A stretch of 64,000 nucleotides of DNA from Whalleya microplaca (lineage: Eukaryota > Ascomycota > Sordariomycetes > Xylariales > Xylariaceae), in the NCBI GenBank assembly GCA_022497155.1, contig MU385711.1:620001-684000 (forward strand), in the 5' to 3' direction. Positions within the stretch are counted from its first letter, which is position 1. Every line of letters begins with the position of its first letter. A program made the position numbers and the translations under genes. Shown piece by piece: positions 1 through 64,000 of this stretch. Under the pieces are notes generated by a model. That model did no database searches, was not told where the DNA came from, and saw only the letters and a program-made list of their open reading frames with translations.

Positions 1-1854
1 GTCGGTGCTATTGGGATTGCTTTGGGTGCTATCTTCCTTGCAAGACGTATACGTAGACGGCGTTATCCTGAGTCTGAAGCTGGATTGCTCCCAATGGACG
101 AGGAGAGGGGGAACTCTCCACCATTTAGATCGGGACCGGCTGGTGCTCTGAATATATCAAGACCCTTCCGCAGGTTCTCGAATCACCAACATGATGCTCA
201 ACCACCATCGTCTTATCGCACCCCACCGCCTCACACTTTAACTCCTCCGATCCCTTACACACCACCAAACCGTGGCTTTTCGCCAAACTATCATAATTCA
301 CCAAATACTGACCGGGCAGATATCGGACTTGCCATCTCACGGTCCCTGAACGCATCACCTGCGTTGGCGCCAGACGTGCCCACTCAAAGACCATCCTCAC
401 GGCTTCTCCCAGCGAAACCAGCACTGAGTCTAAGAATACCTCCGTCTCCACCTCCAGTACATGTCTCAAACACAGCCGCAATGCGTTCGTCTAACTCACA
501 GAGACTGCGGGCTGACAGGGCCAGTGTTATGACAAATGCGACAGAGTTTGCTGACGTGGACACGGAAGCAACTGATGGAGGACAGATCTGGCGGCCACCA
601 CCAGACGATACTCTGCCAGCAACACCTTCATATGCTGCCGATAGATGGAGGAACCAGGCATCGAATAACAATCGTGACTCCAGGCTAGGACAGGTGGCAG
701 AGGTGGCGGAGCTTGACACGTATACCCCGCTAACGAAGTCACCATTGGAGAGAAGAGAAGAAGAAGCCATAGCGGCGGCTGCCTCAGCTGCTGCTGCTTC
801 ATGGCCAAAGAGACCGCCACCGGCATTTATGTCTCGAGATAATGGTAATGGGGGGGTAAACCGCTCATCCAGCCTGTACTCGCAAGCTAGCGTAGTACCA
901 AAAAGTTCACGTGGTCTGGCCGGCAGGAAGAATAGCATACGATCGCGGAAAGGTCAGATCTGCCGATCCGACTCGGTGATGTCTCACGACTCTACTACAA
1001 CCATATTTGACGAGGAGCCTCCTTTTGAACTAGACGAAAATCGCCCGGCACAGCTTACAACGGTCGTGGAAGCTTCTCCGCCTCTGGGACGCTCCCCGGT
1101 CCAGTATCCGAATATACCAGGTCGTCTGAACCGATCAAGGTTACAACTCGCTCCGCCACCAAAGCGGCCCAACTTCACGAACTTGGCGCATTCGCCCCCT
1201 GGCCAAGAGAGTCCAACATTAGGAGCAACTGAAATTGCCGAAGAGTCTGATAACCCTTATCCGCCGCCCTTAAACCCCAGGCGTTCGCAATGGATGAACG
1301 GAATACCAGAAATCAGCCTTTCACCGCAATATCCAGGCGAAAACGCAACCCCCACCCGGGCCCAACGTCGCGACTATACCAGGCCGCCAACCCAGAACGT
1401 ACCCTTCAACATGCCCTCAGGCAACGGGACGCCACCGCCAAATTACCGGCGTCCCCAGAGGCTCCAGACACCGCCAATGCAAACACACGGATCCGGCTTC
1501 TCGCCCACCCCGCCGACCGCCTCGACCTTCGCCGCGCCATCACCACCACCATCATCCCGCCTAGGCACGCCAAGGGGCCCGCTGCCGCACATCGCGCGCG
1601 CGGTCTCGCCGCTCAGCGCGGCGACCATGAGCTCGGGCACCAGCGCGCTGCTGGCGAAGCGGTTGGGGCGCGACAGAGCCGCGGCGCTGGCGCTCGATCC
1701 GAGGGGCCGCAGGCGCGCGCACCAGGGCATGTTGAGTCCTGATTCCGCTGCCGGCCGGGGCATGGGCTCGGGCACGCTGCCCCAGACGCCGTCGTGGCAG
1801 CCGAAGTTGACGCCGACGCGGCATGGGGATGATTTGTACTTGAAGGTGCAGTAG
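1..1854 (+). CDS. C-terminal part of a single-pass membrane protein with long disordered cytoplasmic tail (5' end outside window)
   Basis: The reading frame is open from base 1 to the TAG at 1852-1854, so the true start lies outside the window; the first ATG is at 94 and lies inside the chain. The first residues form the end of a hydrophobic helix rich in G, I, A and L, followed at once by a basic stop-transfer cluster (RRIRRRR). About 600 residues follow that are rich in proline, serine, arginine and asparagine and look intrinsically disordered. There is an alanine tract around bases 772-800 and many PPP/PSPP stretches that could bind SH3 or WW domains. A membrane anchor with a long proline-rich cytosolic tail is typical of fungal cell-surface or polarity proteins (Axl2-like or WSC/Mid2-like), but the ectodomain that would settle this is missing. 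Family unassigned. Confidence 0.75.
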   Translation, partial: VGAIGIALGAIFLARRIRRRRYPESEAGLLPMDEERGNSPPFRSGPAGALNISRPFRRFSNHQHDAQPPSSYRTPPPHTLTPPIPYTPPNRGFSPNYHNSPNTDRADIGLAISRSLNASPALAPDVPTQRPSSRLLPAKPALSLRIPPSPPPVHVSNTAAMRSSNSQRLRADRASVMTNATEFADVDTEATDGGQIWRPPPDDTLPATPSYAADRWRNQASNNNRDSRLGQVAEVAELDTYTPLTKSPLERREEEAIAAAASAAAASWPKRPPPAFMSRDNGNGGVNRSSSLYSQASVVPKSSRGLAGRKNSIRSRKGQICRSDSVMSHDSTTTIFDEEPPFELDENRPAQLTTVVEASPPLGRSPVQYPNIPGRLNRSRLQLAPPPKRPNFTNLAHSPPGQESPTLGATEIAEESDNPYPPPLNPRRSQWMNGIPEISLSPQYPGENATPTRAQRRDYTRPPTQNVPFNMPSGNGTPPPNYRRPQRLQTPPMQTHGSGFSPTPPTASTFAAPSPPPSSRLGTPRGPLPHIARAVSPLSAATMSSGTSALLAKRLGRDRAAALALDPRGRRRAHQGMLSPDSAAGRGMGSGTLPQTPSWQPKLTPTRHGDDLYLKVQ

Positions 1855-1878
1855 GCATGTTTCACGATGACGATACAC

Positions 1879-1926
1879 GGTTACGATTACGGCTACGGTT
1901 ACGATTACGGCTACGGTTACGATTAG
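1879..1926 (+). repeat. 18-bp minisatellite, about 2.7 copies
   Basis: Two exact copies of an 18-bp unit (ggttacgattacggctac) are followed by a partial third, just after the stop codon of the upstream gene. It lies in the presumed 3' UTR. Confidence 0.85.
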
Positions 1927-3073
1927 GAGCTACGCGAGTGCATACGAAACTAAACTAGCTGACTTTTAAACACTATCGCTGTTACGGCAGTACCTTTTAT
2001 TTTATTTTATTCTGTCTATTATGGCATTCTTATTTACTCATACGACGTTTACACATTATCGATTTTACTACTACTACACCACGGCCACAACGCCTCGACG
2101 ATATCTATCTATTTGCTCTATCTACTCATTCTTGCTTTCTTTCTTTCTTCACCCACTTTCTCGCTCACCCAGGATGACGATCACGCGATCATGTAATCAT
2201 GATGTGTGATCTTGTACTATATTTATTACTGCATGGCATACCTGGCATACATTACATTTCCTCGGCGTTCGGGACCGTTACCGGTACACTTTTACATTGG
2301 GGATGGGGATGGGGATGGGGGAATAAAGTGGGTTCGTTGGTTGGTTGAATCCGGTTTTTGGAGTTCAGCATTGGCGAGTCACAGGGGAGGGGAGGGGAGG
2401 GGAGGGGACATGGTGATACCCAAAATAGGATCGGGCACTGGACGTTCGCTGAATACGTTGTTGTTACTTTTTGTTGTGTGTATAATATTTAGTTCTGGCA
2501 GTGGTGGGTGGTGGCGCATGAGACTAGCAAAAGGCGAGCAAAAGTTGGAGTCAAGATTAAGTCGAAATCGCAAGATGACTACACTATACACTACATACAC
2601 ATTTCACAGAAGTTGTGCTTAGATTTGAGCACGCTGTACAACACAATGAGGAAAAATGTTTACTATTTCAATTATAGCCTTGTCTACTTTGAACTATTTC
2701 ATGAACTGTAACTGTGAGATAGACAGATCCAATTCCTAATAGCGCCATTGGCCTCTATATTTACTCTATCAGCTAGTTAGCTCATTTCAATGTCTGTCTC
2801 TCTTCGGAGCTATAACGCAAAAGGCAAGACATGTCTCAAAAGTCGTACGACCGCACACTTAGTCCAATGGAGTTAGTCGGGCTCCTCGGGGATTCGTGTG
2901 TACAATGTAATGGAAGTTAATTTAGAACGGCAAGCTGTAAGTCCGTTGCACGTTGTCGTTGTTGCGCAGATAAGCGCGTTGTGAGAGAGGAAGGCTGAGT
3001 CCAATATATATATATTATGTACGTATGAATTGTCGTCATCCTTCGATATGTATTCCTTCATAGCCTCGTTGAA

Positions 3074-3108
<35 letters not shown>

Positions 3109-3110
3109 AC
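3074..3110. repeat. (CCTG)n microsatellite
   Basis: About nine consecutive CCTG units with a single change near the 3' end. Confidence 0.9.
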
Positions 3111-3994
3111 CTATAGGTATCTAACTACTTTAAGTATTTAACGAACTATTGCTGTATAACTGCTGCACAAGACCTGTACCCCGGCCTCGGTTACCCAAGT
3201 CGATAGAGATAGGGCGACGGAGGTGAGTGCACCACAGCTGGGATATGCAGCGGCAGCGGTTCCGGCTGCGATCGATGGCAGTGCAACGGTTAAAAGAGGT
3301 GTGAAGGAGGCAGTAAAGGTGGTTAACTAGTCGCCTATAGTAACTAATAACTGATCTCAATTAACTAACTGACTGACAGCGGGATGTGGTGTGTGTGTGT
3401 GTGTAGTGGGGGAAATCGGGGCTCATCCGCTAACCCACCCAGGCACAGGGAATGACTAATAAGGGCGCCCGCTACAGAATTTTCTGCATTGTGGTCAGGG
3501 TACCAGCTCCCACCGGCGCGGGGGCGGCACAGCATGCACCACGGGCACCAAACCAGCCGAAATGCAGCCCGAGCTAGCTAAATTTAAGGTACCTAAGCAG
3601 CTAAACCTTCTTTCTTAGCGAATGGAGAAATATTTTTTTTTTTTTTTTTTTAGGTACTGACTGCAGACACATACATACACACTGCCACCCCCAACCAACA
3701 TACCTTCAACACATTGCACCAACGCAACCAACGCAACCAACGCAACCAACGAACCAACGAACCAGCCTACGTACATACTTACACGTACACAAGGCATCTG
3801 TATGCGATCGAGAGTTCGCACGCCGCAAGGTCCCCAGCTGAATCCGAACCCGGCCACTCGTCCCCGGCCTACCATCCGTCCAGCCAGCCTACGCAAGCGA
3901 AGTCCTAGCTCAACCACCTGAGACTTGTACAAACCCACGCCGGCGGCCTCTACCTCCCACAAGTCACACCCCCCAGCCCAACCCAACAAACACA

Positions 3995-4339
3995 ATGGCC
4001 CAAGGCGCAATAAAAAAGAAACCCACGGCCTCCGGCGGTGGCGGCGGTAGCGGTGCGAGGAAAAACAAGCCGCAGCCGCCGAAGACCAAGAAGGGCGCGC
4101 GCGTCGTCAAGGCCGCCAAGGCCTCCAAGGCCGACACCATGACGCGGCGGTACGCCGCCGGGCTCGTCGCCCAGACGGAGAAGCTGCTTGGTGAGAGGGC
4201 GGGGCACTTGGAGCTTGTTGGGGGGAAGGGCAAGGGGAAGGGGAAGGCTAATGCTGGGGGTAAAGAGGCGGGGAAGGGGGGTGCAAAGGGGAATGGGAAG
4301 GGTGTTGGCGTGAAAGGGGGGAGTCGGAAATTTGGGTGA
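3995..4339 (+). CDS. UPF0390 / DUF2462 family small basic protein
   Basis: This intronless gene encodes 114 residues. It starts with MAQGAIKKK, the hallmark start of the DUF2462/UPF0390 family (related to animal C19orf53, Leydig cell tumor 10 kDa protein). A Gly/Ser-rich linker, a PKTKKGAR-like basic motif around residue 28-36 and a predicted helix with TRRYAAGLVAQTEKLL and RAGHLEL (about 48-75) follow, matching the family pattern in which a helical TE+...L segment ends with a G-x-L-E/K-L motif. The last 40 residues are a lysine/glycine low-complexity tail longer than I would expect for the family. The biochemical role is not known to me; the charge suggests a nuclear or nucleolar, RNA- or ribosome-associated protein. 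The ATG context (cacaATGGCC) is good. Confidence 0.8.
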   Translation: MAQGAIKKKPTASGGGGGSGARKNKPQPPKTKKGARVVKAAKASKADTMTRRYAAGLVAQTEKLLGERAGHLELVGGKGKGKGKANAGGKEAGKGGAKGNGKGVGVKGGSRKFG

Positions 4340-4964
4340 GCGAGTGGAGGGTATGGGATGAGATGAGATGAGATGTGAAGGATCACCAGGCTCAGGGTTC
4401 ATGAGTGTTTTTATGAGAATTCGGAAGATGAAGGGATGCACGCGGTGTCCAACGCCCGAGAATACGGCGAGCGAGCGAGCGAGCGAGCGCTTGCGTGAAG
4501 GGTAACTGGTGTTGGGTGGATGAGCCACAGCCGTGTGAAAGGGGGGGAGGCAGGGAGCGGACGTTGGTGGACGTCGCCGGGGGAGGGATGCGGCGCAGGC
4601 CCGGCCCGGACGGGGATTTTGATCCTCGGTGAGTGTTGGGCGTTGGCGTTGGCGTTGGTTGGAGCTGGACAGGGTGGAAAAGCCCCAGCCCGTGAACTCT
4701 GGTGTTGCTCATTAGCGAGATCGCTCATCTCATAGTCATCAGGCTAGAGGTGGAAAGGTGGGGAGTATAGTAGGCTTCATCTTGACGGTAAATGAGAGAA
4801 GACTGTTCTCAGGCATGTGCTCACCAAGTAGGGCATAACGCCTAATGGAAAAGAATATTTCAATAAGGGAATTTATTCAAGTGCCGGTTCAATAAGGGAC
4901 GTAATTTATAATGCTATTCATGATGTGTCGTGGTTCATCATTCGTGAGCCCTCAAATAAATCCT
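4340..4964. other. Intergenic with simple repeats
   Basis: This is the space between a plus-strand gene and the 3' end of a minus-strand gene. It contains GATGA repeats (about 4357-4375), a (GAGC)n tract at about 4467-4489 and GTTGGC repeats at about 4637-4660. No coding sequence is supported. Confidence 0.6.
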
Positions 4965-6671
4965 CTACCTAACACTATCCCTATACTCCCTCGCCATCCT
5001 CTCCAAACTCCCCTTCACCAGCTCCAAGTCCTCCTCAACACAGACCCTCCAGCTCGCCACCGCGACCCGACAGGCCGTCTGCCCCCTCCACTTCGTCCCG
5101 CTGACATACCACTCCGCGCCCTCCTGGATCCGCTGCGTCAGCACCTCGTTGAGGCCGTCGTCCCTCGCCCGGAACAGCACGATGATATGCGTGTCGCTCA
5201 CATCCGCCTCGTCGGGGAGCAGGACGTAGTCTGGCGACTCCCGCACCGCCGCCGCGATCCCGCGCGCGAGCAGCACCATGCGCGCCAGCATCGCCGCGAT
5301 GCCCGCCCGCCCCTCGCTCAGGAGGACGGCGTACACGGGGAGCGCGCGGAACCGCCGCGAGTTCTCCAGGCCGACGTTCAGGGGGCTCTGGATTGTCGTG
5401 GAGGCGCCGGGCCCGCCGGGGGATAGGTAGGCGGCGTTGGGGTTTTGGAAGACGCTGGTTAGGGTTGATGCCTTGCGCGTGAGGAAGATGCCGTTGTCGT
5501 AGGGCTGTAGTTTTTGGTCAGGAATTGTACGTGTCATGGATTGGTGTTTTGGGGTGTTTTGTGGTCCCGGTGGTTTATGTAAATAATGATGGGAGAGGAG
5601 AACTTACCACGTTCAGTAGCTTGTGCCCGTCCACCGTGATGCTGTCGGCTAGCTCGAGGCCGGCGGCGGACTCGCGAAGACGGGCAAATTCGCTTGTGTC
5701 TGGGAGGGCGCGAGCGAAGATGCCGAATGCTAGAGCCTAGTTAGTAATCCATACAAGAGGAATCAGGGGTTCCACCCACCGCCATCCACGTGGATCCACG
5801 CTCCGTATTTGTCCGCCGATACTCTCAGCCTCTTCATATCCTCGAGGCCCGTTGTGGCGAACCGCCCCGTATTGACCTCGCCCGCACTCACAGCAATGAT
5901 ATTGGCAACGCCCTCCCGTTGCAACGCCCTCTCCACGGCATCCAGATCCAACCTCCATGGCTCCGCCTCGCTGTGCGGCAGCTCCTCTACCGCGCTTCTC
6001 CCTAACCCTACTACGGAGGCCGCTTTCGCCAGCGAGCTATGTCCCATGCTCGTGAGAACACGCACCTCCTTTACGCCCGCCAGCGCACACGCCTTCAAGA
6101 TCCCCAATTCGCCTACGCCCCCTTCCTCCTCCCCCTTTTCTCTACTCAAAGGCAAGCGCGCGCCCACAACAGCCTCCCGTCCGCACGCAAGGCCCAAGAC
6201 ATTACTCGCCGTAGCCCCAGTCGTGAACGTCCTGCCCTCCCACTCCACCCCCTCCCCGTCCAACCCCAAAAGCCGCACCACCATCCCCAGCGCAGCATCC
6301 TCGACCTCCGTCGCGATCGTCTGCGCCGGCAGGTGGACCTGGACGTTCTGGTCGAAGGCGGCGGCGACGTTATCCGCGGCCTCGGCCACGGGCAGCGCGC
6401 TCCCCGTCACGAACCCGAAGTACCGCCCGCTCAGGTTCTGGCCCGTCAGCGCCGGCGCGATCGCGCCCAGCACGTGCGACAGCGTCGCGTCCGCGCCGTG
6501 GGGAGCGAGGTACGTGGGTGAGGCCGGGTCCGGGAGCGCGGCGCGCGCGGTGGCGAGCTGCGCGGGTGTGGGGAGCGTGCGCGGTGCTCCGGTGGTGGTG
6601 GTGGAGGCGCCGGCGGTGGCGGCCCGGAGCCGCGCGTACGCCGAGGATAAGAAGGCGTCTGGGTCCTCCAT
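4965..6671 (-). CDS. PLP-dependent group II decarboxylase (tyrosine/aromatic amino acid decarboxylase-like)
   Basis: Three exons, 6671-5780, 5729-5608 and 5504-4965, give 517 residues. Intron 1 (50 bp) is GT..AG with an ACTAAC branch site; intron 2 is 103 bp with a GTAAGT donor. The protein belongs to Pfam PLP_deC. The substrate-region motif FTTGATASN lies in exon 1. HVDGAFG is formed exactly across splice 1, with its Asp expected to bind the pyridine nitrogen. DGHKLLN (Lys about 334) carries the Schiff-base lysine, and PYDNGIF follows directly after splice 2, as in family members. The reaction would be decarboxylation of an L-amino acid to an amine in the cytosol; the substrate cannot be read from sequence. 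An in-frame ATG at 6788 would add 39 low-complexity residues across an AGGTG repeat, so I prefer 6671 (MEDPDAFLSSAY). No obvious pathway neighbours. Confidence 0.88.
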
Positions 6672-9600
6672 TGCGCTTCGCGAGGCGTGCTGGGGGTCCG
6701 TGGGTGTGGTCTGTGTGGCACAGCTGGCACAGCTGGCTGGACTCAGCTGAGGACAAGTGAGGTGAGGTGAGGTGAGGTTAGGCCCCACGTGGATCGCCCG
6801 CTGGTATGGTTCAGGTTGTTTCGTTTTTATTTAGTTGGGCTTTTTTAAGAGGGTAGTAGGTACCTTGCATGAAACTAATCTGTCTCACTTTGTTCCCACG
6901 TGCAGGAGGGTCGTCAGTCAGGAGTCGGAGAGATAATGGATGTATTATCGGGCTTGAAACTTCCTGGTTCCTTGTAAGCTCAAGCTCATTAAAGGGCTTT
7001 CGTATAGGTGTGTACGGTATCCTCCTTTTTGACAGATGTGATTGAGTGAGTGTTACGTTACGTAAGAGGGGATATATAAGTCACAGATATCACTGCGGCT
7101 CTCAGAACCTTTAATCTCCTGTTGATGACAGCTGAGGCCTGGAGTGTTTAGACTTTGTAGTTTTTCATTTTCTTCTTAGATGGTAACTTCATGGTGTGTG
7201 ATTTTATACTCGTTTAGACATTTGAACATCTTCGTGATTGTGTATCGATCGCAAAGAGTTTCCTTTCTACTCTTGCTTACATACCACAAGTAGTAGTTAT
7301 TACTTATGCAGTTAGGTAAGGAGAGCTCGAACACTTACATATTAGACGAAAGAGACTTGCTAGGTTAATAACACAGTACGTAGTACGTAGACGGTATGTC
7401 CGTAGGCCAATTTAGTCTTGCTGACAGTCCACTTTAACTTATTAGCTTAGGTAAGTCCTACATAGTGTCCTAGCTCCCTCGTACGGTCGTCTCGTCTGTT
7501 ACAGTGATGCGGCGTCGAGTTATCATGCGAAACACATAAGCACATTGGTTAGTTACCGGCAGGGGTCCCTAATGGGAAGCTTTGGTCGGGTCTCCGGATG
7601 GCAGGCTAGTGTGGTTCGGTCCCCTGTAACCTGCTATAACCGTTTCTTTGGGCCTTTGGCGAGCCCAGGTCACCGGTTGCAATTCTCCGCTCAACTGACC
7701 TGTAATATTTTTGCCGATCCTGCTGGGTTAATTCGCATAACACATAACATTTGATTTCCGCGCTGCCGGGACCGGCCACCCAACATCACCCACCTTCCTG
7801 ATGTTATTTTCAGATCTCCCAGCTGTCCGGGTCCCCGAATGCTTCTTTGTGACAGGGTCTTGACGAACATATGTTATGTATGGGGCTACGCTTGCTAGTG
7901 ATACTAGTAGTATGTGGAGAGCTACGGGCGAAGTGCGGCGTATGTACTATTCAAAACACTGGTTCTCTGCCAAGACTACTCTCATAGCTCGGTGTAATTT
8001 GTACAGTTTACGAAGAACGAAATTAGCATCGAATTTTATGTAGGGACGGTGCTCCCTCTAGTCTTATGTATATGATGATGATGAACCAGAATAGCAATGT
8101 TGATTCCAGTAACGACATTTATTAAGTTAATTGGTGGTTCGCGAGTCATGAACGGTCATATTTTGGGACATGTTAGTCTTTCTTGACCCGGCTGTATGGA
8201 TACTACGTCGTACTGCGAGTATATTCCCCCAAAGTTCCCAGACCGACGGATTCGATTACGCATCAGCAGCAGTCGTAAGATTGAGCAATGATCCAGGTAG
8301 AGAGAGACATCAAAACGTCTTGGCCGCCTTTCTTGTGGAGAAATCCCTTCGAATTCTACGGTAAATTCCGTCATATAGATCTTATCCCCGTTGAAATTGA
8401 GAAGAATCTTCCACAACATGGAGAACAAACATCCTTGAATACAACCTCCTGCCCCCTGCCGCTGTCCTGTAGCCGGTTACCCCACAAGCCGTTTCTCACG
8501 GAATCTCCAAGTTGGAGAGCTTCCCAAGGGAAAACAGAACCATTGCTATCAAGACTTTGAGAAGACTTGAAGAAGGCTGCCCAGCTCCTTTTAGGAATGA
8601 TAATCTATCACTAGCGGCCGCCTGGAGATGTTATCGTGGAGGATTATGATGATACATCCTTGCTTGACTAGGTTATTAATTACGCTCGAAACCACTGCGT
8701 CGGGAAATGGTCGCTCCCTTCTGCAGATCATCACCGTCGGTTCCGCGCCCTCGGAATGGGACACACAAAGCACATTTGTCTCGCATCATGTGCCGCCACG
8801 TACTATACATATACGGCTGGTAGGCCGATGCGCCAACAGGGCCGGTTTTCGGCACTACCTACAGCTGTGTGGACTAGAACGGCTTGAAAGGTTTTCGGTG
8901 ACCGCCTGGGTGGTGCCGGTTATGCATTGGTTCCCAATCGAAGCATTACTTGGGGTATTAAGTGTTCTTGTATAGCATAGGATAGGAACTATGACTCCGT
9001 TTGTTACCCAGACCCGGCTGCTTGGTGACGAGGAACTGCCATCTGCTAGTGTTAGAAAGTCTAATCAGCCTCAAGGTTCCCTTGCCTCGAAGCTTATTTG
9101 GCTTCAATAACTTCGTTTAAGCTTCTGTCTTTCTATTTCTGCTCTATACTGCTACCCTCCCTAGCACGCACATTAGTTTTTGAGAAGCTCCGAAGTCTAG
9201 ACATGCTGAACTAATACTAATTACCCTTAGCTAAGTTTCCTTCAGTCCATCAAACTCCCTGTCGCTATAATAAGCGGGGCCTCTCCAAGCCAGGCGGCCA
9301 GGCATTCGGTTTAGCGCTACTACAGGAGTGGGTATCCAAGTGAGGAGAAGTCCAAATGCATAAAGAAATACATGCAGAAGAAACAGCCTGGTGGGTTTTT
9401 TATAGGGGGTACATACTTGCGGTATTCTGTATTGGGCTACATCTTAATAATTCTCTTAGAACGGTGTGTCTCTTAACTAGGAGGGAAGGTCCTTGTATTA
9501 TCTTTTCCTAGACTCTTGAACAGTACCAATCACCATTCCCAAATTCTTCTTACGGCATCTTTCCACCCTTTCTTTAATTAGTTTCATGCATGTCGAAAGG

Positions 9601-10143
9601 TTCTAGTCTCCCTTCGTGGTCTCTGCCATCCGAACTAATAGGGAACGTCTGTCGTCCTATCTACACATGTGGGCTAATTTGCAACTGGCCGCCTTGGGAC
9701 GGACGGGTTGCTAGTCACGTCGTTCTCTAATCTTGGGACGTGGTTAGACGGGAAACGGGAAGTCAAAGCACGTCCACTGCACCCAGTCGAGTGCCAAGCG
9801 GATTCTACCGCCCCCATTCCCAGCAGTCTGGTTCGACCTTTCCTTTTGGGAACAACCTACGAGACTACGGGGACTTCGTTTTGTCTTCACATAGGTGCAT
9901 ATTGGCCTGCTGTACCAGCTAATTAACTATCCACCTTGTGGTCCGCAGTAGGGCTTCGATTCGCAGTCTTCAACGCTACCGTAATATACCCCTCGGTTCT
10001 TAATACTTATCTCCTGAGGTTACTCCACGATTTTATATTCCTCATCTCTAGCCCACCAAAATTGTAAGAAAGCTGCACATCAACAACTACTACCGACTGA
10101 ATACACCAGCCTCTTCTATTGGAGCTGGGGATCACGAGGCGTA
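6672..10143. other. Gene-poor intergenic region
   Basis: About 3.5 kb of mixed composition. The first 150 bases are the likely promoter of the decarboxylase and include an AGGTG repeat (about 6757-6780). Beyond that I find only short open frames without recognisable motifs, including one of 115 residues at 8628-8975 that I could not link to any family. It may contain decayed genes or transposon debris. Confidence 0.5.
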
Positions 10144-11930
10144 ATGTCTGCTCAGGGATCAAGTATCGGTGGGGTGAGTGGCAATAAGAGTTCTGGCTCC
10201 TCATCTTCAGCGAGTGTCCCCGAAGGATCTGGCCAAGAACCTGCAAGTCCTCATCAGCCGCCTTTCGACATCAACAACTTCCCATTTACGTTCGAGCATA
10301 TACACGGTTCATCAGGTTCTATGCAGATAGAAGCCGATGTACGCTCCATTTTGAATGTCCTAAAATACAGCTCGCACCTGCTAATTGACTCTTTAATGAC
10401 TTACAGACGGATCCTTCAGCGTCAGGCAGTTATCAATGGTAGGCGAACCTAACTCCGAAGGATGCTTAAGGCTGACCTGTGGCTTGCCATTTAGGGACGA
10501 CGATTCAATAACAAGCAGTGTCTCGGCATATAGAGAAGAGAACGGCCGGACGTATCATGCTTATAGTGATGGATGTAGGTTGTCTTTAGTCAAATTATAT
10601 CTGCACGGACTCTCGAGAACTAATGCGATCGCGTGTCAGCCTGGCATTATCCAAATGATTATAGGGAATTAGAGCGACTGGATTGGCAATTTGTTTGCCT
10701 AAAACACTTGTTTGGTACGTCTAAGCCCCAAATTACCGTCTAAAATTGTTTCTCGAGTCCTACTTCGTTGTACGGCGGCTAACCTCCTTGTAGTGAGTCA
10801 AGCCTTGCGTTCTCTAACATCTACACGGCCCATGCCAAGAACATTACCACCCCTAGGAAGTATTTACCGAAGGTTTAGAACGAATTGTTAACAGGAAGCA
10901 GAATGGCAAAAACTATTTTGCTCCGTGGTCACCAGAGAATCCTCCGAAGAGGATCCTCGACCTTGCGACGGGAACGGGAATGTGGGCTATAGAGATAGCT
11001 GAAGAATTCGAATCCGCCATAGTAGTTGGTACCGACTTATCGCCAATACAACCCGAGCTCGTTCCTCCTAACGTCCACTTCTATATCCATGACGCGTAAG
11101 CCTTTTGTTAACTTGTCCCAAAGTGACGGCCTGTGATGGAAACAGTGTAACCATTTCAACCATTGTTGAACATTAGTTGCTGCGTTTAGCATTGTCTCAT
11201 GCATTGTTCCCTTCACTGGCCAAGGTCGTACCTACTCTTCAATACTAGCCTAACATTTTCATAGGAGAGTCAACAAATGGTGGTGGCCAGAGCCTTTCGA
11301 CTATATACATATTCGAATGACTCTAGGCGCATGGGAGGACTTCGAGCAAGACGTCGCTCGGAAATCATTCGACCACCTGGAGCCTGGTGGCTGGTTCGAA
11401 GCGCAAGAATTACTCTCGACTATAGGCTGCGACGACGATTCGATGCCGGATGATTACCCTCTCAGATGCCTATTCGAGGACCTCGAGGACTGCTCGAGGA
11501 TAGAGAAACGACCGATCGATATCGCCAAAACGTACAAGCAGAGCCTAATCAACGCGGGTTTCGTTGATGTCACCCAGACGGTATATAAGATCCCCGTTAA
11601 CGGGTGGCCCAAGAACAAAGGGTACAAGACACTCGGAGAAATGTGGAATGCGAATTTCCTAGATGGAATACAGGGCATCGCGCTGGCATTACTACACCGA
11701 GCCAGAGGTTTGAAAAGACATCAAATCGAGGTAAGTTGTACGTTCTGTGGCTTTTCAATACTTCAGCCTCGCTAACGTGGGGTCGGAAGATACACTTGAT
11801 GAATGTACGAAAGAGCCTCACAGATAAAAACGTACATGCCTACCAGAAGATATACGTTGTCCTTGGACGAAAGCCTCGGCCGGAAGAAATGGCTACGAGC
11901 ACCAGCGATTCACAGGAACAGACACAGTGA
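10144..11930 (+). CDS. LaeA-like SAM-dependent methyltransferase
   Basis: Seven exons, 10144-10338, 10407-10438, 10495-10574, 10640-10714, 10879-11095, 11265-11730 and 11790-11930, total 1206 bp (401 residues). All junctions are GT..AG and every phase closes. A serine-rich disordered N-terminus (about 65 residues) leads into ENGRTYHAYSDG and PNDYRELERLD, the usual lead-in of this family. The SAM-binding motif I is RILDLATGTGMWAIE (about 152-166); GTDLSPIQP follows as motif II region, and FDYIHIRM and LEPGGWFEAQE are the later conserved blocks. The family includes LaeA-type regulators of secondary metabolism and small-molecule methyltransferases; sequence alone does not separate them. It stands alone in a gene-poor stretch with no synthase beside it. 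Intact despite its repeat-rich surroundings. Confidence 0.88.
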
Positions 11931-14900
11931 TAGGTTAGACAACCCCTACTATCGACCTCTAGACGAGATGCACCTCAAGACTAGATCTAAAGAGGATAAA
12001 TCGGGCGACATTATATTGCATGAATCATGACGAAATGAGGTTGGAAGATAGAGCTGGCGCACGGTCTAGATGCATGCTGTTTATGATTATGCTTGCAACG
12101 TTTATGAATTCAATACATCGAGCATTTGTTGCTACATTCTACATACGTTAACATAGGATAGGGTAGTGCGAATATCATATCATATTGAACCATTGCTTTA
12201 TAGCTATGGCAATGAAGACACTTCAATGCTTCGATTCTCTAGTAGCCTAGGAATTGAATAGTTTATGACAGGGACTAATAAGCTGGATACATCTTACATA
12301 AGGGCTAGTGATATCAGATTTTAGTTATTTGACTATCTTCTACACATATCACCAGGAACGCCATAGTTTAGGAAAGAAGACGGCCATAACAGGATTGGTA
12401 GGTACCTAGGGGGCTTATTCCCAAGCCTAAATACAATGGCTAAAATATGGTGATCAGACGATCAAGTTTTAAAGACAGAATACACTTCAATTGTATGAAA
12501 TCTACCGCCAAGTTAACTCGTTGTGCCGTATTGAATCCAGACCGCCTCGTCAGTTGTGACTGGCCGAAGCCAAATCTCTGTTCTGTATCTCACCACGAGG
12601 CATGACATTGCCGACAACCTACAACCTGCATTGGAACGAGGCCCCAGGAATGATTCTAGACTTTAAGGTCTCCCCTGATCCATTAACCATTCGTTTACTA
12701 ATTGCTTTATCTACAGTAGCCTCGACCTGCATTCTCCCCCACTCCATCATCCTTCGAAACTACCCTGCTTCAGGTTTAACAAACTCGAAATTCCACTAGA
12801 ATACCATGCCCTACTCAACCTAAATAGTATTACACGATCCTCTACTAAAAATAGGCTATCATGCATATCTTGAAACAATAGACACAAACCCTAAAGTTTC
12901 CCAAAGCTCTCAGTCTCGGATGCGCAGGAGCAGCTCTCGGTGTAACTGTGCTTAGACCCCTTTGACTACCCAACAAAATTTCGCTATGACATCCTAGATG
13001 CTCAACACTACTTATAAGGGATGGATTAGTAACATCTCGCTGTATAGAGTTCTCTTACAGCAGTATTTTATGTCTTGGTCAAGGTTGTAATCCACTCCAC
13101 TCCACGAGAGCCTCTCGTGGACAAAAGACCACTATATGTACCGTGCACGCGTGCACGTACTGTAGTGTGCAACGTGCCAGCCCTGTTTCCACTCCACGAG
13201 AACCTCATGTGGAGTGGATTACAACCTTGGTCTTGGTTACAAGTAAAAGGCAGCCCACTTAGTCCTGAATGTCTAGAGTTCTAGTACTGTTCCTACTATT
13301 CCGGTCGAGGGTGAAGTTATGTTGTAATAGGTATGCTTCGTCAGACGAGAGCTTGAACACAGAACATCAGCAAATTTGCCACGTTTACTTGACTGTTCGC
13401 CACCAGCTATCAAAGAAAAGCCTATCTACTATAGTAGTTACTTAGTCTATTCAGATATTGCAGTAGTTAGCGCCGGCACATAAAAACTAAGAACTGCAAC
13501 TTGCTCCTACACCTAGTAAAGCGGCGAGAATTGCTTTACTAGCCTCACCTAGTCGGTCAAGTGAACTGGTGGGTAAACTGCACAAAAGTTCCTAGCCGTA
13601 TGCGGATTACATGGGCTAATGCCTTAGGTACTTAAGAATGATATTGTGGTTTGGTATTGGTTGTGAAAGATGGAGTATTTCTCTCTATCCCCAGTCCGGT
13701 GTAGGTTGAAATCTGCATGTACTATGTAGGTCTGCTACACTACGATGGGCCATGGTCTGGGAAACACCGCTACGTGAATCCAGTATAAGCTAGAACTGGA
13801 ATTAGCACGAGTGCGTAAATCTGCACAGGGGTCAGTAGCGAGGAGAGATTCACGAATGAGCGTCTGTTTACCAGACTGCCTATCACCGGCCTTGCTGCAC
13901 TGATTATGCGGGGGTTCATCGGCGACATGTGGGGGCTTGCGGGGCCGTAACTGGATACGCCAATGCCGGATGCGAACCCGCCAGCTTGCATATACCCCAT
14001 AACCCGGACGACCCTAGAGACCAATAACGCATTCCATAAGAATATTTTGTAGATGGATTGGGAATAAAATTTTTGTAATGTGGTAGCGCCAGCAGCTACG
14101 TGTAGATCTATGCATAGAGAACATAAGATAGTGTATGTTTAGAAAGTTACCATTTAGGCTCACCTGTTTCGTTTTATCCACATTCATAATTAGTTGCTGG
14201 CCCATCATAAAGCTTTGATAATCATCATAGTTACTATGTAGAAGCAGAGCCATTCGCTTATCCATGCAGACAAACGTAAATCCGGCTGAGGCAAGTGGTG
14301 TCCGCGACAGCAAGAAGGATCTCTACCACAGCAGTGTTCCGCAAAGGTACTGAACTTCTAGGCAGGAGCTATACTAGAACACAGGAACGCCGTGATCATA
14401 TCGGAGGACTTTATTATCAAGTGTGATAGGCATTATAGCTTAACTCTTTATTAGAGACTTATATATTCAATATGTTGATAGGTTTAAAGACGTGAATTTA
14501 TGCGACTCATATAATTAAGCATGAAGAGTACTCTTGCAACAATGTAAAAGACTACTAGGTTCCATGCTTATTCGCATACGCAAGAAACCCCGGTTTCTTC
14601 GGAAGAGGCGAGAGAACAAGAATATAGAAGAAAAGACATACCAAGAATCAAATCCACGTTCATCATTATCAATATACGACTTTACACCGGTCAAGAAAAA
14701 CCCGCTTGGGTATGGAGTCGAAGTACTATACTTACAAGGTGGACCAAATAATAGGCATGTATTGACGTTCGGAATATGGTGATCTACATCGCATAGTTGA
14801 GTCTGTCACTCCTCCATTAGATATCGTCGAACGTTTGTCTTACGTTAGTGACTGGCTTATTGTGTTTTCCGAGTCATGACGATGCTCGCTATACAATTGT

Positions 14901-16087
14901 TATATGAGTCTAAGCTAATAATGTATTGCCTTAATAAGCCTGAGCAAATTTTATGGATGATGATAAGCCGATGACGTGGTGGTACGATGGTTGAGCCACA
15001 TGCGGATTAGGAGCAATTGAAAACTTCATATACCCACTACTCCTATTGAGCTCTTTATTCTCTTCAAATTCCACTGGTTTTCGCGTGGTTTTGAAGGAAG
15101 GTTTTCTAGTCAGAGTGCACCTATTAGCGCTGTTTTCAAGACTTCGAACTTGTGAGTATCAAAACAGAGTCAATCAGATATGTTATTCAAAGAGTCTATG
15201 TAAGCGTCAAAATATATTTAACATGAACCACTCTTCATCACAGCTGGTATTCTCGTGAATAGTGTGACAAAGTGATAGCGTGGCAGATAAAGTGTATCAA
15301 CTTGAATAGATGTTATTGGCCTCTGTGGCTGAGATGCTAATGGTAAAGTGGTGGGACTATAAATCGCTCTTTAGAGTGCTGGTGACTCTTCTATATTTGA
15401 TTGTACATCCCTATACTCACGATATCTCATTACATTTCTGACTTAGGATAACCAATCTAGATGGACATGCTCGTTTGTCCATCTTCAATATCTTGTTATT
15501 AGGTAAGTCTGACTTGTCTCTTCACCCCTGAGGCGGATATGAATGATATTAAGAGCCAGTCAAAGATCACCTTGGATGGTTTGAACTAAAAACCTATCGC
15601 CTTATTCGCATCACATATAAAAGATGCCTACGCGGCATAGAAGCCTCCAGGACTGGAATATTTGGGATCCGAAATGGCATGGGGGATGCCACATTTAACG
15701 TAGATGAGGTTAGACGCCTGTTTCTCCGTTTTGGTCTTGGCGCTCTAGCCCCACCCAAGGAACCGTTTTGAAGAATACGGAACAACTAACAACCCTTGTC
15801 CCACTCTGAATGCCGCCGCCTTCTACTTGATGGACACAAGGCTCACCAACCAGTCAAATATTCGAAATGAAGATTATTATATCGTTTTATTATCTCTACA
15901 CTGCTACCGTGATATTGAACGCATAACGTCACCGAGCTGCTGCCTATTTTCTTCCCCGCATCTTACCAAGCCAATGCCGCTATATGAATTATCTACTACG
16001 GCAAATAATGAAAAACAATGTATGTTATGTCTAAGATAAATTTCAACATAGAATAGGATATTGTCGCTTTCGTTATGAATATTCAAG
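11931..16087. other. AT-rich gene-poor region with a MITE
   Basis: About 4.2 kb. Apart from the hAT-type MITE at 13080-13229 I see no supported gene. Two adjacent minus-strand frames at 14014-14313 and 13770-14024 read like decayed coding sequence, one with a GTGAGC donor-like site, but no family could be recognised. Confidence 0.5.
13080..13229. mobile_element. hAT-type MITE, 150 bp, 8-bp target-site duplication
   Basis: The two ends are perfect inverted repeats of 21 bp (CAAGGTTGTAATCCACTCCAC at 13080-13100 and its complement at 13209-13229). The element is flanked by an exact 8-bp direct repeat, GTCTTGGT, at 13072-13079 and 13230-13237. An 8-bp duplication with termini starting CAAGG fits the hAT superfamily (YARNG ends). 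The interior carries subterminal CCACGAGAG/CTCTCGTGG repeats and a 16-bp perfect palindrome at 13142-13157 near the centre. It has no coding capacity and must have been moved by a transposase elsewhere. Confidence 0.88.
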
Positions 16088-18166
16088 ATGTCAGTGGGTA
16101 AATACCGTTACATACCTTTGGATCACACACGGCAAGATATCCGATTATTACACTTGCTGCCAGGTCAATATTTGGATCCCATATCCTGTCGCCTATCTCA
16201 CAATCATTTGGATGATAACCCAACATATACAGCCTCATCTTACGTATGGGGAGATAAAGTTGACTGCCAGAATATTACACTTGAGCGCACTGATTTCTCA
16301 GTGACTCCCAATCTCTACACTGCACTTCAATTTCTTCGAAAGACCGACACAGAGCGAATTATTTGGATTGACGCCATATGTATAAACCAAGAAGATGACC
16401 CGGAGCGAGGATTCCAAGTCTCGCTGATGGACCGAATCTATGCAAATGCTCAGCGAGTATTCTGCTGGCTAGGAACCCCGGATGGCAATGGAGTCATGAA
16501 TACGCAGGGTGATCTCGTCAACCCTCTAACTGCTAATAATCAAAGATCCAGTGGAACCTCGAACCGACCCTTCTCTTGGTTAGGATCATTCGCTAACTGT
16601 TGCCGACTTTTCCCCTTAATCGACACTATTTTCCCAAAGTTCGCTACCGACGACGTCGACAACTTCAGCACCCTCATGAGTCGTTTTGACGGACCTACTA
16701 GCCCCGAAGTTGAGAACACTCGATCCGCCATCAGGTTCCTAGAAACACTCAGCGGTTTAAATGAACATGGTCATCCAATGGATTCAGGACTTTTTGAAAA
16801 TGGCTCCTGTGGCTCCTGCCCAAGCTGTAAGACCAAGAGATATCATGTTGAAATCGCACCTTTGTTCCGAGGAGCATTCGAGGTCCTATCCCGCTGGGTC
16901 GATCACGACTGGTGGGACAGGGTATGGACCGTTCAGGAAGCCTGTCTTGCTAAGGAGTCCTGGATTGTTATATATCACATCATGATACCATTCCAGCTGC
17001 TACGAGACGCGCGATTCTGGCTGAACAGTCATTCGAACACCTGTTGTATAGAGACCATGGCAAGCTTCCGGGATCCCGAATTTAAAGTGCTCAAAAGGTT
17101 CATGATGAAGGTGAATGAAGTCACTCCTTTAAAGCAGGTCTATAGTCGACGGGAGCTCTGTGATTATCTGCGAACATTCCGTACACGGCAAGCGGGTGAC
17201 CCACGGGACAAAGTTTACGCACTTCTAGGAATGTCGATCTGGAAAAGGGCTTCCCCTTTGGAGCCTAGCTACACTATCGAAACCAAACAGGTTTATATCA
17301 ACACGATGATGAAGATCATAGAGGATAGAAACTCTTTAGATATCCTGCAAGGGGTTCTGAGACCCTCGATGATTCCGAACCTTCCATCATGGGTTCACGA
17401 TTGGACTATTGATAATGATAGTGATGGTGGATTTCGGGAGATGGATGGGGACTGTACACTATACAGCACAGGTGGCGAGTTATCTAAGGCTAGCTTGTGT
17501 TGCAATTCCGAACTCCTCGTGGATAGGATTATGGTAGGCAAGGTCATATCAGTGGGACCTATATGCAACGTTGAAGACGTTGCCGCGTCTATTGACACTC
17601 TAAGAGAATGGGAGAGAATGATCCCTCAGAATGGGCTGGCTCTCAATGAAGCCTACATGAACGGCCAATCCCGGTCGGACGCCTTTCGAAGTACTATGGG
17701 CGGTGATGTGGTACGCACGAAAAGACTAGTGACCCGTGTGCTTGGCGTTCCACCGCGGCGTATCCTTCGAGCCAAGGAGGACGACCAAGAACTATGCCGC
17801 GACTGGTGGAACATCATCGCGGCCGATGGAACACAAGACGTAGAGGTCCCCGTAGCGTGGATTGATCATTGCCGAGTAATTGTGTTAACAACAGTCCGGG
17901 ATACTCGCTTTTTCCTCACTGATCAGGGTCTCATGGGCATCGGACCACCAGGGATGGAGATTGGTGACAAGGCATATGTGCTTCGAGGCAGTGGACTGCC
18001 CTATATTTTGCGGGACGTTGACGATGAGAAGCCAAAGCAAGACGGTTGCCACCATCTCGCAAGGCTTTGTTTCAGTCTCGTTGGTTCTAGCTATATTCAC
18101 GGAATCATGGATGGTGAGGTCCTTAAGGATCAGACCAAGACTCAGGTGGAAATCCATTTATGCTAA
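16088..18166 (+). CDS. HET-domain (heterokaryon incompatibility) protein
   Basis: A single uninterrupted frame encodes 692 residues. The HET domain (PF06985) starts near residue 46 with YTASSYVWGD and continues through IIWIDAICINQEDD, SLMDRIYANAQRVFCWLG and, after an insertion of about 100 residues, WWDRVWTVQEACLA around residue 270-285. The ELCDYLRTFRTRQAGDPRDKVYALLG block follows at about 355-380, as in most stand-alone HET proteins. These proteins trigger growth arrest or cell death when hyphae of unlike genotype fuse; which allele partner it senses is unknown. No NACHT, ankyrin or WD40 partner domain is fused to it. It sits alone in repeat-rich DNA, a common setting for fast-evolving HET genes, and appears intact. 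Confidence 0.93.
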   Translation: MSVGKYRYIPLDHTRQDIRLLHLLPGQYLDPISCRLSHNHLDDNPTYTASSYVWGDKVDCQNITLERTDFSVTPNLYTALQFLRKTDTERIIWIDAICINQEDDPERGFQVSLMDRIYANAQRVFCWLGTPDGNGVMNTQGDLVNPLTANNQRSSGTSNRPFSWLGSFANCCRLFPLIDTIFPKFATDDVDNFSTLMSRFDGPTSPEVENTRSAIRFLETLSGLNEHGHPMDSGLFENGSCGSCPSCKTKRYHVEIAPLFRGAFEVLSRWVDHDWWDRVWTVQEACLAKESWIVIYHIMIPFQLLRDARFWLNSHSNTCCIETMASFRDPEFKVLKRFMMKVNEVTPLKQVYSRRELCDYLRTFRTRQAGDPRDKVYALLGMSIWKRASPLEPSYTIETKQVYINTMMKIIEDRNSLDILQGVLRPSMIPNLPSWVHDWTIDNDSDGGFREMDGDCTLYSTGGELSKASLCCNSELLVDRIMVGKVISVGPICNVEDVAASIDTLREWERMIPQNGLALNEAYMNGQSRSDAFRSTMGGDVVRTKRLVTRVLGVPPRRILRAKEDDQELCRDWWNIIAADGTQDVEVPVAWIDHCRVIVLTTVRDTRFFLTDQGLMGIGPPGMEIGDKAYVLRGSGLPYILRDVDDEKPKQDGCHHLARLCFSLVGSSYIHGIMDGEVLKDQTKTQVEIHLC

Positions 18167-21100
18167 GATCTGTCATGTACCATCTCGCAGTATCAACCGG
18201 GAACTGGCGAACTCTTCCTAGTGACGCGGATCTTGGTTTCTCTGATCTTTTGGGCATTGAAGCTGTCTTGGGACTTTGATTGCCCTGGTAATGTCCCTTG
18301 AGACAAAAGTGTCTACTTGGAGAAATCCTTCGTTAGAGAACTCATAAGTCTCCTGTTATCAGTTAATTGAATATTCTGGCATTGATATCGCAATCCGTTC
18401 CGATGATACTTAAGGGGTTTGAAAAACCAGGTATGTACTTAAAGCTCGTTGTAGATAACTAAGGGCTGTGCTGTATGGAGATTCTATGTAACTGTCACGA
18501 GATGAGCGTATGAGGTAGCAAAACAACACAGTTGTTGCACGAGGAACTAACTAAAATGCTGTTCTTCGAACAGCCTCTATATACATGAAGCCTAACAAAG
18601 AACCCTGACAGTAACTCTTCTCACATGCTCTATTCCACTAGCCCATCGGTAAGAATGTACTCTTCCTCGGATGTGACCAGACCAAACAATAAGGCACTCT
18701 CATCGAATCAGAAAGGAGACAGCCTGGGGTACCACTCAAGCAACACGAGTCGATGATTTGGGTCCTCGATCGCTCCGTTTTGAAGAAAACGGTCGTCTTG
18801 CCGTATTGTAAAACGGAGGACGGGCAGATCTTGGAATGGTAAGTGGACCACGTATCACCACGATGAGTTGGCAGACACCGTTACGTCGCATGTTCGATAG
18901 GTACATACGTATTTGTTCGGATCACTGTCGCGGCTTATTTGTGAGATTTCTACTATGTAGGCTAAACTCCCTCAATTCTACAGTAGCTCACGTTGTCGCT
19001 ACTGCGAAAGGGAAGCTGGGAAAGCCGTGGGATACTTTGGATTAGAGATGGCCTAAAGCTGACGGTGATGTGTCTGAGGCTTCAAGCTCACTATGTCTAA
19101 GCATTTAACGAGGCAGATATAAAAACACAAATGACTTCGTATCATTTTCCGTTGATGAAACAAGCAGTAAAAGCGTCAGTATATGTGAGCGTTGATACAG
19201 GCCGCTCTGCGATTTCAAGTTGTAAGGGGCTTTGAAAAAGTGTGATACTTGATAGACTTCAAGATCTCGTCGTCATATTTACTATAAACCACCCGACCAT
19301 ATGTAGCGGTAAGGTGAATATTCAGATACTTATGTGTAGTCAACAGGGCACAAGTCTCATTGACCAGATTGCAGTTGTACGAGGGAAGTGATGCGGCTCG
19401 TGGTAGCTCAAGTGCTATTATACGCAAGGGCGTTGGCTTTGAAAGTAAATTGGGGGGAATAAACGAATTGATATCAAGAATCGTTTGCTCCAACCTGTAA
19501 GGGCAGTGGTCCATGCTTCATATCCTTAAGAGTCTCCAATGCATCAAAGTTTCTGCACAGTCTGGCACGCGCCGGCCTATGCATGATATAACCTAGACGG
19601 CCAGGGAACACTCACTCTTAGAGTGAGTGTAACGATTTATATATCCGAGAGCTGGTCTTTCTTTTCTATTCTTTTTCACTTATCTACGCTAGCTGCCGTG
19701 GCCAGTTCTCTTGGCCTACTATTTGTTCATTATTTTTTTTTTTTTTTTAAAAAGACTGTTGCGTTTAACAAGTTGTGATTGAGGAACTAAAACACCGTTT
19801 CGGAAATCGAGAGCATGCCGCTGACTATATCAAGGCTACCAGCTGCGTCCGCGTCCAGAGGCAGGGGCCTGGCCCTGCAATAGCTTCTCGCTCTCACTCC
19901 ATTCATGCCACATGACGAGCTGTTCGGCTAAAGAATGAGAAGATGAGACTTTGGATAAGAAAGATGGTAAAATTGAGGTAAACTAGCTTGGTAAGTTAAA
20001 ATAAGTATGAAGCGATAATAAATGTTCTGTGAGAAGATGGGAGCTTCGTCTAATTATAAGTTGAAGTTATGAGACTGTTCTAGAATTTTATGGGAGATGG
20101 CAGGACGTGTCAACATCGCAATCTCCATACATCTGTTTCTATGTAATAACTGCGGTTAATATGAAGCTATAGTGAGGGGGCTTCGATGATAGAATTAACA
20201 ATAAGGTGAGCTTGAGTATTGGATTTGCAAGCAGGTGCGTCTGAATTGTATGTCTGCTATAGTGGGTAGTTGTCTCATGTAAAAGATGAGACAGAGACCA
20301 AGATCTCAAAAGGTAATTTGACTTCAACTAGAGTCGAAATAAAACAACAGCTTTTAGTAGACTCATTTGAGAAGAAAGTGTAGTATACCGTGATCGTTTG
20401 AATCTTACCTAAGATATCCGCTTATGCTTGTATGCTTAAGTCCGGTGTAACAGTGAGATTCGTTTATTCCATGACATCACATAATACTTGAGTGTACCGA
20501 ACAACCCGAAATGGGGGATAGGTGTAGTCACTGGTACTTCAGTATGGTAAGGCAACGTGCGAGCATGACTGCTGAACCCTTGATGGAAAATATGCCTAAG
20601 AAAGTGAGACCGCGAGGGCTATGTATAGTGGACAGTGACGAGGTTTCTGTTGGTCCATGACAGCTTTGATGCCCAAGCTGAATACTAAGTGGTTAATAAG
20701 TCAGCTCTGCGCACTGACACGAGAATGAGAATGAGCTAAGATAACAATATTTTTGAAGTGTTGGCTCAAGAACTTTCTAAGTGTAAAACGCCGAAATGCA
20801 AGCCTCACATGCAGACAGGGTCATGGACCCTGCACAATTCACCTTATTTTAAAGAAGACCAATGAAATGGTAAGGTTGAAGTGAATCAAGAGCTCTGACA
20901 GTCTGATATGTGAATTGAAAACTTTGGTGCCTGTGCGTGGAGGCAGATCACCAACCTTAGTAAATTGTTAGTAGCACTTTTACAAATCGTACGTAACTTT
21001 ATTGCTGGTTTACTAAAAGAAAGCAATAAAATATGTACCTGTGGCACGGACTACTGAGCGATAGATAGACATTATTCATCTCATGTATGTGGGCTCAGAT

Positions 21101-22245
21101 GGGGTGAAATATGTAGGTTCAACATTGAATGTTATGTAGGTTAAAAGTCTCTCGGGCATCGTGCCTTGTATTTAGGAACTGACGCAAGGGACGCTAACCT
21201 AGGTAAGTGGTTAGGTAGCGGTGGGGCTCCGGAGCACTGATATTCAGCTAATATTAGGTATGTTACAGAAAGGCATGAGTTGTGTATTGAATATTACTGT
21301 TGGCCGCACGCGCAACTGGGTAAATGGCTGTGCGCGGAGCGCACAGACCATTTAGCCCAGTTGCTGCGTGTGACTACAGCAACCTGACTACAGCAACCTA
21401 GCTACAGTAACCTAGCTGTTACATAGGTTAGGTACAGTAATCAGGGCGAATGCGGCTGCTTAGGTAAGGCTTAGGCCGAGTTAGGTATGTACACACGTAC
21501 GGAATAGGTAAGGTAGGGTACATGTGGTCCCAACGGTGAAAGCTCGGTCCCCCTCGCCCTCTCTGTCACTGTCAGAGAGACAGAGAGACAGAGAGAGAGG
21601 ACGGGACCTGATGAGGACTCCTTTCTTTTGTGGAGTTTCTTCTCCAGCTCTTGACTTCTTTCGTACATTGACGGTCGTTACGATCCAGACCTGGCAGCCC
21701 TGGCCCATCCTTTCTCTCCTACAGTCTTCTGTCTTCTGTCTTCTGTCTTCGGCATTCTGCATTCTGCATACATTTCTTGAAGTTCATGGATCTATCGGTA
21801 CTCTAGGGCTTATAATCTCTTTCTCCCTTTCTCGGAAGTCTCCTTCATCGTCTCTCGTTTCCCGCGTTTTCCTTTTTTGGCCTCCGAGTTTCCGAATTTC
21901 CCTCGAGTTGTCGAATCGTCGAGTCGAAGTCGCCCGTCGCGCGATCAATTCTGTGGTTGTGAATTGTGCCGCTCACCTGCTCACGAGGGCGTGTACATAC
22001 ATAACATAAGTGCGATACCGATTCCGGATTCCGACATACTCTATCCTTCGAGCCTTACCCTAATCGAGCCTCCCTCCCCGGCTTATAACTCGCGGCGAGA
22101 TACCCTCCTTCGGCCTGAAATTCGTCTCCTTTCTGTCTTCTGGTTGGTGGCCGGAACGCCGACTCTTGAGCCGCGTGCCCTCGTACCAACCTGTCATTTG
22201 TCCATGTCGTGAGCTCTGCCCGTCAACTACGACAATACGCGCAAC
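18167..22245. other. AT-rich intergenic region, then promoter of the ArfGAP gene
   Basis: About 4.1 kb. Features seen are a 10-bp perfect inverted repeat (ACACTCACTC/GAGTGAGTGT, 19608-19630), a T run at about 19733-19748, the long inverted repeat near 21305 and CT/GA-rich simple sequence at about 21569-21600 and 21722-21750. The last 700 bases are pyrimidine-rich and probably hold the promoter and leader of the gene at 22246. No gene is supported. Confidence 0.5.
21305..21372. repeat. Long imperfect inverted repeat (cruciform-prone)
   Basis: Arms of about 32 bp (21305-21336 against 21337-21372) can pair over nearly their whole length with a few single-base bulges; the turn is GGAG. The sequence immediately 3' (about 21374-21416) is a tandem array of three 14- to 15-bp units, ctacagcaacctag and variants. 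Confidence 0.8.
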
Positions 22246-24445
22246 ATGACCGGAATAATGAGCAAGCGCCAGCAGGCGCGCAACGAGAAGGTCCTGCAGG
22301 AGCTTGTGCACAACCACCCTGGGAATAATTTCTGCGCCGACTGCCAGGCAAGAAATCCAGGTACGTAGCAGTAGTCCTCGCTCGTGCAGAGTTTGCCCGT
22401 GCAAATTTAATTCAACGGAAGCTGGCTAACGCGTTTTATAGCTTGGGCATCATGGAGTGTACGTGTTTTGAGCTATTCGTCCCAAGTCAACTTGATCGCG
22501 AAACATGCCCGTGCGAGCAGAGCAGAATGCTAACATGTCATCTGATATTGTAGTTGGGCATATTCCTTTGCATGCGATGCGCCGCCATCCATCGCAAGTT
22601 GGGGACACATATCTCCAAAGTCAAGTCGCTAAGCATGGACAGCTGGACCAACGACCAGGTGGAGGTACGACCTCTCTCTATATTAGGCACATCCGAGCTT
22701 ATCTGCTTGACCGTGGCTAATGCTTTACATAGAACATGAAGCGAGTGGGAAATGTCGCATCCAACAAGATCTACAATCCCCAGAACAAGAAGCCGCCGGT
22801 CCCTATCGATGCGGACGAAGCCGATTCGGCGATGGAACGATTCATCCGATCTAAGTATATGCAGACTGCAACCAATGGTGGTACCAAGAAGCACACTACT
22901 GGGAGTTCAGACGAGGGTACACCGCCGCCACTACCACCGAAAACTGGCAACCGTTTCTTCAAAGCTGGGGCTCTTTCGTTTCGGTCCAAAAAAGACTCGC
23001 GGTCACGCGACGGTGCTTTCGATCCCCAGCGTAGCCCCGAGCAGCTGCGGAATAAGGCTTCTAAGGTTTTTGGGGCTAGCGTGCATCAAGACGGTCCGGA
23101 GGCTACGGCACACAAGTTGTCACAGCTCAGAGACATGGGTTTCTTGGACGACAAGCGCAATGCTATGGTTCTGAAGGGGGTAAATGGGAATCTGGAAAAG
23201 ACCATCGAAGCTTTAGTGCGGCTAGGCGAGGGCGGGGGACCTTCGTCATCCCTCCCACCGACTCGTGAAGGATCCCTCCCTGTTTCGAGGACCTTAACGC
23301 CGCAGCACACTTCGCAGACAGTGATTGGGCTATCCAAATCGAGCCCACCACCTGGACGGAGTCCATCCACTCCCTCCACAAACCCATGGGATATACCGCC
23401 AGCCCGGCCTCAGTCCACACAATCCACCGGGACGCTGCAGAACAAGAACCCCTTTTACTCGTCATCTAATCCATTTGGAATGCCGAATCAGCAAACTGAA
23501 TATAATCTGAACCAGGGTCTGCAGAACCTCTCACTGGCACCTGCGCAGCATCCACTCTTCCCACATCACACTGGGGGAGCATCCACTTCTCAGCCGGCAT
23601 CACAGCCCTACTATCCACAGCCGATAACGCCGCCCATCATGCAAAACCAGAACTTTGCATCGTTCCCGTTTAATCATAATCAAGCTTATTCTCAGCTAGC
23701 ACCACCAGCTTCGCAGGGCCACAACCCATTTTTGCAGGCACCAGCTAACCCACAGCCAAACCTTTCGCTGAACACCTCCCCCTTCCAGAACCAGGGGTAC
23801 TCTAATGGCAATCCATTCACGAAATCTCCAACGCGAATCTCGTCTCCCACCTTAAACCAGATTCCCGAGCAGTCGCAGCAGAACATCTATAACACGTCTC
23901 AATCTCCATATGCGAGCAACCCGTTCTTTGCGATGAACCAACCTGTTCAATCGCCTCAGCCGGTGCAGAATCCATGGTACGAGCCTCAGCAGGCTACGCA
24001 GTCAATACATCAAACAGTGTCTCAGCCAGCGCCGCAGCCGATGCCGCAGCCAACTTATTATCAGCCTCAAAGGCCCGATAAGGCCTCTATCATGGCTCTG
24101 TACAACTACCCGCAGCTGGCACCGGCTCGGGTGCAACCGCAAGACCAAGGCACGCCGAATGCGGAAACAGCTCAAGCGGCCCAAGTGTCTCCACAGGCAC
24201 AAGCTAATCCGCAACGGAGTACCTCGACCCCATTACCGGGGACTAAGAACCCCTTCTTCAACAGTACAACAGCAGCCGCAGCCCAAGCTCAACCTCCGGC
24301 CGCGGCGCCGTTCGTACAGTCTAATAATCCCGCCGCCTCAAACGCCAGGAGCCGCGAAAGTATGACGCTGGGGATGGAAATGGCCTGGAATAACGGCCGG
24401 CACAGCCCAGACGCCTTCGCCAGTTTGAGCGCGAGAAGTAGCTAA
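22246..24445 (+). CDS. GTS1: ArfGAP and UBA domain protein, Gts1/Ucp3-like
   Basis: Four exons, 22246-22360, 22442-22458 (17 bp), 22554-22664 and 22733-24445, give 651 residues. The ArfGAP zinc finger is C30-x2-C33-x16-C50-x2-C53 and is assembled across three exons; the catalytic arginine finger is R58 in AAIHRKLGTHISKVKSLSMD. A UBA-like domain lies at about 207-247 (KLSQLRDMGF, then GNLEKTIEALVRLG). The remaining 400 residues are Gln/Pro/Asn-rich with NPF-like motifs (NPFYSS, NPFGM, NPFLQ, NPFFA), which are EH-domain ligands. ArfGAP + UBA + glutamine-rich tail is the layout of yeast Gts1 and fission yeast Ucp3. Expected role: stimulating GTP hydrolysis by Arf in vesicle traffic and endocytosis in the cytosol. 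The start has an upstream good context, and the 17-bp microexon is forced by the zinc-finger spacing. Confidence 0.9.
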
Positions 24446-24727
24446 TGCAACCATGCAACCCGAAAGTGTGTAGAGTGTGTATATATATATACCGCCACAT
24501 CATGTACCATATTAATGATCTTGCTATAATTAACATGGCATTATGTTCACAGTCAGTCAGTCGGCCTCTTAAGGGGGGTTATTATTGGAATGTGAAACAT
24601 ATAATCTCGACAAAAGTATTTCGATCCAGTTATGTAGTATCTATCTATTAGTGCCCAATCCCCTCCCCCCTGCCCCTTTTAATTTTTTACTTGTTTCTTT
24701 TTTTTTTTTTTTTTCCGCATCTTCCTC

Positions 24728-26419
24728 TCACTTATGCATCTCCGTCAAACTAAACTCCTCCCACGGCACCTCCCCCTCCTCCAAATCCTCCCACCCCTGA
24801 CCCTCCCCTTCCCCCTCCCCATCCTCCCCCGTCCGCGCCACCGAAGCCCACCCCCGAATCAGCGCGCGCCAGTAGCACATCTCGGCCGCCGGGCTGAGGT
24901 ACCCGCCGCCCTCGAAAAGCGCCCGCTGGCGCCGCGCGATCCCCTCCGCCACGTCCGGGTGCGCCTCCAGCCACGCGACGGTGGACTCTAGGTCGCTCCA
25001 GTCCGGCGCCACGAAGACGATGTTTGCTTCTGAGGGGGCGTAGGAGTGCGGCCAGGCGCCGCGGACCCAGGGCGCTGGGTAGGGTGCTAGTGTTGCGCTG
25101 TCGGCGGCGGGTTTCCTCCACGCGTCCCCGTCGGAGCCTGAGTCTGAGCCGGAGTGGGAGGGGTAGTCAGAAGCGGAAAGCGCAGGCAGCGTGTAGCTGA
25201 ACAGCGGCCTCACGAGGTGCGTGACGTGCTGCATCCACGCGATCGGCGGCGTGAGCACCACGCTCGCGCACAGCGTGTGCAGCTGGAAGCGCCCGCTGTA
25301 GCTGATCCCCTCCGTGTGCACCACGTACCGGTAGGCGCAGAAGTCCTCGATCGCGAGCGCGTTGCTCGCGTTGTGGCCCTGCGAGGTCCAGGTCAGGGCT
25401 TCTACGTCTGCCCAGGGTTTCTGCTTTCGGGTGCCGGGTTGGGGTTGGTCTGGCTGGGGTTGAGGGTGAGGTTGGGATTGGGATGGGGTATCGGATAAGG
25501 GGATTTGGGTGTCGATGCGGGTAGCCAGCAACAGGTTCTGCCTCACGCGCCCCGCGCGCGCGGCATTGAAGTGCGCGGTCCCGCGCCACACGGCCTTGGG
25601 GATCTTTTGCCCCCAGGACATCCGGTCCTCGAAGGCCGCGATGGCGGCGCGCGCGCGCGCGAACGAGCCGATGAAGGGAAGCGGCCAGGAGTAGAAGCTG
25701 AAGTGCGGGATCGGGAAGTACCGGTGCTGCTGCCCCCCGGAGGAAGTGTCGGAGTCTGTATTCAGGGACGGGTCCGCCGGCCGCGAGTACGACCACGTCT
25801 GCGCCAGCGGCTCGTCCCCGTGGTTGAAGGCGATGATGGTGTCTGGCAGGGGTGAGGGGGATGTTAGGAGGGCGGCCGCGATCTGGTGCAGGGTTGCGCC
25901 CCGGTGCTGCAGCGTGTCCCGGCTTAGGTCGGATTTGCGCGCGTAGGAGAGGATGGAGAGCTGTAATATGAGATGTGTGTTAATACATGGTTTTATACTC
26001 GAGATGGTGCTCGCAGGTGGAGTTGAGTATAATCTTTATATAGAGATGGGTATGTGTGTACGTGTAAAGAGAAAGTATCTATCCAAACCTACCTTCCCAT
26101 CCCGAATCCTCGCGATCAAGGGACCCATCCCATGCGGATTCCTCTTCAGCGTGAACGGCCCGCGGGCGACTACATCATCGATCTCCTTCGTCAGCCCCGG
26201 GAAGCTGGCGGCGCATTGCGCTTCGGTCAGGAAGCGGTTGTTCAGTAGCTCGGGCGGCAGCTCCCTCGGCTTTTTGCTGCTGTGTCTCGTCTGCGGAAAC
26301 GTGTCCCGCGACGAGTCCGCCGGCATCCGCACGAGGCAGTACAGCGCCAGACACAGCACGCACACGACGACCACCTGTCGTAGCAGCCGCGCGCTCGGGG
26401 TCTGTCTGTGCGTAAGCAT
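24728..26419 (-). CDS. CAP10-type glycosyltransferase (GT90 family), type II membrane protein
   Basis: Two exons, 26419-26093 and 25960-24728, give 519 residues; the 132-bp intron has a GTAGGT donor and a TACAG acceptor. Residues 1-12 are basic and 13-30 form one hydrophobic anchor (VVVVCVLCLALYCLV), so the catalytic part should face the Golgi/ER lumen. CAP10 signatures are PKAVWRGT (about 230-237) and YRYVVHTEGISYSGRF (about 318-333), where the family binds nucleotide sugar; ELLNNRFLTEAQC precedes them. GT90 enzymes include Cryptococcus Cap10/Cxt1 xylosyltransferases and animal POGLUTs; donor and acceptor here are not determined. Two low-complexity inserts (SQPHPQPQP near 270 and a Ser/Asp stretch) lie in the domain. 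The gene is very GC-rich and converges on the ArfGAP gene, with 282 bp between the stops. Confidence 0.88.
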
Positions 26420-28539
26420 CGCGGCGCTCGGTGCCTGTTATCGTCGTTCTGGCCGTGTGGTCGGTTCTCCCATCTCAGGGTTCTCCTTAGTTGGTTGCTT
26501 GTCTGTAAACGTCACGAACTGCGCCGTTGTAGTGTCTGTCATTCGGGTGCTGATATTCGAGCGCGAGTGAGGCCGGTGTCAACGGTACATGGCAATTGAA
26601 CCAGGAGGCGATGTGAGTGGAGGCGGAAGACCATCGTGTCTTGACGGATTTCTGGGTTATGAAAAATCTCGGGGCTCCTGGCTCCGAAGGAAAGATGTCT
26701 CCTCACTTTTCTGTCCTGGACGTTACGACGTTGGATTCCGGGGACTTGGTATAGTGGTTATATTGCTCCGCCAATCAACTTATATGATGGTGGCTACCCT
26801 GGTCATGGAGAATGTTCTCCACCTGTTCATCCTGGATAATGGTTACGATTGCACAAGTTATATCTGATAGTCACGTTTTCAGGGGGTGTATATCAATTGA
26901 GTCCTCTGTATATCAATAACGAAGCAGCCATAGTTGCTAGTGCAGTGATCGGTATTATATCGCACTCACAGCTTCTCATACAATACCCTACTGTGATGAA
27001 TTATACACGCGAAAGGCTTGCAGGAACGACGCTCAGAACCCATTAGCATGCTGTAAACCAATATGAATTATTTACAGATGCTCTCTAGTTCTCACGCGAG
27101 TGTACACACGTCTGATTGTATGCGATACAAATCTTGTGATAATGAGATGCACGCAAGAACCATGCCTGTCTATGTTTCTCGTGGGGTCTTGTCACAGTAC
27201 CCCTATATACCGGAGGCTTCAGGGGATAGGAGCTGAAAGCAAAGCATAAAAGGGAAACTTTTCTAGAACTCTCATAAATTTTAATCTAATGAACAATAGT
27301 AGTAATAAAATGGTAGTTTTTAAATATAAGCAATCCTATGTTGATGTGAACCTTGTTAAGATACGCCCTATAGGGCTGAGGGTGGTACAGGCCTATGTAT
27401 GGCCGATCGCCTATAAATATATTTATAAGGGGCTCTGCCACCTTCCTATAGCTTCACCTTGCACTATCCCAATCGAGTCACTATATTCCTCATTACTTTG
27501 TGCGATATTGACACAAATATCACTCCCAAACACTTTGAAGGGCTAAAAGTAGAAATGCACCGTTGGGCAAGATAACCCCTATCCGAAGGTAAATTTTTTA
27601 GCTATAAAATGTAGCCTATATCAAAATGCGGTTGATTCTGCTGTCAATGTCCAGGTAAACCCATGTACGACCTCAGCAGTCGCTGACCCCAAAGAGTCTC
27701 CTTATTAGGAAGGTAGTTGTCATAATGCACGGCCATAACCTCGCCCAATTCGGCATCTACTTGGCCTTGGGTTCAGTCCATCTCTTTTCAAACTGCCCTA
27801 TGTGTTCCCTTGCTGATTTGACTCTCTCCGCTGAGCTTTTGCCCACCACAGACAACATTTCGGTGATAGTAGGTGGTTCTGAGAGGTAGTGTTGAAGCAT
27901 AGCTGTTGGTCGGGTTTCTTGTCTATTTGATGTGGTATGCATGTCAGCTCGTTGCGTCTCCTTGAGTGGTTTGGGGGCCATTGATGATCCATGTAATGCG
28001 CATTACGGAACGGAACATAGTACAGACATAAGCTTACCTTTTGGCATCGGTAAACGTCGGCGATGGTGGGTTCGAAGCTCGTGACATTTTCAACACGTGT
28101 ATCCAAGTGTATGGGCAATTAAACAAATACTAAGTTTATACTGTATATTAGAGAGCTCGATAGTATAAACCTATAAGTCTATCATTGTGGATTAAGCTCA
28201 ATCTAAATGGAGCAATCACTCATCGCTTATTTATGTACTCTGATTTTGGCAACATCCTCTACAGCATCTCGAATTCTACTAGAAGCGATATTGAGCATTA
28301 TGATGATGATTTGCTACGGTCTGACATATAGAGAATAACGAAAGCTAATTACTGAGAAGAAACGTTTAGCTGAGACTAGTAGTGCGCAGCTGCGCACAAC
28401 GTTATATGCACAATATGATCTTGCATGCACAGCCACAAAATCTCACCACCCTCGCCATTAAACGAAGGTGTCACATACGGGATTGTTTTTTACACCTTAG
28501 CAATTCTTACCAATTAACACCTCAAATGGGTATGTAGCT
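26420..28539. other. Intergenic, AT-rich, with a dispersed repeat
   Basis: About 2.1 kb. The part next to 26420 is the presumed promoter of the GT90 gene. The rest is AT-rich and contains the repeat at 27354-27500 and a 16-bp perfect palindrome (GTGCGCAGCTGCGCAC, 28382-28397). A minus-strand frame at 27757-27981 (74 residues) is of unknown status. Confidence 0.5.
27354..27500 (-). repeat. Dispersed repeat, copy 1
   Basis: The reverse complement of this segment matches 52972-53112 closely over about 145 bp, including an exact run of 24 bases (CTATAGGAAGGTGGCAGAGC plus four more) and a second run through CCACCCTCAGCCCTATAGGG. The similarity stops on both sides. No coding potential and no family recognised. 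Confidence 0.75.
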
Positions 28540-31500
28540 ATGACTTCAAAGGAAGATAATACGAAAGCTCTACAGGAGACACCGAGCCTTGATATTGTAA
28601 CAACGTTCGAGCATGCACCATCATTACCAGCCATTACATTAACGCCTCTATCAACAACTACTGGAATTCGTCGGTCCATTTCAAATTCTAGTTCAAATCC
28701 CGGCTTGACCCGTACCCCTAGTCCTTCTAGCCCTTCTAGCTCTGTTGATACCGCTATTTCAAGTCCATATTCAGGACCCTACCGCCCTTCCGAATCATGG
28801 AGTTCGTTCTACTCTACTTGGAAGGATTCCTATGATGGATCTAGATTGATGCCTCCCCCAGCGTCCTACGCGGCTCGTACCCCGCCGCCAACATTTGAGG
28901 GAACCATCAACTCGACTGAAAAGATTGTATTTGATTCTTTTCAACCTCCCCAGGAACTTAATCGTCTACAGAAAGGATTACCTGATCATGGCAATTCAAC
29001 TCATTCGCCACCCCGAAAGGGGCGGCCGTTCAAGTGTGACATATGTCCACTATCATTCTACAGTAACCATGATCTTGGGAGACACAGGATATTCCATGAA
29101 GATCCCAAGACTTTCTCGTGCTCTGTTTGCCATAGGTACTTTTTTAAGGAAGATTCTTTAAAGGTATGAGCATCATGATGGCTTCCGACTGTGTTTGAGA
29201 TATACTTAATACTAATGAGGACCAGATGCATATGAATAATTGTGAAGAGGGCAAAGAGATGGTCTTTAGAGATGACGGCGACGATGTTCCAATGGCCAGA
29301 GCTGTTACAACCACCCATTCCTGAATATCCCCGCAACCAGCTACCACGTGATTTATGGTTGCCAAGAGGAAATGGCTTGGCAACCAAGTGATTGCCAAGA
29401 GATAATGGCTTGGCAACCAGATGGTTGCCAAGGCCCTAGTGGCTTGGCAATCCAGTCCCAGTTACTAGGAAGCTATTCAGATATAAAAGGACTGTGTTTC
29501 GCCGTCCCTTAGATAGTCTCTCTTTCTGCTAGCCAGCGATCAATCTAAGTATTTTACCTTTCACGCCTTTTGTTATTTCAAATCAAGACCTGTGGTAACG
29601 GCTTCGTTACAAGAGCAATGAAGGCTGTTACGGAGGGGCGTCTTCACCTTCGCGGAGGCAAGGGTCATATAAACAATATACAAACTTCCGTGCTCATGCA
29701 GTCTCTTGGTTTAAGTTTGCCGGAGCACGATCAAACCTGGGAACAGCCTTCAACCCCATCGAGTCCACAAATCAAGACAGAAATTTCAGATCCTCTCAAT
29801 ATAGAGGATACTAGTCTCGCAGGCAAGACGCTGCCAAGACCAAAAAGAGAGGATACTACCTTGCATATAACTCAGAATCACGAAACTCGCCCAACAATCA
29901 AAAGTTTCCTGGACCAGTATAGCTCTGTGAGATACCGCCGACCACATTATACTATCTGATATATCATGCTAACGGTCAAGGATCAAGGAAAACCTCGGGG
30001 AATATGCAGACTTCTACAAACATGAAGATACGTATCTGAACGACTCAAATGCTAAAATGGCACCCGATCGAATGGATTTTCACAGTCATACGCTTTGCGA
30101 ACCAGAGAATGTGGCATCAGATTTGATAGAGTATGATCGAGCAGTGTCCCAAACGCCACAGAGTGATGGTAGTTACGTTGTTATTGGGGAATATGTTGAT
30201 GAGAAGAAAAACCAAATCATTGATGAAGTCGTCATAGCAGTGACGAATTGGCTACGATCAAGGTTCTTGTTAGCTCATCAAGCCACTGGTAATACCGGAG
30301 AAGCCTCGCAGCCTCAAGGTGCGCCCCCGGCGCAACCAGAACAGCGACAATCCTCCAATAACCCTGATCGATCTAAGAAAAGAAAATTGAGAGAAAGGGG
30401 AGGCGATGACAATATGGAAGATGACACTGATGATGACCAAGATCCTTACCATATCGGCACTTCTAAAGCCCAAGGCAAAAGGCGCGAGCTAGCAAAATTG
30501 GCATGTCCGTATTTTAAGTATAACCCTGCTAAATATAAAGAATGGAGGATCTGCCCCGGCCCTGGGTGGCGAGACGTGCACCGAGTCAAGTATATACAGC
30601 TTTGATTCGTTACACAAGCATAGTGAAGCTGACTGAAACACAGAGAACATCTTTACCGGAGGCATCGGCAACCAAGGCACAGGTGTGGCCGCTGCTGGCA
30701 ACCTTTCGATGATGAGCAAGACTATGTCAGCCACCAACGGACCACAGAGCCATGTTCCCTTAAAGAAAAGGAGCCAATTGAAGGCTTCGACGCCAGCCAG
30801 GAAAAGAAACTTAAATCGAGGAAAAAAGTTGGAAAAGACAATGACACGAGCGAGGTCGCAAAGTGGCAAGCGGTCTTTTCCATACTATTTCCCCATGTTC
30901 CAAAGGAAGACATACCAACTCCTTGTAGGTGATCATTCTTGGGAGCTAGTGATAATGCTTACCAGAGTCAACAGTCTACGATTACGATCGGCTTGCAAGC
31001 GTGGGACCGGATTCGCAGAATTACTTGACAGAATGTGAGGAGTACATCCTCCGAGAAGTACCCCCGCGCCTGCGGCAGATTTTACGGCCAGAGCTTGACA
31101 GAGACCTCAACATCATTGAGGAAAGCCTGAAGATAAGAGCAATAGAGTGCGTTTTTCAGAGTCACCTTTTTATTATACCATTTTTCATGAGCTATGTCTA
31201 CTTTTATATTCTCTGTCCTCTTCGTTAAAAACCCCTGGAGGCATAACTTAGAGCTTCTGAAATTGCCTGAAAAGATTTCGAACTAACTCTACATTGCGTG
31301 CAGCTGTGTGAAAACTCTTCTTGAAGACACTTTCCGTGAATTTAGGCAAGTACACCAGCAGAAAACGATACCAGAGACCAAACCCGAGTCTGTGAGCTTA
31401 GCAGAAGAAGCCGGCCCTAGCTCTTCTTCTGGTCCCAGCTCTACACAACCACTAGCAGCGACAATATTACAGGGTTACGATATAGGCTCCTTCGAGCAGA

Positions 31501-31697
31501 ATACCTTTTTGGGGTTTGACAGCGGCCTCGACTTTTTTGATCCGTCTGCGCTGGCCAATCTGGAAGCGTCGTTGGGCGAGGGTGTACATATGGAGGAAAT
31601 CCTGCAGCCAACAAATGAGTGCAGGGAGCAGAGACGGTCTGACTCCGGCTATGATTCTAACATTGCAGACCGTCCAAGTCAGGACTTGTCTGAATGA
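28540..31697 (+). pseudogene. C2H2-type zinc-finger protein gene, split by a solo LTR
   Basis: Exons 28540-29163, 29226-29926 (contains the LTR), 29988-30589, 30644-30924, 30975-31146 and 31304-31697. Exon 1 ends in two fingers: FKCDICPLSF...H-x3-H and FSCSVCHRYFF...H-x3-C, the second completed after splice 1. A later segment has KRRELAKLACPYFKYNP and CPGPGWRDVHRVKEHLYRRH, the cysteine/histidine block typical of fungal uncharacterised C2H2 proteins. At 29303 a solo LTR enters codon by codon and brings a stop at 29322-29324, leaving 240 residues with both N-terminal fingers. Without LTR and one 5-bp duplication, the exons sum to 2460 bp (819 residues) with no stop. Downstream exons show no decay, so the insertion is recent or tolerated. 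Probable DNA-binding regulator; target unknown. Confidence 0.82.
29303..29611 (+). mobile_element. Solo LTR, 309 bp, with 5-bp target duplication
   Basis: The element begins TGTTACAACCACCC and ends GGCTTCGTTACA (TG..CA, with TGTTAC/GTTACA inverted ends). It is flanked by AGAGC at 29298-29302 and 29612-29616. A TATAAAA box is at 29482-29488 and a CACGTG at 29345-29350. The middle holds three hairpin units built from TTGCCAAG and CTTGGCAA. A second copy is at 39070-39322 in the opposite orientation. No internal retrotransposon genes remain, so recombination between two LTRs probably removed them. Confidence 0.93.
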
Positions 31698-32164
31698 TAT
31701 TTTGTACATTACGAAACACGTCACCTCAACTCGAACGGGAATTAGCCATATTAAAGGGATTATGGATACTAATTCTGTTGGATCCGATCCGGCGGGAATG
31801 CGATGATTTCCTATAGTAATTGCGGGACTTGAGAAATTCTTACCCACTCAAATACAATCCCATTATAGTCCTATATGATCAAATGTTGACTTTCTCTTCT
31901 GAGTGGACCCCGGGAAGAGGACTTGTTCACCTCCAGGTTAAGGCGTACACCCGACTCTGTAATCAGCTTCAGGAAGTGTCGTCCCATCCATAATGCTTAT
32001 CAGATGGATATTTTGGAGATGTCAATAGTTTGAAGCTCGCTTTTCGACATAGAAACTATGGGTCCGCACCTAATCCTCACTATTGATATGAATATACACA
32101 CTAAGGCATCATCATCATCCTTTAGATATCGTAAGCGTTGGCGTTTGTCACGTGACAAGAATCA
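31698..32164. other. Intergenic spacer
   Basis: 467 bp between the zinc-finger gene and the CorA-like gene. It probably contains the terminator of the first and the promoter of the second. Nothing else is seen. Confidence 0.5.
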
Positions 32165-34109
32165 ATGCAGCTGATAATCCTGGGACCTGAACATATCATT
32201 TTCAATTTCAAACAAAGCGTAGCCTTATCCCGCATCCCTCTTCCGAATACCTGTATCAAATGGCAGAGGGAAAAAGAAAGTCAGAAAATGGTCGGGAAAG
32301 CAGACAATATAACTCAGGCAAACACCAAGTTGAACTCAGCGTCGGATCATACGAAGAAATCTCTGGAACTTAATATCAGTGTCCTAACTCTATGCGACGA
32401 ACACATAGGCAAGCCCAATGTGTCTAAAATTTCAGACCTTGACAGCCTTGATAAACATATCACCCTGAGTGATACAGGGACTGGTTCCGAAAGGATGTTC
32501 ATCGTTAATGGATTGCACTTTAACTCGGCTCAAGCACTAGCATCGCGACTGGATATTGATCCAGCCTTTTTCGATGCCCACCTCCTGCGGACTAGATATG
32601 TGCCTCTGGACGATCGATGGGATCAGGCGCAGAGCCTTCAGCTCGAATACCCTGATATTGAACAGTTCACAGTGCAGCCAAACGTTCCCCAGACGCAAAG
32701 ATCTGAGGATAGCGTCGCCCTTTCTGAGGTAGTCTTCAACCCGGATCGCAAGGACGAGTATTTCCAATGTCGGTCTAAGGGGTGTTTGAGCGCTTTTATG
32801 ATACCCCTGACCCCATTTGAGCTACTAGGTGATCCTAGAAACTTGAGATGGTTCGCAAAGTTCCAAAGGATGTCTTGGTGGAGGAGTAATTTGGATTCAA
32901 AGAATTGTATGATTCTCCGGTATACCTGCATTCTAACTAGTTCATCATCTAACACACTGATCGCTAGCCATTTTATTAATTGATAGGGACTTACGTGTAA
33001 TTTTAACGGATCAGGGCTTACGCACTCCGTCGCTATATAAGATGAAATGTATTGAGAGTACCTGGAGTCCATTTTTAGACGCAATTCAGCGTGCCAATCA
33101 GGACTCGGATAGCAGGTCAACATCACGGATACATAGCGCGACCTTCAGTGAGAAATTACTTCATCCTTCCCATGAAAAGTCAACAGAAGAGGCTGTTCAG
33201 ACATTTTCGCGGCGTGTCTTGAGCCAGTGGCAACGTTTTGCCTCTTTAGTGTCTGATCCTATCGGCAGCGGCTGGAGTCACTCCGCCTCTGAAGTTTTTA
33301 TGATTGCGGAGGAGTGACTCGAATTTAATGCTTTGTCGTTCAAAGGTATCTAAAAGCAACACTCTTGCTTCGTGGACAGCACTAATATTTGTAAGATACA
33401 AGAGTACCAGAACCTCTCGACTGGAATAGTTGTAGGTCGACGCTTGCGAACAGGAGACAGAAAATGAATGACCATTTCGTATTGCCACATCTGCACGAAA
33501 TTTCCAAAGGAATCGCCGAACTTGTACGTTCTCAGCACTCTTCAGCACAGCTGACGATACCCCCACCGACATCTTCCGAGGATCGCGAAACTCGAAGGTC
33601 TTTGGACCGAATTGCGTATATGGGTGGCCTGCTGTTGCCATTTTCCATCATAGCGGGCTTATTCTCGATGGCACCTGATTTTGGACCGGGTGGCAAAGTG
33701 AGTGGCGTACAGAATTCTTCAAATCTGCGTCTTTCGCCCTCTTTCAAAATCAAGAGTTCCCCAATATGAATAATCAGGAGCGGGAGGGCTCCAAAGATAA
33801 ATCTTATACATATCTAATCTCCGCCAATTACTAAGGAACAGAAAATACTAACCTTAAGTGTTGCAGTGGTTCTTCGCCTACTGGGTGATTTGTATACCCT
33901 CCATGCTCATTGCTCTAGCATTGATCTACGCAGATAGCATCCGGAAAAAGCTTGTCAGCAAAACACATATTGTGCATATGGGAAGATTGGTGTCGACTAG
34001 GTTGCGAATACATAACCCGGAAATTCCGACCCAAGAAGTGAGAGTGGAACTAGGTTGGATTAGAGCCTTAGGCACACTGGTCGGGTATAAACCCAGATGG
34101 GTACACTGA
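32165..34109 (+). pseudogene. CorA-like two-helix membrane protein, one in-frame UGA
   Basis: Exons 32165-32919, 32987-33345, 33411-33697 and 33867-34109. The C-terminal part reads RRSLDRIAYMGGLLLPFSII, then GLFSMAPDFGPGGK (joined across splice 3 to WFFAYWVICIPSMLIALALIYADSIRK), giving two membrane helices. This is the fungal CorA-like Mg2+-transporter-type ending often found in large cytosolic proteins. At 33315-33317 a TGA interrupts ...FMIAEE/LEFNALSFK; family members carry a Trp there by my recollection (AEEWLEFN). The 65-bp intron at 33346-33410 has a proper donor, branch and acceptor and restores frame after it. Alternative: an intron 33314-33453 would skip the stop but also remove LEFNALSFK. 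A second in-frame start at 32288 is possible. Call: recently inactivated gene, or readthrough, or a longer intron. Transport has not been shown for such proteins. Confidence 0.65.
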
Positions 34110-35161
34110 ATCAGTTTTTCCAAAACAATAGAGCTGTAATTAGAATGCCTCTGCTAGGGAGATGTTGCTTGATACAGCGTACTTTCATATTTTTCTGATT
34201 TTTATCAAATACATGTCAATCTCCTAAATACAAGTATATTTAGGTGCTTTCCCGGGTCAAATTATGTGACGATAATCTCTTGTATGTGAGCATCACTTAT
34301 ACATGATTGGTTGATTCAGTACTTGCACCTTCTATGAAAAGCACTATAGGCAATATCTCCGTTTAATTGACCATCAGTGAACAGATATAAATAGTCGGAG
34401 GTATTCATTCTCTTCATCTGACCTATTCAATAGGGAAATTCGGCCTGTAGTGCCAGATAGCGCTCTTAACCTTAAAGTGATAATCATGTAACTTGTAATA
34501 GCCTAGGTAAACTGTTCATCGCTGATACCCTCCGTTTATATTGTGTTTGTGTGCTATTCCAGGTAGTCGGGTTATGTACCTAGGTATCTCCCCGCCATAC
34601 TGAATGGACAACACTTTATATAACTACCTTTTCGGCTGTTGTTAAATGACATGATAAATAAGCCTATCTGTGCTGCTACCTGTGACCCGTGCGTGAGATT
34701 GTGTGACTTCTTATGCCAAGGAAAACGTCATTGTTTGTCACTTGCGTGGCAGGCTGTGCGAGCATGTCCTTCGACTGGGCAATCTAAATTCTGTGAATGA
34801 TTGAGACCAGATGAATTGGCAGGCTCTGTGGCAAATTACCTAGTCACTGCCTATCTCTGCCCTATGACTAAGTAAAGCATTGCCTTGAAGGTGTCCCTTC
34901 TTGTTTTGTTTCCCTTACAATCACCTTGCCTACCACCCTCTGCCATTCTGTCTGTCACCTTGTCTGTTGCCCTCATGTTGATTGACTTCCTACATATCAC
35001 AATGCGACAAATCTAATTCTTCTCGACGCGTCACAGCATAGCCAATATCTAGTAGTAGCTCTTATTATTCAAAGCTATTAACAGTCATCGCGCGCATATT
35101 ATATTCCAGCACCCAATCTCACTTCACTCTCACCCTTCTCCGGTGGTCAGCCTTACAGATA
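34110..35161. other. Promoter region of the Ca2+-ATPase gene
   Basis: About 1 kb without a gene. It contains a direct repeat of a TGGCAGGCTSTG motif at about 34747-34758 and 34817-34828; its GGCTGTG core resembles calcineurin/Crz1-type elements. The last 250 bases are pyrimidine-rich, as in many fungal promoters. Confidence 0.45.
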
Positions 35162-38100
35162 ATGGCATCGAAAGATGCAGAACCGTCAGCCGAGCCAGGT
35201 CATGGCGGTGATATCTTCACATTGGATTTGGCCGATGCCCTCACGCCTGATCCTGGCACCGAGGATAAGTTCAGGAGCCAGGACAATAAATTCGCCTTCT
35301 CACCTGGTCAACTGTCTAAAATGTTGAATCCTAAAAACCACAATGCTTTCTACGCTATGGGTGGTTTGGTTGGTTTGGAGAAGGGTCTAAGGACGGATAG
35401 GAATACTGGTTTAAGCATCGACGAGACAACACTTGATGGCACGGTTGCCTTCGAGGAGGTCGCTACAAAGAACGCACCCAAATATGGTACTGCTGGCGAC
35501 ACCATTCCCGAGTCCAAGACCCCTACCGAGAAACATACCCCTTCGGCCGAGGATATAACCGGGGGATTCCTTGACCGGAAGCGCATCTTCGCTGAAAACC
35601 GCCTTCCGGAGAAGAAGGCCAAAACATTTCTCCAACTGGCATGGCAGACTTATAATGACAAGGTGTTGATTCTCTTGACTATTGCGGCGGTCGTCTCCCT
35701 TGCCCTTGGCTTGTATCAGACTTTTGGTGGCAGTCACGAAGAAGGCGAACCCCGTGTAGAATGGATTGAGGGCGTCGCTATTCTAGTCGCAATTATTATT
35801 GTTGTCCTGGTTGGAACCCTGAACGACTGTGAGTCGCATTCTCCCAAGCTACTCTCTACATCAGCGTGCAAACCTAACACGTACCTCAAGGGAACATGCA
35901 ACGCCAATTCAATCAATTGAATAAGAAGCAAAGTGATCGCACTGTCAGTGTTGTCCGATCCGGAAAGGCTATCGAGATCTCCGTCTTTGACATATTAGTT
36001 GGTGATGTTGCACTCCTTTCCGTAGGAGACCTAGTGCCGGTCGATGGTGTTTTCATCAAGGGACATGGCATCAAGTGTGACGAATCATCGGCGACTGGTG
36101 AGTCGGATCTAATGAAGAAGGTACCTGCAGATGACGTCTTCGCTGCCCTCGGCGAAGTGGCAGAAGGAAAAGGGGGCAACATCAACGTTGATAAGCTGGA
36201 TCCCTTCATCATCTCGGGAAGTAAAGTCCAGGAGGGGTCAGGATCCTTCCTCGTCACAGCTGTCGGTGTCAACTCTAGCTATGGCAGTATTACTATGTCC
36301 CTGAGAACCGAGCAAGAAGACACGCCCCTACAGAAGAAGCTCAATGTCCTAGCAGACAAGATCGCAATTTTTGGAGGAGGTGCGGCTCTGGTACTTTTCA
36401 TCGCCCTATTTATCAAGTTCTGTGTGGGCCTACCGGCCAGTCAGGCGACCCCTGACGAAAAGGGGAAACAATTCTTGGAGCTCTTCGTCGTCAGCGTTAC
36501 TGTGGTAGTGGTTGCAGTGCCCGAGGGACTTCCACTCGCTGTTACCTTAGCACTGGCGTTTGCCACAACAAAGATGATGAAAGACAACAACCTAGTTCGA
36601 ATCCTGAAGGCGTGCGAAACTATGGGAAATGCTACCACTATCTGTTCTGACAAGACAGGCACTCTTACCCAGAATAAGATGACAGTTGTTGCCATAACTC
36701 TGGGCAAAGCCATCAGTTTCGGCGGCAGCGAGGCCACTTCACATGAAAAAGGCAATCCCAGCAATAATAGCAATAATGCCGACGAAATTTCAGAGGCCAA
36801 ACCACTACTAGGCGCCGTGCCAAATGTTCCCGTTGGCGAGTTCGTTCAGGCCCTGAACGACGAGGGAAAACAACTTATTATCCAAGCCAATGCAGTTAAC
36901 TCTACCGCCTTCGAAGGTGACCAAGATGGGGAGAAAACCTATATAGGTTCCACGACCGAGGTCGCGTTGCTGACCTTTTGCCGAGATCACCTTGCCGCCA
37001 GGCCAGTCCAGGAAGAAAGGGACAATGCGAACGTCGTTCAGCAAGTCCCCTTTGACTCTTCCGCTAAGTTTATGGCATCTGTCGTCAAGCTACCTAGCGG
37101 GAAATTTAGAGCCTACGCGAAAGGTGCGTCAGAAATCGTTCTCAACAAATGCACCAGAATGATCGCGGACCCTAGTAGTCGCGAAATTTCATCAGTAGAG
37201 ATGACAGAAGACGACCGTGATCTCTTTAAGCAGATAATTGGTTTATACGCTGGTCAGGCTCTCAGAACCATTGGATCTACATATCGTGATTTCGAGTCTT
37301 GGCCTCCTGAGGGTGCTGAGGCTGAGGATGATCCAAAATCCGCCGACTTCAGCAAAATTCACCATGACATGACACTGATTTCTATCTTCGGCATCCAGGA
37401 TCCACTAAGACCAACTGTTATTGACGCTCTTAATGACTGTCGAAGAGCGGGCATTGTTGTACGCATGGTGACAGGCGACAATATTCTGACTGGAAGTGCC
37501 ATTGCCCGAGAATGTGGAATCTACCGCCCTGAACAGGGAGGTATCGCAATGGAAGGACCTGAGTTCCGCCGTCAAAACGAGGAAGGACTAAAGGTAATAG
37601 TGCCGCACTTACAAGTCCTCGCTCGGTCTAGCCCAGAAGACAAGCGTATCCTAGTGGAGACTCTCAAAAGCCTTGGGGAGACCGTCGCCGTTACAGGCGA
37701 TGGCACGAATGATGCGCCAGCCCTGAAGTTAGCCGATGTTGGATTTGCGATGGGAATCGCTGGTACTGAGGTGGCCAAGGAAGCAGCAGACATCATCTTA
37801 CTAGATGACAACTTTGCCTCGATCGTCAAGGGTGTCTGCTGGGGTCGAGCCGTCAACGACAGCGTCAAGAAATTCTTGCAGGTAAGTCTACAGGCCCAAG
37901 TACCTTCGTCCATCTGTGCGAATATTAACACCATTTCAAGTTCCAACTTACTGTCAATATTACCGCTGTCGTATTGACCTTCATCTCGGCTGTCTACTCA
38001 GATCAGGAACAATCCGTCCTAAACGCCGTGCAGCTTCTTTGGGTAAACCTGATTATGGACACCTTTGCGGCTCTAGCGCTGGCCACCGACCCCCCAAACC

Positions 38101-38864
38101 CCAGTGTCCTGGATCGCAAACCCGACAGGAAGTCCGCGCCTCTCATTACATCTCGAATGGGTAAGATGATCATTGCGCAGGCCGTTTTTCAGTTGGCCAT
38201 CTCTTTTCTCCTATACTTTGGAGGCGCCTCACTGCTTAGATATCGCATCAACGATCCAGATGTGGACACGGCGACGTATGAGGCGAAGCGACTGAATACG
38301 CTGGTCTTCAACACCTTTGTCTGGTTACAGATTTTCAACGAATTCAACAACCGACGCTTGGATAATCGACTCAATATTTTCGAGGGTATTACTCGTAATT
38401 GGTTCTTTATAGGAATCAACTTCATTATGATCGGTGGACAAGTGCTCATCATCTTCGTCGGCGGAGATGCGTTCAAGATCGTTCCGCTCAATGGCTTGGA
38501 GTGGGGTCTATCGATCGGTCTCGGGGCCATCTCCATCCCCTGGGGCGCCGTTGTGCGGAAGTTCCCAGACTCGTGGGCGGAAACGATCGGGAGGACGCTG
38601 GGATGGCCGTTCTTCAAGCTCTACGCGCTCCTGCCATCTCTCAGGAAGAAGAAAGACAACAATGCGCTATTGGAGGAGGGCCAGGCGGTGGATCGCAAGG
38701 ATTCGGAGGACCACCGTCCGTCTCTGAAGACGATGACGAGCATCAGAGGACCTAGGGTGAGAGAACACATCGGTATTCGGCAGCGGGTGCATAATGTCAA
38801 GGGAAAAGCAAAGAAGAAGATTAACGAAAAGAAGGAGGAAGTGCAGGAAGGACTTCTTAAATAA
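35162..38864 (+). CDS. PMC1: P-type Ca2+-transporting ATPase, vacuolar PMC1 type
   Basis: Three exons, 35162-35828, 35891-37881 and 37941-38864, give 1193 residues. Splice 1 rebuilds TLNDWNMQRQFNQLNKK; splice 2 rebuilds KKFLQFQLTVNITAVV. Diagnostic sites: actuator TGES (about 291), PEGLPLAV in M4 (about 433) contributing the Ca2+ site, phosphorylated Asp in CSDKTGTLTQNKM (about 476), nucleotide-binding KGASE, and TGDGTNDAPALKLADVGFAMG in the hinge. QLTVNITAVV and LLWVNLIMDTFAALALATDPP are M6-region sequences of PMCA-type (P2B) pumps. The N-terminal 150 residues are the regulatory region; there is no long C-terminal calmodulin-binding tail, and the chain ends in a Lys-rich segment. It pumps cytosolic Ca2+ into the vacuole, and usually responds to calcineurin/Crz1. 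Neighbours are a CorA-like gene and a calmodulin-like gene. Confidence 0.96.
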
Positions 38865-39627
38865 GACATGATTAGGATACTTTTTGCTTGAGCGGGCATG
38901 ATGCTTGGGGCAGACCAGGTATTCGATCTCTGCCCGTTTATTACTATTATAGGCTAATACTTAATTCTGCATGGCAATGATTTCCAAAAGACGTAGCATA
39001 TGATCTCGTCTTCAATGTCACTGGGTTTATGTTTGATTCATGTGGAACTGCTTCCGACAGCTTGTGCCTTGTAACGAAGCCGTTACCACAGGTCTTGATT
39101 TGAGATAACAGAAGGCGTGGAAGGTAAAATACTTAGATTGATCGCTGGCTAGCAAAAGAGAGACTATCTAAGGGACGGCGTATTACAGCCTTTTATATCT
39201 GAATAGCCTCCTAGTAATAGGAAAATCGGGGCATGGTCGCCAAGGCACTATTTTCCTCTTGGCGACCACATATCACGTGAGTGGTTGCTTGCGGGGATAT
39301 TCAGGAATGGGTGGTTGTAACATGCCTGAGTTTGAGCTTTCAACGCGGCTTCCTTGAAAAGGGTTGAGAGATTATACTTTGACTATGAAAGCTAAAGGAG
39401 GATACGCAATAGAATGCCCTTGGTAAAGAGGTATGATTCAATAGACTAGAGGTGGGTATGGGTGCTCATTCAGACGATACGTCCTCTCTTGAAGTGATTC
39501 ACTCTCCCCCTTGTCCGTATAACTGCAAAGCTAGATGAAATAACATCGAATATGAAAAAGAATGCGACGAGCGAGTTAGAATTATCACAGTGGGTCTTCC
39601 TTCCGACAACACAGAGGACAGGGCGAT
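38865..39627. other. Intergenic, occupied by a solo LTR
   Basis: Between the convergent ATPase and calmodulin-like genes; 39070-39322 is the LTR. The remaining flanks hold no recognised feature. Confidence 0.6.
39070..39322 (-). mobile_element. Solo LTR, 253 bp, same family, with 5-bp target duplication
   Basis: On the minus strand this starts TGTTACAACCACCC at 39322 and ends GGCTTCGTTACA at 39070. TGCCT lies on both sides (39065-39069 and 39323-39327). It shares TATAAAA, CACGTG and the 3' half with the copy at 29303-29611 but has only one hairpin unit instead of three, which explains most of the 56-bp length difference. Confidence 0.93.
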
Positions 39628-40185
39628 CTAGCTTTGTAGAAGATGGACGATATCTGGATCTACGGCCAATTCTTAGTACTAGTATCTAGAGGTATCATAG
39701 CGGCATTGCGAGTAAACTTACAATCAATGCATCCGCTCCCATCCTGGTCTCCATACTGAACCATCTCCTTCACTTCTTTATTAGAAGGCTTTTCACCGAC
39801 TGATTCGAGAAAATGCCGAAGATCGCCTTCCGAGATCGAGTTGTCGCCATCTTGATCCATGATCTGATTTAGCATTAGCCCATTAACTGCGGGCAGCCAG
39901 GGGTAAATAATAAGAAACGGTAGCCATACGTTGAACGCACCTCTAATGGCGTCGTCGGAGTTAAGATACGGCATAGTCTTAGCCATAATAGACAGGAAGT
40001 CTGTTTAATTTCTATTATTCTACATTCTACAAGATCGTGAAAATCCGGTCTAGACTTACCAGCTAAGTTGATGGTGTTGCTGCTGCCATTGATCATTTCT
40101 CGAGCAATTTTCCCTGGTTCTTTCTTGCTTAGGTGTGGAAAGAGAGACCTGAAAACAACTTTCAAGTCATATTTCGTAATTTGTT
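39628..40185 (-). CDS. Degenerate calmodulin-like EF-hand protein (first exon unresolved)
   Basis: Exons read on the minus strand: 40185-40060, 40000-39930, 39863-39722 and 39653-39628. Phases close, with introns of 59-68 bp. The chain runs EQITKYDLKVVFRSLF, then NTINLADFLSIMAKTM, DDAIRGAFNIMDQDGDNSIS, DLRHFLESVGEKPSNKEVKEM and YGDQDGSGCIDY, following calmodulin block by block. EF-hand 3 keeps Asp at positions 1, 3 and 5 but Asp replaces Glu at 12. EF-hand 4 has DQDGSGCID but lacks the position-12 Glu. EF-hand 1 is largely deleted and EF-hand 2 (NGSSNTINLADF) has lost its acidic ligands. The first exon should end in one base before a Glu codon; I could not find it with confidence upstream of 40185 (an ATG near 40314 gives a wrong phase with its best donor). 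It may be a functional CaM-like divergent copy or a decaying one. Confidence 0.68.
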
Positions 40186-41771
40186 CTGCAGGTACAATCA
40201 GTTCTTATATCCAACCCGATTTATTAAGGTTAAGAGCTTTCGCAAGACAGCGGATAAGATTAGAACAAACCTTGTTGCTGTGTATCCTTTTAGGAACAGA
40301 AGTCGAATTAGTCATATACAATTGACGCTTCCGCCGAAGTGTTCAGAAGAATCTAATACCTAATTACAAAACAAGAAAACACGGCCTTGGATTCGTGGAT
40401 CTGGACCTCCGTTAAGGCAGGAGTCTCAGTACAGGTCAGCTTGCCGCACTTGCTCCAATATCGGAGGTTTCGGGGAGTACACCTAACCGTACCGTCATAT
40501 TGTTTGCAGGCAAATACTGACTAGCCTGGCCTATAAGACAGGGTATTGGAATGGACGGAGGGGTGTCGACGGAATGTAGTCACAGCGCCGTGCAGTCAGG
40601 AGCGCGATTCTAGGCTCGATTACTACGAAGAAGTAACCTAGGATGATGAAAATCGAAGAGACAAGAGTCGCTCGGTTGTTGAAAATATGAACGGGTTCTG
40701 TAGGAGTTATCCACGGTATGCTTGACCAAGGGCTAAGCCATGGGAACAGAGAAGGGTCTTCAAATACAACGCTTAAGCAATGCAGGATAATCCTAATGGG
40801 AAAGATCCATCGTTTTCAACACTATAGATGAATGATTAAATAAATACTTTGGAGTTATAGGAATCTGACATGCTGAAGCAGTACTATTTGGAGTACTATT
40901 TGATTTGGTATTACCGTGGTATCTACCGCTTCAAATTTTGAATATGTGCCACGAAGAATCTTTTCGAAAACAATCGCCACATCATTGAATGCCGGCTTAA
41001 AATCCTAGTGACGTAGCTCATGAGTTTGCTCTGCGTTGGCGTTTGCACCTGTGACCCTCTCCCTAGCAAATAATAGCGTACGCGGCCATATAACGGTCAA
41101 ATGTTATAGCATTGGTCTGTAGCTCCATTTCGACATGCCACTGACGATCATTTTCAACGTATGAAAGAGGTCTCAATAGATCGTGATGAGCCAGTTGATG
41201 TCGCCATATGTTCTGGAGCGTGATAGAACACGATTCTGGGTTTGAAACATGTCAAGTGGTAATTGAGCATGGATTTAAACCCATTTTGGAATGATACATC
41301 GATGTGAAGGCGTATCACACCAAACTCCAAGTACCTCTATGATAAGATACTTGGTCTTTTTGTAAACAGAAACATCGTGAATAGAATCCAAGCACGAAGG
41401 GACACTTAACCAAAGGCTATGATTAGTTTCCAGAAGTTTATTGTGTGGTAGATTCTCATCGTGGAGAAATATGTGATGAAGATGTTGTAGAATACTCGTG
41501 AAGTGTGCTGGAGCCTGGGCTCCCTGGTAGAGCGATCGAGAGGCGAGAGCCGTTCCAAAAAGGGTTTAAATCCGTGCTTCAATGTACCATTTCGTTTATT
41601 GGAGATCTACCGGCCGCCCAGTGCCGCCCTGTAATCGACACCAATTCAATCAAGTTTCGCAAGCCGCCCGGTATTTCACAACACGACCTCTTAGAAAGCA
41701 TTTGAACGAGGGCAAATTCCGACCGTGAACACTACTTTCCATCAACAGGTAAGCAGACCATCAATCGCAGA
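40186..41771. other. Intergenic, no supported gene
   Basis: About 1.6 kb. The start should contain the missing first exon and promoter of the calmodulin-like gene; the end is the bZIP promoter. Short frames only. Confidence 0.5.
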
Positions 41772-42602
41772 ATGAGTTCCGCAGGCGACACACTTCAAGG
41801 CATGGATGATGGCAAAGCCGACATCTCGCCTTGGACCTCGTCAACGTATCCTATGGCTTTCGACAGTCCGATATATTTCGCCGACTTCCAATCCATGAGC
41901 AACTCCAGTGAAAACCCCAAAGATGGCGAATACCCAAGCACTCAAGGGGAGCCTGACTCTGGCGTGGATACATCAGACGATGTACGTCTTTTCCAAACCT
42001 ATCTTCGTAAAGTCAATATGCCCAGCAACTTGTATATCAGGAACTAACGAACGTCTTTTTAGTTTGGTTATAATTTCGCGCTCGACCCTAGCCTTGCAGG
42101 GCCTAGTACTTTCGCTTTTGAACAACATCTCGGACATCTTGCTGATGCATCTTATCAAACAGATGATGTTGTTCAAAGTACCCGCCGCGAACCCCGCAAC
42201 AAGAGACGCCACCATGCTGTTACGCAACAAGTGACCAGGGACGACAAAGTAGTCGATAGCGATAGAGCTTCGCCCGAAGATAGCTATCATTCGAGCAAAC
42301 GGACAGAGACACTGTCTCCGTCAAGTCCCTCATCCCCCACCAATGGTGGCTTCAAGTACAGGCGTGACCGGGAGAGGAACCGCGTTGCGGCTCACAAAAG
42401 TCGGGACAAAGCCAAGCACAACCTGAAGGACCTCGAACAACGGGAGAAAGACCTGTGTCACCAGAATAAGCTTCTGACAGATCATGCCGGTTCCCTGCGA
42501 GAGGAAGTTCTCTGTTTGAAGAATGAGATCCTCAACCATGGCGGATGTGACAGCGACGTTATTCAGAACTATATTGCGAAGGCGGCTCGCAATATGTCCT
42601 GA
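41772..42602 (+). CDS. bZIP transcription factor
   Basis: Two exons, 41772-41981 and 42063-42602, give 249 residues. The first 165 residues are acidic and Ser/Pro-rich and probably the activation region. The basic region (about 170-185) contains the N-x7-R signature in NRVAAHKSR. A leucine-zipper follows to about residue 228 with heptads through LKDLEQREKDL, NKLLTDHAGSL and EEVLCLKNEIL, and the chain ends CDSDVIQNYIAKAARNM. The NHGGCDS-like motif after the zipper recalls the ATF/CREB (Atf1/AtfA) group, where this region is common. It would bind DNA as a dimer in the nucleus. Intron 1 (81 bp) has a GTACGT donor, an ACTAAC branch site and a TTTTTAG acceptor. No neighbour obviously regulated by it. 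Confidence 0.9.
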
Positions 42603-45600
42603 TAGGCTCGGTGGCATTCCTATAACTCCATATTCAATGATTGCTTTCTTCTGAGTAGTGATTCGTCTTGCGTATGAAAGAAGATGTCGCCACAGCGCCA
42701 ACAAATCCACGACACTACTCAATCAGGCCGCCAGTAGACCGCAGTCTTGTTGTGCGATGCATCAGACTGAAGGCAGCGCTGTTAACCATTGAAATGACGG
42801 ATTGAATTGACATAGCTCAAGGCAATCAAACTGTTGCTTTTGTCAAGTTCAATCAATCCAAGGTTGGGCGAATTTCCCGTTTTCTTTTTCCCCAATAAAT
42901 GCCCCACTTTTTGAGCTTTTTGAGGTGATTCACGCCCATATAGGTCAGCTATCGCGGTAATTTCCTGGTGTATCCTGATGGCCAGCCGCTAGCCATCTTG
43001 CACCGTATGCTTCTACCTCCGCTGATGGGCGATGACTCGAAAGTCCGCGAGCCATTCTTGATGATCTGCCGTGGTCGTTCATTTCCAGCCGAAATTTTCT
43101 TTCTTCCAGACTCAGGGGCAGCGGTTCAAGCAAGAGCAAACGCCGAAGCCATTTCGGTGGCAGACTAATCGAATCGAGTCGCGAATACTGTAAGACCAAG
43201 CAAACAACTGGATCATCGAGTAAATTCAAAGCCAAGTAAAACGTATCCTGATACTGAATTGGCTTGACTTGACTGCGCCGAGTTCGGAAAGCGGGTCCAC
43301 GGGAGGAGTGTCGGGTGCTCTGTACGTCGTCGTGCGCCATGTCTTGGGTAAGAACGAAAGCATGATTGCTGGGTTGCTCATAGGGCGTGAACGATGGCAC
43401 GCATGTCGTGAGTCCTTGCGACCGAGAGCAAAAGTTCAAGAATGGTAATGGCCATACGTATGCGGTTCGGGAGGTGTAGCGAATGTGGCGGTATTTGACC
43501 CTAGGGGTTATAGCGGTAAATATGCTTACCGGCCAACCAGTATACCCACGTACCAAAGCACGCGTTGTCGGTCATGCTGAGGACATCGCGCTTCTTGGAA
43601 GCAGATATACCGTGTTCGAATCCGTGGTTGGCGATCGTTCCTGCTGATGGTTCAGGAAGTGAAGAAAAGGGTTGAACGATTGTACAACGAAGACACCGGG
43701 GAGGGAGGTATGTGTCCACTTTCAAGCGGGTGTTAGGCATGCCGGTGATTGTGGTAGGAGAATATATTTATATATGCGCATAAGGACTGAGACGCGTCGA
43801 TCTAAAAGTTAGTCGCCACGTACCCTCCACACAGGCTCACCGGAGTACACTCCGCCCTGAGATGAGGTGTCGTATTGGACGGACGAAAAGACCCGTGTAC
43901 GTTAGGCGAGATTTCGGAATGCAATTCAATCATCAAGTCTCCACGACCTCCCATACTCTTGTAAATCGTTATCGTAGTCTCTCTTCTGTCCTTCGAGAAC
44001 AGTGGAGCTGCTACTTGGAAACAAGTGCCGGAAGTCTTTCCCAGGTATAGGCGAGTGCTATCTTCCATATTATAATTAGTTTTTAGGTCTGCCTAGGCGA
44101 CAAACTCTATGTTAATCAAGATAGGATAGACAAAGTCATCGGGGGAGAACTTGTGTCGAATAGTGTCATCATGTAGTGAGTACAGTCATCACAAGCTGCC
44201 TTGCGATGAAGTACAAGAGAAATACCAGCAAGAGCTGACTAAAGTGGGTTTATAAATATATTCAATCGAATGTAATGATCTTTATCTCTTTCACAATGGT
44301 CTCTTCTAGGGATGATATCTAGAAGATTGTGTTGCTCACAATTGTCTCATTCCTTCTAATGACTTATAAAGGCCAAACCATTGTGGCCTACAAATATTGT
44401 GTGGTATATGTATATGCTAAGTTATAGTGGTTGAATATGCGCAAATCCGATGAAAACTAGTACGCCCCTAGAAAAGTGCCCGGCACCTCTCCACACTTAT
44501 ACTTGCGTACTGACAGTATAACGTACGACCAGACTCTGATGAGTTGAATATCCAATTCTGACGTTCTGTACCATAGCCCCCAGGTTATGGTACCGGACCG
44601 TATAGATATTCATACGCTGCATGGTATGGAAGCATCCAACCGGTGATCCACTACTAGTATCACAGGGTGCCGTCGTAACCACGTCAGGGGGAACCAACAC
44701 TTCTTGCAATCTAAATGATGTTCATAGTATATTGATCAAAGCGCTTACAATTAGAGCCTAACCTGATGAAGGGTGTCGCGTCTGAAATCAGCACTTGGCT
44801 AACTTAGTCGAAGCTGGTTGTGGTGATTCTCTTCTCGCCTAAAACTATTATGACCATTATAAAATGATTGTAATGCCAGTTTCTATTAGATAAACACATT
44901 ATTATAAATGCCATTTATAGCCTCTATGAGCGAAATTTTACAACATCTTTACGTCTATTATACTGAGAATAACGACTCAAGTTTCTCAAGGCTGCAATTC
45001 ACAATATCGTGGACGAGATTTTGGTGACATATCTAAGAAGTACGGATGACTTCTCTGCCATCGAGATGAGGTATTAGCATCGACCCAAATGACTGCAAGA
45101 TGCATAACCATCTCAAGCCCAAAAATCGACACCAAAAATCGACATGCGTAAGGCCGCAAGGCTCCGTCTCGCGTTCTAGCCCTTGGGGCGCATTATGCCA
45201 ACTAGCCCTGTGAAAACATTGATGTTGAGTTCAACTTCGTCGTCGAAATGGGAGTTTTTCAACATATGTCTCAATCAAACCACCGAACCCAATGCTGCGT
45301 TGGTGAAGCAGGCGCGAAAAGGCTTATATACCATAGTAACAGCATGCATTCCTAACCGAGCCGCCTGCCTCAACCAAAAAAGCAGCATTGGTCAATGGGT
45401 AGGTTTGTCGGCCAGATAAAATCCCCAATGGGGTTTTTCGTAGAGACCTGGGTTCAAGTCACCGGTGTAGTTCTGACTCACCACCGCTGCGGGCGCTTGA
45501 CATCCAGTGCCGAGCTTTTTTGTCAAATTATTTTTCCAAACAATGGGCTACACGATTTTTTTCCCTTCTTTTTTCCCCCTTCTTGCATTGAAGACCACAA

Positions 45601-47455
45601 ACCCAGACTCGTTATGCATGCGATAGCCATCGCCAGCAGCATAAATAGTCCTCTAGATTGTACTCCGTCCTGGCTGGCTCTAAGGTACTTTCTGTCTTGT
45701 GACCCAAGCTCAGTATGGAACAGTGTCTGGGACAGAGATATTAGGCCTAGGCTAGCAATCAGAATTCATATCTACCATTTATAGAGTGAGAATGGTGGAC
45801 TCCTTCCGAATTCATTCGTAAGTCTGCTAGCACAGTCCTCACAGTTCTGTTCGGGCAATTGAAATTGTTACATGTAATCTGCTCTCAGAGATGCTGTCAG
45901 CGATGGGATAGACCGGCAGACATGCACGTAGGGCAGCTTGGACATAGCAACGTATACGATTTGAGATCAAGGTCGAGCTTGTAAGTACCGAATAAGTCAA
46001 TCCGCTTTTTGGCCTTCCTGATAGGGGGTGCTTAAAAGCGTTGACACTATTACACCATATGGGAGCGCAAGAGCCAACTCTTGCCGTCGATGCTCTCAAC
46101 AACGATCAAAAGGAAAATCATGAGATTAGGTCCGTAGCTTTAGGAAGCACTTCTGAAGCAGTTTACCCAATTTTGTGTTTTTGCGACACCAGGAGGTTAT
46201 GTACTTCAAGAATGAAATAGAGACTATCAAAGCCTATTGCTGTTATGCCTGTGTGGTTGTTGTTTTTACGCTACTAATGCCGGCTTTTGGGCTCCATCAA
46301 CCCGGCCCCGTGGGGAACATGTAACCTTAAGAGCCTAGGCGGCTCATTCGAGACCCCTAATAATGCACCACATGCCACACTTCTTCTATCACAGTTACAG
46401 TGTGTACAAAGATCATTTAGGTGCTGCCGTGATCACTCTAGTAAAATTGTGTAAAGATCTAAGATCCGAAGGATCTTCTAGTTACAAAAGATCTCTTTTT
46501 AAGCCTATGGATCTCGGAGCAACTATGGATCTCGGAGCAATATATTGCTCCGAGATCCATAGGCTTAAAAAGAGATCTTTTAATACCCATATTATCGTGA
46601 CATCTTCCTAATGCATATTCCCGCCTGTCATGGTGATGGTAGGATTACGTGTGTATACTGGGGGCTAGTCCCCGCGAACTCAAAGAGGTCCCTAGTTCGC
46701 TGGAAATCTACAGCTTGTGGCACGATAGCGGCGAAACAGGAAGCCGAATCCACATCTTTCTATAAACGGTGTGCATCACACGTGGCTGCATAGAGGCATG
46801 AGTTTCGATAAGCGTGATGTGTGTGCATTTGGAATAATAGAGGCACCGGCAATGCTGAAATACTGCGCGCCAGCGCATGAACCAGTGGTGGTGCAACCAT
46901 GTACTAACTGCAGCGATTCATCCTACGGTGGAAGCAGGCAAAGAATGCTAATTCCAAATCCATCGAGATCTAGTGAGCTGAACGTGCGTGGTTATCAGAG
47001 GTGATGATTTCGTTCCGTCATCTAGTGATATGAGATTATGGGTTTAACCAATGAATCAATCTTGCCTAGGTGACTTCAAGCAACACCGTAGATGCTGCGT
47101 GGTCGCAGAGGTTTCACGAATCTGGAAAGCTCTCTGTGGCTGTGCTTATGTCCGTTACAATTCTCGCATGTGGGAGTTTATGATGTAATATCCTAGAATC
47201 TCGATGATACCTACAGAGCGATGGGATGCGTTTTGCACTCAACAGAAACCTTCCCTAATAACGCAATGCTCCCGATAATTGTTACATTGTTCTTTACGGA
47301 TTCCTTTCGAAACTATTCAACTTTTTGCTAATCCACCTCCTAAAGTCACCAAGTAAGTGGGCTTCCCTAACACCCTAAATCTCGCCGTTCAAATGCTTGG
47401 GCTGACTCCGACTTTCCAGAACTCGTCGGAACCCCAGACTCTCAATCAATCACAA
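42603..47455. other. AT-rich gene-poor region with a foldback element
   Basis: About 4.9 kb. The only clear structural element is the inverted repeat at 46486-46581. Minus-strand frames at 42945-43556 (203 residues) and 43501-43740 have a donor-like GTACGT between them but no recognisable motif, so I do not call a gene. 44.1-47.3 kb is AT-rich debris. Confidence 0.5.
46486..46581. repeat. Foldback element with perfect 37-bp arms
   Basis: The 37-bp left arm (46486-46522) is the exact reverse complement of the right arm (46545-46581). Within it, an 18-bp unit (ctatggatctcggagcaa) is duplicated in tandem at 46505-46522 and 46523-46540, so the right arm can pair with either copy; the inner copy makes a 40-bp perfect palindrome around TATA. 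No obvious target duplication. Confidence 0.92.
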
Positions 47456-47755
47456 ATGTCGTCAAACGAAGGCCGCCAATCCCCTGCCCCTGAGACCCAA
47501 TCCGGTGCTCAGCTCAAAGATACTCCTGCCTCAGGTCAGGGAATCGCCAATGCGCCCAACAAAAAGGAGAATATGCAGGACCAGCTAAAGGTATGTATAT
47601 ATTTCGCCCCTATGAGGTCTGGCTAGTAGACTACGATATAGAATGATCAAGTATTCTAATGTGTGAATCGTTAGAATCTTACTTCCAACCCCAAAGGTCC
47701 TATGGATGATGCTCTAAAGATCAAGTTTAGCAAGACGCAGAATCTACGGACATAG
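47456..47755 (+). CDS. Small conserved-type fungal protein of unknown function, 71 residues
   Basis: Exons 47456-47590 and 47675-47755 give 71 residues. The intron (84 bp) has GTATGT and ends GTTAG. The protein starts MSSNEGRQSPAPETQSGAQL, passes a Gly/Ala/Asn-rich middle (DTPASGQGIANAPNKKEN), and ends after splice with NLTSNPKGPMDDALKIKFSK. I recognise the pattern from small, hydrophilic, unnamed proteins in many Pezizomycotina with a SPAP...GAQ start and an LxSNPxGPxD ending, but no function is known to me. An in-frame ATG exists at 47357; the conserved start argues for 47456. Likely disordered and soluble. Confidence 0.72.
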
Positions 47756-48209
47756 ATAGGTATGATAATGAGCTTATGAGAAGTGTCTTACTTAAATGGG
47801 ATTTAATGCTTTCTGAGCTTTTGAAAGCCTTAGGTATGGAGCAGTACATCTGGAGGTGAACTCATTCTCTAGCGTGGGAAGGTATTGAGCATCATTAAGT
47901 TTACTAAGCTTCACTAGGCTTGCATATGTCGCGTAGGATGCAGCTGCTATATAGGGAACGCCATTGACTTGGTATAATATTAAGTTTAACGTCAATTCTT
48001 AATATCAATATTCAAGCTGAATCAGACACTGAATCAATGCTTCACTGGAGTGCCTGTGCACTTTATCCGAACATTTATGGATTTGCCATTAACTATTTGT
48101 CTAAACATAATATCTATAGATGTATAAATAATAGATCGATAAACTAGAAGGAATGTGTGAAACCTTTACATCTTCGTGTGAGATTCAAATTGGGAAGGTG
48201 AACCGTTAC
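47756..48209. other. Intergenic spacer, convergent genes
   Basis: 454 bp, AT-rich, between two 3' ends. No feature seen. Confidence 0.5.
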
Positions 48210-49122
48210 TCAATGTCCATTGGCGGCAGCAGACAGCGCCTCATGCGCGGCCTTCAGAAACGCTTTCACCTCCTCTGAGACCGGGATGACCCGCGATCCA
48301 ATACGTAGCATATCTCCCGGGCCTTCTTCTTCCGCGAGAGCGACCAGCGACACGATGTCTTCGCGGCTGCTGCTAGGTCGGTTTGTCTTGGCAGCAGCAG
48401 AGTCGCTAGATTTTGTGCTCCTTATACGCTTATTGAGGCAGGGCGATTCGTTGCCAATTGCCTTGCTTCCATCGAGACTGCGAAATGGCCCCTCTCGGAG
48501 GAACGGACGGGCATGCGTCGAATCCGGAGTTCGCAGTAGTGAAGGGTCGGTCTTGGACTTCTTGGCCCGCCCGCGGTTCAGCGGAGTAGGTGTCGGTGGT
48601 CGTTTGGTATTAGACGGCCCTGCAACTTGAGGAGTATGTCAGCGATTGTCCCACATATACCAGGTAATGCTGTGCAATGCGCGGTGCTTTTACTTACTTT
48701 GTCGTCCTTGTTCACCTTCGTTGATACCCGACTTACGATTACTCCGCAGAGTCGACGGCGTAAAGAACGAATCCATACGTTTCTGCCTGGAACGCTTCGG
48801 AGTCTGCGGTTCCTTCGGGCGCTGTTCTATCTGTTCTGTCTGTTGATCGTCTCGCACCACCACATCAATGACTCTCTTAGAGTTGCACTGTGTTGGGTCG
48901 CCTTTTTCCTTGGGGCACAGCCAGACTGTTCAAGTCAGTAATTCCGCCTCAAAGGCAGCAAATACGAAAGGGGGGTTTGTTACGCTGCCTTCCAAACCAC
49001 TCATTCTTGCGATCAGTGATCGACCTCAGTTTCATCTCCAGCCCGCAGCGACAGACAAAATTCTCGTCGGAAGTGACTCGTGCTCCGTCGCCGACAGGCT
49101 CAGAGCACATCGCGGAGGACAT
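48210..49122 (-). CDS. GRF-like zinc-ribbon protein with a PIP-box motif
   Basis: Three exons, 49122-48984, 48925-48698 and 48619-48210, give 258 residues. All phases close and both introns (58 and 78 bp) are GT..AG. A compact zinc ribbon lies near residues 26-63: C-R-C in FVCRCGLEMKLRSITDRKNE, then WFGRQLWLC (joined across splice 1), and C in DPTQCN, i.e. a C-x-C...C...C pattern like GRF-type ribbons found in fungal and eukaryotic DNA-repair nucleases. Downstream, QKRMDSFF (about residue 95-102) matches the PCNA-interacting Q-x-x-[ILM]-x-x-[FY][FY] consensus. The C-terminal half is Ser/Lys/Arg-rich and disordered, followed by a helical end (SEEVKAFLKAAHEALSA). Probably nuclear and acting on single-stranded or damaged DNA; the function is inferred from motifs only. 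Confidence 0.78.
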
Positions 49123-49646
49123 GGCAAACAAATTATGGGGCCGAAACCGTAGTTACATCCGTCGCGGTCGCCGAACGGGAAGACGGATCGAAATTGAAGC
49201 TAAGAGACCCTAGTACTCGGGAAATTAGGTAGAAGTGTGGATAGCATCAAGGCATTTGGTGTGGGGGTGCTCCGAACGCGACAGGAAATCAATTAACGCG
49301 TGCAAGCCATGGACTCGCGTCACGCAGTATCTACGAATCACCGGTTATTCCGAAGCTGAGCATACTATGTGTAGCAAATCATATCAAGCTATACAGTATT
49401 CTGACTAATAAAATGACTGCCACTTGTTGAAGATGTTCTGACACTTGGCATAGGAGTGTCATTGATAGAGTTGAAGTTGTCATTATTGACAGAGTCGATG
49501 CGAAAAGTCGGTTCTAAATGATGTTATACCGAAAATGCGAACATCTAGATTAGTTTCCAAGTCCACGAGCGCTGCATCAACATCAAGACGACATGTCCAA
49601 GTTTGTCTAGCCAACATTTACCCCTTGGTCTTCTACTAGGTTTGAC
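49123..49646. other. Intergenic spacer between two minus-strand genes
   Basis: 524 bp: promoter of the GRF-type gene and 3' end of the acyl-CoA synthetase. No other feature. Confidence 0.5.
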
Positions 49647-51418
49647 TTAGGCTAGTTTGGAAGCTCTCGCGTTACTATCACCGACTTCCTTCGCCGCCTG
49701 GTCTCTGAGTATTTTGCGCAGAATCTTGCCGGACTGACGAATGAATAGTCGTTAACTTGATTACTTTCTTAAAGGATTAGGGTTCTAGTTAGGCTTACCG
49801 GATTCTTAGGGATGGCGTTAACAAACTTAACTCCACCTCGGAGCCATTTGTACTTCGTGACCCTCGTCTCCATCCACTTGGCAATTTCTTGCTCTGTCTG
49901 CTTAACGGCGGAGTTCGGCACAACGTACGCACGTGGGACCTCCTCCCCATTAATAGTGACGCCCACGACAGCCACGTCGGTGACCCCCTTATTGTCGAGC
50001 AGCACGCCCTCTAACTCGGCTGGTGCAACTTGGTTGCCCTTCACCTTGATGAGCTCCTTGATGCGGTCGATGATGTAGAACAGACCGCCAGGTTCGTACT
50101 TGTCGACGAAGCCCACGTCTCCAGTCTTCAGCCAGCGAGTACCATCAGCATCCACGTGTACAGTGTCTGCCGTAGCGTCGGGCTTATTCCAGTAGCTCTT
50201 CAGCATCGTAGGGGAGGATACCCATAGCTCGCCCGTCTCGCGCGCCTTGGTCACCTCTCCGGAACCATCGATCTTCACAATGCGCGCTTTGCAGTTCGGC
50301 ATGAGCTCGCCGACGGCCGCTGCATTGCCCACCGCATTAGGGGGCCAACTCGTAGCCGTGCACGTGAGTTCCGTCATTCCCCAGCCTTGAAGGACTTTTA
50401 CGCCGTCCGCAGGCCAGAGCCTGGTGACTTCTTCGATAACCTCATGACTCAATGGTGCGGCTCCGCTGTGGATGGCTTCGACGCTGCTCAGGTTGTACTT
50501 ACGGGTGAGAGGGTGTTTGGCGAGCGCCACCACGATGGGCGGAACCGCAGTGATCACCGTAATACGAAATCTCTGGATATGCTGCAACATTTTCTCGAAG
50601 TCGAACGACGGCATGACATAGACTGGTGTACCTTGCTTGGGATTATTGCAAATGAAATAGGTTTGACCATATGCGTGATACATCGGTATGAAGCACAGCC
50701 GGTTATCCCTTTTCTTGTTTTCTTCGTGGTTGGGGTCTAGTTGTTCAAGGTACGTTACACCCACGCCATTTGCGACGTACGAATAATGTGTGATTTCGAC
50801 GCCTTTCGGGACACCCGTTGTGCCAGAGCTGTAGTTCAGCGCACAGGTCGTTATTTTCGTATCGGCTGGCTCAAGCCATTCAAAATCCGCGGCTTCATCC
50901 TCCGACGCGAGAAGAGAAGTCCAATGTTGAGTTCCGAGGCGTGCCTTTCCTGGCTTCGAATCAAGTGCTGTCGCATCGAAGCTATAGACCCGGTCCTTTG
51001 GTAAGCCAGCCTGGGCAGCAGCCTCCACTGCGATCTCTATGCTAGCATCAGCGGCCACGAGGAACGAGGCACCGCTGTCCTTTAACTGATATGCGAGTTC
51101 TCTGGTGACGAAGCCTGGGTTAGCCCCGGTGAAGACACCCCCTGCCATGAGAATGCCCATGAAGATGACCGGGGTAAAGATATTGTTGCCAGAAAACAGC
51201 AGAACACGGTCACCCGGGTTCAAGCCCGCTCTCTTCAGTCCCACAGCTATCCGTTTTGACCATAGGCGATACCCAGACTTTGTGATGAAATGTGTCTCGG
51301 GCCGTTCTGCATCAATGAATTGAGGGTTGTCGGGAAGAGTTCCGAACGCGGATTCGAAAACCCATGTTGGCAGAGAACAGTTTGGTATCGGCACCTCCCA
51401 TTGTGATGTGATTACCAT
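49647..51418 (-). CDS. 4-coumarate:CoA-ligase-like acyl-CoA synthetase
   Basis: Exons 51418-49799 and 49733-49647 give 568 residues. The 65-bp intron cuts within the last core motif and splicing restores PKNPSGKILRK with the catalytic lysine. AMP-binding domain (PF00501): P-loop YSSGTTGVPKG (about 196-206); QGWGMTEL (A5), GELWVSSPTMLKSYWNK, TGDVGFVD (A7), RIKELIKVKGNQVAPAELE (A8). It activates a carboxylic acid as adenylate and transfers it to CoA. Family resemblance is to 4CL-like enzymes, often acting on aromatic or medium-chain acids; the acid cannot be read here. The chain ends SKLA, one residue past a perfect peroxisomal SKL. It faces the same way as the P450 upstream of it on the minus strand and lies in a group with an EBP-like isomerase and an acyl-CoA dehydrogenase. 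Confidence 0.92.
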
Positions 51419-53849
51419 TGTGGCAGTTGTGAATTACTTAGCAAGTGTTAGGAAATTCAATAGAAATGTCTAGCTCAGAATTCAATGCGGATATTTCCTC
51501 TTGAAACAAAGGAGGTTGCGGTGGAGATCAGCAACGGTGACGTTCATATACAGGATTGATGGTTCCTTGCTTTTTATGCAACAGCCAGACAAGAGAGAGA
51601 TGGTTGATATGTGACCTGGATTCGGAATCTCAGGCAATGACTCTCAGCTTGGTGATGCGTTATAGAACACCCGTTGAGAGCAAACCAGAGAAGATGAGCC
51701 ACGATACAACGGTGAGAATGCCAAGCGCATCCTACATAGCGTCGAAGCCGTAGCTGCCGAGCTATGGAGCTCGGAGTGCATTCGTACCATAACGTAGCAA
51801 TATAGGGTCTCCTTCGCTATAGAAGCCTTTCGATTGGCCCTTTGGCGCTATCATCACGAGTTGTAACGAATAAGCGACAATACAATCCGCCTGGAGGCCA
51901 TATCCCCGCAAGTTCATGGCGTTGCGGAGCATCTGAGCAGGGGCAGAGCCTCGGCTCGCTCTTTTAGGGAAAGCTTGTCGAGACCCTGAACCACAGGTCC
52001 TCGGCCATTTGAGCCACAAAAAGCGATGCTCCGACGCCAAACGAAGGCGGGCCGCTGCCATATTCAGTCAAATCAAACAGCACTCATTTTGGCAGCCGAT
52101 TGATGTTGATAGTGTGCTTTGTGCCGTATCACCACACTGCTTTTTGCGATGCTGATGGTGCACCAGCAGTGAGTCAGTCGGTGTCATGACCAATATAACG
52201 CACAACTTGCGGGCTCTTGCGACGATAGCGGGATGATAGTCTCGTGTACAACCTTGCACAGACAAGAAGGAGAATGTCGACATGTAGGATGGTGATCCAC
52301 AAAATGGCGTTTAGGATATTAGTTTTTAGCAGAATGCCATTTGAGAGCTGGACTCTGCAAAGCACTCGCAATTTTGGAAAAAAGAACAAAGAGGAGTTGA
52401 GGGTTGGCTCATAGGAATAGACGGTCGATGGTTGTTTGGTTGTTTGCTAGATACTGCGAACTTTAGTAGTACCATACTCGATAGATCCATAATATAGTGC
52501 TGACCTTAGGTAATTATTCATACCTGTTGTGGCACCACCTCTGTACAACTACTTAAAAGTCCATATTGGCAATGTTCCCGTTGGCGACACCTTTGAAAAA
52601 ACTAGTCGAACATATTTACCAATACTCTGAATTGGTCCCCAAGGATCATCTAAATAATGCTTCTGTTCAGTCGGAGGAAGTTATGTACATAGACGGCACC
52701 AATAATCATTGAGCGACCATCCAACCAGCTTCTGACCAACTGGGAATACTGGTCACAAGTATGCCAATTGCGTTCCAATTTATGAAATCATAAAATCGAT
52801 GCAATCCGCACAATCATAGTATAATTATGGTGACAGAGTTTCATGGGGCTCAAGCTGAGCTGCTCCACAGCAACCAATCAACCTTTCAACCAACTAAACC
52901 TATGTTTCATCTACTTGCTACCATCCCTTATTTCGTGCTGCTTTCCGTGGCACTATCTGTTAATATGGGATAAAGTAATTAGGAGTATAGTGACTTGATG
53001 ATTGCAAGATAAAGCTATAGGAAGGTGGCAGAGCCCCTTATATATGCATGTATAGGCTGTCGGCCGTACGTAGGCCTGTACCACCCTCAGCCCTATAGGG
53101 CGTATCTTGACAGGAAGGCTATTTCTATGATGTCACGACTTCTTCATCAGGTCATCTTTGAAAATGTATCCATTAGTTTCCGACCTTCTGTAGATATCCT
53201 GAAGTATGAACTAAACACAAGGGCCGACGACTCTAATGACTGGCTGTATGGGACAATTATGATACCTTTTTGATTATTCGAGTCTCAATTATGCTTTGGT
53301 ATGCAGATGATTGTCTTTATCAATCCGATAACGCCTAGGTTGCTGTTTCGTGGTTGTTTATCAATGACAATCGTGAGATTCAAGTCAAAGGTCGGTACCT
53401 AGACACCAGATGCGAATGTTTGCTGCTGAAGATAGCAAGATATTCTTTTTGCCGAGATACCATGGCCACTATGCTGAACGCAAACCAACCTTTTCGACAA
53501 TCACGGTCACTACTTGCAGATGACACACTGATTGTGTATAATAATCAACAGCAGTGACCGCGTCAGCATTTGCCTAATCAGTTCCCTAGATAACGTGGTA
53601 ACTTGGTGATTAGTACTCAGCATAACCTGGTCATACAACACACTCGGAACTTGGGCAACAATGCTCGCACTCTTCATGAATGTGATAATATCCATTTATT
53701 CTCACATCAAATACATAGCCTATGAGATTCATTATGTAATGTACATTGCTGGAGTTGCGAGTTTTTGCACGATCAAGAAACATATTCACGGTGATGTTGC
53801 CAAACAACTGTGAAAGCCGTCGGCTCCCCCCCACTCAATATATGCGCGC
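51419..53849. other. Intergenic, with a second dispersed-repeat copy
   Basis: About 2.4 kb. The first 300 bases are the synthetase promoter. It contains the repeat at 52972-53112; the remainder is AT-rich without gene. Confidence 0.5.
52972..53112 (+). repeat. Dispersed repeat, copy 2
   Basis: It matches the reverse complement of 27354-27500. Similarity may extend 5' to about 52955. Family not recognised. Confidence 0.75.
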
Positions 53850-55769
53850 TCACTTCCTAGGCGAAATCTTCACCATCAACGGCGGCTTGTCCCAGAGACT
53901 CCAGGACTTCTGATTGATCCAATCTTGGCTCTCAGGACAAAGTTCGAGGTCGAAATTGTACAAGAGCCTGGATAAAATCGCACGCATCTCGTAGTAAGCT
54001 AAATTCTTCCCGAGACAAGCGCGCGGTCCAGTAGTGAAGGGCTGGGAGGCCTCACGTTTGTCATATTCATGATACTGGGCATAGTCTGGATCGTTAAGAA
54101 TCCAGCGCTCGGGGATGAAGTCATTCCCGTCTTTCCAGTTGACTGGATGGCGGAAAGCCGTCCAGGTGGCTGGCGCGATGAGTGTCTGATGGTTATTCTG
54201 TTAGTATTGCGGCAAAGGAGTAGATTTGGAGGATATGAAAGCTTATATGTACATTCCCTGGGACAAACTGTCCGTCAAGAGTGTTACCCCTTGGTGGGGT
54301 CTGGCGCTGTGCCATTATTGGAACCGGAGGATAGACTACAACACTACATTTAGCTAATGTTGATACTCAAGGGAAACACTTATCAAATACTCACTCCTCA
54401 ACGCTTCGTCTATGACAGCCTGTAAGTATGGCATGTGCCGCAAACGATCGACAGTCAACTCGGACTCGTCGGCCACGGACCGAACTTCTTGAAGGAGCTT
54501 CTCCATCTTATCGGGGTACCTTAAGAGGTAGTACACCTGCCCCGACAATGAAGTGGCCGTCGTTTCCGTTCCCGCCAGCATGAACAGGTGCGAGTTAGAG
54601 TCGAGCTCAGGCCTGGTGATCTCATCGCCCTTCTTCAAAACGAGACCCCAGATATCGGGTCGCGCGCTGTCTCCTTTTGCGAGCCGTTTGGAGACACTCT
54701 CACACGACTCGCTCCAGTGTTTTGTCAAGTTCTTCTTCATAGACGATGTCATAAATGTCCTAAAGAGGAATCGGGGTACCGCATAAGGCTCAACAACACC
54801 CATGATTTGCAAGACGTAGAAGGCAGGCATGATCGCCGCTACCCAGCTCGCGTATTTTCCGCTATCGAGGTTCCCCATGCTCTCGCCAAAGGCCAGATCA
54901 CCCATGATGTCGAAGGTGGTGAAGTTGAATAGCCTGACTACGTTGACCGCTGGACGGTGCTCGGGATCTTCAGCGATGTACCTTCTCGTAAGCGCGAGCA
55001 GCTTGTCGACGTATGTTAGAATCAACTCCTCCTGTTCCCTTAGAGCCCTGTCACTAAAAGCATTGGCGAGTACTCTGCGCATCTTGCCATGATATTGGTC
55101 ATTACGGGTTGTAACTAAGTTGTCACAACCATTGGGGGGCGGTTGGTTGAATTGCGGGTTCTTGGGATTGCTATTGTGATTGGCCGTCTGGTGGCCCATG
55201 ATTTCCTTAAGGGCAGAAGCCGTGATGTAGCTCAGACGATTGGGGCCCAGACGTACTACCTCGCCGTATTTCTTGTGAAGCTCGTCCTGCCACGGAACAA
55301 TGTCACCCTTGAGGTAGTTGTAATTGAAGGCCCAATTAGTCATTGCTGCGAGCTTGGGGCCGGGGTATTTGGCGAGAGGGTGGAAATACACTGTAGCATC
55401 CGGAGTCAGTAACCATTACGTGATTACCAGGAGATTCTTGGGAAAAAATATGTAATATTCCAGTGGTTGATACTATCGTATCAAAGGGAATGAACTCTCG
55501 AGACAGTTGAAGAAAACAAATCACTCGAGACACTACTCACTGCGGTAAACGGCAACCGAGATCCAGTATGCAAGTGTCTATTTCCTGGGTTGTCAGTACA
55601 ATGAAGACGAGCTCAATCCTTAAAGACGACTACTTACCAAGGTAAAGAGAAATGGTACAATCCGGCTTGGAGTCACCAGCGTCGAATCGACTGTGACCCG
55701 GCTCTTCCAGTCGCCGACCACCCCAGGGCCGGGTATCTCTGAGGATCCCACACTGGAGTTGTCGTTCAT
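53850..55769 (-). CDS. Cytochrome P450 monooxygenase (CYP65-like)
   Basis: Five exons, 55769-55638, 55577-55541, 55390-54395, 54335-54253 and 54185-53850, give 527 residues; all junctions GT..AG, phases close. A hydrophobic N-terminal segment (about 37-54, PFLFTLTLAYWISVAVY) anchors it in the ER. Canonical P450 sites: I-helix AGTETT (about 329-334), ExxR as EALR (about 385-388), PERW (about 441-444), and heme loop FTTGPRACLG with Cys about 473. The start of the catalytic domain (YFHPLAKYPGPKLAA) resembles isotrichodermin C-15 hydroxylase/CYP65-type enzymes. It would insert one oxygen into a hydrophobic substrate using a reductase partner. The start at 55769 is chosen because it puts the anchor near residue 40; an in-frame ATG at 55865 would add 32 residues. 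Groups with the acyl-CoA synthetase (same strand), EBP and ACAD genes. Confidence 0.93.
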
Positions 55770-58438
55770 TTTTGCTTCTACAAGATCTGTAGAACCGGGA
55801 CTGTCAATAGCCGTGTGTCTTCTGGAGAGGTCAGCTGTTGGTGGCTGCATAAGAAGTCTAGACAAACGAGCTAAATAGTTATAACGAGGACATTATAAAA
55901 CAAGCCCCTGGATGAGTAGACTTACCCGCTTCTTGTCTGTTATACTACTCTTATACTGTATTATGGAAGGAGGAGCAGGGTAGTAAGGAAATAAAGAGCC
56001 TATGGGAAGTGGAACTGGTTGACAGGTTGCAAGGTTGCAAGGTTCGTTAAATATACTGGTAGAATGGCTTACCAACCTAAGCGATTATTTTCCACAATTC
56101 AGCGGAGTTATGATGACTGGGGCAATCTAAAAACTTCAAAGCCTCTGCGGTGATACTAGACAGATATACATATATATTGGTTTAACATTGTATGACCTGT
56201 TATAGTCTGCAGGGTCATAGAAACTAACCCTACAATTATGCAGCAAAATATTAAAAGCTTGCATCAGAGATGATAGAGAAGGACCTTTAAGCTCAGTTGG
56301 TAGTATTTTATTTGCGGTATGAATGCGTCTTCTAGATGCCTACTGACCAATAACCCTTCGTGCGCGCATACGGCCTTTTCGTTCGACTCGACTTGGAATC
56401 TTTAGAATACTACCAAATCGGAGAGAGCGGGCTCTCGGGATACAAAATCTCCCGAGAATCGAGATCCTCCACGGGAATGTTATCTGGATTTAGAGCTTAA
56501 CGTCAATGACTCAAAGTCGATGAGGCATATCGAGTATCGGATGGTGAGTACAGTTGGATAGAACAGAGGGATAGTGGGCACGATACACTCGGTTCTCCGA
56601 GTTAGATTCGGATATGACTATGGCTTCTGATAAAATACGGCTTTCTGCCAAACTCGGTTTTCATTGAAATCAGTCTCCTTCGGCCGAGACTAGACTGGAG
56701 GAGTCGATTTACATACCTTAAGAAAACCTAACTCCGTACCTTGGCAGTTACTTACGGCATCTCTCCGATTTACACGCAGTTGACAAGCAACTTTTATGAG
56801 TGGCGACTTAACCAGGGTTGAAAAGGGTCCCTGCATCTGCACATGACAACGGCCACTTTCGCAATGAGAACCTGTATTGTTGTAGCAAAAAGCAAAGTCC
56901 ACTGAATCAAGAACTTCTCAAGATCCAAGCAGCTCATAGACTAAGTGGTCTCTGAGTGTTCGCAACAGCCTCTTTAGTCTGTTCAGAGTACTAGGTATAC
57001 TCAGCAGTGAGTCGGCATATAATTTTAAAGTTATATGAAGAAACTTGGAGGAAACTAATGATACTAAGACATGTGCTAATACCGTTCCTAACTTGGGCCA
57101 CTAACATATCACATAAAAGAATTACTCGTTCGTACTAGAGGAGATTCGGAATCAAGACGTTGCATTCTACCTAATCTACAGATACTACTACGTATGTACG
57201 ATACCCGTCCGCGGGGAATTCCGTTTACAGAAGCGGATAACGGTAGTTGTATATACATACGACATAAGTGGGTCACATAAGTTACCTAAATAACGAAGTA
57301 CTGCTAGATGCCCAGCTTGAAGGTTCAATCAAAGTTCTTGAGCACTCCACCTTAACCTTCCACGGTTGCTTCAATCTCATCCCATATAATATGGTATATA
57401 AGTTATACGTACTTCTGAAGCAGTTAACTGGTTAACCTCTATGGCTTGGTTCCGGCTGTGTGCCCATAAAAAGGAGTTTATGCAAAGGGATACACATGAA
57501 TTTATCTTCCCAATATGCTTTGAGTATTAACTAGAGACTGATATCAATGATCGTCAGAATCACTGATAAATGATGATATAATGTAACTTTCTGATTGAGA
57601 ATATAATACCTTACCACTACGTGTGATAAGAGCCCTCGTCGTCTTGCCATTTCAAATGTTGGTTTACAGGTATGAGGACTGCTGCTAATGTGCAGCATCG
57701 CATCAGAAACCCGTTGCGTTAACAATATAAGCCTTATCCTAGCCTCTTGTTACGTTAAATGGGGCATTAAGCTCTTTTCTCTTCTTGCCTTCGTCTGAAA
57801 TGGCATTAATACTGGTTTCGTCATTGCATACCACATTCGCGCCCCTACAGTTCTCGGCGCGCTGGGGGTCCAAATCACGTCATGTTATATAGTCTGACTG
57901 ATCCTGGCTGCTCAAGAACTGTTGACAGCGCCGAGGTTTACTTTGCATAGAAGTATCATGGCGTGCATATTTGATGGCTACATGTATGTTGCACTTACTT
58001 CATATGTAATGATGTAGGTAAGCTTGAGAGTCAGTTGTATTATCTGTCAAAGGAATTACTTGTCTAATCGGCTACGTGGAAGTAATTGGAGCTAAGCACA
58101 ACTCATATCCAAGCAGATCGTCAAATAGCGGCAAGTAGCTGACCTGGAGCCCGCAAATGACGGTTCACGGAATGAATGGCTGTGCCGCTGAGATGGCCTG
58201 TTCCGGATGGCCGCCTTCCGGTAAGATGGTCCCACCGAAAAATACGAACTACCTCCTACCTTTACTTGTACTTGATGACTTCCACTTTCCGATAACTGTT
58301 GACTTTGAACATCACTGCAGGAAACTCTACTCTTTTCCCATCGATCAATTCAACCAATTCGAATCCTGTTACTTTTCAAACATTCACTTCTAACAAGTTG
58401 CATGCATAATCTAAGGATCATATAGTCAGTATAAAGCA
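55770..58438. other. Intergenic, divergent promoters
   Basis: About 2.7 kb between the divergent P450 and EBP-like genes. AT-rich with short palindromic stretches (for example CTCTCGGGATACAAAATCTCCCGAGA around 56431-56456). No gene supported. Confidence 0.5.
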
Positions 58439-59196
58439 ATGAATTCCTCCGTCTTGGGTTATGTTTTCCACCCGTACAATCCTCCAAACATCGTTCTCGA
58501 AGGATATGTGCCAAACAGCATTCAAGTTCATGTCCTTATCGCGTCTTTTGCAACCGCAGCACTGACGGTGTTCGTCCTCACGTCTGTGCTTGCACGCAGA
58601 GTTCGACCCGACATTAGCAATGGAGACCTGTGGATAGCTATGTGGTTCATGTTGTGTGGTTGTATTCACTTGTTCTTCGAAGGTATATTACCAACTCCTC
58701 CACCAAGTATCAGCGTGGCTAAACAATGGAACTAGGCTACTTTGCTTTCAATAACGCGTCGATGCCCACGCTTACGCACCTGTTCGGCCAACTTTGGAAG
58801 GAATACGCTCTGTCTGATCGTCGGTACTTAACTCGCGACTCCTTCGTCGTCTGTATGGAGACCGTAACTGCTGTCTGCTGGGGACCATTGTCGTTCATAG
58901 TCGGATGGTGTATATTGAAGGACAGCCCATTGCGATATCCGCTCCAATCCATTGTCAGCCTAGGCCAATTGTATGGCGACGTTCTTTACTACGCTACCTT
59001 CTTCTTCGACGAATCGGTTTTCGGTGCAGTCTACTGCCGGCCTGAAAATTACTACTTTTGGGCATATTTTGTCATGATGAATGGCTTCTGGATCGTTATT
59101 CCGATGGGGCTAGTCATTCAGAGCGTTGTGGAGACAACGAAGGTGTTTCGGTACCTGAATGACCGTCAGAAGATCAGCAGCAAGAAGAACGCTTGA
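58439..59196 (+). CDS. EBP-like (EXPERA domain) membrane isomerase
   Basis: Exons 58439-58682 and 58736-59196 give 234 residues. Splice (53-bp intron) recreates HLFFEGYFAFN. The protein shows four to five hydrophobic helices (about 28-52, 62-80, 120-145, 185-212) in the emopamil-binding (EXPERA) layout. Residues that catalyse double-bond shift in human EBP are His76, Glu80 and Glu122; here H77, E81 and E123 (in CMETVTAVCWGPLSF) fall at the same places. LFGQLWKEYALSDRRY is a signature block. EBP enzymes isomerise C8-C7 sterol double bonds in the ER; fungal secondary-metabolism clusters use relatives for other carbon skeletons. The substrate here is unknown. Divergent from the P450 gene. Confidence 0.92.
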
Positions 59197-59870
59197 AGGG
59201 TTAACTTGATACGCACGTTTCTCTTACAGTATTAGGAGTCTGGGCGTCATACATGTTATATGTATTTGTTATCCCTCAAGAGCTCATGAGCCATACTTCA
59301 GTATTTACATAATTAATATCTGCGACGTTTGTCTCGGGTCAATACCTTTTATTTCTTCCAATATGACGCCGCCAATGACAGTCGAAGTGAGGCCCCATGG
59401 GCCATGCATACCCCAAGACTACCAATAATTCTGTGTATCGACAGAATTAGTCATATGTTAACAAGCTGCAAAGATAAAGCTAACTAGGGTAATCTAATGC
59501 ATCTGGTCCAGTACTCGAAATACAAGAGATCTAGGCTAATCTCAAAGAGGTAACTGGTATCTCGAAGCAGAGCTCTATATCTAAGTCTCTCCTTTTATCG
59601 GATTCGCTCGTGATTTACATTCTTGGTCTCTCCAGGTAGCCTGGCAATATCTGTAAGTGCTAGCTCTAGAATGGTCCATAGTCTAGACTATATAATTACG
59701 ACAATTACTAGGGCTGGAGATGAGCAAGACTGTCGACTCGTTGATAATAGAAGTCGATTAACATCTGTCATATAATTGGCTACTAGCATATCATATTACC
59801 CTCTTCAGCCCAGGCACTAACTAAGCGCCACCTAGTAACATTCTCCGCTTTCTCGGGTTTCCTGCTCTTG

Positions 59871-59990
59871 TGCAGGTATCGGATAGCAAGAGGCCAGGAA
59901 TAGGTGTATTAAGGATGATGGTGAACTAAATGGAGCCAGCCTAATTTTCCTTTTTTGTGTGCCGAACGCTTTAACCACCTCATATACTGC
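59871..59990 (+). repeat. 120-bp terminal direct repeat, left copy
   Basis: It begins TGCAGGTATCGG and matches 60530-60649 at about 94 percent by eye; most differences are C/T or A/G transitions. Confidence 0.85.
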
Positions 59991-60529
59991 CACAGCGCTT
60001 ATAATGCGAATGCCCTTATTCGTAACGCCGACTAGCTAGAACGAAGGCGTTACTATTATTAATTATTAAACTTTTATTTTACTTAATATATACGAATATC
60101 CGATAGCGATATTATTAATTACTTTATTTTTTTATTTACGGATTATTTACTTAATAGCCGAATTTATAATTTTAATATAACAAGAAATATTAACCCGACC
60201 GCGACCGTTTAATTACGTAAAAAATTACGGTTATTATATATAATTAAATAACCCCGGTAAAATAATAATAAATAGTAAATAAATATTAAAATAATAAAAA
60301 TAAAATAAAATTTAATAAGTTTTTAAAATAAATTAAAATTTAATAAACTTCCGGTAAAGTTAATTAGTTTTTAATAAATAATTAACGGCAATAATAAAGC
60401 GACAGTAATTAAACGAGAGACGAGGCTACGGATAATAATAACAAGGTATATTAATAATAAAATCCGGTTAATTAATAATAACAAAAATGCCTTTTCGATT
60501 TATTATCCCTGTTAAGCTTGCCAAAAGTA
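59991..60529. mobile_element. AT-rich, RIP-like degraded element core
   Basis: 539 bp, dominated by A and T (TTAATAATAA, TATTTA, TTATTATTA) between two 120-bp direct repeats. Such a composition is the usual result of repeat-induced point mutation in Pezizomycotina. Nothing coding is left and no target duplication was found. Confidence 0.55.
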
Positions 60530-60649
60530 TGCAGGTATCGGATAGCAAGAGGCCAGGAATAGGTGTATTAAAGATGATGGTAAACTAAATGGAGCCAGCC
60601 TAATTTTCCCTTTTTGTGTGCCGAACGCTTTGACCACCTCACACTCTGC
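60530..60649 (+). repeat. 120-bp terminal direct repeat, right copy
   Basis: Right-hand partner of 59871-59990. It lies 110 bases upstream of the ACAD start. Confidence 0.85.
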
Positions 60650-60759
60650 TATTACGTTGAGTCGCATTTTGCTAGGATTCCGAATTATTTAAACGTTTAG
60701 TTATCTTTTTGCTTGTTGTTCACTCGCTAAGTTTCGTCGGATTTTTGTACTTCGTCACG

Positions 60760-62127
60760 ATGCCTGTTGACTTCCATCTCAGCCAGAACGAGGCCGGTGT
60801 CCGCACTGCGGCAGCGAGCTTCGCCCACAAAGTTCTCAAGCCGGCGCGCACCGAATACATGACATATGAGGATCATTACAAGCGATTCCAGGCCACACGG
60901 TCGGCCTATGCAGCTGCTGCCACAGGAGGACTGGTCAAAGGACAGGTTGCACCGGCTATTGGAGGCACAGGCGGCTCTCTTATCGAAGCTGCGATCCTAG
61001 TTGAAGAGTGCTACGCGGTGGAACCTGCCGCAGCGCTGACAATATTTGCGACGGGACTTGGCCTGACTCCTTTGAATCTCACGCAAAAACCTGAGCATAG
61101 CGAGTTCCTTGCCCCTTTTATTAGCTCCGAGGGAACACCCCTAGCATCATTGGTCTTCAGCGAACCTGGGGGTGTGGCCAATTATTTAGAAAAAGGTGCC
61201 CCTGGCCTCAACACCACGGCCCGCCGCGAAGGCGACGAGTGGGTTATCAACGGTGAGAAAAAATGGGCTACCAATAGCGCTGGCTGGGATAACCGAGGCG
61301 CCGATTTGGCTTGTGTTGTGTGCCGAGACATCACGAATCCAATCAGCAGTCCCGATGCAGATCCCAAGGATAGTATCATGATAATTCTTGTTACGCGTGC
61401 TGACCTCGAGCGCAACGGCGGCGACAAATGCTTCCAAGTGCTGGGGGAGGTATCTACACTCGGCCACACAGCTTCGGGACCGGGCCCCCACATCAAGTAC
61501 ACGAACGTGCGAGTCCCTGCGAAGAACGTGCTCTGTCAGCCTGGGGAGGCTGCCGCGGTCGTCTCGGGCTCTTTCGACGCCAGCGCTGTTCTTGTTGGCG
61601 CGATGAGTGTTGGAGTCATGCGTGCGGCTTTCGATGCAGCCCTTGCGTTCGCAAAGCGCGACGACCGACGAGGGAAAACGCCACTCCTCCAGCACCAAGC
61701 TGTAGCCGACCTGCTATCCGGTATCAAAATGCAGACAGAAGCCTGTCGCGCGTTGACTTGGAAAGCAGCACATGCCTTGGAAAACGGCCCAGGAGACTAC
61801 AACGCACGCAGAGAGTTGGCTTTGGCTGCTAAGGTGTACTGCAGTGATGCTGCAGTCAAGGCCGTGATGGAAGCCATCAACGCAGTAGGAGTGTAGGTCA
61901 AGATTCTATTTGTGAAACAGGTTTTCTTTGGAGAATTAACGTATGATACTAGCACTGCCTATGATTCTGAGCAACCCTTCGCCGATCTGCTGAAAAATGC
62001 AGTCGCTTTGCCAATCTTTGATGGTGGCAATGTTGGTATTAGAAGACGACACTTGCAACAACTCATGCTATCTCCGAATTACGATCCTTGGGCGGCAACA
62101 TATGGACCTTCGGAATTATCAGAATGA
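60760..62127 (+). CDS. Acyl-CoA dehydrogenase family protein
   Basis: Exons 60760-61892 and 61953-62127 give 435 residues (60-bp intron, GTAGGT..CTAG). The N-terminal helical domain is followed by the FAD/substrate region with LVFSEPGG and WVINGEKKWATNSAGWDNRGADL, then the beta domain VLGEVSTLGHTASGPGPHIKYTNVRVP and the C-terminal helices AFAKRDDRRGKTPLLQHQAVADLL. Splice restores AINAVGV/TAYDSEQPFADLLKNAVALPIFDGGNVGIRRRHLQ, the family C-terminus where the loop GGNxGIRR contacts FAD. It should remove two hydrogens from an acyl-CoA or related ester, passing electrons to FAD. The order (synthetase, then dehydrogenase) suits a CoA-thioester pathway with the acyl-CoA synthetase at 49.6 kb, though that is inference. 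It lies between an upstream degraded element and the downstream TRIM-like element. Confidence 0.92.
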
Positions 62128-62665
62128 AGCGCCCAGGGACATGCAACCCGCATATTCCTGATGCGCATCTGGTAGGTAACCCAGAGCTTAGAGAGGATGT
62201 TCAATACAAGCCGTTGGGCCATAATTTGGTAGCTTTTTTCTACCTTAATAACCAACCTCAATGAGATCTCATCAAGACAATGTACATTTTTGATTCATAT
62301 ACAAATATCATCGCCCTCGCTATTTGCTAATATAATGACGTTTGTAAAGTCAACTCTAGGCTAATGTATGACATGACCATAGGAGTACATTAGCCACTTG
62401 TAGGCTTCACCAGCAATGTTAGAATACTGTCTAGCCCGAGGTATATTACAATTCGCGACACGTTGTTTACGTTGAGGTGAGAGCATGCTCGCAGTTGTTT
62501 TTTATCACACCTAGTGTACTACCACAGATCCCATTCTAGTATCACAAGAATTAAAAATGACTTATTTTCCAAAATCTATTCGTACTCCAAATTCTTGTAA
62601 TGCGTATATGTACAATTAGCCGCTGAAGCATTTGAAAGGATTAATAGTTAACTAGATAACGATAG

Positions 62666-63057
62666 TGTCGCGGGAATATATCAGGCGTTATTGCTGTATT
62701 AGCAATAACGGCGTCGTTTTTGCGACAGTTATAAGCCCGGTTCGCATATAAGTTTGTTGCGTTTAATTTTCAGCAATCACGCTAACATTCGTATTAAATA
62801 TGTTCCCTGTACGAGACGACCTTACCGGAAGCTTAAGGTTTGATGTTAGTTTGTAACGATAGTTTTCTGTATATCTAGATCGGGCTAGTAGCGCGGCTAT
62901 TAGATTAGGGTATATATTCTATTTATTAAGCCAGTTGTAATAGGGTTGTCCAGCGTGGATTTAGATTTAGCCTATTAAGCCAAATCTGGGGGGTATGTCG
63001 CGGGAATATATTAGGCGTTATTGCTGTGCTAGCAATAATGGCGTCGTTTTTGCGACA
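62666..63057. mobile_element. TRIM-like non-autonomous LTR element, 392 bp
   Basis: Two 62-bp direct repeats (62666-62727 and 62996-63057) each start TGTCGC and end GCGACA, an inverted TG..CA terminus as in LTRs. They differ by four transitions. The right repeat is preceded by a purine tract (CTGGGGGGTA, 62986-62995), where a polypurine tract is expected. Flanks are GATAG (62661-62665) and GATGG (63058-63062), an imperfect 5-bp target duplication. The 268-bp interior has no open frame. I could not see a primer-binding site next to the left repeat. Each terminal repeat also contains a hairpin, TTATTGCT..AGCAATAA. Confidence 0.75.
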
Positions 63058-63250
63058 GATGGTCTCCTACGTGAAAAGGTGCAGGTTGATTATAATATCA
63101 CAGTTGGGGGGCATATTACCAGTAGAGTATAACAAGACTATTCCAGATCATCGATAATGAGATATAGGACACGTCACACGGGGCCTCAGGCTGCGTCTGA
63201 AGAAGATCGACCGAAAGGCCTGTATTCCTCTAACGAAGCTAACGATCCGC

Positions 63251-63288
63251 TGTGTGTGTGTGTGTGCGCGCGCCCGCGTGTGTGTGTG
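63251..63288. repeat. (TG)n/(CG)n microsatellite
   Basis: A run of TG dinucleotides interrupted by CGCGCGCCCGCG. Confidence 0.9.
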
Positions 63289-63734
63289 ATGGAGAGCTAG
63301 GCTAGAGGAGTGTGAGGCACCTAACAGGTCAGGTGGCCTAACATGTCTTTTATTGATTGCTTTAGATCTGCTAGGAAATTTAATACTTTGATAGCTAAGG
63401 TAAAAATCCTGCCAACGTGTTACAGCTCTCGTTTGCGCACTACAATTGTGATATATAAGTTTACATTAAAGGTACAGGTAATGGAACGGAAATCCTCTCT
63501 ATCTCTTCAACACTGTCATGCAAGTATTTTGCCATGCTTGGTTGTTATACTGTTTGAGCCAGTCGACGAACCATGAACTCATCCAAGAATTGAAGACTCT
63601 CATTTGTGTCAGATTTTAGAAGTGACTTTCCCGCTGTCATGGGAAGTCTTTCAGGTGCTGGTTGTGACAAGTACGCTTTGGCCCGCGTCCTGTGTGCGGT
63701 TCTGAACACCTATAGCTTTAGAGTTAGCCCTCGT

Positions 63735-64000
63735 CTATCTCATATGGCTCTTGGGTAAAGCCTCGGATATATGGCAGAATCTTACTCTGAGTCGCTTCAA
63801 AATCTCACTGAATTCCCTTGCAATTTGAGCTTCGGTCTCATCCTTCGATGTCTCATCTAGCAGTGCTCGGAATGAATGTTTCTTAAATGCTTTGCATAAG
63901 GCTCGCTGCCGTATAGGAACATTACGCTCCTGATCCCGAGACGATAGGTATGGCTCTAATCCTAGGAAGGCATCCAAAGCCTGAAACAGCATTACCTGAT
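63735..64000 (-). CDS. Unrecognised gene, C-terminal end (5' part outside window)
   Basis: The minus-strand frame is open from the window edge to the TAG at 63735-63737. It gives at least 88 residues, charged and helical (QALDAFLGLEPYLSSRDQE, RQRALCKAFKKHSFRALL). The first Met is at 63992, but the frame runs on before it, and a CTGTTTCAG acceptor-like site at about 63983-63991 suggests an exon start near GCTTTGG. No family recognised. Confidence 0.45.
   Translation of the reverse strand, partial: QVMLFQALDAFLGLEPYLSSRDQERNVPIRQRALCKAFKKHSFRALLDETSKDETEAQIAREFSEILKRLRVRFCHISEALPKSHMR

What the first reader, a model, noticed from the sequence alone, without database searches (positions are those of the whole stretch)
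28540..31697. Solo LTR splits a zinc-finger gene and the target duplication is perfect
The LTR (29303-29611) sits in exon 2 with AGAGC on both sides. Dropping LTR plus one AGAGC joins the two halves in frame and makes six exons sum to 820 codons without a stop. The allele as read stops 8 codons after entry, leaving 240 residues with two fingers. The LTR carries TATAAAA and CACGTG and the next codon start (ATG at 29618) is just downstream, so the C-terminal part could be transcribed from the LTR as a separate protein. This is a recent, possibly polymorphic, gene-splitting event.
Basis: partly seen in the sequence, partly recalled or inferred. Interest (0 to 1): 0.75.

Follow-up and report, generated by a model that had tools for sequence, protein, structure and literature searches.

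The report
Young solo LTR splitting fungal gene
A leftover end of a mobile element sits inside a zinc-finger gene of a fungus and cuts it in two; this is an ordinary kind of insertion, but a young one, and the public gene model begins right behind the element, so the back half may now run on the element's own promoter.

Summary
A 309-bp LTR (29303-29611) flanked by AGAGC interrupts exon 2 of a six-exon C2H2 zinc-finger gene (28540-31697); without LTR and one AGAGC the exons are 820 codons with no internal stop. The genome is Whalleya microplaca: its public protein F5B20DRAFT_520893 (585 aa) is identical to the C-half from ATG 29618; no N-half protein was found. Of 39 other copies examined, 26 are solo LTRs with perfect 5-bp duplications; four complete elements (7.7-7.9 kb) are AT-rich with RIP-like decay. 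This copy has no private substitution; eight other long copies compared have 1-5 each: it is young. A TATA box and an ATG-free leader precede ATG 29618, so LTR-driven expression of the C-half is plausible but unshown. One ancestral gene is supported by anatomy, not by a spanning ortholog: in the nearest relative the halves are also two gene models, apparently on one contig, broken elsewhere. At least two other solo LTRs of the family lie in long open frames. A good example of a known kind.

The parts
28540..29163 (+). exon 1: 208 codons, low-complexity N-terminus, C2H2 finger 1 and the first half of finger 2
   Evidence: open frame and donor GTATGA; zf-C2H2 match for finger 1 at 19.5 bits, below the Pfam cut-off of 25.2; finger 2 read by eye
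29164..29225 (+). intron 1 (62 nt)
   Evidence: GTATGA...TACTAAT...CAG; exon 2 completes finger 2 in frame (MHMNNC)
29226..29302 (+). exon 2, part before the LTR, ending with AGAGC
29298..29302 (+). target-site duplication, left copy AGAGC
29303..29611 (+). solo LTR, sense to the gene; three 33-nt hairpin-like repeats at 29356-29455, CACGTG at 29345, TATAAA at 29482, no ATG from 29480 to 29617
29612..29616 (+). target-site duplication, right copy AGAGC
29618..31697 (+). C-half, 585 aa over five exons (29618-29926, 29988-30589, 30644-30924, 30975-31146, 31304-31697); identical to the public protein F5B20DRAFT_520893

Best explanation
A full-length LTR retrotransposon (class not settled, perhaps Ty3/Gypsy-like) inserted in sense orientation into exon 2 of an 819-residue C2H2 zinc-finger gene of Whalleya microplaca, making a 5-bp duplication; recombination between its LTRs then left a 309-bp solo LTR. 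It is the youngest of the nine long-class copies compared. The upstream half now ends after 240 residues in the LTR, with two fingers. The downstream half, with the family core, keeps an open reading frame from an internal Met codon, with 6 bases between LTR and ATG. Shown: LTR, duplication, split frame, absence of private substitutions, identity of the annotated protein with the C-half. Inferred: one gene before the insertion (likely), loss of the full-length product (likely), LTR-driven expression of the C-half (about one in three).
For: Ends and duplication. 26 of 39 other copies with a perfect 5-bp duplication, and four complete elements of the family. 0 private substitutions here against 1-5 in each of eight other long-class copies. 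Finger 2 is completed only by exon 2, and that exon has no stop before the LTR and is in phase with the C-half, so before the insertion the N-half frame, once intron 1 is spliced, must have read into the C-half. Two C-half relatives, P0020 (783 aa) and P0096 (510 aa), carry two C2H2 fingers ahead of the same core in one protein. The halves of the nearest relative appear to lie on one contig: P0002 and P0114 both list a longest contig of 473462 bases. The public C-half model starts at ATG 29618. Of 40 single GT..AG pairs that keep the frame, none has a GT[AG]NG donor, and none of the 28 that begin at or before the LTR has a branch-like site, so splicing out is unlikely.
Against: No single annotated protein aligns with the N-half beyond the fingers: of the two N-half searches, one search gave only P0114, itself a separate model, which covers longer proteins, gave only a fish zinc-finger protein. 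In a pattern scan 61 of the first 70 C-half rows show no finger-like pattern ahead of the core, so the fused architecture is not the rule. P0020 and P0096 match the N-half only over fingers, a generic match. The Whalleya finger 1 scores below the Pfam cut-off while FL0662B P0114 scores above it, so the N-half may have been under weak constraint already. No RNA data.
Confidence: 0.85

Rival explanations
1. Gene fission with a working product (a continuation of the best explanation): the LTR supplies promoter, transcription start and ATG-free leader, and the C-half is expressed as a new 585-residue protein without the N-terminal fingers; the upstream transcript ends in the LTR.
For: TATA at 29482, no ATG until 29618, G at -3; a TATA at the same place in 39 of 39 other copies and no ATG behind it in 35 of 39; the public gene model begins at this ATG; relatives of 363-572 aa without a finger pattern ahead of the core are annotated.
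Against: No transcript data; a gene caller can choose this ATG by default; some of the short relatives may be truncated models, as P0002 looks to be; the C-half frame would still be open after so young an event.
Confidence: 0.35
2. Two separate genes all along: a finger gene ending in what I call intron 1, and a core gene behind it; the LTR fell between them or into the leader of the second.
For: In the nearest relative FL0662B the halves are two gene models, 200 aa and 450 aa; the N-model there ends at the place of intron 1 (LKVQPS), where the unspliced Whalleya frame also ends; 61 of 70 C-half rows show no finger-like pattern ahead of the core.
Against: Such an N-protein would stop inside finger 2 without its last two zinc ligands, whereas exon 2 completes it in frame behind a canonical intron; only 59 nt of open, in-phase exon lie between the end of finger 2 and the LTR, with no stop.
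Confidence: 0.1
3. Simple dead allele (the other continuation of the best explanation): both halves are remnants of a dispensable regulator.
For: The N-half ends early and no annotated protein for it was found; about eight other places in the genome encode weakly similar core proteins (28-41% identity).
Against: Both halves are fully open, but that is expected for a young insertion and does not show function.
Confidence: 0.5

Closest known systems
HAP1 of Saccharomyces cerevisiae S288C, interrupted by Ty1
   Same: A fungal transcription factor gene broken by an LTR retrotransposon in its coding region, young; passages of PMC5978988 seen say that of over 100 sequenced strains only S288c has it and that its function is reduced.
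   Different: There a Ty1 insertion in the 3' end of the coding region; here only a solo LTR, in exon 2, leaving most of the protein behind the LTR. That HAP1 binds zinc is recalled.
LTR-driven truncated genes of mammals (recalled; titles and abstract starts only)
   Same: An LTR inside a gene gives a promoter for a shortened protein.
   Different: There shown by RNA (recalled); here only anatomy.
Solo LTRs of LTR retrotransposons in general
   Same: Same anatomy, 5-bp duplication, many copies.
   Different: Most of the 26 others here do not sit in long open frames by a simple test; this one splits a gene.

Membership tests
solo LTR | multicopy LTR with fixed TG...CA ends | tested here: met
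   39 other copies examined; the TG..CA ends are shared by the intact ones, with changes in decayed or truncated ones
solo LTR | perfect target-site duplication directly at both ends, no internal region beside it | tested here: met
   AGAGC on both sides; coding exon on both sides
solo LTR | complete elements with the same LTRs in the genome | tested here: met
   C40, C83, C26, C16, about 7.7-7.9 kb, LTRs 81-95% identical to this one
Ty3/Gypsy LTR retrotransposon | gag-pol with reverse transcriptase before integrase | tested here: inconclusive
   internal regions AT-rich (22-25% GC); four ORF pieces of L063 had no Pfam match, two of them lying outside the stretch between the LTRs; one Integrase_H2C2 match with 4 stops at C87:56302-56478 in a stretch homologous to the internal region; no RVT_1, RVT_2 or Integrase_H2C2 match inside the four complete elements
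fungal C2H2 core protein family (label mine) | CPYFKYNPAKYKEW...HRVKEHLYRRH...CGRCW core | tested here: met
   71% identity over 458 columns to P0002; 112 other proteins at E <= 0.001
fungal C2H2 core protein family (label mine) | N-terminal C2H2 fingers in the same protein | tested here: inconclusive
   pattern scan of rows P0001-P0070 (of 113): 9 show a pattern hit ahead of the core or no core found, P0020 alone two clear fingers ahead of the core; P0096 has two by BLAST and Pfam
LTR-driven gene | transcripts that start in the LTR | not testable with these tools
   no RNA data at hand

The most novel reading that the evidence does not exclude
A solo LTR has split a regulator into two genes in one step: it ends the transcript of the finger part, and its own promoter and ATG-free leader express the core part as a new finger-less regulator, at a stage young enough that strains with and without the LTR may still coexist and can be compared.
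Probability: 0.2. Interest if true: 0.55.

Novelty: new member of a known kind. Interest (0 to 1): 0.33.

Why it matters
Gene fission by a retrotransposon is usually inferred long after the event (recalled). Here the event looks very young: the duplication is perfect and the LTR has no private substitution, in a genome where the four complete elements look decayed by RIP while the 26 solo LTRs do not. It also warns annotators: the public 585-residue model looks like the back half of a split gene. If the LTR drives it, promoter capture and gene fission could be studied in one population.

Tried and rejected
Splicing as a rescue: single GT..AG pairs of 45-600 nt with donors in 29226-29620 and acceptors up to 29926 that keep the frame were listed; 40 found, 25 of them removing the whole LTR. 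None has a GT[AG]NG donor or a GT[AG] donor together with a branch-like site; none of the 28 that begin at or before the LTR has a branch-like site. Two-intron solutions were not tried. A second copy of the gene: none found; the C-half finds itself exon by exon and weak paralogs, the N-half itself and one weak match on C22, and 29200-29302 is single-copy.

Element class: PF00665 gave no match in the whole genome; PF07727, PF00078 and PF17921 gave none inside the complete elements at C40, C83, C26 and C16, so the Gypsy label rests on one weak integrase match at C87. RVT_1 at C25:326023-326502 lies upstream of a 3' LTR, but that stretch did not align to the family's internal region. Rfam: nothing in 27000-33000. 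The bacterial promoter scan has no meaning here.

Papers: of nine searches none listed a title on this locus or on a solo LTR splitting a gene in Xylariales; listings with titles and abstract starts were seen, plus passages of PMC5978988 and PMC5478263 (the latter tells of solo LTRs beside genes, not inside them).

Full report
What was checked. The LTR at 29303-29611 starts TGTTACAACC and ends CTTCGTTACA, with AGAGC on both sides. As it stands, the frame gives seven residues from the entry into the LTR on and then stops, 240 residues in all.

Which organism and what is annotated. Search of the C-half found 113 proteins; the first, P0001, is F5B20DRAFT_520893 of Whalleya microplaca, 585 aa, identical over its whole length to the C-half from ATG 29618; its contig has 1752040 bases, as has contig C2 that holds the window. 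W. microplaca is placed in Xylariales. No W. microplaca protein with the N-half was found: by the tool's length rule one search covers proteins of about 132-420 aa and about 404-1284 aa.

The LTR family. One search scored 40 of 127 first-look candidates, so counts are lower bounds. All 39 other scored copies were fetched with 400-bp flanks: 26 of 39 have a perfect 5-bp duplication at both ends, that is, solo LTRs. The other 13 are nine LTRs of complete, nested or partial elements (C40 two, C83 two, C87 two, C26, C16, C25 one each), two truncated copies and two intact-ended copies without a 5-bp duplication. By eye on the flanks, the outer ends of the C83 and C87 elements carry matching 5 bp and those of C40 match at 4 of 5; C26 and C16 were not checked. 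Complete elements at C40, C83, C26 and C16 span about 7.7-7.9 kb. Their internal regions have 22-25% GC, TpA/ApT 1.31-1.35 and (CpA+TpG)/(ApC+GpT) 0.34-0.45, which I read as RIP (indices recalled); the nine element LTRs have 31-41% GC, the 26 solo LTRs 42-47% with 0.87-1.29 and 1.07-1.54, and the window LTR 45.6% with 1.0 and 1.38. Solo LTRs are shorter than what RIP usually attacks (recalled), which may be why they look clean. The LTRs come in a long class (three units of a 33-nt hairpin-like repeat in the window copy) and a short class of 273-279 bp, in which the motif count is two and two in 18 of 20 copies.

Age. Nine long-class LTRs were aligned: the window copy and L024, L025, L026, L028-L031 and L033, that is, eight of the 19 other long copies; the 11 decayed, truncated or element-borne ones were left out. 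The window copy has no private substitution and one private 2-nt insertion; the other eight have 1-5 private substitutions each (my count from its list, which corrects the '0-6' in my notebook entry). With 0 in 309 bp the 95% upper limit is about 1% divergence since it parted from the copies compared. This is relative, not a date. The short class was not used.

One gene before the insertion? For: finger 2 starts in exon 1 and gets its last zinc ligands from exon 2, and exon 2 runs open and in phase from there into the C-half. Being in phase has by itself a chance of one in three. P0020 and P0096 carry two fingers and the core in one chain. Against or unclear: the only relative found of the N-half's N-terminus is P0114 of FL0662B (55% identity over 88%), a separate 200-aa model. 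It lists a longest contig of the same length (473462) as P0002, the best C-half relative (71%), so the halves very likely lie together there. P0114 ends LKVQPS, where the Whalleya exon 1 ends SLK followed by the intron; read unspliced, the Whalleya frame also stops there (ORF 28540-29169). P0114 thus lacks the end of finger 2, so I take it for an unspliced, truncated model; P0002 starts at an inner Met (C-half residue 132). The DNA between is not held here. So a spanning ortholog is neither shown nor excluded. Finger 1 of Whalleya scores 19.5 bits against PF00096, under the cut-off, P0114 35.3: the N-half may have been drifting.

How it may work now. The LTR lies sense to the gene. TATAAA at 29482 is followed by no ATG until 29618, which has G at -3. 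A TATA sits 127-130 bases from the 3' end in 39 of 39 other copies, CACGTG is present in 31 of 39, and 35 of 39 have no ATG behind the TATA (ends of truncated copies are extrapolated). So the LTR offers a ready promoter and leader for whatever ATG follows. It also has AATCAA and TATTTT, possible 3'-end signals, which could end the upstream transcript. None of this is tested by RNA. Splicing around the LTR by one intron is unlikely.

Is it special? Flanks of the 26 solo LTRs were read for open frames without joining them. Two, L051 (C16) and L031 (C66), have open frames of 393/399 and 354/396 nt on the two sides (400 nt looked at on each), in phase across the insertion; a third, L049 (C4), has 234/195. 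In all three the LTR is antisense to the frame. The window copy gives only 102/339 in this test because an intron lies close by, so the test misses cases. Pfam gave no match for the four pieces of the first two. So splitting of frames by this family seems to recur, and the window copy differs in being sense and the youngest of those compared. The nearest precedent that I looked at is HAP1 with Ty1 in S288C (PMC5978988, passages).

Verdict. A real, young, well-preserved gene-splitting solo LTR; ordinary in kind, useful as a natural experiment. The strong claim, a new LTR-driven gene, stays open.

Noticed in passing
L071:2438-2711 (G000:C16:509937-510210): A solo LTR of the same family with duplication GCCAC inside a long open frame (ORF 1974-2471 runs into it, ORF 2574-4580 out of it), antisense; probably a second split gene.
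   Followed up: partly
L072:2368-2680 (G000:C66:191367-191679): Another solo LTR with duplication CAGAA between two open frames on the other strand; probably a third split gene.
   Followed up: partly
window:29356-29455: Three 33-nt units TTGCCAAG..CTTGGCAA in the LTR, hairpin-like; the motif number separates the long and short LTR classes.
   Followed up: partly
L063, L064, L067, L068: Complete elements of the family are AT-rich and decayed while the 26 solo LTRs are not, which suggests that LTR-LTR recombination came before RIP could act, or that short LTRs escape it.
   Followed up: partly
G000:C76:79526-79678: An Integrase_H2C2 match without stops in a 486-codon open frame; 29 of the 31 matches in this genome hold stops.
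   Followed up: no
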